From NCBI GenBank assembly GCA_004764695.1, contig SMSO01000014.1, positions 2,121,148 to 2,185,147 of the forward strand: DNA of 64,000 nucleotides, read 5' to 3'. The DNA comes from Schizochytrium sp. TIO01. Taxonomy: Eukaryota; Sar; Bigyra; Thraustochytrida; Thraustochytriidae. Position numbers and translations under genes: made by a program. The notes under the pieces are model-generated. The model made no database searches. It saw only the letters and a list, made by a program, of their open reading frames with translations, and was not told where the DNA came from. Of the stretch, positions 1 through 64,000 are shown piece by piece (within the stretch, counting starts at the first letter, position 1; each line of letters starts with the position of its first letter).

Positions 1-439
1 GGATCTTGCTAAGCATGAGCAGGTGATTGCTTCAGTGGCCCAGCTTCTTGTGTCCAAGTCATTTCGTGAGGGTGTTTTTCAATTCATGGAGGACAACGCT
101 GACGCATTTGCAACAGCGTCTGCTGAGGAGGCAAAGGCAAAGATTGGCGATTTCGAGCATCCTCTGGAATACAAGACGATTCATGAAAAGTTTTCCTCAA
201 AGTTTGAGGCGCAAATTGAGGCTCATTTGAAGAAGCTTGGATCTAGCCGCCAGGAGATGTTTGAGTTTCTTCGTCAGCAGGAAGAAGCGAAAGTTGCCGA
301 TGTTGGCGCTAGTGCTTTGGTGCAAACTCTTCTGACCGTGTTCGAGTATGAAACATTTGTTGAGATCATGCGTGATGCTGAACGTCGCAAATACCTTGAG
401 CACATTACCCGTTCATGGGCTGCTACAATTCAGGCCTGA
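1..439 (+). CDS. BART-domain protein (ARL2BP/CFAP36-like), 5' partial
   Basis: The frame is open from base 2 (GAT CTT GCT AAG) with no start codon in view, so the gene begins left of the window; the stop is TGA at 437-439. The visible 146 codons resemble the helical BART domain shared by ARL2-binding protein and the ciliary protein CFAP36. Seen features are a FREGVFQFMEDN helix, the block LEYKTIHEKFSSKFEAQI matching the family pattern L-x-Y-T-x-I-H-x-x-F, then the LLTVFEYETFVEIM helix. Members bind ARL2/ARL3-type small GTPases in mitochondrial, tubulin-folding or ciliary contexts. The tail after the domain is short (RRKYLEHITRSWAATIQA), which fits an ARL2BP-like protein better than the longer CFAP36, but the missing N-terminus prevents a firm choice. 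The gene converges on the minus-strand gene ending at 867. Confidence 0.7.
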   Translation, partial: DLAKHEQVIASVAQLLVSKSFREGVFQFMEDNADAFATASAEEAKAKIGDFEHPLEYKTIHEKFSSKFEAQIEAHLKKLGSSRQEMFEFLRQQEEAKVADVGASALVQTLLTVFEYETFVEIMRDAERRKYLEHITRSWAATIQA

Positions 440-866
440 ACCTTGAAGGTGAAACTGATGAGCAAGCTCTCGAGCCATGAAAATTGAGCAAAATGTGTCT
501 CCCTCAAGATTGATGACAACAAAAGTTAAAAAAGAAAGGAAAACAAAAATGCATCTTCTCCATGCAGATAACACTTCGGGAGGTGCTTCATACTTATCGG
601 TCACAGGTCCAGGCACGCCTATCACGGGAAAATGCAGTGTGATAGCGACTTTGCATACTAGAATAAAAAGTAAGACAAGTTTTTGAAATCTGAGAAAAGA
701 ACTACGTAACATTTGTTTTTCACATCAAAGTCAATAAATAGGAAACAAACAACAAAAACAACAAAAACAACAGAAGAAGAATAGCAAACATCCTCTGGTA
801 CTCTGACTTCCTGTATTTACTCAAGAGAGATCTAAACCATCTTAACCGTGATGTAAAGAATAGAGA
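440..866. other. convergent intergenic region
   Basis: This is the 3'-flank shared by two converging genes. It is A-rich, with an imperfect AAC/AAAAC run at about 743-772. The short reading frames inside it show no recognisable protein. No RNA gene is seen. Confidence 0.6.
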
Positions 867-2861
867 TCAGTCTTGAATTTGGTCACGCAACAGGGTCTGA
901 TCGTTCCGGCTAACGGTGCGCTGCTCAGCTTGAGCATTCTTTCGATCTCTCTTACGGGATGCGATGCTTTGCATTTTCCGAGCAAGGGATCGACGAGTGC
1001 GCGACTTTTCTTCAGGATCGTATGGTCCAATTATATCTAGAACCTCCTCGAATTCCCAAGAATCGTGGAATCGTGAAAAGTTGTCGCCTTCCATCAAACG
1101 ATACACAGCGTCCTTTGCAGGAGCGAACATGTCATAAGCATACTCTTCAGATTCAAAAAGTTTTGCAAGGTCTTTGCGTATGTAGTCATCGATGTTTACA
1201 CAGAGAGGGGCGCTGTCATCAACAAATTTGAAGTAAATCTCACGTGCTGTAGACACAAGCTGTCGAAAGCGAGCTTCAATGACCTTGTCGATATCATACC
1301 CAAGGGACTCCAAGACCTCCTTACGAATCCGATGTGTACCATGAGTCTCCAGCTCTTCCACGGCAAAGAAGAATTGCACATTCTCCTGTGCCACCTCTTT
1401 TTCACAATGCCGCATAAAAGCTTCTCGGCTAATTCTTTGGTATAGAATATCCCTGAGGTTACTTTGTGGGCCTAATACACGCAAGCGAAGCTCAGCATAG
1501 ACAGAAGGTTCATCAACAAAAACGCGGCTAAAATCATCTTCACTCACTGCAAGACAAACTACACCTTTGGATCCTGCGCGCACGGTTGCTGAGTGAGGTC
1601 GATTGGTGACCAATGACAGCTCCCCGAAGTATTCCCCAGTCTGCAACGTTCGAATGAATTCTTCAGACTCACCTTTGAAAACATCGGCAGAACCTTCTGC
1701 TATAAGGTAGAAGGTTTTGTGGTGATCCGAGCCCTCAACCATGATATCTGCATTTGGAGAAAAGGTGATAGGCACAGCCATTGTCGCGAGCATCTCGATT
1801 TTAGTTGGGGAGAGGAATCGTGTAAACTTGGAAGATTCTGGGTTTATCGTAAGAAGCGTACGGGTTCGCATCGCGTCGATTATTTCCTGCTGTAAATCAG
1901 GAGCAGTGCTTCCGAGACGATCAAATGCAGCGCGATCCAATGTAAGCAAGGTAACTTCCGTTAGAGTCGATACTGTCATCGGCCGAGTAGGCGATTTCTT
2001 TTTGCTAATTAGAGCACATTCGCCGAACGCCGCACCACGCTGCATGGTTTTAAGCTCGGTCACACTAAAAGCAGTAGGGTCTTCATCATTGCTCATTGTT
2101 GCCACAACTTTGCCTTCAGCAAGAACATACCAGATGAGTGCCCTTTCGCCAAGGGTATAGAGTCTTTGGTGAGGTCCAACACGAGTGACATTGAACAGGT
2201 TCGCAGCCTTGCTAAGACGCTCATTTGAAATGCGTTTGGACAGAATGTCGACAGTGCTAAGAACCTTGCTCACCCATTTGTTACCTTCCTCCGCCATGTG
2301 TCTCTTCACGCCAGACAAGTAGGGAGGAATGCGCGCTCCAGTGATGAGATGCTTGGGAATGCGAATGACAAAGGTCTTTCTGTCTGTCTTGAAATTAGCA
2401 AGATAACTGAGGTTGTAACGCACCTCGATTGCGCCAACGATGTCGTTTGCAGCAAAGATTTTAGTCACTTCACCTTCAGCGTATCGGGAAACAGCGCCAG
2501 TGATAATGATCGCCATTTCTTCAGCTACTGCGCCACGAGGATAAAGAAGGTGGTTCGCTGGGAGAATGTCCACGGTGAGATAATTCTCAAGGTACTTGAA
2601 GGAGTAGCTGAGCTTGCGGTTGCTTTTCCCCCCAGCAAATAGAGGACTCTTTAAGAAGAAGGATTGTAAAAGATCACCCGTGTCATCTTCTCCTCGCTGT
2701 GAACCAGTCGTGGATAATGCCTCCTCGGAGTAAGTGGAGATCGCGTGCGAACTGACCTTTCGCAGAATCTTTGTAGGGTCATCATCATGTGTTGATTGGC
2801 CTTCTTTGAAACTTGTAGCCACTGTAGGCGCCAACTCCGGTGATGATTGTGTGCAGCCCAT
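867..2861 (-). CDS. Triple cyclic-nucleotide-binding-like plus RGS-domain protein, predicted N-myristoylated
   Basis: 664 aa. I start at 2861 because the protein then begins MGCTQSS, a classic myristoylation signal (Gly2, Ser6) with a palmitoylatable Cys3; the open frame runs 23 codons further upstream, but those residues are valine-rich and unlike a domain. Domains seen: a degenerate cNMP-binding-like fold at about 66-172; a second at about 200-320 with FGECALI (279-285) and an arginine in PTRPMTV; a third at about 345-450 with FGELSL (412-417) followed by RPHSATV, where the usual phosphate-binding Arg is His423; then an RGS-type helical domain at about 475-602. The C-terminus is basic (620-650). 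RGS domains accelerate GTP hydrolysis by G-alpha; CNBDs bind cAMP/cGMP. A membrane-tethered link between cyclic nucleotide and G-protein signalling is inferred. Ligand binding is uncertain because only the middle domain keeps both Glu and Arg. Confidence 0.8.
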   Translation of the reverse strand: MGCTQSSPELAPTVATSFKEGQSTHDDDPTKILRKVSSHAISTYSEEALSTTGSQRGEDDTGDLLQSFFLKSPLFAGGKSNRKLSYSFKYLENYLTVDILPANHLLYPRGAVAEEMAIIITGAVSRYAEGEVTKIFAANDIVGAIEVRYNLSYLANFKTDRKTFVIRIPKHLITGARIPPYLSGVKRHMAEEGNKWVSKVLSTVDILSKRISNERLSKAANLFNVTRVGPHQRLYTLGERALIWYVLAEGKVVATMSNDEDPTAFSVTELKTMQRGAAFGECALISKKKSPTRPMTVSTLTEVTLLTLDRAAFDRLGSTAPDLQQEIIDAMRTRTLLTINPESSKFTRFLSPTKIEMLATMAVPITFSPNADIMVEGSDHHKTFYLIAEGSADVFKGESEEFIRTLQTGEYFGELSLVTNRPHSATVRAGSKGVVCLAVSEDDFSRVFVDEPSVYAELRLRVLGPQSNLRDILYQRISREAFMRHCEKEVAQENVQFFFAVEELETHGTHRIRKEVLESLGYDIDKVIEARFRQLVSTAREIYFKFVDDSAPLCVNIDDYIRKDLAKLFESEEYAYDMFAPAKDAVYRLMEGDNFSRFHDSWEFEEVLDIIGPYDPEEKSRTRRSLARKMQSIASRKRDRKNAQAEQRTVSRNDQTLLRDQIQD

Positions 2862-5800
2862 TTTTGCCGTTCGTATGAGACTCAATCTCACTACGACAAC
2901 CACCTCGAAAACAACCAATGAGACGACCAATAGGTTTTATCAGCAACCTAACTTGATGTCCGGGCCGGCATGAGTTTGGGGTTTGCATTTATGGTGTACG
3001 TGTATATTACAACCAGATCCTGGTAGACTGTTACTATTACGTCGCGCCCGACTTTAAACAAGCTGATGACTTTCAAAGAAAATGTAAACAAAAATCGCTA
3101 CAGGACTCTAGAAAGAGCACCTTATGCGGCCGGTTTCTTGCTCTTAATAGGCAGTTACCCGACGTTGCACGCGCGATGGTGACCATAGTGTCACTACTGG
3201 TTCTTGGGTGTCAACATGACTAAAAGCGTGGTAGCTGGGCTATAGACTTACACTTTGCACTTTACAGCGACATTTATTTACAAATAGTCTTCATAAAATT
3301 TTCGCTGAGCGTACTCTTCTCTGCCCTTATTTCCCTCAGGTTCGGTAGCCCGTTTCTAGGTGATAAACATTCGGCGGCCCATGCTTCCTTTTTGACTGGT
3401 GGACAACCTGAGTAAAGTAGGTAGTTAGTTCCCATGCATCAGCATTTGCAACGTTGAACCTCAAAATGGACTCGGCACTTGCACTTTTCACCACCAAATA
3501 ATCTCCATTTCTGTGGTTTAAAGTAGCCTATAGAGTACTTGTCTAAGTTATAGGGGATGACAGGCAGTTTTTAAAGAAACCAAGTCTCTTGCGTAATAGC
3601 TCTCCTCTTCGGTTCCTCGCATAAACCGTCTGCTCTTCAGCGTCCCCAGTGCCTTGCTTGTAACGTCGAATGGTATCCTCGATAGTCCTTCAGCCGCGAC
3701 AGTTTCTTAAGCCAGAGCTCTTTCTAGAGCTGATCTCCATTTCACCGTAGTAGTTCTAGTGTTTACTACTTCTTGGCATTTTTCTTTTTCTAGCTAGAGG
3801 AAACATTAAAAAAAAATTAAAAAAATTAAAAAATAATAGTAATAAAGCAGCTCCGGTGAAGGACGGCTGAGAGCAAGGAAAGTTTAGAATAAGCATGTGC
3901 CTGGACACCTACTACCTAGCCGAAAGAAAGCTCGAATGCGAGTGCCCACCCTTCAAGATGATGATATACTGTAGGCTTCTGTTAGTCAGAGGGCCTTTTT
4001 AGTTTGATTGAAGGTAAAAGAAAGACGCACCATTTGTGCTTTCGTACCTTTTTTATACCTAAAAATTACCAACAAACAAAAAGAGCGCTTGGTGTGCTGA
4101 GAAAGAGGTGAAACTTCACGTTCTTGGACGCCCATGCGTGTGTGTGTCGACTTCTATAGACGCACGCAGGGGCCCCAGTTGTCGCAAGCAAGTCTCCCAA
4201 ATCTTGAGAGAACTTTATCCGAAGACTTGCTCAGTGCGACGGCCGCGTAAGCGCTCTTGCCGTTTCGTTCATCGTTCAAGTTAAATTTATTTCCATCACT
4301 TGCTTGTGCTCTGTGGCGGCCCACCGGTGGCATTGGCGCTTCCCAGCCCAGATGCTCAATTGGTTTGCGCGTCGTGTGGCCCCAGAATTCTTGTCACGCT
4401 CAGGCAGCGGCACGTGTATCGAGCTGGTCAGATCCACAGGCCTAATGTATAATCGTGCATGCTCTCGTGCGCTTCTGAAAGGGTTTTCTCCTTTAAAATT
4501 TAAAAGGCTTATTTGTGTTACTTGTTTTACCTTTTTTATTACTTAATTTTTTTTATTTATTTTTTTAAAATATATATACCATTTTAATAGTACTACGTAG
4601 AGGCCAAACATGGATTAGAGCAGCACACATAGAAAGAAACCCAAACCTAGTTGTGAAACAAATCCAATGCATACCAGCGGTAGGCATGGTTTACGAGCAT
4701 GCGACGCTAACAGTGCACCTTAGCTTTTGATAAGCCAGTGGCTCGCACTTTTATAAAAGCTAGCACCTCGAACTTCTGCGTGGCCGTGTCAACATGGTAA
4801 GGTCCCCGGTGTGAAGTCTCGGGCAATATACTGAGCAGGCTGCTCACTTGAAATGAATGTTGCTCTCCGAGTCTCCAAATATTTGGAGAACTATTCTCCG
4901 AACAGAATCTGCTGGGTCTTCAACAATGAGTATTCTCAAATCTGTGAGTTCGTCGTGCAACTTGAAGAGTTAATTTCAAGTTGATTGATCAAGATAAGGT
5001 TCAGCTTCATCCTGCTTTAGGGCCAAAACCTTTGCACAGGGTGCAAAGTCGAGGATACATACTTCTCGGAGAGATTTCCTTCTTTAGGCGAGAAACCATA
5101 TCTCGATTTCTCATGTTTATCAAAGCCGTTGTTGTTGTTGTTGTTGTCATTCGTGATGAGCAACATTGTGCGTCGTCTAACATAGATTAAATTTATTTTT
5201 TGACATCAAATTGACGAACCACGAGAGAGGACAACCAAACAAGTATTCTTTTTCAAAAACACTCAAAATGCCTCATATGTATTGTATAGTCGATGGTCTT
5301 CAGGGTTTGAAGAAAAGTGCTACCATTGTATCTAATGTTATTATTACTCTTGATAAAGCTTCATCAGCGAACAAAGCGAGTATATCGCAGTTGCAGCCAG
5401 ATCTGCATGATAGTTATAATATCCTAGGCGATACTAAATTTTGTAAAATACAAAAAAAATGTATAGGCAATATGGATGATGTTTTCTACATACGTACTGT
5501 AAAATTAGAAAGGCTTCTCTTGGTTTTCTATTGATTGCAAGCGTCTGTCGTTTTGTCTTTCTTCTCTACTAGTGACTAGTGCTGGAAAACTTCAGGAATT
5601 TCATATGGCGATACCAACAGCAAGTCACATCATTTTTGGATCAAAGAGAGTCTGTATTTATATGAATGGTCCAACTTAATTTTAGTGTTCACTTTCTTGA
5701 CCAGGGATGCAACCTTTTCATATCACGGAAATTGTGAGCATTATGATCAACAACACCTCTTTTGGTTTAGCTGGAGCCCTGAACCATTCCATACCTGGAT

Positions 5801-7330
5801 TGAGAGAGTACGATGAGATCGCAAACCTTTGCATTGTCTAAATATATGATATTCAGAGGAATGGTAGAGATCTGTATAAAATGATAACAATGCCAACTTC
5901 TTCTGGATGGGTATAGATGGGAACTTCCCCTCTCTTGCAATTGTAACTAATATTCCTGCACACTCTTCTTAAGTATTTGAGGTAGTAATTTTGTCTTTTT
6001 ATACAGTATTTCAAAACGCCATCTCGACATTATCCAATCAATAAAAATTTATTTGGTGAAAAGGGATCTTTTACTTGTTGCAGGACTCCAGTTTGTAACA
6101 ATTTCTAAATCGTCAAAAACCAACATTTTAAGTCCCAAATTCACATTTTAAAAATATAGTATTACTTCGCTATGTATGCCAGAGATATCACCATAATCTA
6201 CAGACTTCCCGATGTTCCCTTCTCTCCCCTTTAGATCATTCGTGGGTATGGCATATTACTCATTAAGCAAAATACCATGTAAACAGTAACGGATATGGAT
6301 GTTTGCTATCTTGGATTGCACACTGCTGATGTAAATAGTATTACATCGCTGTAACCAGCAGGTAAGGAATACTTTGTTCGTTTGTATCGCTGCGCAGAGC
6401 TCGAGAAAGTTGTAGTAATTTGAATGCTAAAGTTTGATCAATGGTCTGCTCAACATTCATCGAAATTATTTGGATCTTGAAAGTTCAAAGACCAAAACCC
6501 ATTGTTTATAAATTTGCAATTTGATAATGCCTTTTATCGTGAGGATAGTTCATTCGAAAACATGAATCTTGGGCTTCAAGTTTATGGTGCTAAAAGTTGC
6601 CTGGGTCTCACTCGATAGCTCATGCTGTAAATATAAATAATATGTTCAAGAAATCAAGAGCCAGGCAAATCAATTCAACCAAGCCAATTATTCTCGAAAC
6701 ATTCATTTCAGCTGGTCTAAAGTTGAGTGTCATAATTAGCTGAGTTTTTATTCGACAATGGATTCTTTGTTTTAAAAGCAGTACTTTATCTCTCTCCCGA
6801 TGCACGACCTTTTTTCTATAGCATTGTTAATCTGGACTATAAATCATACCTTTCTACTCTCACCACCATATTGCTGCCTAACTACTGGCCCAGTTAAAGC
6901 CTAGTTGCTACATAACTACTGTTATTGTACCTTGGATGGTTGCTTTAATATCCACGCCATTATTAGTTATTTAAATGAACATTACTCATATCAATCTTTG
7001 AGACTCTGGCATGAATGCTAGAGCATCCACCTACCCAGTTGTTCTAATTCTTGCAGCCTTTTTGGTTCCCTCGAAAATGAAATCTACGTTCCCATTTATA
7101 CCTAGCTAGGTGAAGATTTGACGCTTATGAAGGTCGCCATGGCCCTTAAATTTAGTGAAGTTAACATGCAATTTCTTTCCTCTTCTGCCCATCCTGATTG
7201 TCTAAGAGATCTGTTGAGTAATTACCATGATCGATACAAGCAATAGGCTAGTACTAATTTGATGTTTAAATCAGCAAAAAAAAAAATCCAAAATAGATTA
7301 CATCGACCGCTACGGCGGCGCTCCTTCACC
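2862..7330. other. 4.5 kb intergenic region between divergently transcribed genes
   Basis: It should contain the promoters of the flanking CNBD-RGS (minus) and exonuclease (plus) genes. An A/T-only tract lies at 3804-3842. A 107-codon frame at 5211-5534 and a 44-codon frame at 5707-5841 look protein-like in places, and stop-interrupted coding-like stretches follow to about 6100. I could not match them to a family, and they may be decayed gene remnants. No tRNA, snRNA or transposon ends are evident. Confidence 0.5.
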
Positions 7331-9334
7331 ATGCTCTCCCGCGTCGCTTTCGGCAGCTGCCGAAGCCTGAGGCGTTCGCGTACTTCTTTCTTTTCTTCTT
7401 CCACTGTGTCTTCCAGTGGCTCTGCGTTCGCGCCTAGTGCTACCCCACTCGTTTTAGGTTCGTCCATCTCGCCTTCACCAGCTTGCCTTCGCTCTCGTTC
7501 TCTGACAGGGTCCGCAACCTCCGGCCTCGAGCCTTTGGATGCGGGTGATGCTCCTAATACTGCATCTTCTTCGACAGCACCTCCCGTTGCCCTGCTGAAG
7601 GAAGTCAAGTCCCCTAAATTGTCTTCTCTGGTCAAGCGGCCTCCAACAATGATCGCATTTGACACAGAGTACAGCACCCTCTCACAGAAATTTTGCAAGA
7701 CGCAGCAGGAGTTCGAAGCTGCTGGAATTCGGATGGCAAGTATCGGATGGGTTCTCTTCGACGACGACGGCTGCATGGTCCACACACAGCCAGCTCACTA
7801 CCTTGTCAAGCCGCACCCTGATTTTCAGATTTCGGAGGCGGCGACTTATCTGCACGGAATCGAGCACGATTTCGCTCACAAAAAGGGTCGCGACATAAAG
7901 GATGTATTACTTACCTTCGCAAGTGTCTGCGCTGTGGTTGAAGAGAATGATGGCATTGTCGTAGGCCACTCGGTCAATGGTGACATCGCTCTCACGTTTT
8001 CTGAAATCAGCCGCCTTGTCTTTGACCCTGCCTCGGACCTCCTTCAGGAGGAGAGGGAGCAGTTAAAAAAATGTGCACGGTTCCTCGCAACATCATCTAT
8101 CTGTACACTTCAGGCTTCTGGACAGTATCGCAAGGAAATTCTTAAACAAAAGAATGATCGCTTTATGAAGCTGCCTGAGGTTTATAATAGCGTCAAAGAC
8201 ACAGTCTTTGGGCAAGTGCGTAGACGTGTTATTCGCAAGAAGCTTGAAACAGAACTCGAGGACTCATGGCATAACGCTGGACACGATGCTGCTATGTCTG
8301 CGATTGTCTATAGAGGGCTTTGGATGAATGAGATGAAGCTTGATTTCATCAAATCTCCGGCTAATGAAGACTTTGCCGCGTTTTACCTCGATGATGACGA
8401 TGATGATGGCGATGATGATGACGATGGTGATGATGCTGATGATGCTGACGAACGCGAAGGATCAGACTCCCTCGAAATAGTCGAAGGAGAGGTCCAGATA
8501 TCTAATCTCGATGACGAAGTGGACGAAGATATGCCAGAGCATAACGGTATTGATTCAATCGATTATTTTAACGAAGAGTTCTTTGAATATACCGCGGAGG
8601 TCATCGAGGATGACATTTTTCATGATAAGGTCGACAAGGCCTTCATTGCTAGATTTAATATTTTCTTGGCAAGGTCAGACGACCTGTTCCCGTCCGTCAG
8701 AGCGGAGGAGCCAACTGGTTTCAAAGCAAAAACACCTGCATCTTTGCAGCAATGGACATTCCCCATTCGTATGTCTGGCGACAAGGTATTTTTTGATACG
8801 ACAGGCCAAGAGTTGACCGAGCTGCAGCAAACTGTTTGTTTAGCTCATCACCGCGATTTCCCAATCTCAATCCACATGGACCAGCGAACTAGTCTCGACT
8901 ATGGTTGCTGTTACACATGGCCGGAGACCGGACACTCCCAAGTTGCGGCTTATTGGCATGCTGACAAAGAGGACTGGTTCTTGGTGAAGCAACCTGATGT
9001 GAAGGTGCGCGATTTGCCACCTGCGTTCTTTCCCATCGTACGACGAGTTTTCCTTCACATGGAGTTTAATAAGCTTGCTCAAGAACAGATTAAGGAAGAG
9101 TTGGGAGGATTGTTCGATGGATCATGCAAGTATTGGTTCTTGACAGCGTATGGTGTGCCTGGTGCACCGCTTTCACAATTCGAAATTGTGAACAAAGTTA
9201 ATCGGGTCGCTCACGCCATTCCTCTCAAAGAGGCAATTGAGAAGCTTCGTGAAATCAACCCTTCTATTACCGTATCACTCGAAGAGCCCATTAATTTAGA
9301 CATCGTACGTGAACAGCTTCTTGTCGCGCCTTAA
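7331..9334 (+). CDS. DEDDh-family 3'-5' exonuclease domain protein, possibly organelle-targeted
   Basis: 667 aa from the ATG at 7331; the open frame reaches 7259, but that part includes an A11 run and looks like leader. The N-terminus (MLSRVAFGSCRSLRRSRTSFFSSS) is Arg/Ser-rich without acidic residues, as in mitochondrial presequences. The nuclease fold spans about 105-330: FDTE (catalytic Asp111, Glu113), GHSVNGD with Asp218, and HNAGHDA with His314 and Asp319, i.e. the full D-E-D-D-h set. An almost pure Asp stretch follows at about 354-375. The C-terminal ~200 residues (Trp/His/Cys-rich, e.g. GCCYTWPETGHSQVAAYWH) are not recognised. DEDDh enzymes degrade single-stranded RNA or DNA from the 3' end; the substrate here is unknown. 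A possible poly(A) signal, AATAAA, lies about 50 bp past the stop. Confidence 0.8.
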   Translation: MLSRVAFGSCRSLRRSRTSFFSSSTVSSSGSAFAPSATPLVLGSSISPSPACLRSRSLTGSATSGLEPLDAGDAPNTASSSTAPPVALLKEVKSPKLSSLVKRPPTMIAFDTEYSTLSQKFCKTQQEFEAAGIRMASIGWVLFDDDGCMVHTQPAHYLVKPHPDFQISEAATYLHGIEHDFAHKKGRDIKDVLLTFASVCAVVEENDGIVVGHSVNGDIALTFSEISRLVFDPASDLLQEEREQLKKCARFLATSSICTLQASGQYRKEILKQKNDRFMKLPEVYNSVKDTVFGQVRRRVIRKKLETELEDSWHNAGHDAAMSAIVYRGLWMNEMKLDFIKSPANEDFAAFYLDDDDDDGDDDDDGDDADDADEREGSDSLEIVEGEVQISNLDDEVDEDMPEHNGIDSIDYFNEEFFEYTAEVIEDDIFHDKVDKAFIARFNIFLARSDDLFPSVRAEEPTGFKAKTPASLQQWTFPIRMSGDKVFFDTTGQELTELQQTVCLAHHRDFPISIHMDQRTSLDYGCCYTWPETGHSQVAAYWHADKEDWFLVKQPDVKVRDLPPAFFPIVRRVFLHMEFNKLAQEQIKEELGGLFDGSCKYWFLTAYGVPGAPLSQFEIVNKVNRVAHAIPLKEAIEKLREINPSITVSLEEPINLDIVREQLLVAP

Positions 9335-10738
9335 GCCGAAACGCATTTCTTGGCCATATGTTTCACTTTATAAATAGGTTTGCACAATAAAAAATTTACC
9401 TAAATTTTCTTTTATGAAAAAAATGCACAGTTGCGCATTTTCTTTTTCATTCTCTTCAATTTTAGTTGAATTATTTGAAGTCTTACTCTCGAAAGGATAT
9501 AATTCGCTGTCGCCAGCCCAACTGTATGTTAATGTCGATTGTTAGTGTATCTCTATCACACGCATAGTTGGAAAAACGCCGCCTATCTGTTCAGTGGTGA
9601 CTGTTTGTATCCTTTATGAAAAGGAGACATTCGAAGAAGATCGCATAAACACAAGAGAACGAGGCAACTAAGCTAAGCAGCTAAGCAACAAGGGGAAATA
9701 AAAGTACGAAGTACGACCTAATTACAGATCAACCACTGGCTGGTCCAGGCTGGCCATGATATGGCGCACTATTTTTGGGGTTATCCAAATTGTACCCCGA
9801 TGCAAAGATATTAAAGATATCTCCAACGCATTTCGTATCGCCATTGAACTTGCGAAACCAATCCTTGTGTTTATTCATTGTCTTCAATTAGGAACATTGA
9901 CCCAAACAGATCAGATCCTTGTCAGACCTCTCGTGGTTTTTCCATTGATGTTTAAAGCATTTAATATTCCTATCAGGAAAGGCATGTTGCTCCATTTCCT
10001 TAAGAATCTTTCGATGATTTAAGTATGTGAAGAGTTGCTTATCGTGATTGGAATATAATAACTAACGCGGTCAGCACTTCTTTAAGGGTGGACCAAGAGA
10101 GAAATTTGGACCTAAAGAATCCATTTAAATACCAATCAGTGTGTATGGTTTGCGGAATGCATTGCAGTCTTAAAAATTGTTGAAATACTAGAATCAAACT
10201 TGCCTCGAAAGCTCAAGACTGTGTCGTTAATTGAGATTAAAATGGAAATGAGGGAAAGTTGTATTCTTTGGAATTTATATGGGTCTTAAAAACGAAAGTT
10301 GCTGGATCTGCAGAATAAAGAAAGAGCTCCCCAAAGATTGTTATGATTTTAAAACCCTGCTCCAAAGGATCAATTCAACTTCATCAGAAACGTAAAACTG
10401 CAAAGAGAGAAAAATATACCATCGTTGTTTCAAGAATTAGTTCATTCTTACGCCAAGCAGCCCAGTCAAGAACCACATAAGATAGGGAGTGTGAGATCAT
10501 AATGAGGAAAGAAATAGCGAAACTAAAATAGCCAAAAACACTGCTAAAGCAGAGTAAATCAAAGCTGTTGGGATACAATACCTTTGTATAGATCAAGCTG
10601 CCTACATACCCAGGCAGGGCATAGATAGGCACTTGGTAATGTACCATGCATGCGTCGAAAATAGCTAGCTGGGAAAGTGCCAAGCCTCGCATCGGCAATG
10701 TGTATATATGTATATGCATGTATGAACGTATGTAGTAT
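9335..10738. other. convergent intergenic region
   Basis: AT-rich. An 88-codon plus-strand frame at 9756-10022 and a hydrophobic minus-strand frame at 10384-10719 are present, neither recognisable. A good minus-strand splice-acceptor-like site (pyrimidine tract plus CAG) ends at 10398 and could pair with the donor-like GTAAAT at 10742 of the next gene. Confidence 0.4.
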
Positions 10739-11083
10739 TTACAGAATTAAATGCCGGTTTGTGCGGGTCAGAACGAGGTAAAGCCGCATTGCTGGGGCTA
10801 CTCTGTCGATGACCCGTTCCATAAAAGTTGTTGCCTCCGCCTGCTGTGCCACTTCTGCGGCAGTTGTGGTTGTAGAGCGCGCAGTAGTCTCAGCTACTGC
10901 AGAAGCGCTTGGCGAAGCGCTTGACGTCCTCACAGCAGCTGATTTGGGTGCAGCAGCAGCCTTCGCAGATGTAGTGCACAAGCGGTTTTGAAAAGAAACC
11001 TTTGTAGATACCACTGAAGGGAAGGGCATCGTGAGAATCTCGCGGCGACCCGCCTGGCGCAGCGTCATGAGTGTGGAGGCCAT
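10739..11083 (-). CDS. small hypothetical protein with putative mitochondrial presequence
   Basis: 114 aa, unrecognised. The N-terminus (MASTLMTLRQAGRREILTMP) is basic and hydroxylated with no acidic residue for its first 15 positions, like a mitochondrial targeting peptide. The middle is Ala/Ser/Thr-rich low complexity, and the end is compact and basic (MERVIDRVAPAMRLYLVLTRTNRHLIL). GTAAAT, a plausible splice donor, overlaps the stop; splicing to the acceptor ending at 10398 would swap the last residue for LLRF, so the C-terminus is uncertain. It is divergent from the gene at 13340 across a 2.2 kb gap. Confidence 0.5.
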   Translation of the reverse strand: MASTLMTLRQAGRREILTMPFPSVVSTKVSFQNRLCTTSAKAAAAPKSAAVRTSSASPSASAVAETTARSTTTTAAEVAQQAEATTFMERVIDRVAPAMRLYLVLTRTNRHLIL

Positions 11084-13339
11084 TCTTCTTCCAAGCTTTC
11101 TTAAGATGAGCGTGTCGAAGGGTCGTCTATCTTGGCTTCAGTGTGAAAGCAGAGGCAAGAGGAAAGGTGGAGATGAAGAAGGAGCGGCAACAACAGATTA
11201 GGTTTGGTGATTACTGTCGTCTGGCTTCGTCTCAAGGAACACCAGGCGAAGAAGAAAAGCGCAGGAATGGAAATCCCGAAAACTTCCTCCGATACCCCTT
11301 TCTCCGAGAGACAGTCATGGGATATGTATGGTATCTCCACACATTCACAGGGGTAATATATAAGTGTGGGGGTGTTCACAGGAGTGCGGGGAAAACCCAT
11401 CATCGCCTAACTTAAGACCTGTTCTTAAAAAACATGTTTTAGTAACAAGCCGCTACCTCCCTGCCAATCAACAACACAAATTCAAACGAGTGCCCTCTTG
11501 CATAGACTTTTGCAACTTGCCCCCTGTATTATCATGAATTGTGTATGTGCTGCTCAATGCCTGCCTGTCGGAAGGCCTGTTTTGGCTCTCTCTCCATCCA
11601 AAACCTGATCACACTCTTTCAAGAAATAAAAGAGTCAATGGAGAAACACCAACTAAATCAATATACTGCCTCCTATGTAAAAACCTACGGGTAGTAGACA
11701 TTTCCTTTCCTCAGTTCGGTACTCTTTCCACTCTTCCTCTTTCCCCAAAGCTTCTGACGCCTCCTACTACGTACTAAACCTATCATACCATCTAGTTAGT
11801 AGTAACTATCATTCTTCACCTCAATTCTATTCATTTCAAAAGAGTGTCGCACCTTTGTTTTCAATTAAAAAGAACAAGAATTGGTAGACTACCCATGGCC
11901 CTATAGATAGCTAGTAATACCTCTCTAGAGACATAATAGGAACTTCAAAGTCAAAGAAGAAAGTTCATCGTCATTCACGTCTTTCTCTGAGAGACTCAGT
12001 CCTACAGGTTTCTGCTATCAGCGCCTATCTCCCGGGTCATCACAAGAAATCGCGACCAGGCTGTAGACCTCCCTAATGTAAGGCTACCTCACCCTGCTTT
12101 GGCCTTGATTTTTACTCCTCCGCCTTGGTGTGCGAGGAAGCCATCTGCCATGTCTGGCGCCGTCTGCCTCGCCTTCCCTTTCCATGTCTTTTGCTGCCTC
12201 CTCCGTAGCGTCGATTTCAAGCCAAGCAGCTCTTCGGAAGGTCTTCTCCCTCGTCCTCTGCGGCCTCGGCTGCCAAGCGTCGAAGTATTCAAAACTCCAA
12301 TCGATCAGTCAATATCCTCCCAGCAACAAACCTGCCTTCATTTCAGCCCTCCGCTCGCCCTTCGCTTCGTGTCTCTGCTGCGCTGCGCCGGCTGACTTCG
12401 CCTGCTCACCCATTCGTTGGTTTGCGCGACGGCAGCGAACGACTTGGAGCTCAGAGTCGCGGTTCCTGAGGCCTGGTCCCTCAATCTTCTCGTCGACGCC
12501 ATAATGTTGGCTTCCTTGCGCCCTCCACCCCCCGACGGGGACGCTCGAGGGCGTTCGGGAGCCGCCGCTCGCCCCCGTAATCGTCGCCGCTCTTCGAACG
12601 GGCCGACCTCAGCACCGCTTCGCCTTTCTGCCTCGAGTGAGTGTTGATTTGAGCGGAGAGTTGGAATTTGGATTTGGATTTGGATTCGAATTTGAATTTG
12701 AATTTCTCGATCTGCTCGAATTTGAATTTACTCACTTCGTTTTGCAGCTGAAGAACCTTTTTCCTCTTTTTCCCCTCCCTTCTCTCTCCTTCTATGATTC
12801 TGTCTGCGCAACCCATTTTAACTAACTTCAAAGGGTCAGTTACGACTATAGCACCGCCTATAGTGCTTTTGTAGCAGTGACGGTGCCTAATTCTCAGGTT
12901 TTATGATACATTACTACAACTGGTGATTCACTTTGCTTTATTAATTCAGTTCATCCTTTTAGTTGGGTAAAATACTCCAAGTAGAAACATATCATTTTCG
13001 TGCGAAGAGGTAATTAAAAAATAAGAAATTCATGAGTTTAAAATATGCTTCTTTAGCTTAGGTAGATAGTTATCCTAGCTAGTTAGGGACGGAAGAATAG
13101 GTGAGGGAGGTTACAAGTAACGATTTGGAGAAGGTTATCAAATAAGACGTTTCTGGTCCGGAGATTCTTTGCGGTAGGTATTAGTTAAGAAAATAGTGCA
13201 GTGTTTAATAAGGGAAAATGCATGGTGGCACAGAATCGTGATTTGCGAGCGAATCGTTGTGCAGAGACTCCAGAGGACTAACTGCCTGCACGGACGGAAA
13301 CGCAAGCTTTATTGTTCGAGGAAAACTGACGTACTCGAG
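11084..13339. other. 2.2 kb intergenic region
   Basis: Divergent promoter region between the small minus-strand gene and the methyltransferase-Rit1 gene. A more GC- and pyrimidine-rich island at about 12100-12650 has overlapping frames on both strands (the longest, 12130-12504, is 124 codons) with no recognisable product. It could be a spliced small gene or a leader exon. A hexamer-based repeat lies at 12660-12727. Confidence 0.45.
12660..12727. repeat. hexanucleotide repeat (GGATTT / GAATTT variants)
   Basis: About eleven imperfect 6-bp units, shifting from TTTGGA to GAATTT variants. Read on the plus strand it gives a Glu/Phe/Gly string, a by-product of the repeat. Confidence 0.8.
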
Positions 13340-15835
13340 ATGATTGACGAAGACGATGACAGCGGTGTAATTGAGCTGCAAACGGACGGACTCCGGCAGC
13401 TTTTCGAGATGAGTCTGCCTGAGCTCACGCTTGACAAGTGCATCTCGGCGAGGCCTTTAGGCCTGCTGCACAAGAAAGCACCGCTGAGCTCATCTGGTCT
13501 CCAGGATCCATTCGACCAAGATGACGACAATGAAGTTCTTCAGAGCAGCATCGACGATCAGGAGATTGAAAAGGCTACTGAGAAGAATGCAAGTTCTCAA
13601 GACATCGCTGTGAACCCAGGTGAAGACCTTGACCAGGAGAACCCTGAAGAATATAACATTCCAGCGAGTGACGTCAAGTTCAAGCTTTTGTGCGCAGAGA
13701 TGGAGCCTGGGTCTGGTTGGCAGTCTGGCAAATTTGTTTGGCCTGCTGCTGAAGAGCTGTGCAGGTACATTGGCAGTGACTCGTTTGTGGACCAATCGAT
13801 TGCACGCGGAGACCGAATTACTCGAATCCTTGAACTGGGCACGGGTTCTGGTCTTGTGGGCATCTTTCTTGCGCGCTTGCAGGCTCGACTTCACAAGCGT
13901 CGAGGCTATGTAGTACTGACGGATCGTGACCCGTTCCTACTTGATATGATCAAGCGAACGCTCAAAATCAATTCTGATGAAACTCTCCCCGTGGAAACGG
14001 CCGAGCTCTCATGGGGTGCAACCGAGCCGTCTCTTGATGCACTCAAGTCTCGGTTCTCGCGACGTCCCTTTGATCTCATTGTTGCTGCGGATGTGATGTA
14101 CTCGACAGCCGCTGTAAAACTACTTTTCGAGACGATTGATGAGATCTTTCGTCACTCTGAAATGCGAGGTGTACAAACTCAGTTTGTATTATGCTCAAGC
14201 TTTTGTGTGCAGGAGACAACCAACATTGTCATTGAGTGCTGTAAGCGTTATGGTATTGAACGAGAGCTCCTAAAGAACGAAATTCCGCAAAAGGGATGTC
14301 TGCTGGAGCGCTTTGTACGCGCACCAACAGAGTCGTTAGGAGGTCATCAGAACCTTTTACAACAAACATTGAAAAGCCTGCGTCAAGACGAATATGGGCC
14401 CTTTGCCCGTATTCAGTCAATTCATGCTGACGCAGGCTTCGTAGAGCACTTGTGCTCCTCAACCTTCGAGTCTAGATTACCCGTTTTTGCGAACTTGCGA
14501 AATGGTGCATGGTATACTAACTCAGAAGGGTGTTACTTCAAAAGCACGGATGGGCACGTGAACCACCCGACTTTTGCTGCTCGGAGACTGAATATACAAG
14601 TTTTGCAGGCTGCGTGCGCAGCAGCTCGGTCCAAAGTTGCTGTTAGTTTCTTTCCCGAGTTGTACACTGGTGGTGTTGTCCTCGTAGACGCCACTCGACG
14701 CGGCAAACGCTTCCCAGACTCTTTCTCCAGAACAGTTCCGATTTGGTGTTTTGTATTGAACCAGATCGCTGGTCATACAGACTCAGTACTTGATTTACCT
14801 CCATGGGTACCTAAATCTGAGTATAGTGCGCTAGCTTCTCGCTTTGAAGAGTGGAAAGCTCTTGTGCCTGCTCCAGCGTTGGATGTGATTCGTTCCGCCA
14901 TGGCGGAGCTTCCTCCACTACGTCCAGTGTGGGTCTGTTGCGATGGTACCCAAAATTGGCTTGTGGAGGCGCGTGACACAGATGTAACTTTACCTGCTGA
15001 AGATACTGAAGCCCCTTGTGTGCCAATTGTTTGCTTGAGCGCCTCAGTAGCAATCAACGCCGACACTGAGCGAGAGTTCCGGCAATCGTGGCGATACATC
15101 CCTGGCGCAGGAGATGACCATGAAATGTGGGCAAGTGACCTAAATCCTTTAATGTTTTGGCGTTACCGCAAGGAACTAGTGGCTTGTCGAAGTAATGAAG
15201 AGTGCGAGGCTCTCATTGCCCAATTTAGCAAATCTCAAGTAAATACAATGAATGAATCAAATGACTCAACCTGTTGGAGTTCTTTGATTAGCCATTCTCA
15301 TTGTAGATATGCACTATGTGATTTGATGTTTGCAGACGACTCATTCTTCACTCAGCTTGATGCAAGCAAGCATGTACTATTCGACCTTCAGCAAAAAGAA
15401 AGCAAGAATGATAAAGAATGGGAGAAGAAATTGCCGCATAACCAAACTGTAATTCTTCAAGCGTCGCCGAAGGTGTTGAACCAAAGAGATTTTTGGCAAC
15501 GCACTTGCCTTCCACGTGCTTACAAGCTTGCCACTGAAGCTAAAGCTTCTGGCCGTACCCTAGTGCTTCGCACGAACAACTTGAGCCCAGAACGAGCATG
15601 CTTGGCAGTTGCCCTTGCTTGTTTTGGTGTGATGGATGACCCCAAGGCAGATATCAAGGTTGAGGTGAATGCGGCACTCTTTCACGTGACAGAGGCCGCT
15701 GGCACCAGTTTGGCGCAGCCGCCTTCTCGAAAATTACTCAAAAATATTATTGTGTTTCTACACGATTCGCGACGGATAAGGATGCTGAGCGATTCTGAAG
15801 GCAAGACGGGCAGTTGTGCAGCGTCTCGTGAATAA
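13340..15835 (+). CDS. fusion of METTL21-like (family 16) methyltransferase and Rit1-type initiator tRNA ribosyl-phosphate transferase
   Basis: 831 aa from MIDEDDDSG at 13340; the frame is open 48 codons further (to 13196), but that part is Cys/Trp/Arg-rich and leader-like. Residues about 105-345 form a class I SAM-dependent methyltransferase of the METTL21/EEF2KMT type: W..GKFVWPAAEEL, motif I ELGTGSG (165-171), VVLTDRD, and DLIVAADVMYS. Residues about 355-820 match Rit1: NLRNGAWY (385-392), CYFKSTDGH (398-406), ATRRGKRFPDSFSRTVPIWC (about 451-470) and FVLN. Rit1 adds a 2'-O-ribosyl phosphate to A64 of initiator tRNA-Met in fungi and plants, excluding it from elongation. The C-terminal phosphatase-like domain reads LRTNNLSPERACLAVAL where a Cys-containing loop is expected. 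The fusion lets one polypeptide carry two unrelated transferases; the methyltransferase's target is unknown. Confidence 0.85.
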   Translation: MIDEDDDSGVIELQTDGLRQLFEMSLPELTLDKCISARPLGLLHKKAPLSSSGLQDPFDQDDDNEVLQSSIDDQEIEKATEKNASSQDIAVNPGEDLDQENPEEYNIPASDVKFKLLCAEMEPGSGWQSGKFVWPAAEELCRYIGSDSFVDQSIARGDRITRILELGTGSGLVGIFLARLQARLHKRRGYVVLTDRDPFLLDMIKRTLKINSDETLPVETAELSWGATEPSLDALKSRFSRRPFDLIVAADVMYSTAAVKLLFETIDEIFRHSEMRGVQTQFVLCSSFCVQETTNIVIECCKRYGIERELLKNEIPQKGCLLERFVRAPTESLGGHQNLLQQTLKSLRQDEYGPFARIQSIHADAGFVEHLCSSTFESRLPVFANLRNGAWYTNSEGCYFKSTDGHVNHPTFAARRLNIQVLQAACAAARSKVAVSFFPELYTGGVVLVDATRRGKRFPDSFSRTVPIWCFVLNQIAGHTDSVLDLPPWVPKSEYSALASRFEEWKALVPAPALDVIRSAMAELPPLRPVWVCCDGTQNWLVEARDTDVTLPAEDTEAPCVPIVCLSASVAINADTEREFRQSWRYIPGAGDDHEMWASDLNPLMFWRYRKELVACRSNEECEALIAQFSKSQVNTMNESNDSTCWSSLISHSHCRYALCDLMFADDSFFTQLDASKHVLFDLQQKESKNDKEWEKKLPHNQTVILQASPKVLNQRDFWQRTCLPRAYKLATEAKASGRTLVLRTNNLSPERACLAVALACFGVMDDPKADIKVEVNAALFHVTEAAGTSLAQPPSRKLLKNIIVFLHDSRRIRMLSDSEGKTGSCAASRE

Positions 15836-17018
15836 ATTGCTCGCAAACATCGCAAATAACAGCGTCGCATCTAGGACATTGATAATAAGCCTCTACTGCT
15901 GGACCTTTGATGAAGGAGACTGAGCAGGCACTGCACGATGGATCTTTAGAAATCATTGTGTTTGCGCCGGCTTTGAGGGCATCAGCCATTTTCACTTCGC
16001 GAAATCTGGGTACTGGGAAGAGATGATGATAGGACCTTGACAAATGAGCAGAAGCAATTAATTCAAGTTCGCATATTGGACAATCTGTTGGGAGTTCTGA
16101 GACAACCGTGGCGCATCGTGGGCATGCGTATCCCTTGCTTGTGATTTCGTTTATATCGGCAGCAAGGGTTTTCCCTGCTGTCACCGCTTGACCAGACACG
16201 GTTCGTCCGTCACTGGTATCTTGTTCCGAAGTGCACTGTGATGGAAATCCCATTCTTACAAAGGTACATCGCAGGCCATTCTGATTCTCTGCAAGTGCCG
16301 GTGCTGGAGGCACATGGCTCTGAAGCAGTTGCCTAAAATGTTCCTTGCTAACAATAACATCATGACGTCCTCTCGTTTGCTCCGCGAGATATTTTGCCAC
16401 ATATACCTCAGCCGAGAGCCCAATCACAGAGCACCTTACCTTGGCCCTTTCTAATTTTTCAATGGTTTCAAACACATCTCCTTGGTCGCATGTACTTAGT
16501 GAAGACATCAAAACAAGCACCTCACGACTTCCGTGCTGCGGCACACTCTGAAGCGCCGCATGTGCCAGCTCGAGGCCATTTTGAAGCGAAAATTCGCCAC
16601 CTTGTGCAAATAGGGACAATGCCGCCAAGTGTCTCTGCGAGCTTGCGGACATGTCTGTCAGCTTTTGTGCAAGGCCATCTCTAGATATCACAATGCTCAA
16701 GCTACTCAGTGGGTTTTCATCAAAGTAGGACACCACGAAATCTTGCAGCAATTCTGCAGTTACTACGCGTCTCGACGGTCTCAAGTCGCTTTCCTCCATG
16801 GACTGTGACATGTCTACCACCACCACAAGAAAACGAATCATGTTGCGACACAACGTACCCTCTGGGCCGGAAACTCGGCGCGTGCCATTCATGCGTCCTC
16901 CTTCAAGTCCTAAACCTTCGCGACCTTCAGAGGCCACTGCTCGAAGGATACCATGCTCATCTTCTTGAAGAGCTTCCCAGCTCCGCGCAAGGTTAGTTTC
17001 CCAGGCATACCCTGACAT
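15747..17018 (-). CDS. GTF2H2: TFIIH core subunit p44/SSL1
   Basis: 423 aa, close to the usual length. A von Willebrand A domain spans about 60-235, opening with FLVVVVDMSQSM (Asp69, Ser71, Ser73), the family's near-MIDAS motif. Two zinc modules follow: CPRC...CPIC (Cys299, 302, 313, 316) and a C-terminal RING-like C4C4 region (Cys362, 365, 381, 384, 389, 392, 403, 406). The segment HHLFPVPRFREV between them is characteristic of SSL1. In TFIIH, p44 binds and stimulates the XPD helicase for nucleotide excision repair and transcription initiation. The last 89 bp of coding sequence overlap, on the opposite strand, the end of the Rit1 fusion gene. The start is the first ATG of the frame. Confidence 0.93.
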   Translation of the reverse strand: MSGYAWETNLARSWEALQEDEHGILRAVASEGREGLGLEGGRMNGTRRVSGPEGTLCRNMIRFLVVVVDMSQSMEESDLRPSRRVVTAELLQDFVVSYFDENPLSSLSIVISRDGLAQKLTDMSASSQRHLAALSLFAQGGEFSLQNGLELAHAALQSVPQHGSREVLVLMSSLSTCDQGDVFETIEKLERAKVRCSVIGLSAEVYVAKYLAEQTRGRHDVIVSKEHFRQLLQSHVPPAPALAENQNGLRCTFVRMGFPSQCTSEQDTSDGRTVSGQAVTAGKTLAADINEITSKGYACPRCATVVSELPTDCPICELELIASAHLSRSYHHLFPVPRFREVKMADALKAGANTMISKDPSCSACSVSFIKGPAVEAYYQCPRCDAVICDVCEQFIHETLHNCPSCLQNRSASLSVANRVETQ

Positions 17019-17753
17019 CGTTGAATTCGTTGATAGATTGAAGACAGTCTTGGTTTAGCTGGGTGGCTTTGGTGGAGTTGGAGTAAAGTTGGAGATGATG
17101 AAGACGAGGATGTAGAAGAAGCAAGAGAGCGACTTCCCCCAAACAAGACCCTGCTTTGACAACAGCAGCGAGGAAAGAGAAACTCGACTTGGATTTCGTG
17201 AAAAGTGGAGGGCTAACTGAGCGGAGCGAAGAGGTCCGCCGCAGCAAGTTGGAGCACAACCTCTTTTATATTTGTTGTTCTTCGACTTTGCTTCTTTTCA
17301 TTATTTATGACTATCTATCTGCTTGCTTATTATTGTTGGTAATTTCTATAGAGAAACATTCATAATATGATGTCAAAATACGTTGCATGTACTTTCGATT
17401 CAAGTTCTGACAACCAAGTGAATAGGTGGTGAAGCTGGCGTGCGAGTTTTAATAATTATATCAGCGAAGTGCTAAGGATTGTTTTCTTTGCGAAAGAGCA
17501 CAAAATCATATATCTAGTTCCGAGTCCCAATGAGGCTGACCTTAAATCATATGAGTTTTTGCATGTAATATTATATCCTAAAGAAAAACAGTAGCTAGCC
17601 CCGTCCCGAGCTGCTACTGGCAACTGCTCGGGTATCGATCTTGCGACATACCCAGACCCTATGGATTGAAATTCTCTGAACAATAAAAACAGAATGGAAA
17701 TAAAACACAGTCATGTGATTTTGAATTTAATTTGTGAAGGAAAGGAGGAGAGA
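17019..17753. other. intergenic region, TFIIH promoter side
   Basis: Lies between two minus-strand genes: it should hold the promoter and leader of the p44 gene and the 3'-flank of the kinase gene. No repeats, RNA genes or recognisable proteins are seen. Confidence 0.5.
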
Positions 17754-19424
17754 TCATGCTGCTAATTTAGCAAGTTGTTTTCTCATGGTTTCTACAGAGG
17801 GCCGCTTAGAGGCATCAAGTCGCAAAGATTGTTTGACAATCTTCATGAAGTCCTCAGAGTACAGCGACTTGGTCGTTGAGGGATAACGTACATTTGCTTG
17901 CAAAATGGCAAGCGTCTGAACTCCCTGTGTGGGGTGCTCGAAGGGAGACCACATGCGGCCATAGGTCATGGCAAAAAGGGTTGTGCCAATTGACCATACG
18001 TCAAGAGCTGGCCCATACTCGTAGGGTAGCTCAGGAACTTCAAAGAGCTCTGGAGCGCGGTATGGTGCGGAGCATTTCACAGTTGCCTCATCAATAGCTA
18101 GACGCGCTTCGTTTCGGGTACTGACGATTGCATTAAGTGGGCCACATGAGCCAAGGTCCATGAGAATAGGGCGGATATTGCGGTAGTCTTGGGGGAGTTG
18201 AGCCGGTCCTCCGCCACGCACCTCAAGAAGAACGTTATGCGGTTTAATATCCCGGTGAGTAAAGCCAGCTTCGTGAAGAGCGGCAAGACCTTCAAGTACT
18301 CCAGCCATAAGACCTGCAGCAATAGGTTCTGGATAGGGCCACTCCAAACCAGGGTTTTGAGAGGCGCTCTCCATTTGGTCGAATACAGAACCTCCACTAT
18401 AAAGTGGGAAAAGCAAGTAAAACTCTCGTGCACCTGGGACTCGGCGAGACTCTGTTTCCATAAAGTCCACAAGCTGCATAACATACGCACTCCTTGTCTT
18501 TTGGTGAACTGAGACCTCGAGCTTTAGTGCAGACACATCCTCGCGAGTCTGTGCCAGACAACGTTTTAGTGCAAGTTCCTTGCCCGATTGCGGATCTTGC
18601 GCAAGGAAAACCTCAGAGAAGCCACCATCTGCAATCTTCTTACGAATTTCTACACTCTTTGACTGAAATTGAATAGTCTCGTTGTTTTGAATCGCATCAC
18701 TGGCTGCCGCAATCCCCTTCTTTGCCCAGCTTGCAAACTTCCCGAGATTACTCGCAACACCTTGTGAAGTTTTCTGAAATGTATCTTGCATATTCATCCC
18801 AGAGAGGCGATCACTCAATTTACTTGCTGCATTCGCCGCTGCATTCGCCGCTGCTTCTGCCATGGCCGCTCTTGACCTGGAAGAGTTCCGCTCACGCCGT
18901 TGATCTTGGTTCTGCTGCCACGAGGCACTGCCAGAATCTATATTTACTGTTGATGTTGTCTTCGACAAAGACGAATCTACCGGATCATTTTCTGAGGCCA
19001 TCCACCACACATCACCTTCAGGATCTGCTGCAAGGCATGGGAACTCATTCCTTCGTACAACTTGCATCTGCACAACGCCATCTTGTACTTCAATTTGCTC
19101 AAATGGAGTCTGCACCAGGAGCCACATGTACTTGCCAGATCTTGGAATTGGTTGTCGCACGAAAAACCTAAGGTCTTCAATTTCAAACGGAAAACTTTCA
19201 AAAACAGCCTGCGCTGTGATCCAAGCCACGCTCATCGCATTTCCACGTTCGCTAGTAACCTGCTCTGGGCTCGGGTGAACCACAAAGGCGTTGGCGCTTG
19301 CTGAGATCTTGCCCGCTCGCCCTCCATCAGCCGGCTCCATGGCACCCATCTCACGAAGTGCTCTCGCTGCCTGAACTGCATGCAGTTCTGACGCCAGGGC
19401 GTACAGTACTGTGACCTCTGCCAT
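17754..19424 (-). CDS. STK16/NAK-family Ser/Thr kinase with unusual N-terminal extension
   Basis: 556 aa from MAEVTVLYALASE at 19424 (the frame is open to 19532, but the extra residues look like leader). The kinase domain spans about 258-555: glycine loop IADGGFSEVF (264-273), Lys287, Glu303, HRDIKPHN (390-397), DLG in place of DFG (423-425) and APE (457-459). MDLGS is the diagnostic form of STK16/MPSK1 within the NAK family, which acts at the Golgi and in membrane traffic. Residues 1-150 form an unrecognised folded-looking region (e.g. GKYMWLLVQTPFEQIEV), followed by an Ala/Ser/Arg linker with AAANAAANAA. Animal STK16 is a short protein anchored by N-terminal acylation; this one starts MAEV and lacks that signal, so localisation probably depends on the extension (inference). 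Confidence 0.85.
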   Translation of the reverse strand: MAEVTVLYALASELHAVQAARALREMGAMEPADGGRAGKISASANAFVVHPSPEQVTSERGNAMSVAWITAQAVFESFPFEIEDLRFFVRQPIPRSGKYMWLLVQTPFEQIEVQDGVVQMQVVRRNEFPCLAADPEGDVWWMASENDPVDSSLSKTTSTVNIDSGSASWQQNQDQRRERNSSRSRAAMAEAAANAAANAASKLSDRLSGMNMQDTFQKTSQGVASNLGKFASWAKKGIAAASDAIQNNETIQFQSKSVEIRKKIADGGFSEVFLAQDPQSGKELALKRCLAQTREDVSALKLEVSVHQKTRSAYVMQLVDFMETESRRVPGAREFYLLFPLYSGGSVFDQMESASQNPGLEWPYPEPIAAGLMAGVLEGLAALHEAGFTHRDIKPHNVLLEVRGGGPAQLPQDYRNIRPILMDLGSCGPLNAIVSTRNEARLAIDEATVKCSAPYRAPELFEVPELPYEYGPALDVWSIGTTLFAMTYGRMWSPFEHPTQGVQTLAILQANVRYPSTTKSLYSEDFMKIVKQSLRLDASKRPSVETMRKQLAKLAA

Positions 19425-21274
19425 CTTGCCTCGAGCCTCTCTAGGCTGAGACCTTGTTCCCAAAGCGCTTTGCGCCTCCTCCCAGTGCGTTGATTGAGCT
19501 GTGAGATTCTCCTCGAAAACAAAAACAAACACAAAAAGAACTTAAAAATACTAAAATAAAGAAACAACTAGCTTCTTTCCTTCTCCTCATTTCAATTTGT
19601 AATGACGGGTAATAGAAATTTAGGTTACAGCTACCACACAATTCGGGCCACATCGCCGCCCTGGCATTTAAAATGCACAATCTCCTAACTGCACAGGAGC
19701 AGCTCCGCTGATCAGCTGGTTGCCTTGCAGAGCGTCACTTTATCTTTACAAACGAGATGGAAACGATAACACTTTCAGGGAAAAGGAAAGAGCGTCACCG
19801 ATAACTCATTTGTGGTGCTTATTCTTCACTTTGGTATATTTTGTCCTACTTGTATACCCTTGCTTTTAGATTTTCTACAAGTAGGCTACAGCCCCTCTCT
19901 GTTGCTGTGGAGTGCCAGCTGGCCCGCATTAGCACTCATTAGAGTCTATATCGCAAATAGGTTATACTGCGTGCAAGTCAATAATTATCAGTGTACATAT
20001 AAAGCTAAATTAGAATAAACAGAAAGAAAAAGGAGCCAGGTTCGTCGCACAGGGGATCAAAGAAGCAGCCAAAGGTCCAGCAATTCATCAATCGACCAAA
20101 TAGACTCCACATCAAGCGCAGGTGATTCGTTTCTTACAGACTAGTGAGAGTCTAGCGTTACTTCACTCTCAAGCTTCTTTTATCTACTACCCTGTCCCTG
20201 ACCTACTAACTGGTCGTCAGGAGCCTTCAACCTTGAGCTTTATTCTTGCAGCAGCAAAGAATTCAGGCAAACATATAAATAACAAAACTTGAAGATGCTT
20301 GTGCTTTACTATTTTTACAACTAAAATTCCACAAGTGCAAGGAGAACGCAAAATCATCGTCCTCACGAGACGGCAGCTAGCAGACATGTGCAAAAATGCA
20401 TGACCCTTAATCCAATGCCATCGCAGAGAAGGGGTGAGTCAGATGCGAGAGATGTAGTGCAATTTGCCTACGAAATATCAACTTACATTTTCCTCCAAAA
20501 GGAAGAAACTGTGCCAAGGCTGTACTAGTAGGTACCTAGCGTAGCTAGTTGAATAAGGTAAAATTTAATTGTTTCTTTTTCTTCTTTTATGCTGTCTCTT
20601 AAGATGATGATTCACTTCCTCATTCAAAGAGGAAACCATCAGCAGTCGTTCAACTCCTTCGAGCTATCGACAGTCTCGCTTTCGCTCATCCTCGACCCTT
20701 TTCTGGAGGACACCACGGGCCCCAGCACCCGGCGACTAGTCATCTTTCATTTGGTCGAGAGCCTCGACTGCCGTCTCGCTACCCTCCGGTTTTCGTCAAG
20801 CACAGCGGCAGCACTGTTGTGGTCAACGAAACTGAAGATTTGGTTGATTTATTGATTGTTTCTTTCCTCACTTTCTCTTTTTATTTCACCTCCTTTGCAA
20901 GTCGCCCGGAGCACAGAGCAAACTTCATTTCCTTCTAGAGCTTCGGAGGATAAGTTCACGTGCGGGTGCAAAACGTGGGTCTTCTTCTCTGTAGCTTTGG
21001 TGTCGTTGGATTGATCAGCCTCGGGTGCTTTGAGGGGTTACAAGTTGTACTTTGTTCGTGTGGTCTCTGAGTCGCACGTTCCAGCTGCCTTGACTGACTC
21101 TAAGGCTGGCAACTTTCTTAGGTACTCGTCTTGTGCAGGACACTCGCTGTTATTCTTTGGAGTACAGCGGACATAATTACTAGAAAAGGAAAAGTCTCCG
21201 TGGCAAATCAAATTCGAGTTGATCTCTTCATCTGTTTTTGCAGATAGATAGATCTATAGCCTAAACATCTGAAA
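19425..21274. other. 1.85 kb divergent intergenic region
   Basis: Promoter region shared by the kinase (minus) and syntaxin (plus) genes. TTTTTGCAG just before 21242 resembles a splice acceptor and could close an intron in the syntaxin 5'-leader. No convincing protein or RNA gene is seen. Confidence 0.45.
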
Positions 21275-22183
21275 ATGCATAGCCGGTTGTCAGACATTCT
21301 GCCGTCAAAGGAGGAGGCATCGCAGGATGGTGCTGAGGAAACGGATATGGTGATGGAGGGAGGCGTCGAGATGAGCCCAGTCACTTCAAAAAGCATGCGC
21401 GATTTTTTTGCTCAAGTGGAGCAAGTAAAGAATACCATTCAGTATGTAAAGTCTCGCACAAGCGAGGTTAGCCGCCTGCAGGATGAGGCTGTGAATGCCG
21501 TACGGAGCGAAGATCAGAACCACACAAGTGAAGAGCTTGACCATGTACTCTCTGATGTCAACAAACGCTGTGCAGATGCGAAGCAAATGCTGACGACCAT
21601 GAAAACTGAAACCGAGGAACTCGAGAAGAAGTCATCCGCGCCCGCCTCGGAGCTCCGCATTCGTAAAAATATGTATAATTCCACGACCCAAAACTTTGTG
21701 AATGCAGTGCGTGGTTTTCAGCAGGCTCAGCAAACATACAAGAGTAGGATGAAAGAAAAGGTAGCACGCCAAGTGCGTTACGTCAAACCTGATGCTACCT
21801 ACGAAGAAATTGATACTGCGATGCGATCTGGGGATCCAAACGCGATCTATCGTGCAGCAATCCTTAATCAAGGCAGCGACCCTGTTGCTCAGGCTTACAT
21901 GGATGTCCAAGCCAAATATCAGGATGTCATGCGTCTTGAGGAGAGCGTCCGCGCGTTGCACCAAATGTTCCAGGATTTAGCACTCTTGGTAGAGACTCAG
22001 GGTGAAATGCTCGATCAAATTGAAATCTCTGTCAACCAGACGGTAGAACACGTGGACAAGGGTAAAGAGGAGCTTAAGAAGGCACTAAAGGCCCGAAAGT
22101 CAATTCGCAAAAAGTACTTTATCATTGCACTTATTGTTATCGTCATTATCGTCATCATCGTTGTGGTTGTCATTCGCCCCTAA
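21275..22183 (+). CDS. syntaxin (Qa-SNARE)
   Basis: 302 aa. Layout: an acidic head (1-40), an Habc-like helical bundle (about 40-155), a linker, the SNARE coiled coil (about 205-265) and a C-terminal membrane anchor (281-300) made almost solely of Ile/Val. The SNARE core includes MFQDLALLVETQGEMLDQIE, where Gln242 is the ionic zero-layer residue, and the downstream EISVNQTVEHV heptads; this is very close to plasma-membrane syntaxins of the syntaxin-1/SYP1 group. It would pair with SNAP-25-like and VAMP proteins for vesicle fusion. The start ATG is the first in frame, and the protein has the family's usual length. Confidence 0.93.
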   Translation: MHSRLSDILPSKEEASQDGAEETDMVMEGGVEMSPVTSKSMRDFFAQVEQVKNTIQYVKSRTSEVSRLQDEAVNAVRSEDQNHTSEELDHVLSDVNKRCADAKQMLTTMKTETEELEKKSSAPASELRIRKNMYNSTTQNFVNAVRGFQQAQQTYKSRMKEKVARQVRYVKPDATYEEIDTAMRSGDPNAIYRAAILNQGSDPVAQAYMDVQAKYQDVMRLEESVRALHQMFQDLALLVETQGEMLDQIEISVNQTVEHVDKGKEELKKALKARKSIRKKYFIIALIVIVIIVIIVVVVIRP

Positions 22184-22554
22184 GTACTCTTTGTCTCTGC
22201 ATTATTATAGCATCTTTGCTTGAGCAACGATTTTGATAGCTAAGCTAGATTTTTACAAATTTATGCCCCCATTATCTTCAAGTGACTACATTTCCCTTTT
22301 TCATATATACTCTCAACACACATCGCCCTGCTTGGGTAAAGAGGGATTTTCTATTTTATCAACTTTGTTATAGTTTGTGAGATTAGTTTATAGTCATCGT
22401 GTCTGTAGAACTACTCTTGGTCTGAAAAGGGGTTACATTACTTTATGGGTCCAGACCATCAGTAAAATTGTTTTATTTAGATTGAAGTACAGACGGTGAG
22501 AGTTTTGATCACCTCAAAAGAGCGAAATACTGTCTGAATCATAGAACGGCATTA
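22184..22554. other. convergent intergenic region
   Basis: AT-rich 3'-flank between the syntaxin and SPX genes. Nothing else is recognised. Confidence 0.5.
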
Positions 22555-23856
22555 TCAAAGTTCTATTTTGACTGCGTTTCGAAATTGAACATCTAAGCGA
22601 AGCTTTGCAACTGATTCTGCAAACGAGGCGATCAGAAGTAGCAGAGCCACACCGGAGATCCACAACGCAGCCAGTGCAAGTCTTTCTTCTACCATGCCTG
22701 CGATAAAAGCAGAAACGGACAGAGTTGTGGACAGAATTCGTATTCCTATGGTCCAACGGGGCCCGAGGCAATAGCAAACGTTGACTCCTAATTCTACAAA
22801 ACAAAGTACAACAACAGCCAACAAAGTGAACAGATCATCAATTGTAAGGGTAAAAGTGTCTGCAAATGACATGCTTAGAAAAACGCTCCAGAGCTGCCCT
22901 TGCATGCGGAGGTAAATATCCAACAGGACATAAGTGGCACTCATCATTCCAAACCTTCGCCAACCTAGTAGCAGAGGTCCAAGTTTTGCTTGTACAACGA
23001 CGCAGTGCACAATGTATAGAAAGGTCGTGGACATCCAAACTAGTAGGGCAGTAATCTGCAAAATGGAGGTGTTTATGCTTGAAGGAAGTTGAAGACTGTT
23101 GCTTTTGAGCACCGCTCCAGTGAAGACCAAACCAACCAGTAACTTGCCTAATAGTATTGCAGGCTGAGACTCAAAGTAAACTTCTCGCATCGCACGCCTA
23201 TCAACAAGGAATGGCCGCACTAGTTCTCTTTCGAAGTCCTCTACCCGCCGCAATTTGAGGCGTTCCATTTCGGCAAAACGGTGTGCACGAATTGATCGGA
23301 CCCGCGCAGACAACTGACTACTTACAGTCATGAGGTTATACTCGGTCTCTTTGGATGCATGTACTAATGCTGTTAAGTCTTTTTGAAGGCAATCAAATGG
23401 CGGTCGAGCTGGTTGCCAGGATGCAGTATGAAGGCAAACTATGTTTTTATCTAACTTCTTGGTAATTTTGCGTATCGCAGTGCGATTGGTGATACAAAAT
23501 TTAAGGACACTTGCTACACGCTCAGCCCAATAAACGTAAACTTCAAGAACCTGGTCATGGTCTATTGCTGAGGATTCTACATTGGGATGGCGCAGATCCT
23601 TCACTCCGGCTAGAATTTTTTCTTTGCAGGCACTTACATCAGCAAGAATCCCAGAGGCGAAGGCCTCTGCAGCAGCGAGGTTGGCCTCAAGCCTAGCAAA
23701 GAATTGTTTGTAAATAACCTCTACCTCTTGAAACCGTTGTTGCTGCTGTGCGTTATTCATGGCAAAAATAAGTTTCTTCAAAGCATGGTACTGAATATAA
23801 TAGATCTCCCACCCTGGCTCCATTAACTCTTCAAGCAACCGGCGGCCAAACTTCAT
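22555..23856 (-). CDS. SPX-domain multipass membrane protein
   Basis: 433 aa. The start is fixed by the canonical SPX opening MKFGRRLLEE, followed by WEIYYIQYHALKKLI. The SPX bundle spans about 1-165 and ends with NRTAIRKITKKLDKN; Lys130, 133, 134 and 137 correspond to the basic surface that senses inositol pyrophosphates. A basic amphipathic stretch (RSIRAHRFAEMERLKLRRVEDF) leads into five or six hydrophobic segments at about 232-250, 265-288, 305-332, 340-362, 370-388 and 392-412. I do not see an EXS domain, a VTC catalytic core or a major-facilitator fold, so this is not clearly XPR1/PHO1, VTC or PHO91/VPT. A role in phosphate or polyphosphate homeostasis is inferred from SPX alone. Confidence 0.82.
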   Translation of the reverse strand: MKFGRRLLEELMEPGWEIYYIQYHALKKLIFAMNNAQQQQRFQEVEVIYKQFFARLEANLAAAEAFASGILADVSACKEKILAGVKDLRHPNVESSAIDHDQVLEVYVYWAERVASVLKFCITNRTAIRKITKKLDKNIVCLHTASWQPARPPFDCLQKDLTALVHASKETEYNLMTVSSQLSARVRSIRAHRFAEMERLKLRRVEDFERELVRPFLVDRRAMREVYFESQPAILLGKLLVGLVFTGAVLKSNSLQLPSSINTSILQITALLVWMSTTFLYIVHCVVVQAKLGPLLLGWRRFGMMSATYVLLDIYLRMQGQLWSVFLSMSFADTFTLTIDDLFTLLAVVVLCFVELGVNVCYCLGPRWTIGIRILSTTLSVSAFIAGMVEERLALAALWISGVALLLLIASFAESVAKLRLDVQFRNAVKIEL

Positions 23857-24646
23857 GTTGCCGCCTACAAAGCTGGATTTCTTTAAGACCTTCTACGTTC
23901 AATCGATGGATCCCTGCCCGTGGCGTGGACGGTTTGCAGTAAAGGGTTTGCTTCGGTTGTTTGCTTATATTGAATATCAAGTTCTTGGTTGGCCTTCTGA
24001 AAACCTTCAGCTTCTACTATCGCAAGAATTCCTCTTATTGAAGAAACCACAACTCTTATAAACACCGCACGGTTTTTCGGTGCAAACTACTCGTGTACAG
24101 CACCTGTGCCCCCTGCCTGACGAACTCAAATAAAAGACCTCGATCGCATCGACAGACCTTTGTTGCGGTTTTGCTTTTCCTCTCTTCAAGGTTTTCAAAA
24201 ACGAACTAAGCTTCTGGCTTTTCCGGTGATGGTTATTAAGGCAAAAGCTGAGGTTTCTTCCTTTGCTATCCGTATTTTGCCTCTGCAGCAGGTCGAGGGC
24301 AGCCTTGAAATAAACCTTCTGCAGTTTGCTGCAAGTTGAGGCATCCAGCTCTGTGTCCCCGGCGAAGATTCAAATCATTATATATGTGTGTACGAGGACC
24401 CCTTAAGATCTTTCATAGTCCCTACAGGATCTGATAGGCTTTACTCTTCGCACACCCGGATATTGTGAGAATTACTCAGCTCTAGATTGATATGGATGTA
24501 TAAACGAGCAAAAGAAACAAACGCATGAACATCAAGATTGAGCAAAAGTTGACCGCAGAGAAGTAAAGATTTTAAATCATGAGGTATCTAAGAAAAGTAT
24601 AGTCGACGTTTAGCCCCAAAAGATTGTCAGTTTGACTATAAAGAAA
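23857..24646. other. intergenic region upstream of the SPX gene
   Basis: Holds the SPX gene's promoter and the 3'-flank of the J-protein gene, both on the minus strand. No repeat or RNA gene is seen. Confidence 0.45.
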
Positions 24647-25753
24647 CTAGTTTGTTGCGCTGTCGGGGTTTGATCGCTTCCAGCGCATGTATTGTTTATA
24701 GCGCTCAGGATATTTTTCTTTGAATTGTAACTCCTGAAAACGCTGAAAGTTGTCACGATGCCAGCATTCCATATCAATAAGACGTTGTTTCTCCTCCGGG
24801 GAGTACTCTTGATCCAGTGCGCCTTCCTGAACTCCAAGAGCCTGCGTGAGAAGATACATCTTCTCTTCAAAGGAAAGAGGCTCCCCACGAATACTATGGC
24901 GAATGTACCAATCAAGTTGAAACCAAATAGCACTTGGGAGAGTATAGGGCAGCTTAACGAGTTTCACAAGCAACAGCCCTTGAATTGTTGGCTTGCTGTA
25001 CCCACCTTCAATCTGAACCTCATTGGCAAGCTCTACAGATACATCTTTTTCTAGCTGTTCTAACTCGGCAGATTCCTCTTTGGCTGCCTGCTTTCTCTTC
25101 CGGCGGTCTGCTTTGCTTGACACACCCTGTCCTGCAGCGGTATTCTGAGAAGCTGCGCTGAGACGCTCCTTTGCAACACGTTTGACCTCCTTCATAAACC
25201 GCTCTGACTTCATGACTTGTTCATGAGCACGCTTGTGCATGTAAGACTGAAGAATCCACTGCAAGACCGAAATGCCGATGGCCCAGCCAGCTATAACAAC
25301 GCGCCAGTCAGATTTTGGCGCGTACACATGTGTATAGTATCGGTATCGATTCCTCATGACGTCCTCCGGGTGATCCATGTAGTAGTCATAGTCTTTGCGA
25401 GTATCTTCGTCGATCAGTGTTTCATATGCTCGTCCAACGCGGGCAAATGCCTCTGTGGCATCAGGATTATTGAGATTTCGATCGGGGTGCAATTCTTTGC
25501 TCAGTTTTCTGTATGCTTTTCGAATATCCTTTGCGGTTGGGAAATCATACCGGTAAAGGCCAAGTACCCGGTAGCAGTCGTCAGGATCACAGTACATCCC
25601 TCCGTTTTGCGCATGTGTCGGTACGCTCAGCTGAAGAAGTACCACGAGAAGAAGAGCAACGACGCATCGTGCAGACCACAAAGACTTGCCATGCCTTCTA
25701 TTTGAGTGGCTGGCGTATGCAGTACCTTGGTTAATCACCCCTTGGAGCTGCAT
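24647..25753 (-). CDS. DNAJC25-like ER membrane J-protein
   Basis: 368 aa from the ATG at 25753, which gives an N-terminus with a signal sequence (about 24-48, SLWSARCVVALLLVVLLQLS then VPTHA); the frame is open 39 codons upstream, an alternative start. The J-domain is at about 60-125 with YRVLGL, KAYRKLSKELHPDRN (HPD at 89-91) and YETLIDEDTRKDYDYYMDHPED. The DYDYYMDHPE run followed by YRYYTHVYAPK and a transmembrane segment (about 151-169, VVIAGWAIGISVLQWIL) is the hallmark arrangement of DNAJC25. A charged Lys/Glu-rich cytosol-facing region follows. It would recruit an Hsp70 such as BiP to the ER membrane; the client is unknown. Confidence 0.88.
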   Translation of the reverse strand: MQLQGVINQGTAYASHSNRRHGKSLWSARCVVALLLVVLLQLSVPTHAQNGGMYCDPDDCYRVLGLYRYDFPTAKDIRKAYRKLSKELHPDRNLNNPDATEAFARVGRAYETLIDEDTRKDYDYYMDHPEDVMRNRYRYYTHVYAPKSDWRVVIAGWAIGISVLQWILQSYMHKRAHEQVMKSERFMKEVKRVAKERLSAASQNTAAGQGVSSKADRRKRKQAAKEESAELEQLEKDVSVELANEVQIEGGYSKPTIQGLLLVKLVKLPYTLPSAIWFQLDWYIRHSIRGEPLSFEEKMYLLTQALGVQEGALDQEYSPEEKQRLIDMECWHRDNFQRFQELQFKEKYPERYKQYMRWKRSNPDSATN

Positions 25754-27025
25754 ACTTATGGTATGTGAGAGTGTACAGAGAAAATCGCGCGGCAAGCTCA
25801 AATGGCCTGCTTGTGCTTTGCCGCAAGACTTTGAAAAGTGTTTGCTAGGTTGCCAAACAAGACAGTTCATCAGTTGTCCTTTGTATTGTGTATTGGTGAT
25901 ACCGCGGTTATTGAAATAAAAAAAATAAAAAAAATTGGAACAGTATATTTCGAAATGAAATCGAAAAACAAACGTATGGAGAGAAATGTGTCATATGTCT
26001 GCACGTCCGTTCTGCAAGAGCTAAAAGTTTAACAGCAAAACGATTCTTTATTTCAATATGTACAAAACGACAAGAGGCATGCATAGTCCACTAGCATGTC
26101 CTCCGTTCTCACATGGACTAACAGAAGAACGCGTAGTAAAAAATGGGTGGAGTGGATGTAACATTCTTTAAAACGACTCACTTAAACGCTGATGTAAATA
26201 AACCATCTGGTTTTGTTTTGGCTACTTGCTTAATCATATCTTCGGATCACGTTACTCTACGGCAGCGAATAATGTTATTGCTTATTTCATGCGTAAAATT
26301 AATATGGTGCCGATCATAAGAGACAAACGACTTTATATCACCAACATGGGTTTAAATCCACAGCAAAAATTGTACCATTAAGATGCAAGTAACCTTGAGT
26401 TGAACAATTGGCAGTTTCTGATAGCCTAATAAAAACATGAAGCATGCTTGCTTGGTTCTAGGTTTGTCCTCAGTGCTACATTCTACATTTTTTAAAAATT
26501 ATTTACATCTATGTAATCCATCGATTTACCAGCGAATGGCTTTAAAACCAGGTTTCGCAACTTATCGATTTGTATTAACAAGTCAGATTTTGCAAGTTTA
26601 TATTTTGGCTGCAAGATTTGCTGCCTCAGTGCCTTCAACAAAATGACCGCAAGTGACCTATTTAACGACCTATTTAACGACCTATTTAAAATGACATTAT
26701 TAGATTATAAATAGAATTAAAAAAAATTAAACAATATTTGGGGGCATTTTAGATGTTCGGAGAAACATAAATAAAAACCCCGAGACAATAAATGAACGTA
26801 TTAAAAGGTTTTCTTAATTTTTATTTTATTTCTTAACACATATAGTTAATATAGTAAAATAGCTGGTAGGGATGAAAAGTCAAACAATCGGAATCAGTCT
26901 ATTTCTAAGTAAAAACTATGAGTATATTTTGAAAAATTTGAATGTATTTTATTCTTAATTAGTAAGCAAAGAAGAATGAAGGTATTATATTCTTAATTAG
27001 TAAAGCAAAGAAGAAGAAGAAGAAG

Positions 27026-27057
<32 letters not shown>

Positions 27058-27649
27058 GAAGTAGTAGAAGAAGAAGAGCGCGAAATCTACGAAATAACAA
27101 AAAATCCTATTCATTTGCAAAACTCTTTTAAAAGGAAAGAGCATCTTCATAGCACTCCATGCATTGTTGAGATTGAATTGGTTGGTTCAACGATTAGAGC
27201 AGGTATTGAGGCTGGAATTGTTATAATGATGATCTGATCTTCTTTTTCCCCTAAGATGGGCTAGGCTTGTCCTATTACATAATCCCGAGATTTTCTAGCA
27301 TGCCCCCTACACTGAGGAGCTCAGAGGGCAGCTACCAACAAGGCCTCCACTGGAAAAGTAGTTTAGAAGCATCTTACAAAGATGCTTAACAACAAAAATT
27401 GTCTTCGACTCGGCGAATCCTTGCGCTTTGCAAAGCTCCTCTAAGAGCTGCGCGTGTTATCCTCTGCACGCCACTGGATGGCCGAGATGCTTGGCAGCGG
27501 CGTCAGCTGCTGACGACTGCCGCGCGTCCAGCAAGCATGAGCGCTGCAAACCTTGTTTGGAAAACATCATCACGCCTTCATCAGTGTTGCACGTGCTGGT
27601 ACAATCCGAGCACTGGTCCTCTTCAGTTCTCGTGTTGGATAGTTTAAGC
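25754..27649. other. AT-rich intergenic region
   Basis: It contains a 12-bp GACCTATTTAAC repeat (about three copies, 26655-26690), a roughly 40-bp direct duplication ending in AATTAGTAAGCAAAGAAGAA (about 26950 and 26990) and an (AAG)16 array. No gene is recognised. Confidence 0.5.
27008..27055. repeat. (AAG)16 microsatellite
   Basis: Sixteen uninterrupted AAG units, followed by interrupted AAG/TAG units to about 27077. Confidence 0.95.
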
Positions 27650-27907
27650 ATGTCTGCAGAGGATGGCACGGACCTCGTTGTTGGGCAAATTGTGGATGAG
27701 TGTCCTGTCGAGGAGCAGACGGGGCTTGAACATGCTTCAGCAGATTTGTCGAAGGTGCCAAGTGCTTTAAGCAAAGATTCATCATGCAAAGAGACCGACA
27801 TCGAAGAAAATTTGATGGGGCAAAGCCCGCTTGATGAAGATCCGGAGCTCCCATTAAGATTCATGGGGTCAAGCCCTGGAGCTCCAATTCTAGATGTTCT
27901 ACGTTGA
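27650..27907 (+). CDS. possible small acidic protein
   Basis: 85 codons from the ATG at 27650; the frame stays open upstream to at least about 27400 without another obvious start. The sequence is acidic and codon-like (VGQIVDECPVEEQ, LPLRFMGSS, PGAPILDVLR) but matches no family I know. In another frame, just upstream, RRILALCKAPLRAARV resembles a mitochondrial presequence, so a spliced gene is possible. It could equally be a gene remnant. Confidence 0.3.
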   Translation: MSAEDGTDLVVGQIVDECPVEEQTGLEHASADLSKVPSALSKDSSCKETDIEENLMGQSPLDEDPELPLRFMGSSPGAPILDVLR

Positions 27908-28462
27908 GCCAAGCTGTGAGTGCTGCAGGAAATGCATCTATGTATGGTAAGCCTTCAATAACGGCAACGCACTTCATCAACTTACCCAGCACAATGTTAA
28001 TTCAAATACATTCGTCGTCTTTCATAATTCAATTTACTTTATTGTATTCATTCTTCAGACAGCATCATTTACATTTCTTACGTTGGTCTGAAGTAAACTT
28101 AGATAGAATTCATCAGCTTTGCTAACCATCGCATGTTAGATTAAACTCTAGCCATAAGTAAAGGGCCAAAATATCAAATTGGAAAAGTTACACTTAGAAT
28201 TTAACCTTTTGCAAAACTTGCATTTCCTCTGGTGAGAAAATGGGCTTAATCAATCGCGGGTTAAAGCTAACAAGCGACTCAAGACAATTCTAAATGCATG
28301 TCCCTAAATCGGTGACGCAAACAGAGGTGTCCTTGTGCATCACAATCGACAAGTTTTTGTATTGGGGGGGGAGGGGGATTTGAAAATCTTAAATGTTCGA
28401 GCTTGTCGTGGATGGTACCACATTAGTTGTATGGTTTGAAGAGCAATACTTTCGTCAAATAA

Positions 28463-28813
28463 CTAGTTTACACCACTTCTAAAGGGGAGAGCTCGACTTC
28501 GTGAATGAGTGCTTGATTTCGATTTGGGCAAAAGGATAACACGGTAGTTTTCACAGAGCCAAATTGCAAGCATATGCCAATCTGTCAAATCTTGGTAGTC
28601 CAGTAGGACGTTCAAGCTCGGCTTGTTGAAGTTGACTTCTCTACCGATGCCTTTGTAAACGGCAGAGGCATTTGGATTGGCACCAACCCGGTATTTGGCT
28701 TTTTCTTTTTCCTTGGCGGAGGACACTATAGTACAGATAATGGTAGGATCAGTGTTGTGTTGCTCGGGGCCGCCGCAATAAACCACAGCCATAGATGCCC
28801 TCAGCGTCGTCAC
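28463..28813 (-). pseudogene. fragment resembling a TnpB/Fanzor-type RNA-guided nuclease
   Basis: The 116-codon frame contains LTDWHMLAIWLCENYRVILLPK, which fits the conserved TnpB/Fanzor stretch L-x-x-x-x-A-x-x-L-x-x-x-[YF]-x-V-I-L-L-P. Upstream, TTLRASMAVVYCGG sits where a D-P-G-x-R-x-F-x-T-x-Y motif with the first catalytic Asp would be, but that Asp is absent. After LLPK the reading becomes Ser/Arg-rich (SKSSTHSRSRALPF) and stops. No RSKT, zinc-finger or later catalytic motif was found in any of the three downstream frames. The start codon is GTG and no ATG precedes the motif. I read it as a truncated, decayed copy of a mobile-element nuclease; chance similarity over one helix-strand unit remains possible. 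Confidence 0.4.
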
Positions 28814-28913
28814 TTGCGAATATGCGATTGCCTACAGGGAAGCACTCGAAGGGAGGCGCCAAACAACTTACCTTACAACTTACCCAAACTTCTGGTTGAA
28901 GTACTTTCATAAT

Positions 28914-29115
28914 TTGAGTTGAAGGTTTGCTTCACCTGTAGTGTTTGGTGCTTGGTAGCTCCTCGGTCATTTCAGTTTCTTGCCCCACATCCATTTCTTA
29001 ACACTGTACTTGAACAACTTGAATTGAAGATTTGCTTTACTTGTAGTCTTGGGAGCGTGGTGGTTCCTCTGCGGGCTCATTTTCTTACCCAACCTCTAAG
29101 ACCTAATAATTGTAA
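28914..29115. repeat. diverged 105-bp direct duplication
   Basis: TTGAGTTGAAGGTTTGCTTC at 28914 recurs as TTGAATTGAAGATTTGCTTT at 29019, and similarity continues through the GTAG...GGTGGTTCCTC-type segments for most of the 105-bp offset. Confidence 0.7.
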
Positions 29116-29365
29116 TATATCATTTCCTAGCACTCTATTGGAGGGCGGAGGGCAACATGAATAAAGAAGTTACCGCTTGTTTAGAACAGAACACTGTTCT
29201 AGAACGTTTCAAATACGCTCCATTCTAGCTCCAGTCGTTCCCTAACTTGACTTTTCTCTATTTGGAAGAGATGGCACTCTTAGTAGATTATGTTACGTAC
29301 CTAAGGAAAACGAAAATAATGTCAACATTGATATAAATGTTGACAATATCATAAGACATTTTTGT

Positions 29366-29439
29366 GAATTCGCCTTGAGGTGAATTCGTCTTGAGGTGAA
29401 TTCATCTTGAGGCGAATTCATGTTGAGGTGAATTCGTCC
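29366..29439. repeat. 16-bp minisatellite
   Basis: Four 16-bp units starting at 29366, 29382, 29398 and 29414 (GAATTCGTCTTGAGGT and one- to two-base variants), plus a partial fifth. Every unit keeps GAATTC. Confidence 0.95.
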
Positions 29440-29733
29440 AAATTAGTTAGAAGGGGGGGCACACTGGAAAAAGCAGGACGTTAGTTCTTCGCCCGAAGCA
29501 GCTGGAGACTTGAGAGCATGTTTGTCCGCAAGAAACTTTCGGACGCGCTTTGCAGACCGTAGCACTCCTGGATACTTCGGGGGGGGGGGGGGCTGCTGTC
29601 AACTAAGATGACTTTTTTCAACTCTGTGTAGCTTTTTAGAACGTAGCGGAGCGCAAGGCGATGCATCAACCTTGCATTCTCGCGATCTCGCTTTCCTCTA
29701 TTGAACAACTCAACCACTCGGAGCTCAGAGAGA

Positions 29734-30053
29734 CAGCGACGAAACAAAAACTTAAGGGCAACATTCAAGCGTAAGCTGTGAGAGCTAGAGACGAAGCTAT
29801 GAGCGGACGGCTCATTCTGTCTGCGCCGAAAGTCATACAGCGACGAAACGAAAACTGAAGGGCAACATTCAAGCGTAAGCTATGAGAGCTAGAGACGAAG
29901 CTATGAGCAGACGGCTCATTCTGTCTGCGCCGAAAGTCATACAGCGACGAAACGAAAACTTAAGGGCAACATTCAAGCGTAAGCTGTGAGAGCTAGAGAC
30001 GAAGCTATGAGCAGACGGCTCATTCTGTCTGCGCCGAAAGTCATACAGCGACG
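29734..30053. repeat. 104-bp tandem repeat, three copies
   Basis: CAGCGACG recurs at 29734, 29838, 29942 and 30046, exactly 104 bp apart, and the three full units are nearly identical (only a few substitutions). A minus-strand frame crosses the units, but 104 is not a multiple of three, so its reading shifts in each unit. The leftmost unit continues on the minus strand into a coding-like frame ending at 29481 that includes a C14 run read as Pro. The coding source, if any, was not recognised. Confidence 0.95.
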
Positions 30054-32420
30054 TTCCTTGACCCTTGAGCGTTGCATTCAACAGGACACTGCCGCTCTTG
30101 AGGATTTATAGACGCGAGAAGCAGCGGAAATAAGCAACACCAAAATAGTAAGATTTATGTACTCACTTTGGGTTTCAACTATTTACTACTTTGAGAAAAG
30201 ATAAGTCCATATTCTCCAAACTTTTGGAGTATCCTGATTGTGAAATGAATGTTTAAATATTTAATCTAGATATACGTCTTCGACGTTAATGCGTTAGTTC
30301 GTGGTGCAGAAGGTAAGTATTGGACACTGTTAGGGGACACAAATTAAATTGCAGAGTCATTGGCCAAAGTTGGATCATGAACAAACCAAGGCCGCTCAAA
30401 GAATCAAACTTTCAGGTCTTTTGAGCGACGGTAGGTTCATATTGGCTCAAGACGTTGTCCACACGCTAACCCTCAATATTGCTAAATCCAATCGAATGAA
30501 TGGACACAGTTTTGCAAGAGTTATCGGCGTCCGTTTGGAAGCCTTGAAAGCATAAGTGTCGTGGTTGTGAATCTAAGATAGCCGAAACCTAAAACTAGAC
30601 AAACACATTTACTAGAATTACGTCTTGTGAAGTCCATATTGGTAGTCGAAAAGATATGTTAAACTACCCCTCTTCAATTGTATTGAGTACAGATCAGGTA
30701 CTTGTCTCTTAGGTGTCACAGGGATCAACCTTTTAGGAATTCATCTCCAGGGACAACACCATGGTTAAAGGATGAAAGTATGAGGATTGACGAAGGTTCA
30801 TTATATATCGGCTTCTAGGGTTTGTGGTTTGGGTTTGTGATTTGTTGTGATCAAGTCGAATTCCAAGGAAAACAGATTCCTATTTTATTAGGAAATTTTG
30901 CAAGACTTTATCTGTATTACTAATTGTCGAAGGGGTCTGAGTTGACTCAATTTTTAACCACCAACTTTGCTTACACCATACTTGACCAATTAGAAACATA
31001 TTTACACTTTTGGTTTTTCGAGCATTCTTCTCCGCAAACACGCTCATGAATTTATTTTATTCCTGTGAATTCTGATTTATTAGGACTTACAGAGGTATGC
31101 CAAGAACCTCAGCAGTGCGTTCGTTGTCTGCATATTCATTGGGGTGGGGGTTTCAGCAAATTTCTTTAGTAGATAACCTATCGGTGTTAAATTATTGCAA
31201 TTATAACTTTAATATTACACACGAATATGAGACAGGTACCAATCTTTCAGAATAACTTGGCGAATTTAAGTTATTTTTTTTGCGGCATATTGCTCTCCAT
31301 AATTCTACATGAGCTTCTGACTCTGTTTCTACCGAAGGATGAATCTTAGCAAGCTGGAAAAAATTAAATGCAGGGTTTCTGAATGTGGGCGTGGGGTTAT
31401 GCTTTATACCTGCCTTGATTCTTTGAATTGACTATAGTAGACACGAAAATTGTATTTAGTTTAGTGACGTCTATCAGATAAACTTTAAAGGGGGATTCTT
31501 GAAACTGATTCCTCATCACCTGTTTATATCATCGAAACGCTGATTGTCAGTCCTGATCAAACTAGAGTTTGATTGAGCAAGGTGAGGCTTACAGCTTGAA
31601 GACAGCAGTGGAAAGTCTTAGATATGAGGAATGAAGCTAATGTCAAAAACTGTAGTGATAAGCAAACTTTAAAAGTTCCATTTCAGAGGATATTATAATC
31701 CTTTATATATATATGAAGCGTTATGAACTTTGCAATATTGTGATATGTTAAATGTTCCCATTTATATACACAGCCACTACTTTTGGGTTTGGCTAGTATC
31801 ACATCCTTCTGTTACGCATGTATGCCAGACACACTTTAAGTATAAGAAGCAGTCAATTAAACGCATACATATTCTCTTACGCACATCTGGTTGCCCTTGG
31901 GACTAAACCGGAATCGGCAAGGAAACGTAGTAAACGTAGTTTATAAGATTGCAGCACTTTGTTGTTCTTAAATTCTTGATTTCTGGGAATGTTACTGCAA
32001 ATACGAAAATTTAAATATTTTAAACCATTATTCTGTTGGGTAGAAGACAATCATTGTTCATGTAAATCTCTTGTCTTTTATGTCCATACTGGAGATGTGA
32101 CAAAGTGGTTCCGCATACTTCAATTGAAACGATATTTTGAATGAAACTACAATATTTCAAGTAAGGTAGTTTCTTTAATTTGCCTATCCTCGTTTTGGAA
32201 AGCCTATTGTGTGAAATATAGGTGAAAATTAAAAAGTAGTTAGGTTTGCACAAGGATAGCTGTGACTTTTGCGCAATGTTTTTGATCTAATCTGAGAGAT
32301 ACCTGTGCTTTTGGTTGATTGAGATAAAACTACGTAGCAGAAAGCATTATTTAAGTTGAGCTATGATAAACACGTTTCGACAAGTTGAATTGAGTAGATC
32401 CGGAAATATTGATATAAGTG
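30054..32420. other. AT-rich region without recognisable genes
   Basis: A 68-codon frame at 30349-30555 (SHWPKLDHEQTKAAQRIKLS...) is protein-like but begins at TTG. GTAAGT at 30313 and TTGCAG ending at 30354 just before it could be a 42-nt intron, but the upstream frame does not join cleanly. The rest shows no gene, repeat or RNA. Confidence 0.4.
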
Positions 32421-33035
32421 TTACAGATTGCTGATGTTTGTACAGGTAGACATATCAGAGTCATCATCGTCGGGAACGTGACGTGAAGTACTCAAACCTG
32501 AGTAACTTTGTCTATAAATATCGACGTTCCCAATTGATTTGCCGTTTGGCTGTACAAAAATGTGTGCCGAAGTGAATGTTTGCCCAGCTTCAACTTCATG
32601 CTGGTGGAGCTGGAATTGGCTTTGCTCAATCAAAGACGTTTCAGAGACAGTGGCTACTGTATCAATGTCTTTCTGTGCTAGAGAATCAACTACACCACTG
32701 AAAACGGGCAAATTGATGGTTGCTCGCATGCGATGTTGCCTTGGCTCTCGTTTGCGACTGAGCTTGCGGTTCTCATAGAATGATGAGATCACTGTTGGTT
32801 TTACAAATGTGTGCGATGCACTGTGAATGTGATGATTTGATTGCGTGTGAATATGTGTTGTTGCGTCATGCAGAGGCAAAACATTCCTTTTCAAAATTGG
32901 GACCACGGGCGCTGAGCCTGCCCGGGTCTTGTTGCTGTTAGAGGAGAATCGCATGTTACAACTAGTGGCTTGCAATGCCATTGCTGTAGCGATTGGATCA
33001 AAATCGTGGGGAGAGAGAATACTGCTGACACTCAT
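32421..33035 (-). CDS. hypothetical protein, 204 aa
   Basis: An uninterrupted frame with codon use like the neighbouring genes and no overlapping strong frame. No family is recognised. It is rich in Ser/Thr/His (TTHIHTQSNHHIHSASH), has a basic patch (YENRKLSRKREPRQHRMR) and ends in an acidic DDDDSD followed by a short tail. It has no signal peptide or membrane segment, and its composition suggests much disorder. It stands alone at the left edge of the repeat-rich, gene-poor stretch. Confidence 0.5.
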   Translation of the reverse strand: MSVSSILSPHDFDPIATAMALQATSCNMRFSSNSNKTRAGSAPVVPILKRNVLPLHDATTHIHTQSNHHIHSASHTFVKPTVISSFYENRKLSRKREPRQHRMRATINLPVFSGVVDSLAQKDIDTVATVSETSLIEQSQFQLHQHEVEAGQTFTSAHIFVQPNGKSIGNVDIYRQSYSGLSTSRHVPDDDDSDMSTCTNISNL

Positions 33036-34210
33036 TCACTTTCGTTCGTGGAAACTATTTGTGTGCCTCTCTCTGCTTGCGAACTTCCTCGGCAGATCCT
33101 CTTGCGATCTTTCACTACGCCACTTTATATTTACTACCTTTCGGAGTATGTGATGCAGTTATTTCGAGCGTCGAGACCGTCTTTACTGTTTACAAGCAAG
33201 CTTCGCAGATGCCGTCTGGTTGGTGCCTCCAAGCTCAGAGCTAGTATCTGGATTTCAGTACCTCACCTCGTGATCAAAAATGTGCGTTGCGCAGACGCCC
33301 AGTAAAATCTTTTAAATGCCCCGACCCACGTGTGGCGGTTGATTCGCTTTGGTCTTTCAAATCAATCCAAGGCGCACCCGATGTAGGCAGGCAGGCAGGC
33401 AGGCACGTGAGTAGCAAAAGAACGAGGCCGGTTCGGTTGGGCCAAGCTTCTTTGGTTTACCACGTGAACAATTTGAAGGAGGCACCAAGAGGAGGGAGTC
33501 GCAGTCCTAATCAACGCAATCCCCTTTTCGCTGCAAGCAGCAGCTGCGTCCGTTCGCAGTTAGTCGTTGCGAGGTTGAGCTGAGTTGGGTAGCTAAGCAA
33601 GAGAGAAGAGTGGTCAGCCGGCTAGCACTTCGCCAGCGGCCGCCGCGTTCCAAGCGACGCTAGCTACCGATCGACCACTGCGATCGACCGAGGAAGGCGC
33701 AACTGGCCTCGATTGGGGTTTTGCTGCCTCGAAAGAATCGTCGAGTGGCTATTTTCTTTTTTCTTTTCTTTTTTCCTTTCTTTTCAATTAAAAGCGCTAA
33801 AAACAGACCAACAAAAAACTGCCCTCCTTTTTTAAACAAAGACTTAAACACTTAAACGAAAAATAAACTAAAAGACAAAGTCGAGATTGAAAAAATGGTT
33901 GTTGAATTGAAAAGAACAACCTAGGTTTTAAAGAAGCTTTCAATAAAAAGTAGGTCTGCTTCTTATTGCAGCTGGGTTGCGAAAGAAGGATAAAGGGCGA
34001 AAGGTTCGACTCGCTGGAATAATAATAAGAAAAATAAAAGTCAAATGGAAAGAAAGTTTACATTCCTTCGTTTTGTTAATACTCCGTCTTAATCTTGCTG
34101 ATTAAATGAATCTCATCTTGAATTATGAGTGAAAAGAAAGGACGAACGATTTTTTAGGGTAAAGTACATGAAAAGTCTCTCTTAGGAAGAGGAAAGAGGA
34201 CTTCCAAAAG
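33036..34210. other. intergenic region
   Basis: Upstream of the 204-aa gene. It contains a short (GGCA)5 run at about 33385-33405 and a GC-richer stretch to about 33680, then AT-rich sequence. TTATTGCAG near 33970 is splice-acceptor-like. No gene is recognised. Confidence 0.4.
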
Positions 34211-34396
34211 ATGAAGGGGGCAATTGATTGGGCAGAGTTCACGAAAGAGATTATTAAATGTTGCTCCCACGCAAAAATGATCCTTGGTCATATCGCTATA
34301 TTCGTTGGTTTATGGGGTTTTGCACGCCATACTGCATATCGAGGGTTCCAAACCACTATGAACTGCGCAGCTCTAGCCTCAAAGATTAAGGCATGA
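34211..34396 (+). CDS. small predicted membrane protein, 61 aa
   Basis: MKGAIDWAEFTKEIIKCC... has one likely transmembrane helix (MILGHIAIFVGLWGFA, about 23-38) flanked by a charged amphipathic head and a basic tail ending KIKA. That is the shape of small mitochondrial inner-membrane subunits, but I cannot name one. A purine-rich leader precedes the ATG. Its length leaves chance occurrence possible. Confidence 0.35.
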   Translation: MKGAIDWAEFTKEIIKCCSHAKMILGHIAIFVGLWGFARHTAYRGFQTTMNCAALASKIKA

Positions 34397-34504
34397 GTCT
34401 TTGCTTGCATGCATTTTCTTTCTTTCGTTCTTGAGATCAGACTTTCTACAATTCGAATTATGAAAACTAAAGAATATTAACCATTTTATTTTCAAAAGAT
34501 AGAA

Positions 34505-34699
34505 AAGTAAGTAAGTAAGTCTCTTGAGCCTCCCAATAAGTAAGTAATTCTAAGTCTCCCAATAAGGAAGTAATTCTGAGTCTCCCAATAAGTAGGTAAT
34601 TCTAGGTCTCTAAGTAAGTAAGTCTTTTCATAAGAAATAAAGTGTAATAAGTAAGTAAGTAAGCCTCTAGGTAAGCAAATAAGTAAGTAAGTAAGTAAA
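34505..34699. repeat. AAGT-based array with a 26-bp higher-order unit
   Basis: TCCCAATA recurs at 34531, 34557 and 34583 (26-bp spacing) inside stretches of AAGT/AAGTAAGT units that continue to about 34699. Confidence 0.85.
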
Positions 34700-35228
34700 G
34701 GAATGAATAACGAATGAACGAATGATATTTATTGTTATCGTTACTATCACGTATCTATGAAAACCTGCTATCGCTATCGTACCCATACAATACACCACCA
34801 ATGAACAGAAAAGAAAGAGCCCCTTTCATTTCATTTCAACCCAACACACCAAAAGGCAGTACTCCAACGGCAATAACTAAAACTAAACTAAACAAAACTA
34901 AACTAGAATATCTCCATCTCATTGGGCACACGCAAATCAGTACATCCGAGTTTCTCATGCCTAGTTTCGATTCATCTATCCATCCATCCACCTACGAACA
35001 GAAGTGGACCTATGTAAGTAAGTAACCAAGTCCCGGCTTCGTCTCGATCGAGGAGACGATGATTTTTTCGAGGTAAGACGCAAAGGTGCGATCCCGTCGC
35101 GTTTCCCAGCAAACCTAAATGCCAACTACAAATAATTTGGTATCGGGAATGATAAACGGGGCTGCAAAACAAACAAATCAACAAATCAACAAATCAACAG
35201 ATAAACAGAAATAGAAAAATAAATATAC

Positions 35229-35265
35229 ATACATACATACATACATATGTACATACATATACATC
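35229..35265. repeat. (ATAC)n microsatellite
   Basis: ATAC/CATA units with a few interruptions. Confidence 0.8.
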
Positions 35266-36748
35266 ACACTCGAGGAGACTCGTTTCCGTGGACTCGTTTA
35301 CTGATCGTTGAGGCTTTTGGTTTGGAGGAAAGTTTCCGTACCAAAGCTGCTGGAATCAATAAGAGCTTTCGAGTCTTCTTTTATTTTCACATCAAGGATC
35401 GCAACTGCCATCATCTCCTTCCTTCCTTCCTCCTTCTTCCCTATTTTTTTAAAAAAAATTTGTTCAAAGTTGATTGTTCAATTCTTTTCAAGGCCTCCGC
35501 TTTCGCTTCCGCTTCCGCTTGCGGGCTTCGCGTGTAAACAAATATGCACCATGCGCTCCTGCTTCTCATTCCAGCAACCGATCCCTCAGCGCAGCGGCAG
35601 AGAGGCCACGAAAAGGCTTCGAAGCCCATCAATGAACCATTCACGATCCCAATTGACCTCGCTCTGCATACGTACACCCCCGCCAACGGAGACTCTGAAC
35701 GCATTCATCGAGAGGCATCATAACTTTGCAAGCAAGTTTTGTCCCTTTTCTTCTTGTTGTTTATTGATCTATTTTCTTTGATTAAACAAGAAAAAGAAAA
35801 AGAAAAAGAAAAGAAAGAGAATTGCGAAATAGGGTCTTATGAAGATAGATAGATCGTACGAAAGGCGGCGTAAATCTTTTGGGATGCCCTCTGGTTCCGA
35901 GCTCACAACATGCCCTCAAAAGAGAGAGGTTCTGGGCACTGTCTTTTGCTCTCTCTTTGGAGAATTGCGGTGCAGTTCTGAGCATTCTGCACTCAAAGAC
36001 TCGCGACGCTTAAGTAGGTCCGAGCGCTCCCTTCTCTTTCAGTCAGTTGGTTCATACAAAATCTTTGCCGTTTATGTGTTTCGTTGCTTTTTGCTTTTTG
36101 CTTTTTTCTTTTTTCTTTTTTCTCTTTTTATTTTATTTTAATTAAATCATTTAATTAAAATAAAAAGCTTGAAACCAGAAGAGGAATGGATATAATACTG
36201 AGTAACGTGTCGCCGCGCTTCTTTTCATTTCCCCGACTCGACCTATGTTCAATCATTGCTTCTCTTCTTTTCAAAGGGTCTTGCTCTTTCCAAAAGCATG
36301 CACCTTGTGGTACCTACTCGCAACATATTGAACCGAGGGCAACATATGCGACTACTACTGAGGAGCAAATGAATGACCCAGCAAATGAAACTTTAAAAAT
36401 GGAGGATTGAATGAATGAATAAATGAATGAATTAGTTGAACACAAGCAGTTTGAGACCCAGAAAGCCTCGCGATGCGGCCTCTATCTATCGACGTCGAGG
36501 CTGCAAAGGGCCTATGCGGGAGAGGCAGTTAGTTAGCTGCCCTCTTTCGCTTACATCTGCTGAGGCTTCTTTCGATGGACGGTCTTTTTCCACGGCCTCT
36601 TGTTTCTCTATTCTTGTTTCTCTATGCTGCAATACATCAATCAATACATCAATCAATACATCGATCAATCAACTAATCACAGCTCTGACTCGCGGAGGAA
36701 GCCTCCAGCGTAGCCTCAATGTATTTGACTTTTGATTGACTGACTGAT

Positions 36749-36750
36749 TT

Positions 36751-36798
<48 letters not shown>

Positions 36799-36799
36799 T
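36749..36799. repeat. (TTTC)12-13 microsatellite
   Basis: An uninterrupted TTTC array. Confidence 0.95.
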
Positions 36800-38156
36800 T
36801 TGTATCGCATTAAAAGATCAAGAGAAAGAAGCAGCTGAGGAGGATGAGGAGGAGGAAGACAGGTACAAAATAACGTTCCAGACCAGAATCGAAGCGAATG
36901 AGACAAAACGCGCCGGAACAGAAGAATATATTGCATTTATTTGCAAGCAACAGCCACGACAAATGGGTCAACGAAAGAATTAGTGAAAGAAAGAATAAGT
37001 GCGAATAGGCGAGTGAATGAATGAGCGAACGAATGAATTAGTTGAATACAAGCCAGTTTGAGACCAAGGCTCGACTGGCACTCACTTGATCACTCAATTA
37101 TTCGTGTCACTGTCGACGGTACCAAAGTAACCGCAACTTCCTCGTTGAGGCGCGCGCCCCAAACTAAGAAGAAATCAATTGATGGCGCTGCATTGTATGT
37201 TGTAAGGTGCTCAGTATCCATTCATTTCATTGCGCAACAACGAGAGATTTATGATTATTGTTATGATTATAATTAGTACATTATAATATACATTTTGGGG
37301 GGGTGCTTTACTTTTACTTTACTTTTTTCTTTCTCCTTGTAAAGTGTACACAAAAGTAAAGTAACCAGCTCAAGAAATCGGCAATCAATGAGCTTCTGCT
37401 AGCTTGCTGTAACCTCGAACAAGCAAAGCAGCACTCTGGCGACAGCGCGAAAGCCGCAGCATCTCCAAAGAGAGACGCTGTAGCGATGGTTGTAAAGCAG
37501 CTGCGTCGTCTTATATGTGCCCTTGCCTTCACTCTGCCCAGAACTTCGCCCTTTACGAGCAGGTTTCTGAAAACCAACTTACATTGAATGTATACATTCA
37601 AGGAATGTATGAATGAATGAAACAAACAAACACTGAGTAAGTAGATTAGGTGAAGAAACAGGTAATCCAGAGGCAGTAGGTACTTAAGTGCTCCGCTCTT
37701 CTGAGCAGTTAGTGGGATCGTGAGGAGGGAAACGCGCGTTTTCCTCCATAAAAAGACAGACTCGATTGATGATGGAGGTTTGTCTTATTATTTAAAATAA
37801 TATTTGTTATTACTTCATTATCACAACAAGAGTATTTTAAAATAGTAACAATAATATCTGATATGCTATTATTTACTATTGGGGTCCTGAGTAGATTAGA
37901 TTCTCTGGGGCTACGGAAGCCTTTCCAGACTTTGGCGAATCTGGGCTCCTCAGAGATCTCCCGCTTTTCGCCACCTATGATTGATATGCTTGCCATTGCA
38001 CCGCTTTCATTCGCCTGTAAAAAGCGAAACGACAGCTTTTCAACATCCTCTGCAACCTTCAACACACAGCCTAATCGGAGCATTACTCTTTGTGTGCCAA
38101 AGCCTAAAAAAAATCAAGGATGACGGACGAACAAACAACTTCGAACAAACAACTTC

Positions 38157-38400
38157 AAACAAACAAACAAACAAACAAACAAACAAACAAACAAACAAAC
38201 AAACAAACAAACAAACAAACAAACAAACAAACAAACAAACAAACAAACAAACAAACAAACAAACAAACAAACAAACAAACAAACAAACAAACAAACAAAC
38301 AAACAAACAAACAAACAAACAAACAAACAAACAAACAAACAAACAAACAAACAAACAAACAAACAAACAAACAAACAAACAAACAAACAAACAAACAAAC
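38157..38400. repeat. (AAAC)61 microsatellite
   Basis: 61 uninterrupted AAAC units (244 bp), flanked on the left by imperfect AACAAAC/AACTTC units. All six-frame readings are artefactual (KQTN or CLFV strings). Confidence 0.97.
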
Positions 38401-38806
38401 AAATAAACACGCCTATTTCTTACGCTAAACCCTAGTACTCAGAAACGACGTAGCACTACCCATATTCTTAAAAAATATAAAATAGGTACGTCCTAGCTTT
38501 TTAAAACGTGGAAAAGACCTCTCGGCACGCAAAGTAAATGACGAGTGAGGAGTGAACTTATTCTTTTATTCAACTGCATGACATCATTCTATTTTAATTA
38601 AGGAAAATAATATAAAACGAATGAAAAGAAGACTAACACGAGCAGTCTTGTCAATCAAACAAAATACGGAAATCAACCGTTCAATTACTCACTCACTCAC
38701 TCACTCTTTCACGAAATCAAGCGATGAATAGCAAAGCAACAGAGCGCGCTTACAAAAAGCAAACTAACTGTTCATGAGCTACTGCTGGAAGCAGCAGAGC
38801 GGAGCC

Positions 38807-38807
38807 A

Positions 38808-38838
<31 letters not shown>
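38807..38838. repeat. (AAAG)8 microsatellite
   Basis: Eight AAAG units. Confidence 0.9.
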
Positions 38839-39031
38839 GAAGCTGCTGCAACACGGACTCGGAGGGAGCGTCTGCTCCGTCCAGGCTCGCGCTTCCCTCT
38901 CCGCAACGGCGTTCGCGTTTTCAACCCTGCTCCTTCGCAGCTTCGCAGCTTCGTTTTGGTCGATTCACTGGCATTGATTGATGTATTGGTTAATTGATTG
39001 ATAGATTAATTGACCAAGCCTTCTGACGATA

Positions 39032-39075
39032 ATTCATTCATTCATTCATTCATTCATTCATTCATTCATTCATTC
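39032..39075. repeat. (ATTC)11, left arm of an inverted microsatellite pair
   Basis: Eleven ATTC units; the reverse-complement motif GAAT forms an array 130 bp to the right. Confidence 0.95.
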
Positions 39076-39204
39076 GCCTATTCCCGCCTATGATCACAGA
39101 TCTCGACTCGAAACAGATAGGCCTTTCTTTGGACATTGAAACCATCTGTGCTTCCTTTGACTGATCGCTGTCTGTCTGTTGGACCGCCTTCGTAACGCGT
39201 GACC

Positions 39205-39232
39205 GAATGAATGAATGAATGAATGAATGAAT
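39205..39232. repeat. (GAAT)7, right arm of an inverted microsatellite pair
   Basis: Seven GAAT units, complementary to the ATTC array at 39032-39075. Single strands could fold into a 28-bp stem with a loop of about 130 nt. Confidence 0.95.
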
Positions 39233-40807
39233 ATCCGTACGCTCGTGTACACAATCTTCGTGTCTGCACCGCAATCAGGCAGCGAGAGCTCGAAGAGAGC
39301 CGCCTCGAGAATAAAGAGAGACATCTTCATAGAAACCCCTTTTCAGATGGGGTTCGAGCAGCATTGTAAACTACCTACCTTGGGCTGCAATAGGGAAGAA
39401 GAGCCCAACGAACTACGAAGGTACTACTGCTGCTACTAGTACATATCACTTACTCCCTTCCTGGCATCGCTTCCTCGCGCTTTACTTACAGCGAAGTGGA
39501 GATTAGAGGACAAAGCTGACTTATTAAGAGAACAAAACAAAGACTCTGAGATAGCGGGAGATGATCTGATTGATCAGTGGCAGCAAAGCCACGCAAGGTT
39601 CTTCTTCTCAGAGAACTTTGGGGGTTTTCTTCAACAACATTCCTGTTTATGGGTGTTATTATTGCTGTTGTTTCCTCAAGCGGACCTCTTCTTCTGCGAT
39701 GGAAAAGCATCAACGAAAATGGACGGGGCTGGAGCCTCCTCGCACACTCCATCAATGTAGAGTGTGCTCTGACTGGCACGCCGCACTTTTGAGCAGCATT
39801 AGGGCGGTTTGTCTGACAGACTCAGTCAGGCAGTCAGGTAATAGTTCTTCGTGTCAGTCCTTACAAAGTTATTTTCTTAAAGCGCGGGGCGGCTTCTCCA
39901 TGTTCCAAAACCAGGTCAAGTCAACTCGCATCAGGGAACGCACAAGAACACGGCCTCCTCCACAAGGCTCCTAACGCGTGCGTAGGAGGTGCTAGCTATC
40001 TAAAGACCACGAAGTTGAAGAACGAGTTGGAGATAACAGGCTTGAAAAACGAGGAGAGAAACGAGAGAGGCAAGCGTTCGTGGAATCAAAACAAATAGTT
40101 GCTTTAGTGTTTTTTTAAAAAATATATTTTTTAATTATTTTTTAAAAATAAAAAAATGAACTGTTTGAAATGTTTTATTTTAAAAGAAGTTCAAAGAACA
40201 GACATGGATAAAAAGCTGATTTATTTGTCGCCATTATTGAGAATACGAATATTAATTGTCCTCGTCATAGTTGTAACGACGAAGATATGGAATCGCAATT
40301 CTGTGATGAGATCGAAGAGATAGGTACATCATGGAGAGGACCAAAAGCTTCGTTTATACCTTATTCAAAACCCATCCATTATACAGTTAGAATCGAATAG
40401 AAAAGAGAAGACTATTATACTGGACTATCTGAATAGACTATCAGAATAGATTATTCAAATCGACTAGAATAGACTAGAATAAATTATATATTATTTAAGT
40501 AGAACTTACTAAGATGCGACATGCTAAACTATAATTTACCAAAATAAAAAGGGAGTTTCGCCTTCCTCGTGATTGCGTTGCGCTCGATCAAATTCGCTGT
40601 TGCATCTGCAAACTTACCGTTCCATGGCCCCAGCAAAGCTGCCCAAACTCACGAAAGCCAATCGAGAGAAAGCCATCCTTTGCGCCATATCCAGCGCGCG
40701 CTGCCTCAGCCGCGACATCGATGACGCAGGAGGGAGACCGTCTGACTGACTACCGACCTGTTGTCTGTTTGGTCCCATCATTGCTCAACCTTAGTTAAGG
40801 TCTGTCG

Positions 40808-41078
40808 TTTGTTTGTTTGTTTGTTTGTTTGTTTGTTTGTTTGTTTGTTCAAGTTTATTTATTTAGTTAAGATTATCCAATTGTTTATAAAATGTTCAAG
40901 TTTATTTGTTTGTTTCTTCAAGTGTATTTATTTGGTTAAGATTGCCAGATTGTTTATTACATGTTCAAGTTTGTTGGTTTGTTTGTTTGTTCAAGTTTTT
41001 TTGTTCGTTCTTGTTTATTTATTTGTTTCTTCAAGTGTATTCATTTGGTTAAGATTGCCAGATTGTTTATTGTATGTT
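40808..41078. repeat. (TTTG)10 followed by a diverged minisatellite
   Basis: Ten TTTG units (40808-40847) lead into three diverged copies of a TTCAAGTGTATTTATTTGGTTAAGATTGCCAG-type unit, with AAGATT anchors at 40869, 40938 and 41051. The unit itself contains TTTG/TTTA tracts. Confidence 0.85.
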
Positions 41079-41358
41079 TGTCCTGAGTGGGAAAACATCG
41101 TAGGACCATTTGAAAACGCCAATCCATCGCACGAGCCAATTAATGAGTCACCGCGCCTGGGGCCTAGGAGTTGACATGACCCGAGCGAGGAGGCCTCAGT
41201 GCGCCTGGAGCGTTGAGATGTCCCGTATGTATGTGGGCGGCAACGGACTCGCTTTGGAGCGAGCGCGCCCAAGTCCCTGAATGCGCTGGAGTGATTCTGC
41301 TCCTTTGGCCGGGTCCCTCGGCCCGTCGTGGGCTGGGGATGCTGGAGGTCCGTGCGTG

Positions 41359-41385
41359 AAGGAAGGAAGGAAGGAAGGAAGGAAG
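41359..41385. repeat. (AAGG)n microsatellite
   Basis: About six AAGG units followed by AAGT units. Confidence 0.9.
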
Positions 41386-41767
41386 TAAGTAAAACCCTCG
41401 CCTCGTCGAGCCTGGGACCGCCATCCTGAAGAAGACATCCTCGAGGGGCGGGCTGATGGACTGCGAGCAAGCAAGTCTCTGTGCGCTAGCTTTCGTCTTT
41501 GCGGTGCGTGTGGATCCATGCGCATTGCAGGGAACGTTGGATTTTGCAAGCACCGCAAACCCAGCTGTGCCCACCCGCCTGGAGGGAGGGCTTTCCGTCT
41601 GCAGAACCGATCGATCGGTGGATCGACGGATGGATCAATTCAATTCGTCAGCCCGTTCATTTTTTTGCCCATCGATGTGCAATTCTGCTCGCTCGCGCTA
41701 AGTTTGTGCAGCGACTCCACTTGACGAAGGACCCTCCTCCGCGCTGCTTCTTGCAGAGACGCCGGCG

Positions 41768-42045
41768 CTATCGATTCGTCTGGCGGGCGTGGAGGTCAAC
41801 CGAGGTGGGCCTTTGCGAGAGAACCGTCTGTGCCTTTTCCTTCGCGAGAGCGAACGGGCAATCTCGAGGAGACTCAGTCGAACCCGTTGGCTCATCCTTC
41901 GTTGAGCTGCTTTTTTCAGCATCGATAACAACTGCTTCAGCATCAATAACAACTGCTTCAGCATCGATAGCGATGCCTGTGTCAGTCAAACTCGAAGTCT
42001 GCTCATCGTATGGAAATGCATACCCATTGGGATCTATGCGGTCAA
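41768..42045 (-). pseudogene. coding-like minus-strand exon or gene fragment
   Basis: The frame reads VDRIDPNGYAFPYDEQTS, then a sevenfold-periodic acidic stretch (two copies of AIDAEAVV-type, 21-bp units at 41917-41975), then STKDEPTGSTESPRDC to a stop at 41768. It has no start codon, but ATGCAG at 42046-42051 (minus strand) could be a splice acceptor that opens the frame in phase. A 21-bp, frame-preserving repeat is what coding sequence tolerates. No family is recognised. It may be an exon of a spliced gene, a relic or chance. Confidence 0.25.
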
Positions 42046-45000
42046 CTGCATATTATTACTCCAGAGCTAGAAGAAAAAGAAAACTTTTGATTTCAAAGTC
42101 ACAAGATTATTATTTTATGTAAAAAGTATACATTCAAGTTTTTATTTTTTGTTTTTGTTTTATTATTTATTTATTGGAAAGCAAGAGTAAGCTTTCTCTG
42201 ATTTCGAAAACAATTCATTTTGGGATACGATGGTGATCGAACTTGAAAATAAAATAGACAACACACTAAGATATCGTTGAAACGCAGGCAAGCACCAGAC
42301 TCCGGTACCGCTCCGCAAACTTGCGTGCAGGCGCATGTACCACCATTGATCTAATTGTCACGTACCAGACCGAAGCATTTACCCGGGGCAGTCCCAAGGG
42401 CGCCTCGCAGGTCTTTTCGCAAACAAACAGCTCTCGAAGAGCTAGCTTTCTGGCGTCTCGAGAGTTTCTCATGTTGTAGCAAACGGGGTGTGTACCGGCC
42501 AAGCAAGCACCCTGTTATATATAGCAGACCAGCTGTAGCTATGCTTTCTTATAACTTGTAGTCTTGCTTACTATAGCTGCTAACTAGGCTGTATAGAGCG
42601 CTTTGGGAGAGCTCACGGAGCAGGGTCAATTCTAACTTCCCAGATTTGTTGATTACTTGGCTCTGTGCAATGGGCGTCTTGATGGGATCGGCTGCATTCG
42701 GCGATGGTGATGAGGACTTTTGCTTCTAGTGCTCCGTCGAGCTTTACTGGCTGGTTTTGGTTTTCTTTATCCTTTTGGTCAGGCGATGGCTGTTGACTCG
42801 GGTTGCTTTGTAGCAGGAGCGATATTGAAAGGCATTGGCCGAACGTTCCACCGCCCACTCGGTTCTTTGAGGGCCATCATCGATGGTGCACGCGCGTACC
42901 GTCGTCTCTTTGTCAGTTAGTTAGTGAGCTTTGAGGGCGGTCTTTCTTAGGCGCTTATCGTTTCTTTCAGGATTACAATAGTTTTCATCCTTCGTTCGTT
43001 GCCCCAAAGTGCTATGAAGAGCGATCGTGAGCGATTGAGGCTGCTGAAGTCTCGATTGATTGACTTCGAGGCTTCTTCGTTGCAGATATTGTTGGGCTCG
43101 GTCGAGTCTGGCTTGAAAGTGAGCAAAACGCGTTGCCTGTGTGGAGACTGAGTCTTTGTTGCAGAGCTTTGCGGTGAAGATTTCGAGGCGAAAAGAGTAA
43201 GGGCGAGGGAGCAAGAACACCTATTGCCAATCTCGAACCGCGGGATTTAGCAGTTAATCCACGGCTGTCGATCGCTGGTTAGCCTAGCAAGATCACTATG
43301 TTCTATCCTTCTAGGCATCGTGCATGAAGAGAAGGAAATCCATCCGAAATTGAACATGCAAACAAATAAGCGGTACCTTTCTCCAGAGTTCGAACTACTT
43401 AAAAAATAAAAGATGTATATTAATAATTGATAATTCGAAGTAATTAAAATAAAATCGATCATGCTTCGAGTCTCGTTTTTATAAGAAATCCACAGCGGCT
43501 AATACTGACCGAATTCTTATTGAAGTGCTTTGCTGTTTAAAGTTCTGGTTTGTTTGTAATTATAGAATAAACAGAAGAAGAAAGAGTGATGTCGAAAAGA
43601 AGAGTCAAGTGCAAATTCAAAAAGGAATTCGAGGATTATTAATAATTTGCAGTAAAACATTAATATATTTTTTTAAAAAAGAAATTATTTATTTAAAGAA
43701 AAAAGGAAATATACAAGTGAAGACTTCTTCAAATTTTGATCTTTAAAAGAAACTAAAAGAAACTTTCATCACTGCCAGGACAGCACTGAACAAAGTACAG
43801 GCTCTCCCCATGGTGACTCCCAGGAAAGAGTATAAAATCAGAAAAGTCTTCATTTATTTGAGAACTGAGGAAACGACCGATAGAGAAAAGTAGCAGTGCC
43901 AAGGCTCAAGAAAGCGAGCGGTACCCGGCGATTTCCTGAGCGGCGAAATTGCCCGAGCTCCAAACCGCTAGAGATATATTTAGGACTTATTAGGAGCACC
44001 AGGATGACGTCATTTGCTGAGGCGAGTTCATATTGTTTATCGGCACTGGATTAAAAACGCACAATGGTGGAAGGATCAATCGCGATTAATTTCGAAGGTC
44101 TTCAAAAACACGAGCGAGCACGCATGTAATTCATGAGATACCCTTTAACTAAATATATGTTAGCTTCTTTTTTATGAAAGTTATCAAGGAACAGTCGTAA
44201 AATTGAAGATGGCCCTTCGGGGATGTGCAAACGATCGATATGCGATTGTCTAGCCAGTTATATCATAACTGCCAAGGTAGCTATGCTGGTGGCTTTCTCT
44301 ACAAGAACATAGTAGTAAATAGATCTCACGAGGAGCTTGAACATGTATGTGCGAAGGAAGGAAGGTATGTACCTAAAAAAAGGTACCTGATATACATATG
44401 GTCCTGGGAAAGAAGAAGTTTGAAAACTAATGATCCAGGAAAAGTAATTTTGAAGTAGAAGAAGGCTGGGCAAGCGAGTATATGACACCCGGCGCTACTT
44501 CCTTCGTGGAGGCTGTGTTGTGTACAGTTTTGAGTAGCGCGTTGGGTTTAGCCATTCGGTTGGGGGAGTGCCTAGTTGAGAGAGATGATAAGTAAGCGCC
44601 GGCGCCTTCAATAGATGAAAGTCGGCGCTCTTTCTTTGCCCTCAGGATCTCCGGGACCACTTTCTGGTTTTATTTTTTCTTTGGCATTTCTTATTATCTG
44701 GAGGATCAGGCCTGAAACTTTTAAAAGTGCTTGCTCCTTATTCGTGCTTAAGGAGGAGTTCAGGAAAAAACTGCATATGTCGCTCTGAGGCGCTGCTGCG
44801 TTTGGAAAGCTGACATGTCGCTGCGACCTTTTCGAAGATCTGGAACGTCTGCCGCCCAGTTCATGTACACATCGGTGCTTCCCTTCCGCTATTACCAGTT
44901 TGTCGCCCTCTTTTATCGATCCGGCAGTGTACTCTCTTGAGCCAGTCCCGTCTCTCTCTGTTTTGCTTCTTCACTTTCAAGTTGGACTTACTTTTTTCTT

Positions 45001-47458
45001 TTGTTTTGTTTTCTTTTCTTTCAGAACTCTGTTATTTCGAAGTGCCAGAACGTAGATTTTATGATGATGTTTGTGCTCTGTTTTCCACTGTGGATGTATA
45101 GTTATGGTAAATAACATTTCATAAATTAAAAGAAAATGTTTCTACACGAACTAAACAAGAGTCGGTGCTGCCTGTTTATGACTTAAGTTTAGCCGCAATA
45201 ATCAGCTGATTGACGAATCCATGCTTGCGACGCTGCCATCAGCCACATACTTCAGGCTTATTGAAGAGTGTCATATTCTGGCTGCCTTGTGGTGCTACAC
45301 GAGGAGTGCAAAATATTTTCTCCCACGCCCATCATGTCTTTGAGGTTGATGTTTCAAAAACACCAAAGTGTGGAATGATGTAATAAAGGAACGCTTTTGC
45401 TCCAGCCTCTGTAATAAAGGGTGCATATATCCTTAGCTACGTTATAGTCAAAATTTTACGCCCTTAATTCTGGCAGTAAGTTCGGGTCTTGAAACACGTG
45501 CCTGTACTGCTTGATTAAAAGTGCGTTTTCTTTTTAAAAGTAGAAGAAGTAAATATCTTCCAAGAATATTTACTGCTTATGTTCATAATTGCCGAGTGAA
45601 CAGAACAGCAAAGGTGGGAGTGCTGATTCCATTCAGTTGATTATTTTCAAGAATCCTATTTCGTCAGAAGATGTATACCTATACATAGATGTAGATATAT
45701 CAAGGTGAGTTGCGAAGTAGTTTTGGGAGCTGGTTTATAAGCCAAGCTTGAAAGCAAGTATTTTTCAGTTGTTGTTGTTGATTAGACAAAGGTTTCCCTC
45801 CCGCCTCTTGTTTATTCTTATTTTCTATTTTTGAATTAATTTTTTAATTTGAAGATTGGGCTATTGCTTCGATGCTTTTCATATGTCACCAAACCTAAGC
45901 CTCTGCTATGGCAAGCTCAACCTCTATTTATATGCGCAGGCACGCCACACGTTAGTTTCCTGAAAGCCATTTATTTAAAGGCAAATGATCTGAGCAGTAC
46001 ACACACGGAATGTCTGCTTCGATGCATTACTTTTCGATGCCTGCAGATAGATAGATCTATTGTGGCGTGCGCCCGAACACTCGGGCCGTATTCGTGCGTG
46101 CTGATGCAACTGTCTATCTAGATATCTTCACGTGTGTATAGCTCGGTCGGCCTGTCTTTGTGATGAATGTATGTATGAATGAATGTTTGCTTGTTTCTTT
46201 GCACGCATGCATGCATCTCTGTATCTCTGTCTAGAACTGGGTTCGAGCGAGTGTTTGGGGTACGCGCCCAATCAACGCACAAGGAGCGCCAACAGAGGGA
46301 CAGTTTCAGGAGCGACAGAATAAAGAGAAGTTTCCGCCTTTGGGCCCAAGCAAAGTCGGGAATTTTATCGTCAGAGCGATGACGGCGCACGAACGAGGAA
46401 GTTGGTTGGTTGTGTCATGCCGCTCCAAACTCGGCAACTAAAGCTGGAGATCGCGGGTCCTGCCACCCATGCATGCATGCTGCATGCATCATGCATCGCA
46501 AACACATGCATTAGAAAACAGCAGAGAACGGCGCTCTGACGTGCAAAACTGACGCCGTTGGAGCCGCCCCTGCGAAAAGATTGATCTGAGCTCGGAAATC
46601 TTGGATCACTTACATAGTCGGCGCCGATCTGCGCCGGACTAGCAGAAGAAGATCTGCTACTCGAGCCAGTTCCAGGCGCTTCGCGATGTTCTGGTCCGCA
46701 CAGTTGCGCTGTGTCATATGAGTGCCTGAGTGCCTAATATGGGAAGTTAGTTGCCTGCAGAGTCTTCGAACTAAACGAAAGTTTACAAAGATGGCCTATC
46801 TCTACTGGCCGTGTCACCGTTGCAACAGCTGTGACGGTCGGGAAATGAAATTGTTCTCTCTTACTCTGCGCACTTACCCAGAAAACCCCAAGGCTGCGGT
46901 ATGGGTTGGAAGTTTGTTTGAGTCTCACTTATCAGGAACGACTATTAGGTACCTAGCTACCTCCATCACTCGTGAAGTCTCTAATCTTTTTAATCTTTTG
47001 GTTTATGTTTTATTTTATGTTTTAAATTAACTAACGATTTTCATGAAATGAAATGAATGTTTTATTGAAATAGTTTAAAACATAAAAGGATTTTGCTAAG
47101 CTCTTTTTGTTCAAGTGAGCTTTCCTGTACACACAGTGAAGAAGAACTTTTTGTAGGAAAAGCCTTCGTGTCTAAGTTAGCTGAGAAAACAGGCGTGCCT
47201 TCTTCAACTGACCTGCTCAGTACTGCCACAGACTGATCCAGGGCTTTCGTCAGGGCGGGTATTTGGCGAAGCCTTGATCTGGGCCAAGCTTAGCTTCGCG
47301 TACGTGCGTGCTAGCGATCCAGGCTCGGCTCTTTTCGCGCTCCTTCTTCGAGCGTAAGCCTCTCTCCTGAGGATGCATTTCATTTGTCGCGGATTTCCCG
47401 CACCCGCTCATATTTGTACACGTGTGCATGAAACATGAAAGCGCTCATTCATTCACGC

Positions 47459-47494
47459 AGTCATTTATTCATTCATTCATTTATTCATTCATTC
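47459..47494. repeat. (ATTC)n imperfect microsatellite
   Basis: ATTC units with ATTT interruptions. Confidence 0.8.
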
Positions 47495-48147
47495 CACGAT
47501 CGAAGTGCTCTATACTCGTACTCGTCTTCCTTTGTAAAACGATGCAAGACTGTTCATCGGTTTTCGAGTCTACAAGTGCGGTATGAGGCGATGAAAGAAG
47601 GAAAGAAAGAGTGCCGCGTGGTCTAGAGCTAGGACAAAACTCAGGCCGCTGCGGGGACTGCGGGGATTCGCCTCGAGCAGCGGCGCGGCTTTTCTAAGGA
47701 AATAAAAGCGTCCATCCCATCTATTCCTTCATTCATTCCTTCATTCATCGAAAGAGCGGCCCAGACAATCAGTCAGTTGGTCAGTGAAGAAAATCCTGAC
47801 TTGTTTATACACTTACCTGGCCCAAGCAAGCCATTGATTAGGATGCACATACGACGATGGTACGATCGTACGATGTTCGTCTGTATGTTGGCGAACGGAG
47901 TCTTTCGAAGAACTTTCTAAGTCGCCAAACGCCGAACGATATGTGGTGCACTTTATTCATAGCGCCGGAGCTTGAAGGCATCTTCAGCGCGCGATCTTCG
48001 CTGCGGCTCTGACTTGAAGCAGTTCAAATGAAAGCTAAAGTGATAGCAAAAGTGAGGTGAGAGCGGAAATCCATAATAGAGGCAGCGCGCACCCCACTTG
48101 AGGCAAGAAAGTACACGACAAATATTACTTATTTTATTAGACGAAGA

Positions 48148-48174
48148 AAATAAATAAATAAATAAATAAATAAG

Positions 48175-48213
<39 letters not shown>

Positions 48214-48215
48214 AT
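48148..48215. repeat. (AAAT)n microsatellite
   Basis: About 17 AAAT units with one AAGT interruption. Confidence 0.92.
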
Positions 48216-48950
48216 GAAAACATGAAAACATGAAAAAATGAAGAAGTGAAGAAACTCGAAGCTGCTTCTTTCTTTCCGGGTTTAATGAATGGGTGTCTGT
48301 TCTGCGCTGTTCTGTTCTTGAGGTGGCGTGCCAATTGCTGCAAAGAGAAGGTTACGGAGAGGAGCTCACTCACAGCGGAGATATGCGTAAGAAATGAAAA
48401 GAGGGAAAGGGAGAATTGGCTTTTGCTTCCATGCTCAATCTTGAGCACGCTTCTCGCTACCAAAATGATCATCAAAGTAGCCGCGAAGATGCGACAGAGG
48501 TGAGTTCGGAAGTTGCCTTTCGCCCCTTTTCTTTCCTTTCTTTTTACTTCGCGATGGCCCGTGTCTGAATGAGTGCCGATAGAGTCCGAACTCTAATTGT
48601 TTGCGCTAATTTGGGTGATCTGACTTATCACTTCTTCCTTTTGATAAAATGCGAACAGGAGGACGTTCGCTGTTATGTCTTCAGTTTAAAGAGACGCCTG
48701 CGTTGGAAATGGTGATAACAGTACAATTAATTATCATCGTTCTTCGGACGAGACTGACTGCCTTGCAAGTCCTTCTCTGGATTCTGCGTAGACCCAATCC
48801 TATCCCTTCACTTCGAATCAAAGCCAAGCAATGTTCAAGATGTCACTACTGTGAAACACGAAAGTCCTTTCATTCGCAGACGGAAGAGCAGCAAATCCTT
48901 CTGAAAAGAGAGAAAAGAAGGAGAAAGAAAGGGAGGACTCTGCGATTGAG

Positions 48951-49110
48951 TTTGTTTGTTTGTTTGTTTGTTTGTTTGTTTGTTTGTTTGTTTGTTTGTT
49001 TGTTTGTTTGTTTGTTTGTTTGTTTGTTTGTTTGTTTGTTTGTTTGTTTGTTTGTTTGTTTGTTTGTTTGTTTGTTTGTTTGTTTGTTTGTTTGTTTGTT
49101 TGTTTGTTTG
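48951..49110. repeat. (TTTG)40 microsatellite
   Basis: 40 uninterrupted TTTG units (160 bp). It is the opposite-strand slope of a near-AAAC motif: AAAC at 38157 and CAAA here on the minus strand are the same repeat class in inverted orientation. Confidence 0.97.
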
Positions 49111-49431
49111 CACCTTTCTCTTGCTATCAGGACCACCGACCAATAGGAAGTACTCGAAAGCGCGACCCTTCGATATACTTAGTGTCGCCTACAGTCAGTC
49201 TGTGGAGCAAAGAGGACTCAGCTTTGATAGTATGCGTATGCCATGGGCAGCTAACTCACATCCCATAGGATCACAGCAGTCTTGAGGCGCGAAGCAAAAA
49301 GTCCAGTCGAGACGGCCTCTCTTGAGACGGGCCAGGCACCAAGCTAGACCAGAAGCCGGCTGCGGAGATTTACGCAGTCTGCGCGGGACTCGTTTCAACT
49401 CTCGAAGGACTCGAAGAGAAAGAAGAAGCTA

Positions 49432-49471
49432 TTCGAGGCCACTTCGAGGCCACTTCGAGGCCACTTCGAGG
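49432..49471. repeat. 11-bp tandem repeat
   Basis: TTCGAGGCCAC in three full copies and a partial fourth, 30 bp before the GAAA array. Confidence 0.95.
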
Positions 49472-49496
49472 GCCGTGGAAAGTGTTGCCAGCACTA

Positions 49497-49753
<257 letters not shown>

Positions 49754-50040
49754 GAAGGAGGAAGTGCGTTTCGAGATATTGTGGGTTACAATGCGTTACG
49801 TTACTGACCGTGGTCCTCGATTTGACGTACGTGTATCGCCAACCGAAAGAAAGTACATACCGCCGCCGCTGCGGCAGGCCAGGCCAAGGCGCCGGGACGC
49901 GGCCTCCACGACAGAAGCGGGCTCCGGCGGAGTGGCCGTCGGCTCGCGATGTACCCAAGAATACCTCGTCCTCGCCGCTTCTTCGCTCGCCCCGCCTCCG
50001 CAAGAGTACATTCATCGAGGGACAACAGAGCCAGGCGTTA

Positions 50041-50092
50041 ACGTCTCGCCTGTTCTGTTCACATTAACGTCTCGCCTGTTCTGTTCACGTAG
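50041..50092. repeat. 26-bp direct duplication
   Basis: ACGTCTCGCCTGTTCTGTTC occurs at 50041 and again at 50067. Confidence 0.95.
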
Positions 50093-50126
50093 GCATCATA
50101 CATACTGCTGTGCGCCAGGTTTAGAA

Positions 50127-50129
<3 letters not shown>

Positions 50130-50158
<29 letters not shown>
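50130..50158. repeat. (GA)14 microsatellite
   Basis: An uninterrupted GA dinucleotide run; read as Arg-Glu repeats in one frame. Confidence 0.95.
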
Positions 50159-50162
<4 letters not shown>

Positions 50163-52114
50163 AAAAAGAAAGAGTCACGGTAATGAGGGGAGGAGACGCA
50201 ACCGTCTCTTTCTTTCAAGTTCGAGTCTTGAGGCTACTTTTCCTTGGTTCCAAACACACTTATTGCAGCGTCTCTATTCTCGTTTTTCTTTTCATTCTTT
50301 TATTCTTTTATTTGTAGGTTTTTTGTTTTTGTTTTTTTTTTAATAAAATTAAGAATAAAAGAGAAAAAGAAAGAAAGAGAGGAGAAGGGCAATCAATTTG
50401 AAAAGCAGAGAAAAGTACTTTGTTGCAAGTCAGGTTGTAATCAGTGCTGCTAAAGCGTGGCTGACAGTGCTTGCCATGCGCGTGTATGTGTGGGCAATAT
50501 GAAAGTTTACAGGTCAAGCTAAACCTTGCTTATACCGCTTATAGCATATGGGGAAGAAGCTGTAATCCACTCTAAGCATTCGTCTATACGGGGTTACTGG
50601 CGCGCTGGAAAGGAAAGAAGGGTGTGTTTATGTTTGATAATTCTATTATTGCACGATATTTTTTTGCATTTTTTTTTTCTTCCGAGTTTAAAAACAAAGC
50701 TCAATTAATATGTGATATGATATGGTATCTATCCTATTTAAAAGTTGAAATCAAAATAGTTTCAGAAAAGTCAAACCATCTTTCTGAAAAGTACCTACCT
50801 ACATGAGCCCTAATAGCGCGCGCGTGAAAGCCCCTGTCTTTTTATATACACTATTGTTATCATTACTCCTTTCACTCACCCAATTGCATCATTCCAAAAG
50901 AAATCAGACTCTTAACAAGAAGCAGGAACTGCTAGCCCTCCTTCTGACTGACTGCGAAAGGGGCTTCCCCGCGCGAGAAAAAAGTCCGCCCGCCAGGACT
51001 CGTGCGGCCTCTTCGGAAAGGCAGAAGCCGCCCCGTCCTGAGAGATCTTTATGCGTATCCCAGGCAATCGAAGGCGGGGCCTTTTCCTTCTCTTGGTTGC
51101 TTCGAAGCACAAACCGTCGACGTCTGTGAACTTCCTCGCAAACAGCTAGTTATCCTTATTTTCGTTGCTGTTCGTTCTCCTTTTTGTTGATGACGACTGG
51201 AGGATCGAAGGAACGAAGAAAGAAACAAGAACAAATGAAAGAGTGAGAACGATCGATTTATTGACTCGTGGAGTTGTTGATTTGTTGATTCCATGTGAAT
51301 GATCAATTCGAGGGATGGGACAAAGAAGCTGGCTGAAGATGGCCTTTTTTTTTTTTTTTTTTGTCAAAGGAAGAGCACTGCGAAGACTTTGCGCCTGTTT
51401 CCGTGCGAGCGGGTTTGGAATAGGCGAAGAATAAGGAAATGCAGGATGACGACACGAAGTGTTCTTTGGCATCGATTGAAGGGCGAAGAGGGAGCTTTAG
51501 AGCGAGCGCTCTTTGCACTCTTTGCACTCTTTTCTCCCTTCCTCCTTCTTCTCTGAGTTGTGCTTTTGCATAGAAAGATTAACAGCGATGTTTTTATTTA
51601 ACCAATTCATTCGTTTGTTCGAAAAAGGAAAGAGCCTCATTTTTTACAAATTATTTATTTAGTTAAAAAAAAAAAAAGAAAAAAAAAAAGAGAAATCATA
51701 ATCTTGAATATGAATTTCACATCATTGCTCAAACTACATTTCTTAAACATTGTTTTCTTTCATTTATGTATTCCGGATTTTAAAAACGAAGTCGCAGGCT
51801 CATGTGTTTTAAAAAGTTCAGATTTTAGTTCCCTTTTTAATTTTATATTTACAAGATTAATAATAAAAGGGAAGCATGAAAGTTCAACTGAGGATGACTG
51901 AGATTCATTTGGAAAGAAGCCAGGGATGCGGCGCTTTCATTCGCGTGCACGGCATGAACACTCTGAAGCTGGCACGAGCTGAGTGAACAGCAGCAAAGCA
52001 AGTCAATCACCCATGCCTACCTAGAAGAAGGATTGAAAGCAAAGCAAAGCAAAGCAAAGCCAAGGATAAAGAAAGCACCTAAATAGCTGCACAGAAGGAC
52101 AGACAGAGAGAAAC

Positions 52115-52137
52115 GGACTGACTGACTGACTGACTGA
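52115..52137. repeat. (ACTG)n microsatellite
   Basis: Five to six ACTG units. Confidence 0.9.
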
Positions 52138-52411
52138 CGGGAAACTAAGGAGCAGTGGCTGGGACACAGGAAGCAGAAGCGGCAGCGAAGGAAGAGGGAA
52201 GCGCGAAAAGGAAGCAGAAACGAAGAAAATGACACGAGTGGACATGACTTCTTGAGCTTCGAAAAAAGAAAAAGTACCTTTTTCGTAGAGGAAATGGGTA
52301 CGCAGCCTTCCTTGAGCCCAGGGCCGCGGATCCTGGAAAGAGTGAGCGGGCTCGACGAGTCTAATTGCGCATGGTCAAGAGTCATAGCAGCAGCAGCGAC
52401 AGCCAGAAATG

Positions 52412-52473
52412 AACGAAAGAAACGAAACGAAATGAAACAAAACGAAACGAAACGAAACGAAACGAAACGAAAA
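52412..52473. repeat. (AAACG)n pentanucleotide repeat
   Basis: About twelve AAACG units with a few variants (AAATG, AAACA), one of the few non-tetranucleotide arrays here. Confidence 0.9.
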
Positions 52474-54520
52474 GAACTCAGGAACAGACCGGGGTGCATT
52501 CCGCTTGTTCGCATAGCTCAGAAGCAGCTGCATTGCGCTTGTTGGTTGGTTGGTTTGTTGGTTTGTTTGTTTGCTTGCTTATTTGTTGGCTTTTGCTGGC
52601 GGCTGGATTGTGTTTGATCAGCTTCGACTGTCTGTTTGTGTGTTGGCTTGTTGGCCCGTTTGTTTTGAGTTTTTGGGGTGTGTTGGTTTGAACCGTTGAG
52701 GGAAATGAACAGAAATAGATAGAGATACATAGATACATAGATACATAGGCAGGTGGGGGGAGATTCAGTCCCGTAGGACCTCTGCGCGTGACGAGATTGA
52801 GTTCTTGTCGCTGCGAGGATGAGCTGTTGCTTCGACTGAGAAGTGGGCGGATGGATGTCTGTTGGGCAGCACGTGGATGGTGCGTGGCCGACGAAGTTAT
52901 CCGAAGGAGAGCGATGGCTATATTTCCGTGTAGGGCTTCCCTCGCCTGAGGGTTTCGAGGGGCGCTGTTGCACACGTTGCGGGGCATCCCGATGGGGGTG
53001 CGCGCGAAAATTGCGTTGCACATGTTCTAACCTTCAATAATATGTAAATGTATTTGATTCTTCTTCTTTTTTTCTTTTTTTTAAGAAGAAGAGTGTGTAC
53101 TGTACTTTAATGACAAAAATACAGAAAGGAGTATACATACATGGTATGAATGCGAGATTTCTGTACTCTTATGCAGCGAAAGAGAAGGATGAAAAGCGCG
53201 GAAGCGCGAGTCCCTTGAGGAGAAGAAGACTTAGAAAAGCATCGCGGCGCGAATGAAGAGAAAGGGATTGATTCCTGGAGAGAGAGCCAAAGCTTGTCGG
53301 AGTTGAGTTAGAAGGACGCCTTGTTCAATATAGAAACCCTCCCTAGTCGATCTTGTTTGTTTCAGGAAGGGCCCTCGCTACGCAAGAATGAGCAATAGAT
53401 TCGCGAGATCGCCGTGAAATGGTGTGAATGTGTACTTTCTTCTTCTTTGAATTATTACAATCTTGCAGATGCATAAGTAAGCAACGCTCTCAGCTCCGGA
53501 CCGGGTAAGGCATGGAAGACCAGAATAAGCGACGAAGGAAACCTGGGATTCTTTCACTTATAGTGAGTGATCTTGCGCTATGGTGCGAACACAGGTGTTG
53601 TAGAATTGATGAAATTGCTGAGCGTTTTCTCAGTAGGTTGGTATCCATCCATGAGACACTCGCTCGTTGTAGCGCTTGAGCGGTAAAAGAGACATCTCGA
53701 TTCTCGGGCTGTTTAACGAGAGAGGCTCCCAATCCATGAAGCGGGAAGCAGCGAGAGCGGCAACGGCATGCGTAGGATACCCGTGGTGATGCGTGTCTTG
53801 GATTGCTTGGTATAACTGTAGAGACGCTCGTTTATTTTGTTTCATCTTACAAGCATTCGTCTGTTCATTGATGTCGATATCTTTTCTTTTCTTTTTCTTT
53901 TTTTAAAATATGTTTCATTAATTAAAATTATTGTTTTAGCTTAGTTTTATTTACTTTTTTAAATAAATATGTATAGGTAATAATAATATTCTTCTTCTTC
54001 GATTCTTAATCACATTTCCGGAAAGCTGCGAAAATATCTTGATTTATACGTCCTTGCTTGCTTGGGACGATTGGAGGAGCTGCCTGCCTTCTACCTGTTG
54101 GCAAAGCTCTTGAGAATTATTTTCTTCCTTTGAGAACTAAAGAAGAGCAGACACTAAAATGACGATGAAGAGATCTATCGTACTGAGGACTATAGCACAG
54201 GACACACGAAGGAAAAAAAAAATTTAAAAAATCGTTTTTCCTCTTTCAAAGCATCGATGGCCATAGATGTGCTCATTCCAATGACGATGCGATTCTGTGA
54301 ATAAAACGATACAGGAGAAGAGACTTCACGAAGCTACCGAGAATCCCAACAAGAAATAAAGACGTGATTGGTACCAAAGAGGTCCGCTCACCCGTCTTAT
54401 CTACCGTCGTCAACTTGTAAATCAACAAATCTTCTTGGTGGGTAATTCCTGAAATACAACGGAAGTCTACGGGTTGGAATTACTCGCAGAGGATTCCGGC
54501 ACTCGAGGATCCTCGTCATG

Positions 54521-54549
54521 AAGCAAGCAAGCAAGCAAGCAAGCAAGCA
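54521..54549. repeat. (AAGC)7 microsatellite
   Basis: Seven AAGC units. Confidence 0.95.
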
Positions 54550-57500
54550 AAGACACAAACAAAGCTCTCCAAGCACATAGAACTCCTGTGCGTCACGAAG
54601 AGCTCGGGCAAGTCGCGGCGCTTCCACAGAGGCACGGTGGATTCCAAAGAAGACCTAAGACCTCCAAAGACTCTCTCAGCTTGTTGTATACAGCAGAGAG
54701 CTCTGATCAAAAGCTTAGTAGAAGCATGGAGGCCCTTGCCCTCTTGTAGCAGCTCCCGGAGACGGACCGGTCCGTGCAGATTCAAAGCGACCTTGAAGGA
54801 AACGTGTGAAGAAGAGGCGGGCGGGCGCCGCGCGGCTGTCTTAGCGAGATCGGGGGGCGAGAGAGAGCGCTTGGCTTCGTGCTGTTGTGGCGGTGCTGCT
54901 GCGATAGACGACGGAGGTGCCTCCGTGCTGGAGAAGACGATCGCTGATGTGGTTGATGCATCAGACTGCTTCGCTCGATCGTTCGAGAGAAAGCTAGCTA
55001 GCTAGCTACAGCTATTTAGCTTGCGACGGTCGGTGAAAGATGGTCGAAAGCACCCTCGTGGTCGGCCGAGCGCTGGGCGGCTTTCGATTCGTACTCCACG
55101 CATCGCATGGAGGGAGCGAGCTCGAGGAGCTCGAATTGTGTACCTGCGTAGTTCTCTTTGTTTGGTGGTGAAATAGATATATTATTTTTTCATTATTTAT
55201 ATAGATAACCCAACCAGTTCAATTTCGAGGGTTTGCGAGAACGAAGAAAGAACTAGGCGACCTGGTAGCGCTAATATAGCGACTAATAAGACCCGCTGGG
55301 TCGACTTTGAGGTTGTTTCCTTTGGTTGCCTTTCATTGTGAGGGCTGCTCAGATTGATGCAGTGAAAGAGTCATCGATTCGGTAATGAACTCGTCGAGGG
55401 GCGAGAAATGGTCCGTGGAATGAGGACAATTGAGGTCAGAGTGAGTAAATAATAAAAATAAGTGCATTTTTGAAGCAATGAGAGACGAAAACGAAGAAGA
55501 GAAAGAAGAAGAAGAAGAAAAAGAAAAAGAAAAAGAAAAGAAAAAGAAAAAGATGAGCAAGCGCTTTCTGCTCAATTCTGCTCTGATGCTTCTTCAGGTT
55601 GCATGAACTCAATGCGCTCTTCGATTGGCGGCGGGGGGCGCCGCGATCAGGCTGCCGTAATGAGCTCAAGGTGAACGAGAGGCACGCGGTGCGGATTGTA
55701 AGAAGGCGCGCCTAGTGCCAACGGAGTGGACGGTTTACGAGACTGGCCAGGGCCAAGAGCAAGCCTGGAGAGCGAGCGGTCTCTTTCATAGGAGGTTGAT
55801 TCCCAATGCTTTGTGTGCTGCTGTAATTCGGTTAGTTACTCAATCCGGAATAGGAGGTCTTACGGTTTGGGCTAGTAAGAGGCGCTGGTGGGATATATTC
55901 TTTTTTTTCTTTTTTTTAAATAATGTTTTTTAATTTATTTTTTAATAGAATGTTAATTACTTTTTGTTAATGATTTAATATTTTAGTATATTTTTTTTTA
56001 AATAAAGAAATATTACCTCAATCAGGGAGTGCTATTCTTCTTCAAAAACGTTTTAAAATTATTTTCTATTTTAAAATAGATTTTGCTTTGAAGGGGAAAT
56101 GATTAAGGTAGATGTGAAAAATAAAATTAATTTATATATGGTATTTTCAAAGCTCAAGAAGTTATTACATATAAAAACAGAAAGTAGACAGATACAGGGC
56201 TCCTTTTGTTGAAAGATGATCTATTAGAGCGCTTCACAACATATGGTGACCTCTAGATTGTGACAGAAAAAGGCAGTAGGTCCTCTTATTCTTATTCTTT
56301 TTCTTTTTCTGAACTAAATCAATGAAAGATGGCTGCTCGTTTGCTGGTGTGCTCGTTTGCTCAATGTTCTTTGCGTTCATAGTTGTTAGCGCGACAAGCT
56401 TCGTGCCGTGCTTGAGATTGAACTGGCTGAGATCCGCATTAGGTGCTGTGTTAGGGCTTCGGTTCATAGAAGTGACAATCGTTGCACTTACTGGTTCCTT
56501 TTTATTTTCCAGGGTACAGAGGCCCTCCTCTCCAAGGAAAGAAATGCGCAAATCAAAAGACGTGAGTAGATTAAGAAGACTCCGCAGCAAACGTACAAAT
56601 CAATAAAAGCGAAAAGCGTGGCGACAGTGTTTGGAAAGGTATATAAGCACTTAGCTCTGCGCATTTACGTACATACTTACTTACATACATACAATAACTC
56701 ACTCCTCTCCAAGATCCTTGTTTTAGGACCCTGTTCGAGATTTAGATTCCGCGATGATCGAAAGCGGTAATGTAATATATAGTGGTAATATGATTGGCAG
56801 ATAGACGAGGCAGCAAGCTCAGAGAAGGGCCGCAAAGATGAATGTTTGCTTGCTTGGGGATCTGGGATCTCCTGAAATGATGAGGGACCCGCGCGAGCGA
56901 CGTCCTAACTGAAGCAGAACTAGCTTTGCAACGAACTGCGATGCATGATGGTCGTGCAAATGCCGCTACCAGTGCTCACGAAGTAGCGACAAAATGCGCC
57001 TGACTGTACGTTTTTGAGTCCTACCGTGAAAGTAGTCCAACAGGCACAGTCCATGAAGTAGAAGTTGGACGTCCTGTGCGAACAAACAGGTCAAACAGTC
57101 AAACGAACGGAGCAACGGTTCATAAACCCTCGCGAAGTAACGCATTATATCATCTCACGTCGTGCCATCTCATGTCTACGGCATGGGCATTCGTGCTGCA
57201 GTGCAGAGCAGTTCTTCTTCGCTACAGCAGAGCAGGCAGCTAGTTCTTGGGCGGCAAGAAAGAATCGGAGGGCTGTTTTCTTCGTCTCGATGAAAGCCCA
57301 AGGGACCTAGATTGTCAAAGAAGCTCAAGCTGAAAGCAGCTCAAGCTCGAGCAAGCAAGCGAGCGAGTTAAGCTCGTGGCATGAGAGTAGTAGAGGAGCG
57401 GCTGGTTCCGACTATGAATGCTGGAACCTGGCAGAAAAGCCTCCACGCTTTTGCACTGGAGGTGGCGTTATTCATAAAGCGTGGACTCGGAAAGAGCAAG

Positions 57501-58119
57501 CAAGGGCAGCGCAGTTCAACCCAGAGCGGCGCAGGTCGGTCTGTCTGGTACATCGGGTCACTCGAAGGTGAGACATTGCTGCTTGGGACGACGACCTCGC
57601 TTGCGTTGGAGATGGAGAATCAAATTAGATTAAGTCTAAGCGCATGGCCGCTGGGACCCGGAGACCAAAGGCGGAGATCGCTGGAAAAGGGACATCGCAG
57701 CAGAGGAGTTAAGTTTCAAGTCCTAACCAGAATCCAGAATCCCCACACCACAAAAGCGACATGCACGATTGGATGATCCAGCATTGCTGTGTTGCTGTAT
57801 TGCATACTCATAGTGATATTGGGCTTTGAAGGATGGGCCGAGTCTTGCGGACTCTCTCTGGCGATGAATGCACGTCCGTCTGATTTGCGCAGAAGACTGT
57901 AATGCTGTATAAAGGCTCGTTGGACTGATGGAGTGAGTGCAGGGCAAAGGAGCAAAATCTACAGGCGGAGAAGAAAGACAGTTAGTTGCAAAGCTATAGC
58001 GAAGCAAGTGTTTCAGGAGTCTTATCCGTCTTTTCTTGCAGAAATGGGAAATGTGCAACGAAGTCCCTCACTCTGCAAAGAAAGGAGCAAACCTTAGCAT
58101 TGAGGCGGTGGCTTTGTAG

Positions 58120-58333
58120 GGGGACATTGGAACCCATGTGTTTCGGTCTCGCTTTGTTTGATACATCGCCTGAGTTCTTGGAAAACGAGCGCAACATAGC
58201 CAGCCACCCCCTGATGAGTGTTCACAAAATGTGCTCTCTAGACAGGGCTTTCAAACGTTTTCGCTTTGAATTAAATAAGACTTTCCAGACCGTAAAGTTT
58301 GAGGTTTCTACGATACCTCGCGATCCTTCTTGA
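58120..58333 (+). pseudogene. fragment resembling the C2 region of a DOCK-family protein
   Basis: The frame reads LEPMCFGLALFDTSPEF, then after an insert AFKRFRFELNKTFQT, ending at a stop at 58333. DOCK (CDM/zizimin) proteins have EP-x-F-x-x-L-A-L-[YF]-D followed by a K-I-S-E-x-F-x-F-x-L-N segment, which this partly mirrors; the ISE part is missing. Splice-acceptor-like sites occur upstream (TTTTCTTGCAG ending at 58041; TTTGTAG ending at 58119). In a second frame, the stretch KWEMCNEVPHSAKKGANLSIEAVAL precedes it, suggesting a frameshifted relic. It lies just left of the SmG promoter. The evidence is thin. Confidence 0.2.
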
Positions 58334-58565
58334 TATAGTTATCGAAAGAAATGTATCCTGGCTCTTCTTATGGCCTTATTTATAAATCATATTCGGAACT
58401 AGCCACTATCATCGGGTAATCCTAACATCGGGGAAATATAGTTGATATAACTAAAGTGCTTCGGGACATTATGTGAGCATCTATTTCGCCGAACCCATTG
58501 GCGAAGCGCGAGTGGAGAGATGGGAGGAAAACTTGATCAACGCTGCCTTTGTGAAGATAGGCACC

Positions 58566-59085
58566 ATGGCGAGCAAGCATAGCGGCCCCGACCTCAAGAA
58601 GTAAGTTGCTAATCTACCCCTTCTCACTTGATTCCTCTGCTTATTTCTCAACAGACCCTCTCGCCATCACCACCAACCCGAGATGGACCAACCTTCAGAG
58701 CCGAGAGCTTTCGCCTCCAACGCTAACACGTGTTTGCGTGGAGGCAAAGCAGCCTGTAAGCAAGCAAGCAAGATCTTCTGGCGTGCGCACCCTCCCGATC
58801 AGCTTCAAGATTGACGCACCTTGTAAACTCGCTTTGCTGTTCGATTGACTAACAACATGTCTTGCCATTTTCTATAAATACAGATGCATGGAAAAGCGCC
58901 TCAGCGTGCGCTTGAATGCAAACCGCACTGTACGTGGTGTTTTGCGGGGATACGACCCGTTTATGAATCTCGTCCTCGATGATACTGAGGAGGTCGTTAG
59001 TGAGACTGAGGTGAATGATCTCGGCATGGTTGTGATTCGTGGCAGTAGTGTTGTTGAGATCGAAACTTTAGATCCAATTTTGTAG
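58566..59085 (+). CDS. SNRPG: spliceosomal Sm protein G, one intron
   Basis: Two exons: 58566-58600 and 58884-59085, with a 283-nt intron (GTAAGT...ATACAG) in phase 2. The joined protein is 78 aa, the family's usual size. The first exon encodes MASKHSGPDLKK and the second starts CMEKRLSVRLNANRTVRG. Sm1 motif: VRGVLRGYDPFMNLVLDD; Sm2 motif: GMVVIRGSSVVEIE, closely matching SmG. SmG is one of seven Sm proteins forming the ring around the U-rich site of U1, U2, U4 and U5 snRNAs. The first exon is indispensable because the second has no upstream ATG except Met2 of its own reading. This is the only gene in the window whose intron is clear. Confidence 0.95.
58601..58883 (+). other. intron of the SmG gene
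   Basis: Donor GTAAGT and acceptor AAATACAG; the phase-2 junction recreates a Lys codon (AA|A), restoring the conserved LKK-x-M-[ED]-K SmG sequence. Confidence 0.93.
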
Positions 59086-59764
59086 ACCTACTTCCACCAT
59101 CTCTGATCAAGCAGGACTATTCGTTCGTCCATGTCAAACCTGACGCAACTCTGCAGGTATCGAAGCCTACGTATACACATTCAAAAGGTGTTTGTATAAA
59201 CACATTTTCATCTTCAGCTAGAATCAACTTCAAAGCTACTACCCAAAATGAATCGACCTGCTATCCCATTTATTCTTACACACTATGGATTCTAAAAACC
59301 ACCATATTCTGACAAAATCTTCTGACCCATCATATCATTCGATTTCTTAGTTTTTGTTAATACAACCCCATTTAGTATCAATTAAGCCTCCGTGTTTAGT
59401 AATGCTAGTTTTGTAAAGAGCTTAAGTCTTGCTGTCAGGGAGAAATTTGTTTGTCATGAAACAAAAAAAATCAGAATCCATGTTTAGAAATAAAATAAAA
59501 TGAAATCAGGTCTCAATTATTTGATCAATACCATGATAAACAACTCTTAAGATTCGCTCTCAAGGCTACTCATGTAGCAAGATCCGATTTAACATGCTAA
59601 AGGATGTCTGGATAACAGTGATATGTCAATCTTTGTTTGGTGATTGATGCACTTGTGAAACAGCGTCTCCGCCAATCGCCAAGCATGAAGCGACAGTTCG
59701 TTGCTTCTCTTGTGCAACTCTTCACTAGTCTTAAACCACTTGAAATTCAAAGCTTCTGCTAATA
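59086..59764. other. convergent intergenic region
   Basis: AT-rich 3'-flank of SmG and of the minus-strand SAM-like gene. Nothing else is recognised. Confidence 0.5.
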
Positions 59765-60685
59765 CTAGCGGTTTGCCTTGCTTGCTTTAATCAGGCGAGT
59801 AATGTGATCAAGCTCAGCAGCTGTCAGGTTGCGTCCATTATCATCGTCTTCAAAATCTGTTCGACCGCCTCTATACTCACTTCGTGGACGAGCCTGAGAT
59901 ACAGATGAGCGAGAACGGAGGAGCTGTGGTGAGGAAGCTGACATGCTAAAGTCCGCAAGAGATTTTCGTGCTCGTACCTCCTCTCGTAAACTCTCCACAC
60001 GCTCACTTGACCGATAGTATACGTATGATTTTCGGTTCCGATTTCGGTCTGGGGTTTCTTTTGAGGCAGACCAGAATCGATCTGTCTCGAGTTTAAGTTG
60101 GCAGGTCTCAGAGACGCGGATCCCTGCCAGAACCAGATCTTTTACTAGGGTTTCGGGCGCACTCATGACACACTCTACGTCCTCCTGTGTCTCCAGTGCT
60201 GCAAGATGTTCACCGTAGTCTGTGGCTTGCTGATATGATATACCAGAGCGCAAGAGCAAAGGTACAACTGTGTAATCAATATAATCAGTATCTGGTTTAG
60301 ATACTTTTTGACGGATCTGACGACTTCCCACTTGACTAACCCGAGACGGGGCTAGAGAAGTAGAAGCTCTTGAACTGCTCACAGATTCATCCGGGGGCGA
60401 AAAAAAGCTTTTACGCGAGCTGTAGACTGACGGCCTTACGATTTCTGAACGAGTACGCTCTATTGTGGGACGGTACGTACCGACATCATGCGACGCTTCG
60501 GGTCGCCGGCGCATCCACGAAGTATCAGTAACCACATCTGAAACTGTGCGACCAATCCCGTCACACTCATAAGGAGGAAAGTCGGGAGGTGGAGGAGGAG
60601 GAATTGAAAAATGACGAAGAGACAACCGTTTTGACCAGCGCTTAACTTTGCCACCTCGGTCACCTTTGCTCGAGCTCGCGCCCAT
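59765..60685 (-). CDS. predicted myristoylated protein with SAM-like helical segment
   Basis: 306 aa. It starts MGASSSKGDRGG, a strong N-myristoylation signal followed by a polybasic stretch (KVKRWSKRLSLRH) that would strengthen membrane binding. A proline run (IPPPPPPDFPP, about 28-38) follows, then a Ser/Arg-rich presumably disordered region. A compact helical region at about 138-202 (YTVVPLLLRSGISYQQATDYGEHL, then LVKDLVLAGIRVSETCQLKL) has the look of a sterile alpha motif: two hydrophobic helices, a linker and the L-x-x-x-G-I-x-x turn. The C-terminal third is Ser/Arg-rich with YRSSERVES and an acidic patch before a final helix (LTAAELDHITRLIKASK). Function unknown; a membrane-tethered adaptor is inferred. 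Confidence 0.7.
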   Translation of the reverse strand: MGASSSKGDRGGKVKRWSKRLSLRHFSIPPPPPPDFPPYECDGIGRTVSDVVTDTSWMRRRPEASHDVGTYRPTIERTRSEIVRPSVYSSRKSFFSPPDESVSSSRASTSLAPSRVSQVGSRQIRQKVSKPDTDYIDYTVVPLLLRSGISYQQATDYGEHLAALETQEDVECVMSAPETLVKDLVLAGIRVSETCQLKLETDRFWSASKETPDRNRNRKSYVYYRSSERVESLREEVRARKSLADFSMSASSPQLLRSRSSVSQARPRSEYRGGRTDFEDDDNGRNLTAAELDHITRLIKASKANR

Positions 60686-62096
60686 TTTGTATACAAGTTA
60701 AGTGGCCTTTGCAAGCTGACAGCGATATTCCTGGGCTTGTTCAATTGTATGGAATCAAAACTTTCTGCTTAGCCGATTTGGCTTGAAAATGATCTCGTTT
60801 ACAAGAAACTATTGCAATCCAGATTTGCTATTGTGAATCTACGCCCCAATGGGGACCTCGCAAATCCCTTGCCGTGAGCTGTTTGGGTCAGCAAAATGGG
60901 AAGGCGCTTTCTAAAGCAGCTCCCAGGCCTCTTTGGATTGATCAAATGCAGTTCAAGGGCATAGCCTAGATGCCCAGAGCACTACACTCAGAAACTCAGT
61001 GACAAGGGAACTTCTTCACACGGACATTAATGATGAGCGCACGCTAGTCAAGAGCTTTTCCGTGTAAGCTATCCACTGCCAACCGGCCCTGCGACAACCT
61101 TGAGCTCTACCTAAAAGCTGTTTGGTCGGAGGTTGCGCACGTGCACAATTGAGGCCGAAGAAAAATGCCCCAGAGTGAACTTGTTAGCACACATATAACG
61201 AGTGTTACTGGTATGAGTTATGGCTTGTGTAGAAGCGATTCAGAAGGGTGGATTACAGCATGCACTCAAGCTGAGCGAAAGTGCCACGCGTTACTAGGTC
61301 CTGCTACTAAGCAGGCACTGGCTACAGGAGGAACTCAGATAGTTCCAGGAGAATGTAGCAAGCCAGTCACTAGCAACAGCGATAATGAAACAGTGAGCGA
61401 GGCGAGAATTTGATTGCTGTAGTTATATTCTATTAGTAGTCAGTAAATGAAAACACACCATGTGATTGGGCTGGCACTTGCAGGTGTAACAGGGCACTGA
61501 CCACCAGGGAGTAATGATTGGATAATTGATTGAGTGGGAACAGCAGCGACACTTCATCAATTGGTTGAGATAATTAACCTGGTCCCCATGGTCCTTACTT
61601 CGAATATAATCAACCAATAAGGCCAAAGGATTCAACCAGACAACTCTCTTCGTCCGCAAGCATTACAATGCTTTTTGTAATATACAAGTACCGGCATCAT
61701 GCGAAGCTTGACACCCGCCGACACCACTCTTTTATCTAAAAATGGACATTACGATGGATCCCCAAGAAGCCCACCTGCTACTACACATTTTCCCTCCTCT
61801 ATGGTAGTAGCTGCCTAGGTACCACTACTTCAAAAGAGTGTGTGTAAATCATTCCTAAGGTGCACACCTGTGATTCTTTCCATGCTGATAGAAGTAACTG
61901 CAAGTCTTGCCCCTTCTTCATTTAACCTATTGTCCACAGAAGCAGCACCAAGTTTTCCTCTTTGGTTTTGAGAAAAAATTATTAAGGAGAAAAGGTGGCT
62001 GGCCAATGGTGAATGGTATTGCAAGAAAGCATAAGTTTGTTGCAGCAGAACAAGCAAGACAACAAAAGCTTTGGAACCCAAGAGATACTTCAAAGG
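60686..62096. other. divergent intergenic region
   Basis: Promoter region between the SAM-like gene and Dnmt2. An 82-codon plus-strand frame (61165-61413) has a start but no recognisable product. No repeat or RNA gene is seen. Confidence 0.45.
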
Positions 62097-63341
62097 ATGG
62101 CAACAGTCAGTGATAGTGCGGAGGTTGGAGAAAACCCTGGCGTAATCCAGGATGAAAGCTCCGGGCAAGAGGCCAAAGTGGAGGTGATGGAGTTCTTTGC
62201 TGGAATTGGCGGCATGCGGGTGGCTCTGCAAGCAGCTCTGCGCGACGGTACTCCGGAAAAGCCATCGAGACTCCATGTGACATCAATAGATTCTTCGCAT
62301 GTTGTTAGGGAAGTCTATCAACATAACTACCCTGATGAAACCGTTCGTGCAACCAATGTCGAGGGTATGCGTCTACAGGACCTTGACGGGAAGGCGCAAG
62401 TTTGGACCATGTCCCCTCCGTGTCAACCATTTACAACAACGCAAATGGCACAACAACTTGATCTGGATGACAAGCGAAACCGAGCATTTCTCCGCCTCAT
62501 GAACCTTCTTGAAGAAATGAAAGATCGCCCGAAATGCATCTTCTTTGAGAATGTACGAGGCTTCTTTGGATCGCAAACGCATCTGAAATGGACAGAGACG
62601 CTTGCACGATGTGGTTACGTATTCCAACAGTTCTTGCTCACCCCGATGCAATTCCGGATTCCAAACAATCGTATGCGCTTTTTCATGATTATATCCCAAG
62701 CAAGCATCATGCCCGAAGACGTCTTGGCCGGCTTCTCGCAGGACCCTCAACGCATTGAACGTCTTCTTCCCGAGTGCGAGTGCCAAGATATGAAGCAAGT
62801 TGTCATTAATGGCAATCTTTTAAACTGTTCCCAGCTTCAGCTTCGAGAAGACCAGTCTATTCACCTCCTACATGAAGAGCAGGAGGGGGGTCGGTCTGGG
62901 CCAGCTGGCGTAAATGATGTCGGTGCGTTTATTGAGAAAAACCTTTCATCTGAGAACTCAGAATCTCTGCTTATCCGTGACAATATTTTGCAAAAGAAAT
63001 GGGCTCGAGGTTTAGGCTACACAGGTGTAAAAGATCGCACAACCTTTTGTTTTACATCAGCATATGGAAACACTTACCATCGCGCATCTGGCTCGATTTT
63101 TCACATGGACTGTGAGCACAGAGGCGAACTTGGCGAACCGGAAGACGTCTGTGCTGCTTATTCGGGCAAAGTGCGTAGGTTTTCACCTCGAGAGATGCTC
63201 AACTTTTTCGGTTTTCCAGATTCTTACTCTTTTCCAGAGACGATGCCCAACTCTCAGCGTTTCAAGGTTGTTGGACAGTCTGTAAACGTAGTTGTAGTCC
63301 GTGCCCTGATGCACTCTTATTTGTGTCGTGTCCCTCTATAA
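62097..63341 (+). CDS. TRDMT1: Dnmt2/TRDMT1 tRNA (cytosine-38-C5) methyltransferase
   Basis: 414 aa from MATVSDS at 62097; the frame is open to an ATG at 62013, an alternative start. It has the C5-cytosine methyltransferase motifs in order: I FFAGIGG (33-39), IV PPCQPF with catalytic Cys109, VI ENVRGF (151-156), VIII QFRIPNNRMRFFMI (185-198, usually RxRxF-type), IX/X region RRFSPREMLNFFGFP, and GQSVNVVVV (393-401). The Dnmt2-specific CFT is at 318-320, followed by SAYG. Dnmt2 enzymes methylate C38 of tRNA-Asp and some other tRNAs, protecting them from cleavage; DNA activity is weak. Compared with human TRDMT1 it has a modest N-terminal extension and an insert before CFT. No other DNA methyltransferase is in the window. 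Confidence 0.93.
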   Translation: MATVSDSAEVGENPGVIQDESSGQEAKVEVMEFFAGIGGMRVALQAALRDGTPEKPSRLHVTSIDSSHVVREVYQHNYPDETVRATNVEGMRLQDLDGKAQVWTMSPPCQPFTTTQMAQQLDLDDKRNRAFLRLMNLLEEMKDRPKCIFFENVRGFFGSQTHLKWTETLARCGYVFQQFLLTPMQFRIPNNRMRFFMIISQASIMPEDVLAGFSQDPQRIERLLPECECQDMKQVVINGNLLNCSQLQLREDQSIHLLHEEQEGGRSGPAGVNDVGAFIEKNLSSENSESLLIRDNILQKKWARGLGYTGVKDRTTFCFTSAYGNTYHRASGSIFHMDCEHRGELGEPEDVCAAYSGKVRRFSPREMLNFFGFPDSYSFPETMPNSQRFKVVGQSVNVVVVRALMHSYLCRVPL

Positions 63342-63916
63342 TTTCTGGATTCTTTCATACTCTGTACCCTAGTCTATAAAGTTAGCTCACTGTTCTTCTC
63401 TCTTTTTAGAATTATACTTTTCTTTCTACTTTGACGCTAGTTCCGCACTTATTTTTCATAATGAATTCCATCTTTAATATATGGAAATTACGACCTATTC
63501 ATCTAAACTCTTGAACTTTGACATGCTTCTTATTTATCTTATTGTTATCCACCCCTAACTGTTGCCTCATCTTGAAGTTCACAGTCTATAACATTCGTAT
63601 TATCATCAACCTGGGTCTTGATTCCGCAGTACCATAATTCCTGTTCTTTAAATATATAACTGTTTTTCCTTCTTCCTCCTAATAGTTCTATTAGGTAGAT
63701 TAGTAAATTCTGCTTGACGGTTGCACACGAGCAACCTCACTTTGCAGAAGCCCAAAACAGCTAGCATACAACCAAAGCTGTTATCAGTGCCCCAAGGCAG
63801 CTCACGCGTGTGCTAGAGCGTGGGGTACCTTTGACTAGAGGAAACCGCTCTGACTTTGTGAAGAAGTGCTGCGCTGGCAGGGCCACAGATTGTGAGCTTT
63901 GATCTTGGGCAACATC
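63342..63916. other. tandem intergenic region
   Basis: Between Dnmt2 and the partial gene at the right edge, both on the plus strand. It is AT-rich near Dnmt2, and the last ~200 bp are less so. No repeat or RNA gene is seen. Confidence 0.45.
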
Positions 63917-64000
63917 ATGCCAAAACCTCGTGTGAAGAAAACTGCTGCAGGACCAGGGCGCAAGCGCAAAAATGGCGCCAAGGAGAATGAGGTTTTGATT
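63917..64000 (+). CDS. lysine-rich protein, 3' partial
   Basis: 28 codons from MPKPRVKKTAAGPGRK run off the window. The basic, Pro/Gly-containing N-terminus is typical of chromatin or nucleolar proteins such as HMG-box proteins, but no domain is reached. The ATG is the first in its frame after a stop-rich leader, so the start is likely though unproven. Confidence 0.5.
   Translation, partial: MPKPRVKKTAAGPGRKRKNGAKENEVLI

Follow-up and report, generated by a model that had tools for sequence, protein, structure and literature searches.

The locus analyzed here raises the question of whether a methyltransferase and a Rit1-type tRNA-modifying domain are made as a single polypeptide and, if so, what such a protein would do. 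It lies in a 64,000-nucleotide stretch of DNA, referred to below as the window, with a G+C content of 44.0%.

A reading frame holding a methyltransferase domain and a Rit1 domain

The forward-strand ORF at 13340-15835 begins at the first in-frame ATG (13340) and encodes 831 amino acids plus a stop codon, within a stop-to-stop frame (13178-15835) of 885 codons. An acidic N-terminal extension (residues 1-127; 13340-13720), which has no Pfam match at E≤10, is followed by a family-16 methyltransferase domain (PF10294, Methyltransf_16; residues 128-273; 13721-14158; E 3.8e-20), by what we read as the rest of the methyltransferase fold and a linker (residues 274-347; 14159-14380), by the Rit1 N-terminal domain (PF17184; residues 348-629; 14381-15226; E 6.1e-62) and by a C-terminal region of approximately 200 residues (15227-15832). 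The first-pass annotation had described a single frame with methyltransferase motifs (ELGTGSG, DLIVAADVMYS) and then Rit1 blocks (NLRNGAWY, CYFKSTDGH, TRRGKR..PDSFSRTVPIWC). All of these motifs were found in the protein, and the described order agrees with Pfam, which places PF10294 first and PF17184 second with matches far beyond chance. When the two halves were searched apart, each retained its match (PF10294, E 7.6e-21; PF17184, E 3.1e-62).

Methionines are found at residues 1, 24, 121, 203, 253, 275, 521, and later. There is no in-frame methionine between residues 275 and 521, so a separate start for the Rit1 part is impossible in this frame. Codon statistics derived from 24 other ORFs chosen by length (some of which may be wrong) were applied in blocks of 150 nt and prefer the fusion frame in 20 of 27 blocks. 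The seven that do not favor it are the block at 13178, before the ATG, and those inside the ORF at 13376, 14267, 14465, 15158, 15455, and 15752; the signal is thus weak at and near the domain junction, where block 14267 scores 0.10 versus 0.16 in a reverse frame and block 14465 scores -0.04.

The junction also contains a 66-nt inverted repeat (14374-14439, forward strand), which codes for residues 345-367 and has outer arms of 20 nt that are 85% complementary. A 91-nt stretch around it (14360-14450) reaches -37.2 kcal/mol with a z-score of -5.70, and none of 200 shuffles was equally stable. Across the fusion, windows sliding in steps of 7 have their minimum at 14369 (-42.7). Among 2020 windows from 24 other ORFs, taken in steps of 13, seven reach -37.2 and the minimum is -39.9; the 1518 of these windows with a G+C fraction under 0.53 have a minimum of -35.8. 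The repeat could reflect the way in which the junction originated, act as a pause site, or be a product of chance.

It is highly improbable that the two halves are separate transcripts, or were brought together by an assembly error at the junction, rather than forming one protein: the unusually stable repeat exactly at the junction and the weak codon signal there would fit such a separation, but the stretch from Met275 to Met521 has no in-frame ATG, a splice at the junction would, by our reasoning, still leave the halves joined, and the host contig is 7.46 Mb long. Judged from its sequence, the fusion is most likely a real two-domain protein, composed of a methyltransferase and a Rit1 domain.

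The next gene, on the reverse strand (15747-17018), encodes SSL1/GTF2H2 of TFIIH (Ssl1 domain, E 4.8e-68), and the coding 3' ends of the two convergent genes overlap by 89 bases (15747-15835). Elsewhere in the window, 870-2936 encodes a protein that combines three cyclic-nucleotide-binding stretches with an RGS domain, and one open frame at 62013-63338 contains a C-5 cytosine DNA methylase domain (PF00145, E 7.7e-33). A scan for bacterial promoters and terminators, a method unsuited to a eukaryote, returned nothing. In the genome, matches to PfaA-type synthases over the family cut-off were detected at C4:608161-617209 (neighboring stretches joined); in 14 control genomes, 11 match this family and none is over the cut-off. 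Among eukaryotes, synthases of this type are a mark of thraustochytrids, and the genome is probably that of a thraustochytrid.

The two halves and their relatives

In the methyltransferase half, PF10294 scores 72.8 bits against a curated cut-off of 21. ELGTGSG, corresponding to AdoMet motif I (E-x-G-x-G-x-G), and DVMY, corresponding to the post-II-type D-x-x-Y, are both present, and in these features the half resembles the other members of methyltransferase family 16 (METTL21A-D, EEF2KMT, and others), from which the fusion differs by its C-terminal Rit1 domain. Among PDB sequences the best match is METTL21B (E 8.5e-6), with further matches to the plant protein 7oas and to METTL21D, A, and C; EEF2KMT reached E 0.13 at most. 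The genome contains 29 PF10294 places, 20 of which, including the fusion, became loci, and two of the remaining nine share one 377-aa frame on contig C4. When the fusion and the 19 other loci were compared with three references, METTL21B was best matched by L005 (50.9 bits; fusion, 29.8), METTL21D by L006 (57.9 bits; fusion, 25.7) and 7oas by L007 (48.5 bits; fusion, 27.8). The label METTL21-like, given to this half in the first-pass annotation, therefore holds at the level of family 16 and no further, with METTL21B, METTL21D, and plant 7oas each preferring another gene in this genome. By the criterion of reciprocal best matches, the fusion is not an orthologue of METTL21B or METTL21D. Its nearest paralogue among the 20 loci is L009 (42.1 bits).

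Other family-16 domains of this genome are also joined to a second domain in one frame, as in the fusion. PF10294 occurs with a JmjC domain in a 716-aa frame at L011 (C4:569102-569554 region), and with TPR at L004 and L008. Unlike that of the fusion, the partner domain at these three loci is no tRNA-modifying enzyme.

The PF17184 match in the Rit1 half is nearly full-length (profile positions 2-269 of 271) and scores 209.9 bits against a cut-off of 27. It is the only place for this domain that was found in the genome (64.06 Mb, 37 contigs). Compared with the Rit1 proteins of yeast and plants, which consist of PF17184 and PF04179, the fusion is alike in its almost complete PF17184 domain at 210 bits, but it has a methyltransferase domain in front, and PF04179, the DUSP-like domain, is undetected. 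No match to PF04179 was obtained at E≤1 with the whole fusion protein, or at E≤10 with the last 201 residues, a search in which the HMMER filters drop most weak matches. The last 200 residues or so fit the DUSP-like domain in place and length and may be a diverged copy of it. Because PF04179 is undetected, we refer to a Rit1-domain protein rather than to canonical Rit1. PF04179 was matched at a single place in the genome, L001 on contig C31, which we considered as a second Rit1 piece and rejected, as the protein reads HCFQGKSRS and looks like an ordinary dual-specificity phosphatase.

Comparison of the Rit1 half with PDB sequences gave no convincing match; 2qp2 alone came within E≤1 (E 0.43), and we judged it unrelated. 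Single-sequence AlphaFold models had mean pLDDT values of 41.3 for the methyltransferase part and 41.4 for the Rit1 part, too poor for use, and the low-confidence model of the latter may faintly hint at a strand-loop-helix order near its end.

Relatives of the fusion were sought in viral and prokaryotic collections, a search that says little about eukaryotes. Scans with the Rit1 half gave three pattern hits in viral and 64 in prokaryotic contigs, with no relative among them. A degenerate YFKSTDGH pattern picked out one viral and seven prokaryotic stretches, none of which proved to be related in tblastn comparisons (the Rit1 half reached E 0.12 at best, the methyltransferase half 0.054). The first-pass annotation knew of no described fusion of these two domains, and likewise none was found among the titles and abstract openings listed in searches of an open-licence collection.

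Initiator tRNA genes and position 64

A T-arm pattern, GGATCGAAACC, matched 31 places in the genome, all of which were examined; its backward control matched 29, so most of them would be expected by chance. Seven of the 31 encode tRNA-Met and are interrupted after position 37 by an intron of 30-32 bases. Six are clustered at C6:316398-320249 (L076-L081) and one is located on contig C36 (L105/L119). ARAGORN recognized six of these genes directly and the remaining one when its 5' end was included. Each of the seven shows the classic hallmarks of an initiator: A1:U72, a run of GGG:CCC within the anticodon stem, A54 and A60. They share an unusual D-arm, GCTCAGAGGTAGAGT.

The T-stem of every one of these genes is GGCGG/CCGCC, which gives G50:C64 and C51:G63. 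The target proposed in the first-pass annotation, A64 of the initiator, is thus not borne out by the seven initiator genes found, each recovered with the same T-arm pattern: position 64 is C rather than a purine. In this respect too the system differs from that of yeast and plant Rit1. The Rit1-type marks described are on A64 or G64 (PMC7694415; PMC6269823), and both Kiesewetter 1990 and Glasser 1991 have 'purine' in the title.

Other searches recovered no further initiator gene. Four other patterns and one DNA query found none in the genome, whose initiator genes have the intron after position 37 and the unusual D-arm. One of the four, an anticodon-arm pattern for intronless initiators, gave 10 places, and the eight checked contained no tRNA; the tRNA finder also misses two of the intron-bearing initiator genes, so its negatives are valid for intronless genes only. 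Ten loci from two others of these searches included one tRNA-Gly. In a search with RF00005, 63 of 2627 candidates were scored and seven were examined (one each on C3, C24, C30, C31, and C36, and two on C15), none of which is an initiator. Rfam and tRNA scans of the 64-kb window found nothing. The genome also contains tandem tRNA arrays. One, at C35:886110-888677, has 13 copies 204-209 bases apart that score the same as a tRNA-Lys(CTT) gene on C3; in another, at C30:9381547-9393155, the one copy examined is tRNA-Asn(GTT).

Possible functions of the fusion

We tentatively read the protein as a two-domain enzyme in which the Rit1 part would mark the T-stem ribose of initiator tRNA and the methyltransferase part would methylate a translation protein; both activities, both substrates and any coupling between them are what we infer. 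A possible coupling to methylation of a translation factor had already been raised in the first-pass annotation. The Rit1 part would use PRPP to attach ribose phosphate at the 2'-OH of the T-stem ribose at position 64, here C, and the resulting 2'-O-ribosyl phosphate would block the binding of eEF1A to the initiator. In plants and fungi the Rit1 mark is described as sterically preventing eEF1A from binding (PMC11301382; PMC7694415), whereas in vertebrate initiators the sequence itself blocks eEF1A, without modification (PMC11301382). The methyltransferase part would methylate a lysine. Members of family 16 are described as mostly lysine-specific, the targets of the human 7BS lysine methyltransferases as mostly chaperones, mitochondrial proteins, or translation machinery, and five lysines of eEF1A as methylated by dedicated enzymes (PMC11514484), with METTL21B being the enzyme for eEF1A Lys-165 (PMC8436898). 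The most attractive candidate substrate would be eEF1A, since it is excluded by the Rit1 mark and is the target of several dedicated lysine methyltransferases. The fusion would then set two marks, one on each side of the step that sorts initiator from elongator tRNAs. In its strictest form, this would be a bifunctional initiation-fidelity enzyme: C64 would be marked by the Rit1 part, the eEF1A that the mark excludes would be methylated by the methyltransferase part, and one gene would thereby serve both sides of the sorting. We consider that version a long shot.

Several observations count for the two-domain enzyme: at the sequence level, the Pfam domain matches, the single PF17184 place and the lack of a separating ATG; from the literature, the role of the Rit1 mark as an eEF1A block in plants and fungi and the mostly lysine-specific character of family 16; and the presence of seven initiator genes with the classic hallmarks. 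Against it, all seven of the initiator genes found have C64, a position at which Rit1 substrates are described as having a purine; the DUSP-like domain went undetected; and the fusion is not the best counterpart of METTL21B in this genome. In addition, family-16 domains are numerous here and are joined to other domains too, so the Rit1 partner may be incidental, and the viral and prokaryotic collections yielded no relative that would show conservation of the fusion.

Two of these points bear on a possible but rather unlikely alternative, in which the Rit1 part has ceased to act on position 64 and instead modifies another nucleotide or RNA, or serves the methyltransferase as an inactive tRNA-binding module. 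This would account for G50:C64 in all seven initiator genes found, as opposed to the described marks on A64 or G64, and for the missing PF04179 match. It is less easily reconciled with a PF17184 domain that spans positions 2-269 of its 271-position profile at 210 bits, and the mark is placed on the ribose, so that the base presumably need not matter.

We regard it as unlikely that the Rit1 part acts on initiator tRNA while the methyltransferase has an unrelated target, such as a chaperone, a mitochondrial protein, or another protein, the fusion being an accident of domain shuffling. The 29 PF10294 places in the genome, the joining of family-16 domains to JmjC and TPR at other loci, and the diverse substrates described for the 7BS lysine methyltransferases (PMC11514484) are in keeping with such an accident, but the core motifs are kept in both parts and the joining stretch is short, which would suggest that the fusion has been maintained.

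Fusion partners often share one pathway, and the protein is for that reason a candidate link between protein methylation and the marking of initiator tRNA. The mark itself has been described for plants and fungi (PMC11301382). That a likely stramenopile has a protein with a Rit1 domain alongside C64 initiators would mean either that the mark extends to pyrimidines or that the domain has another target.
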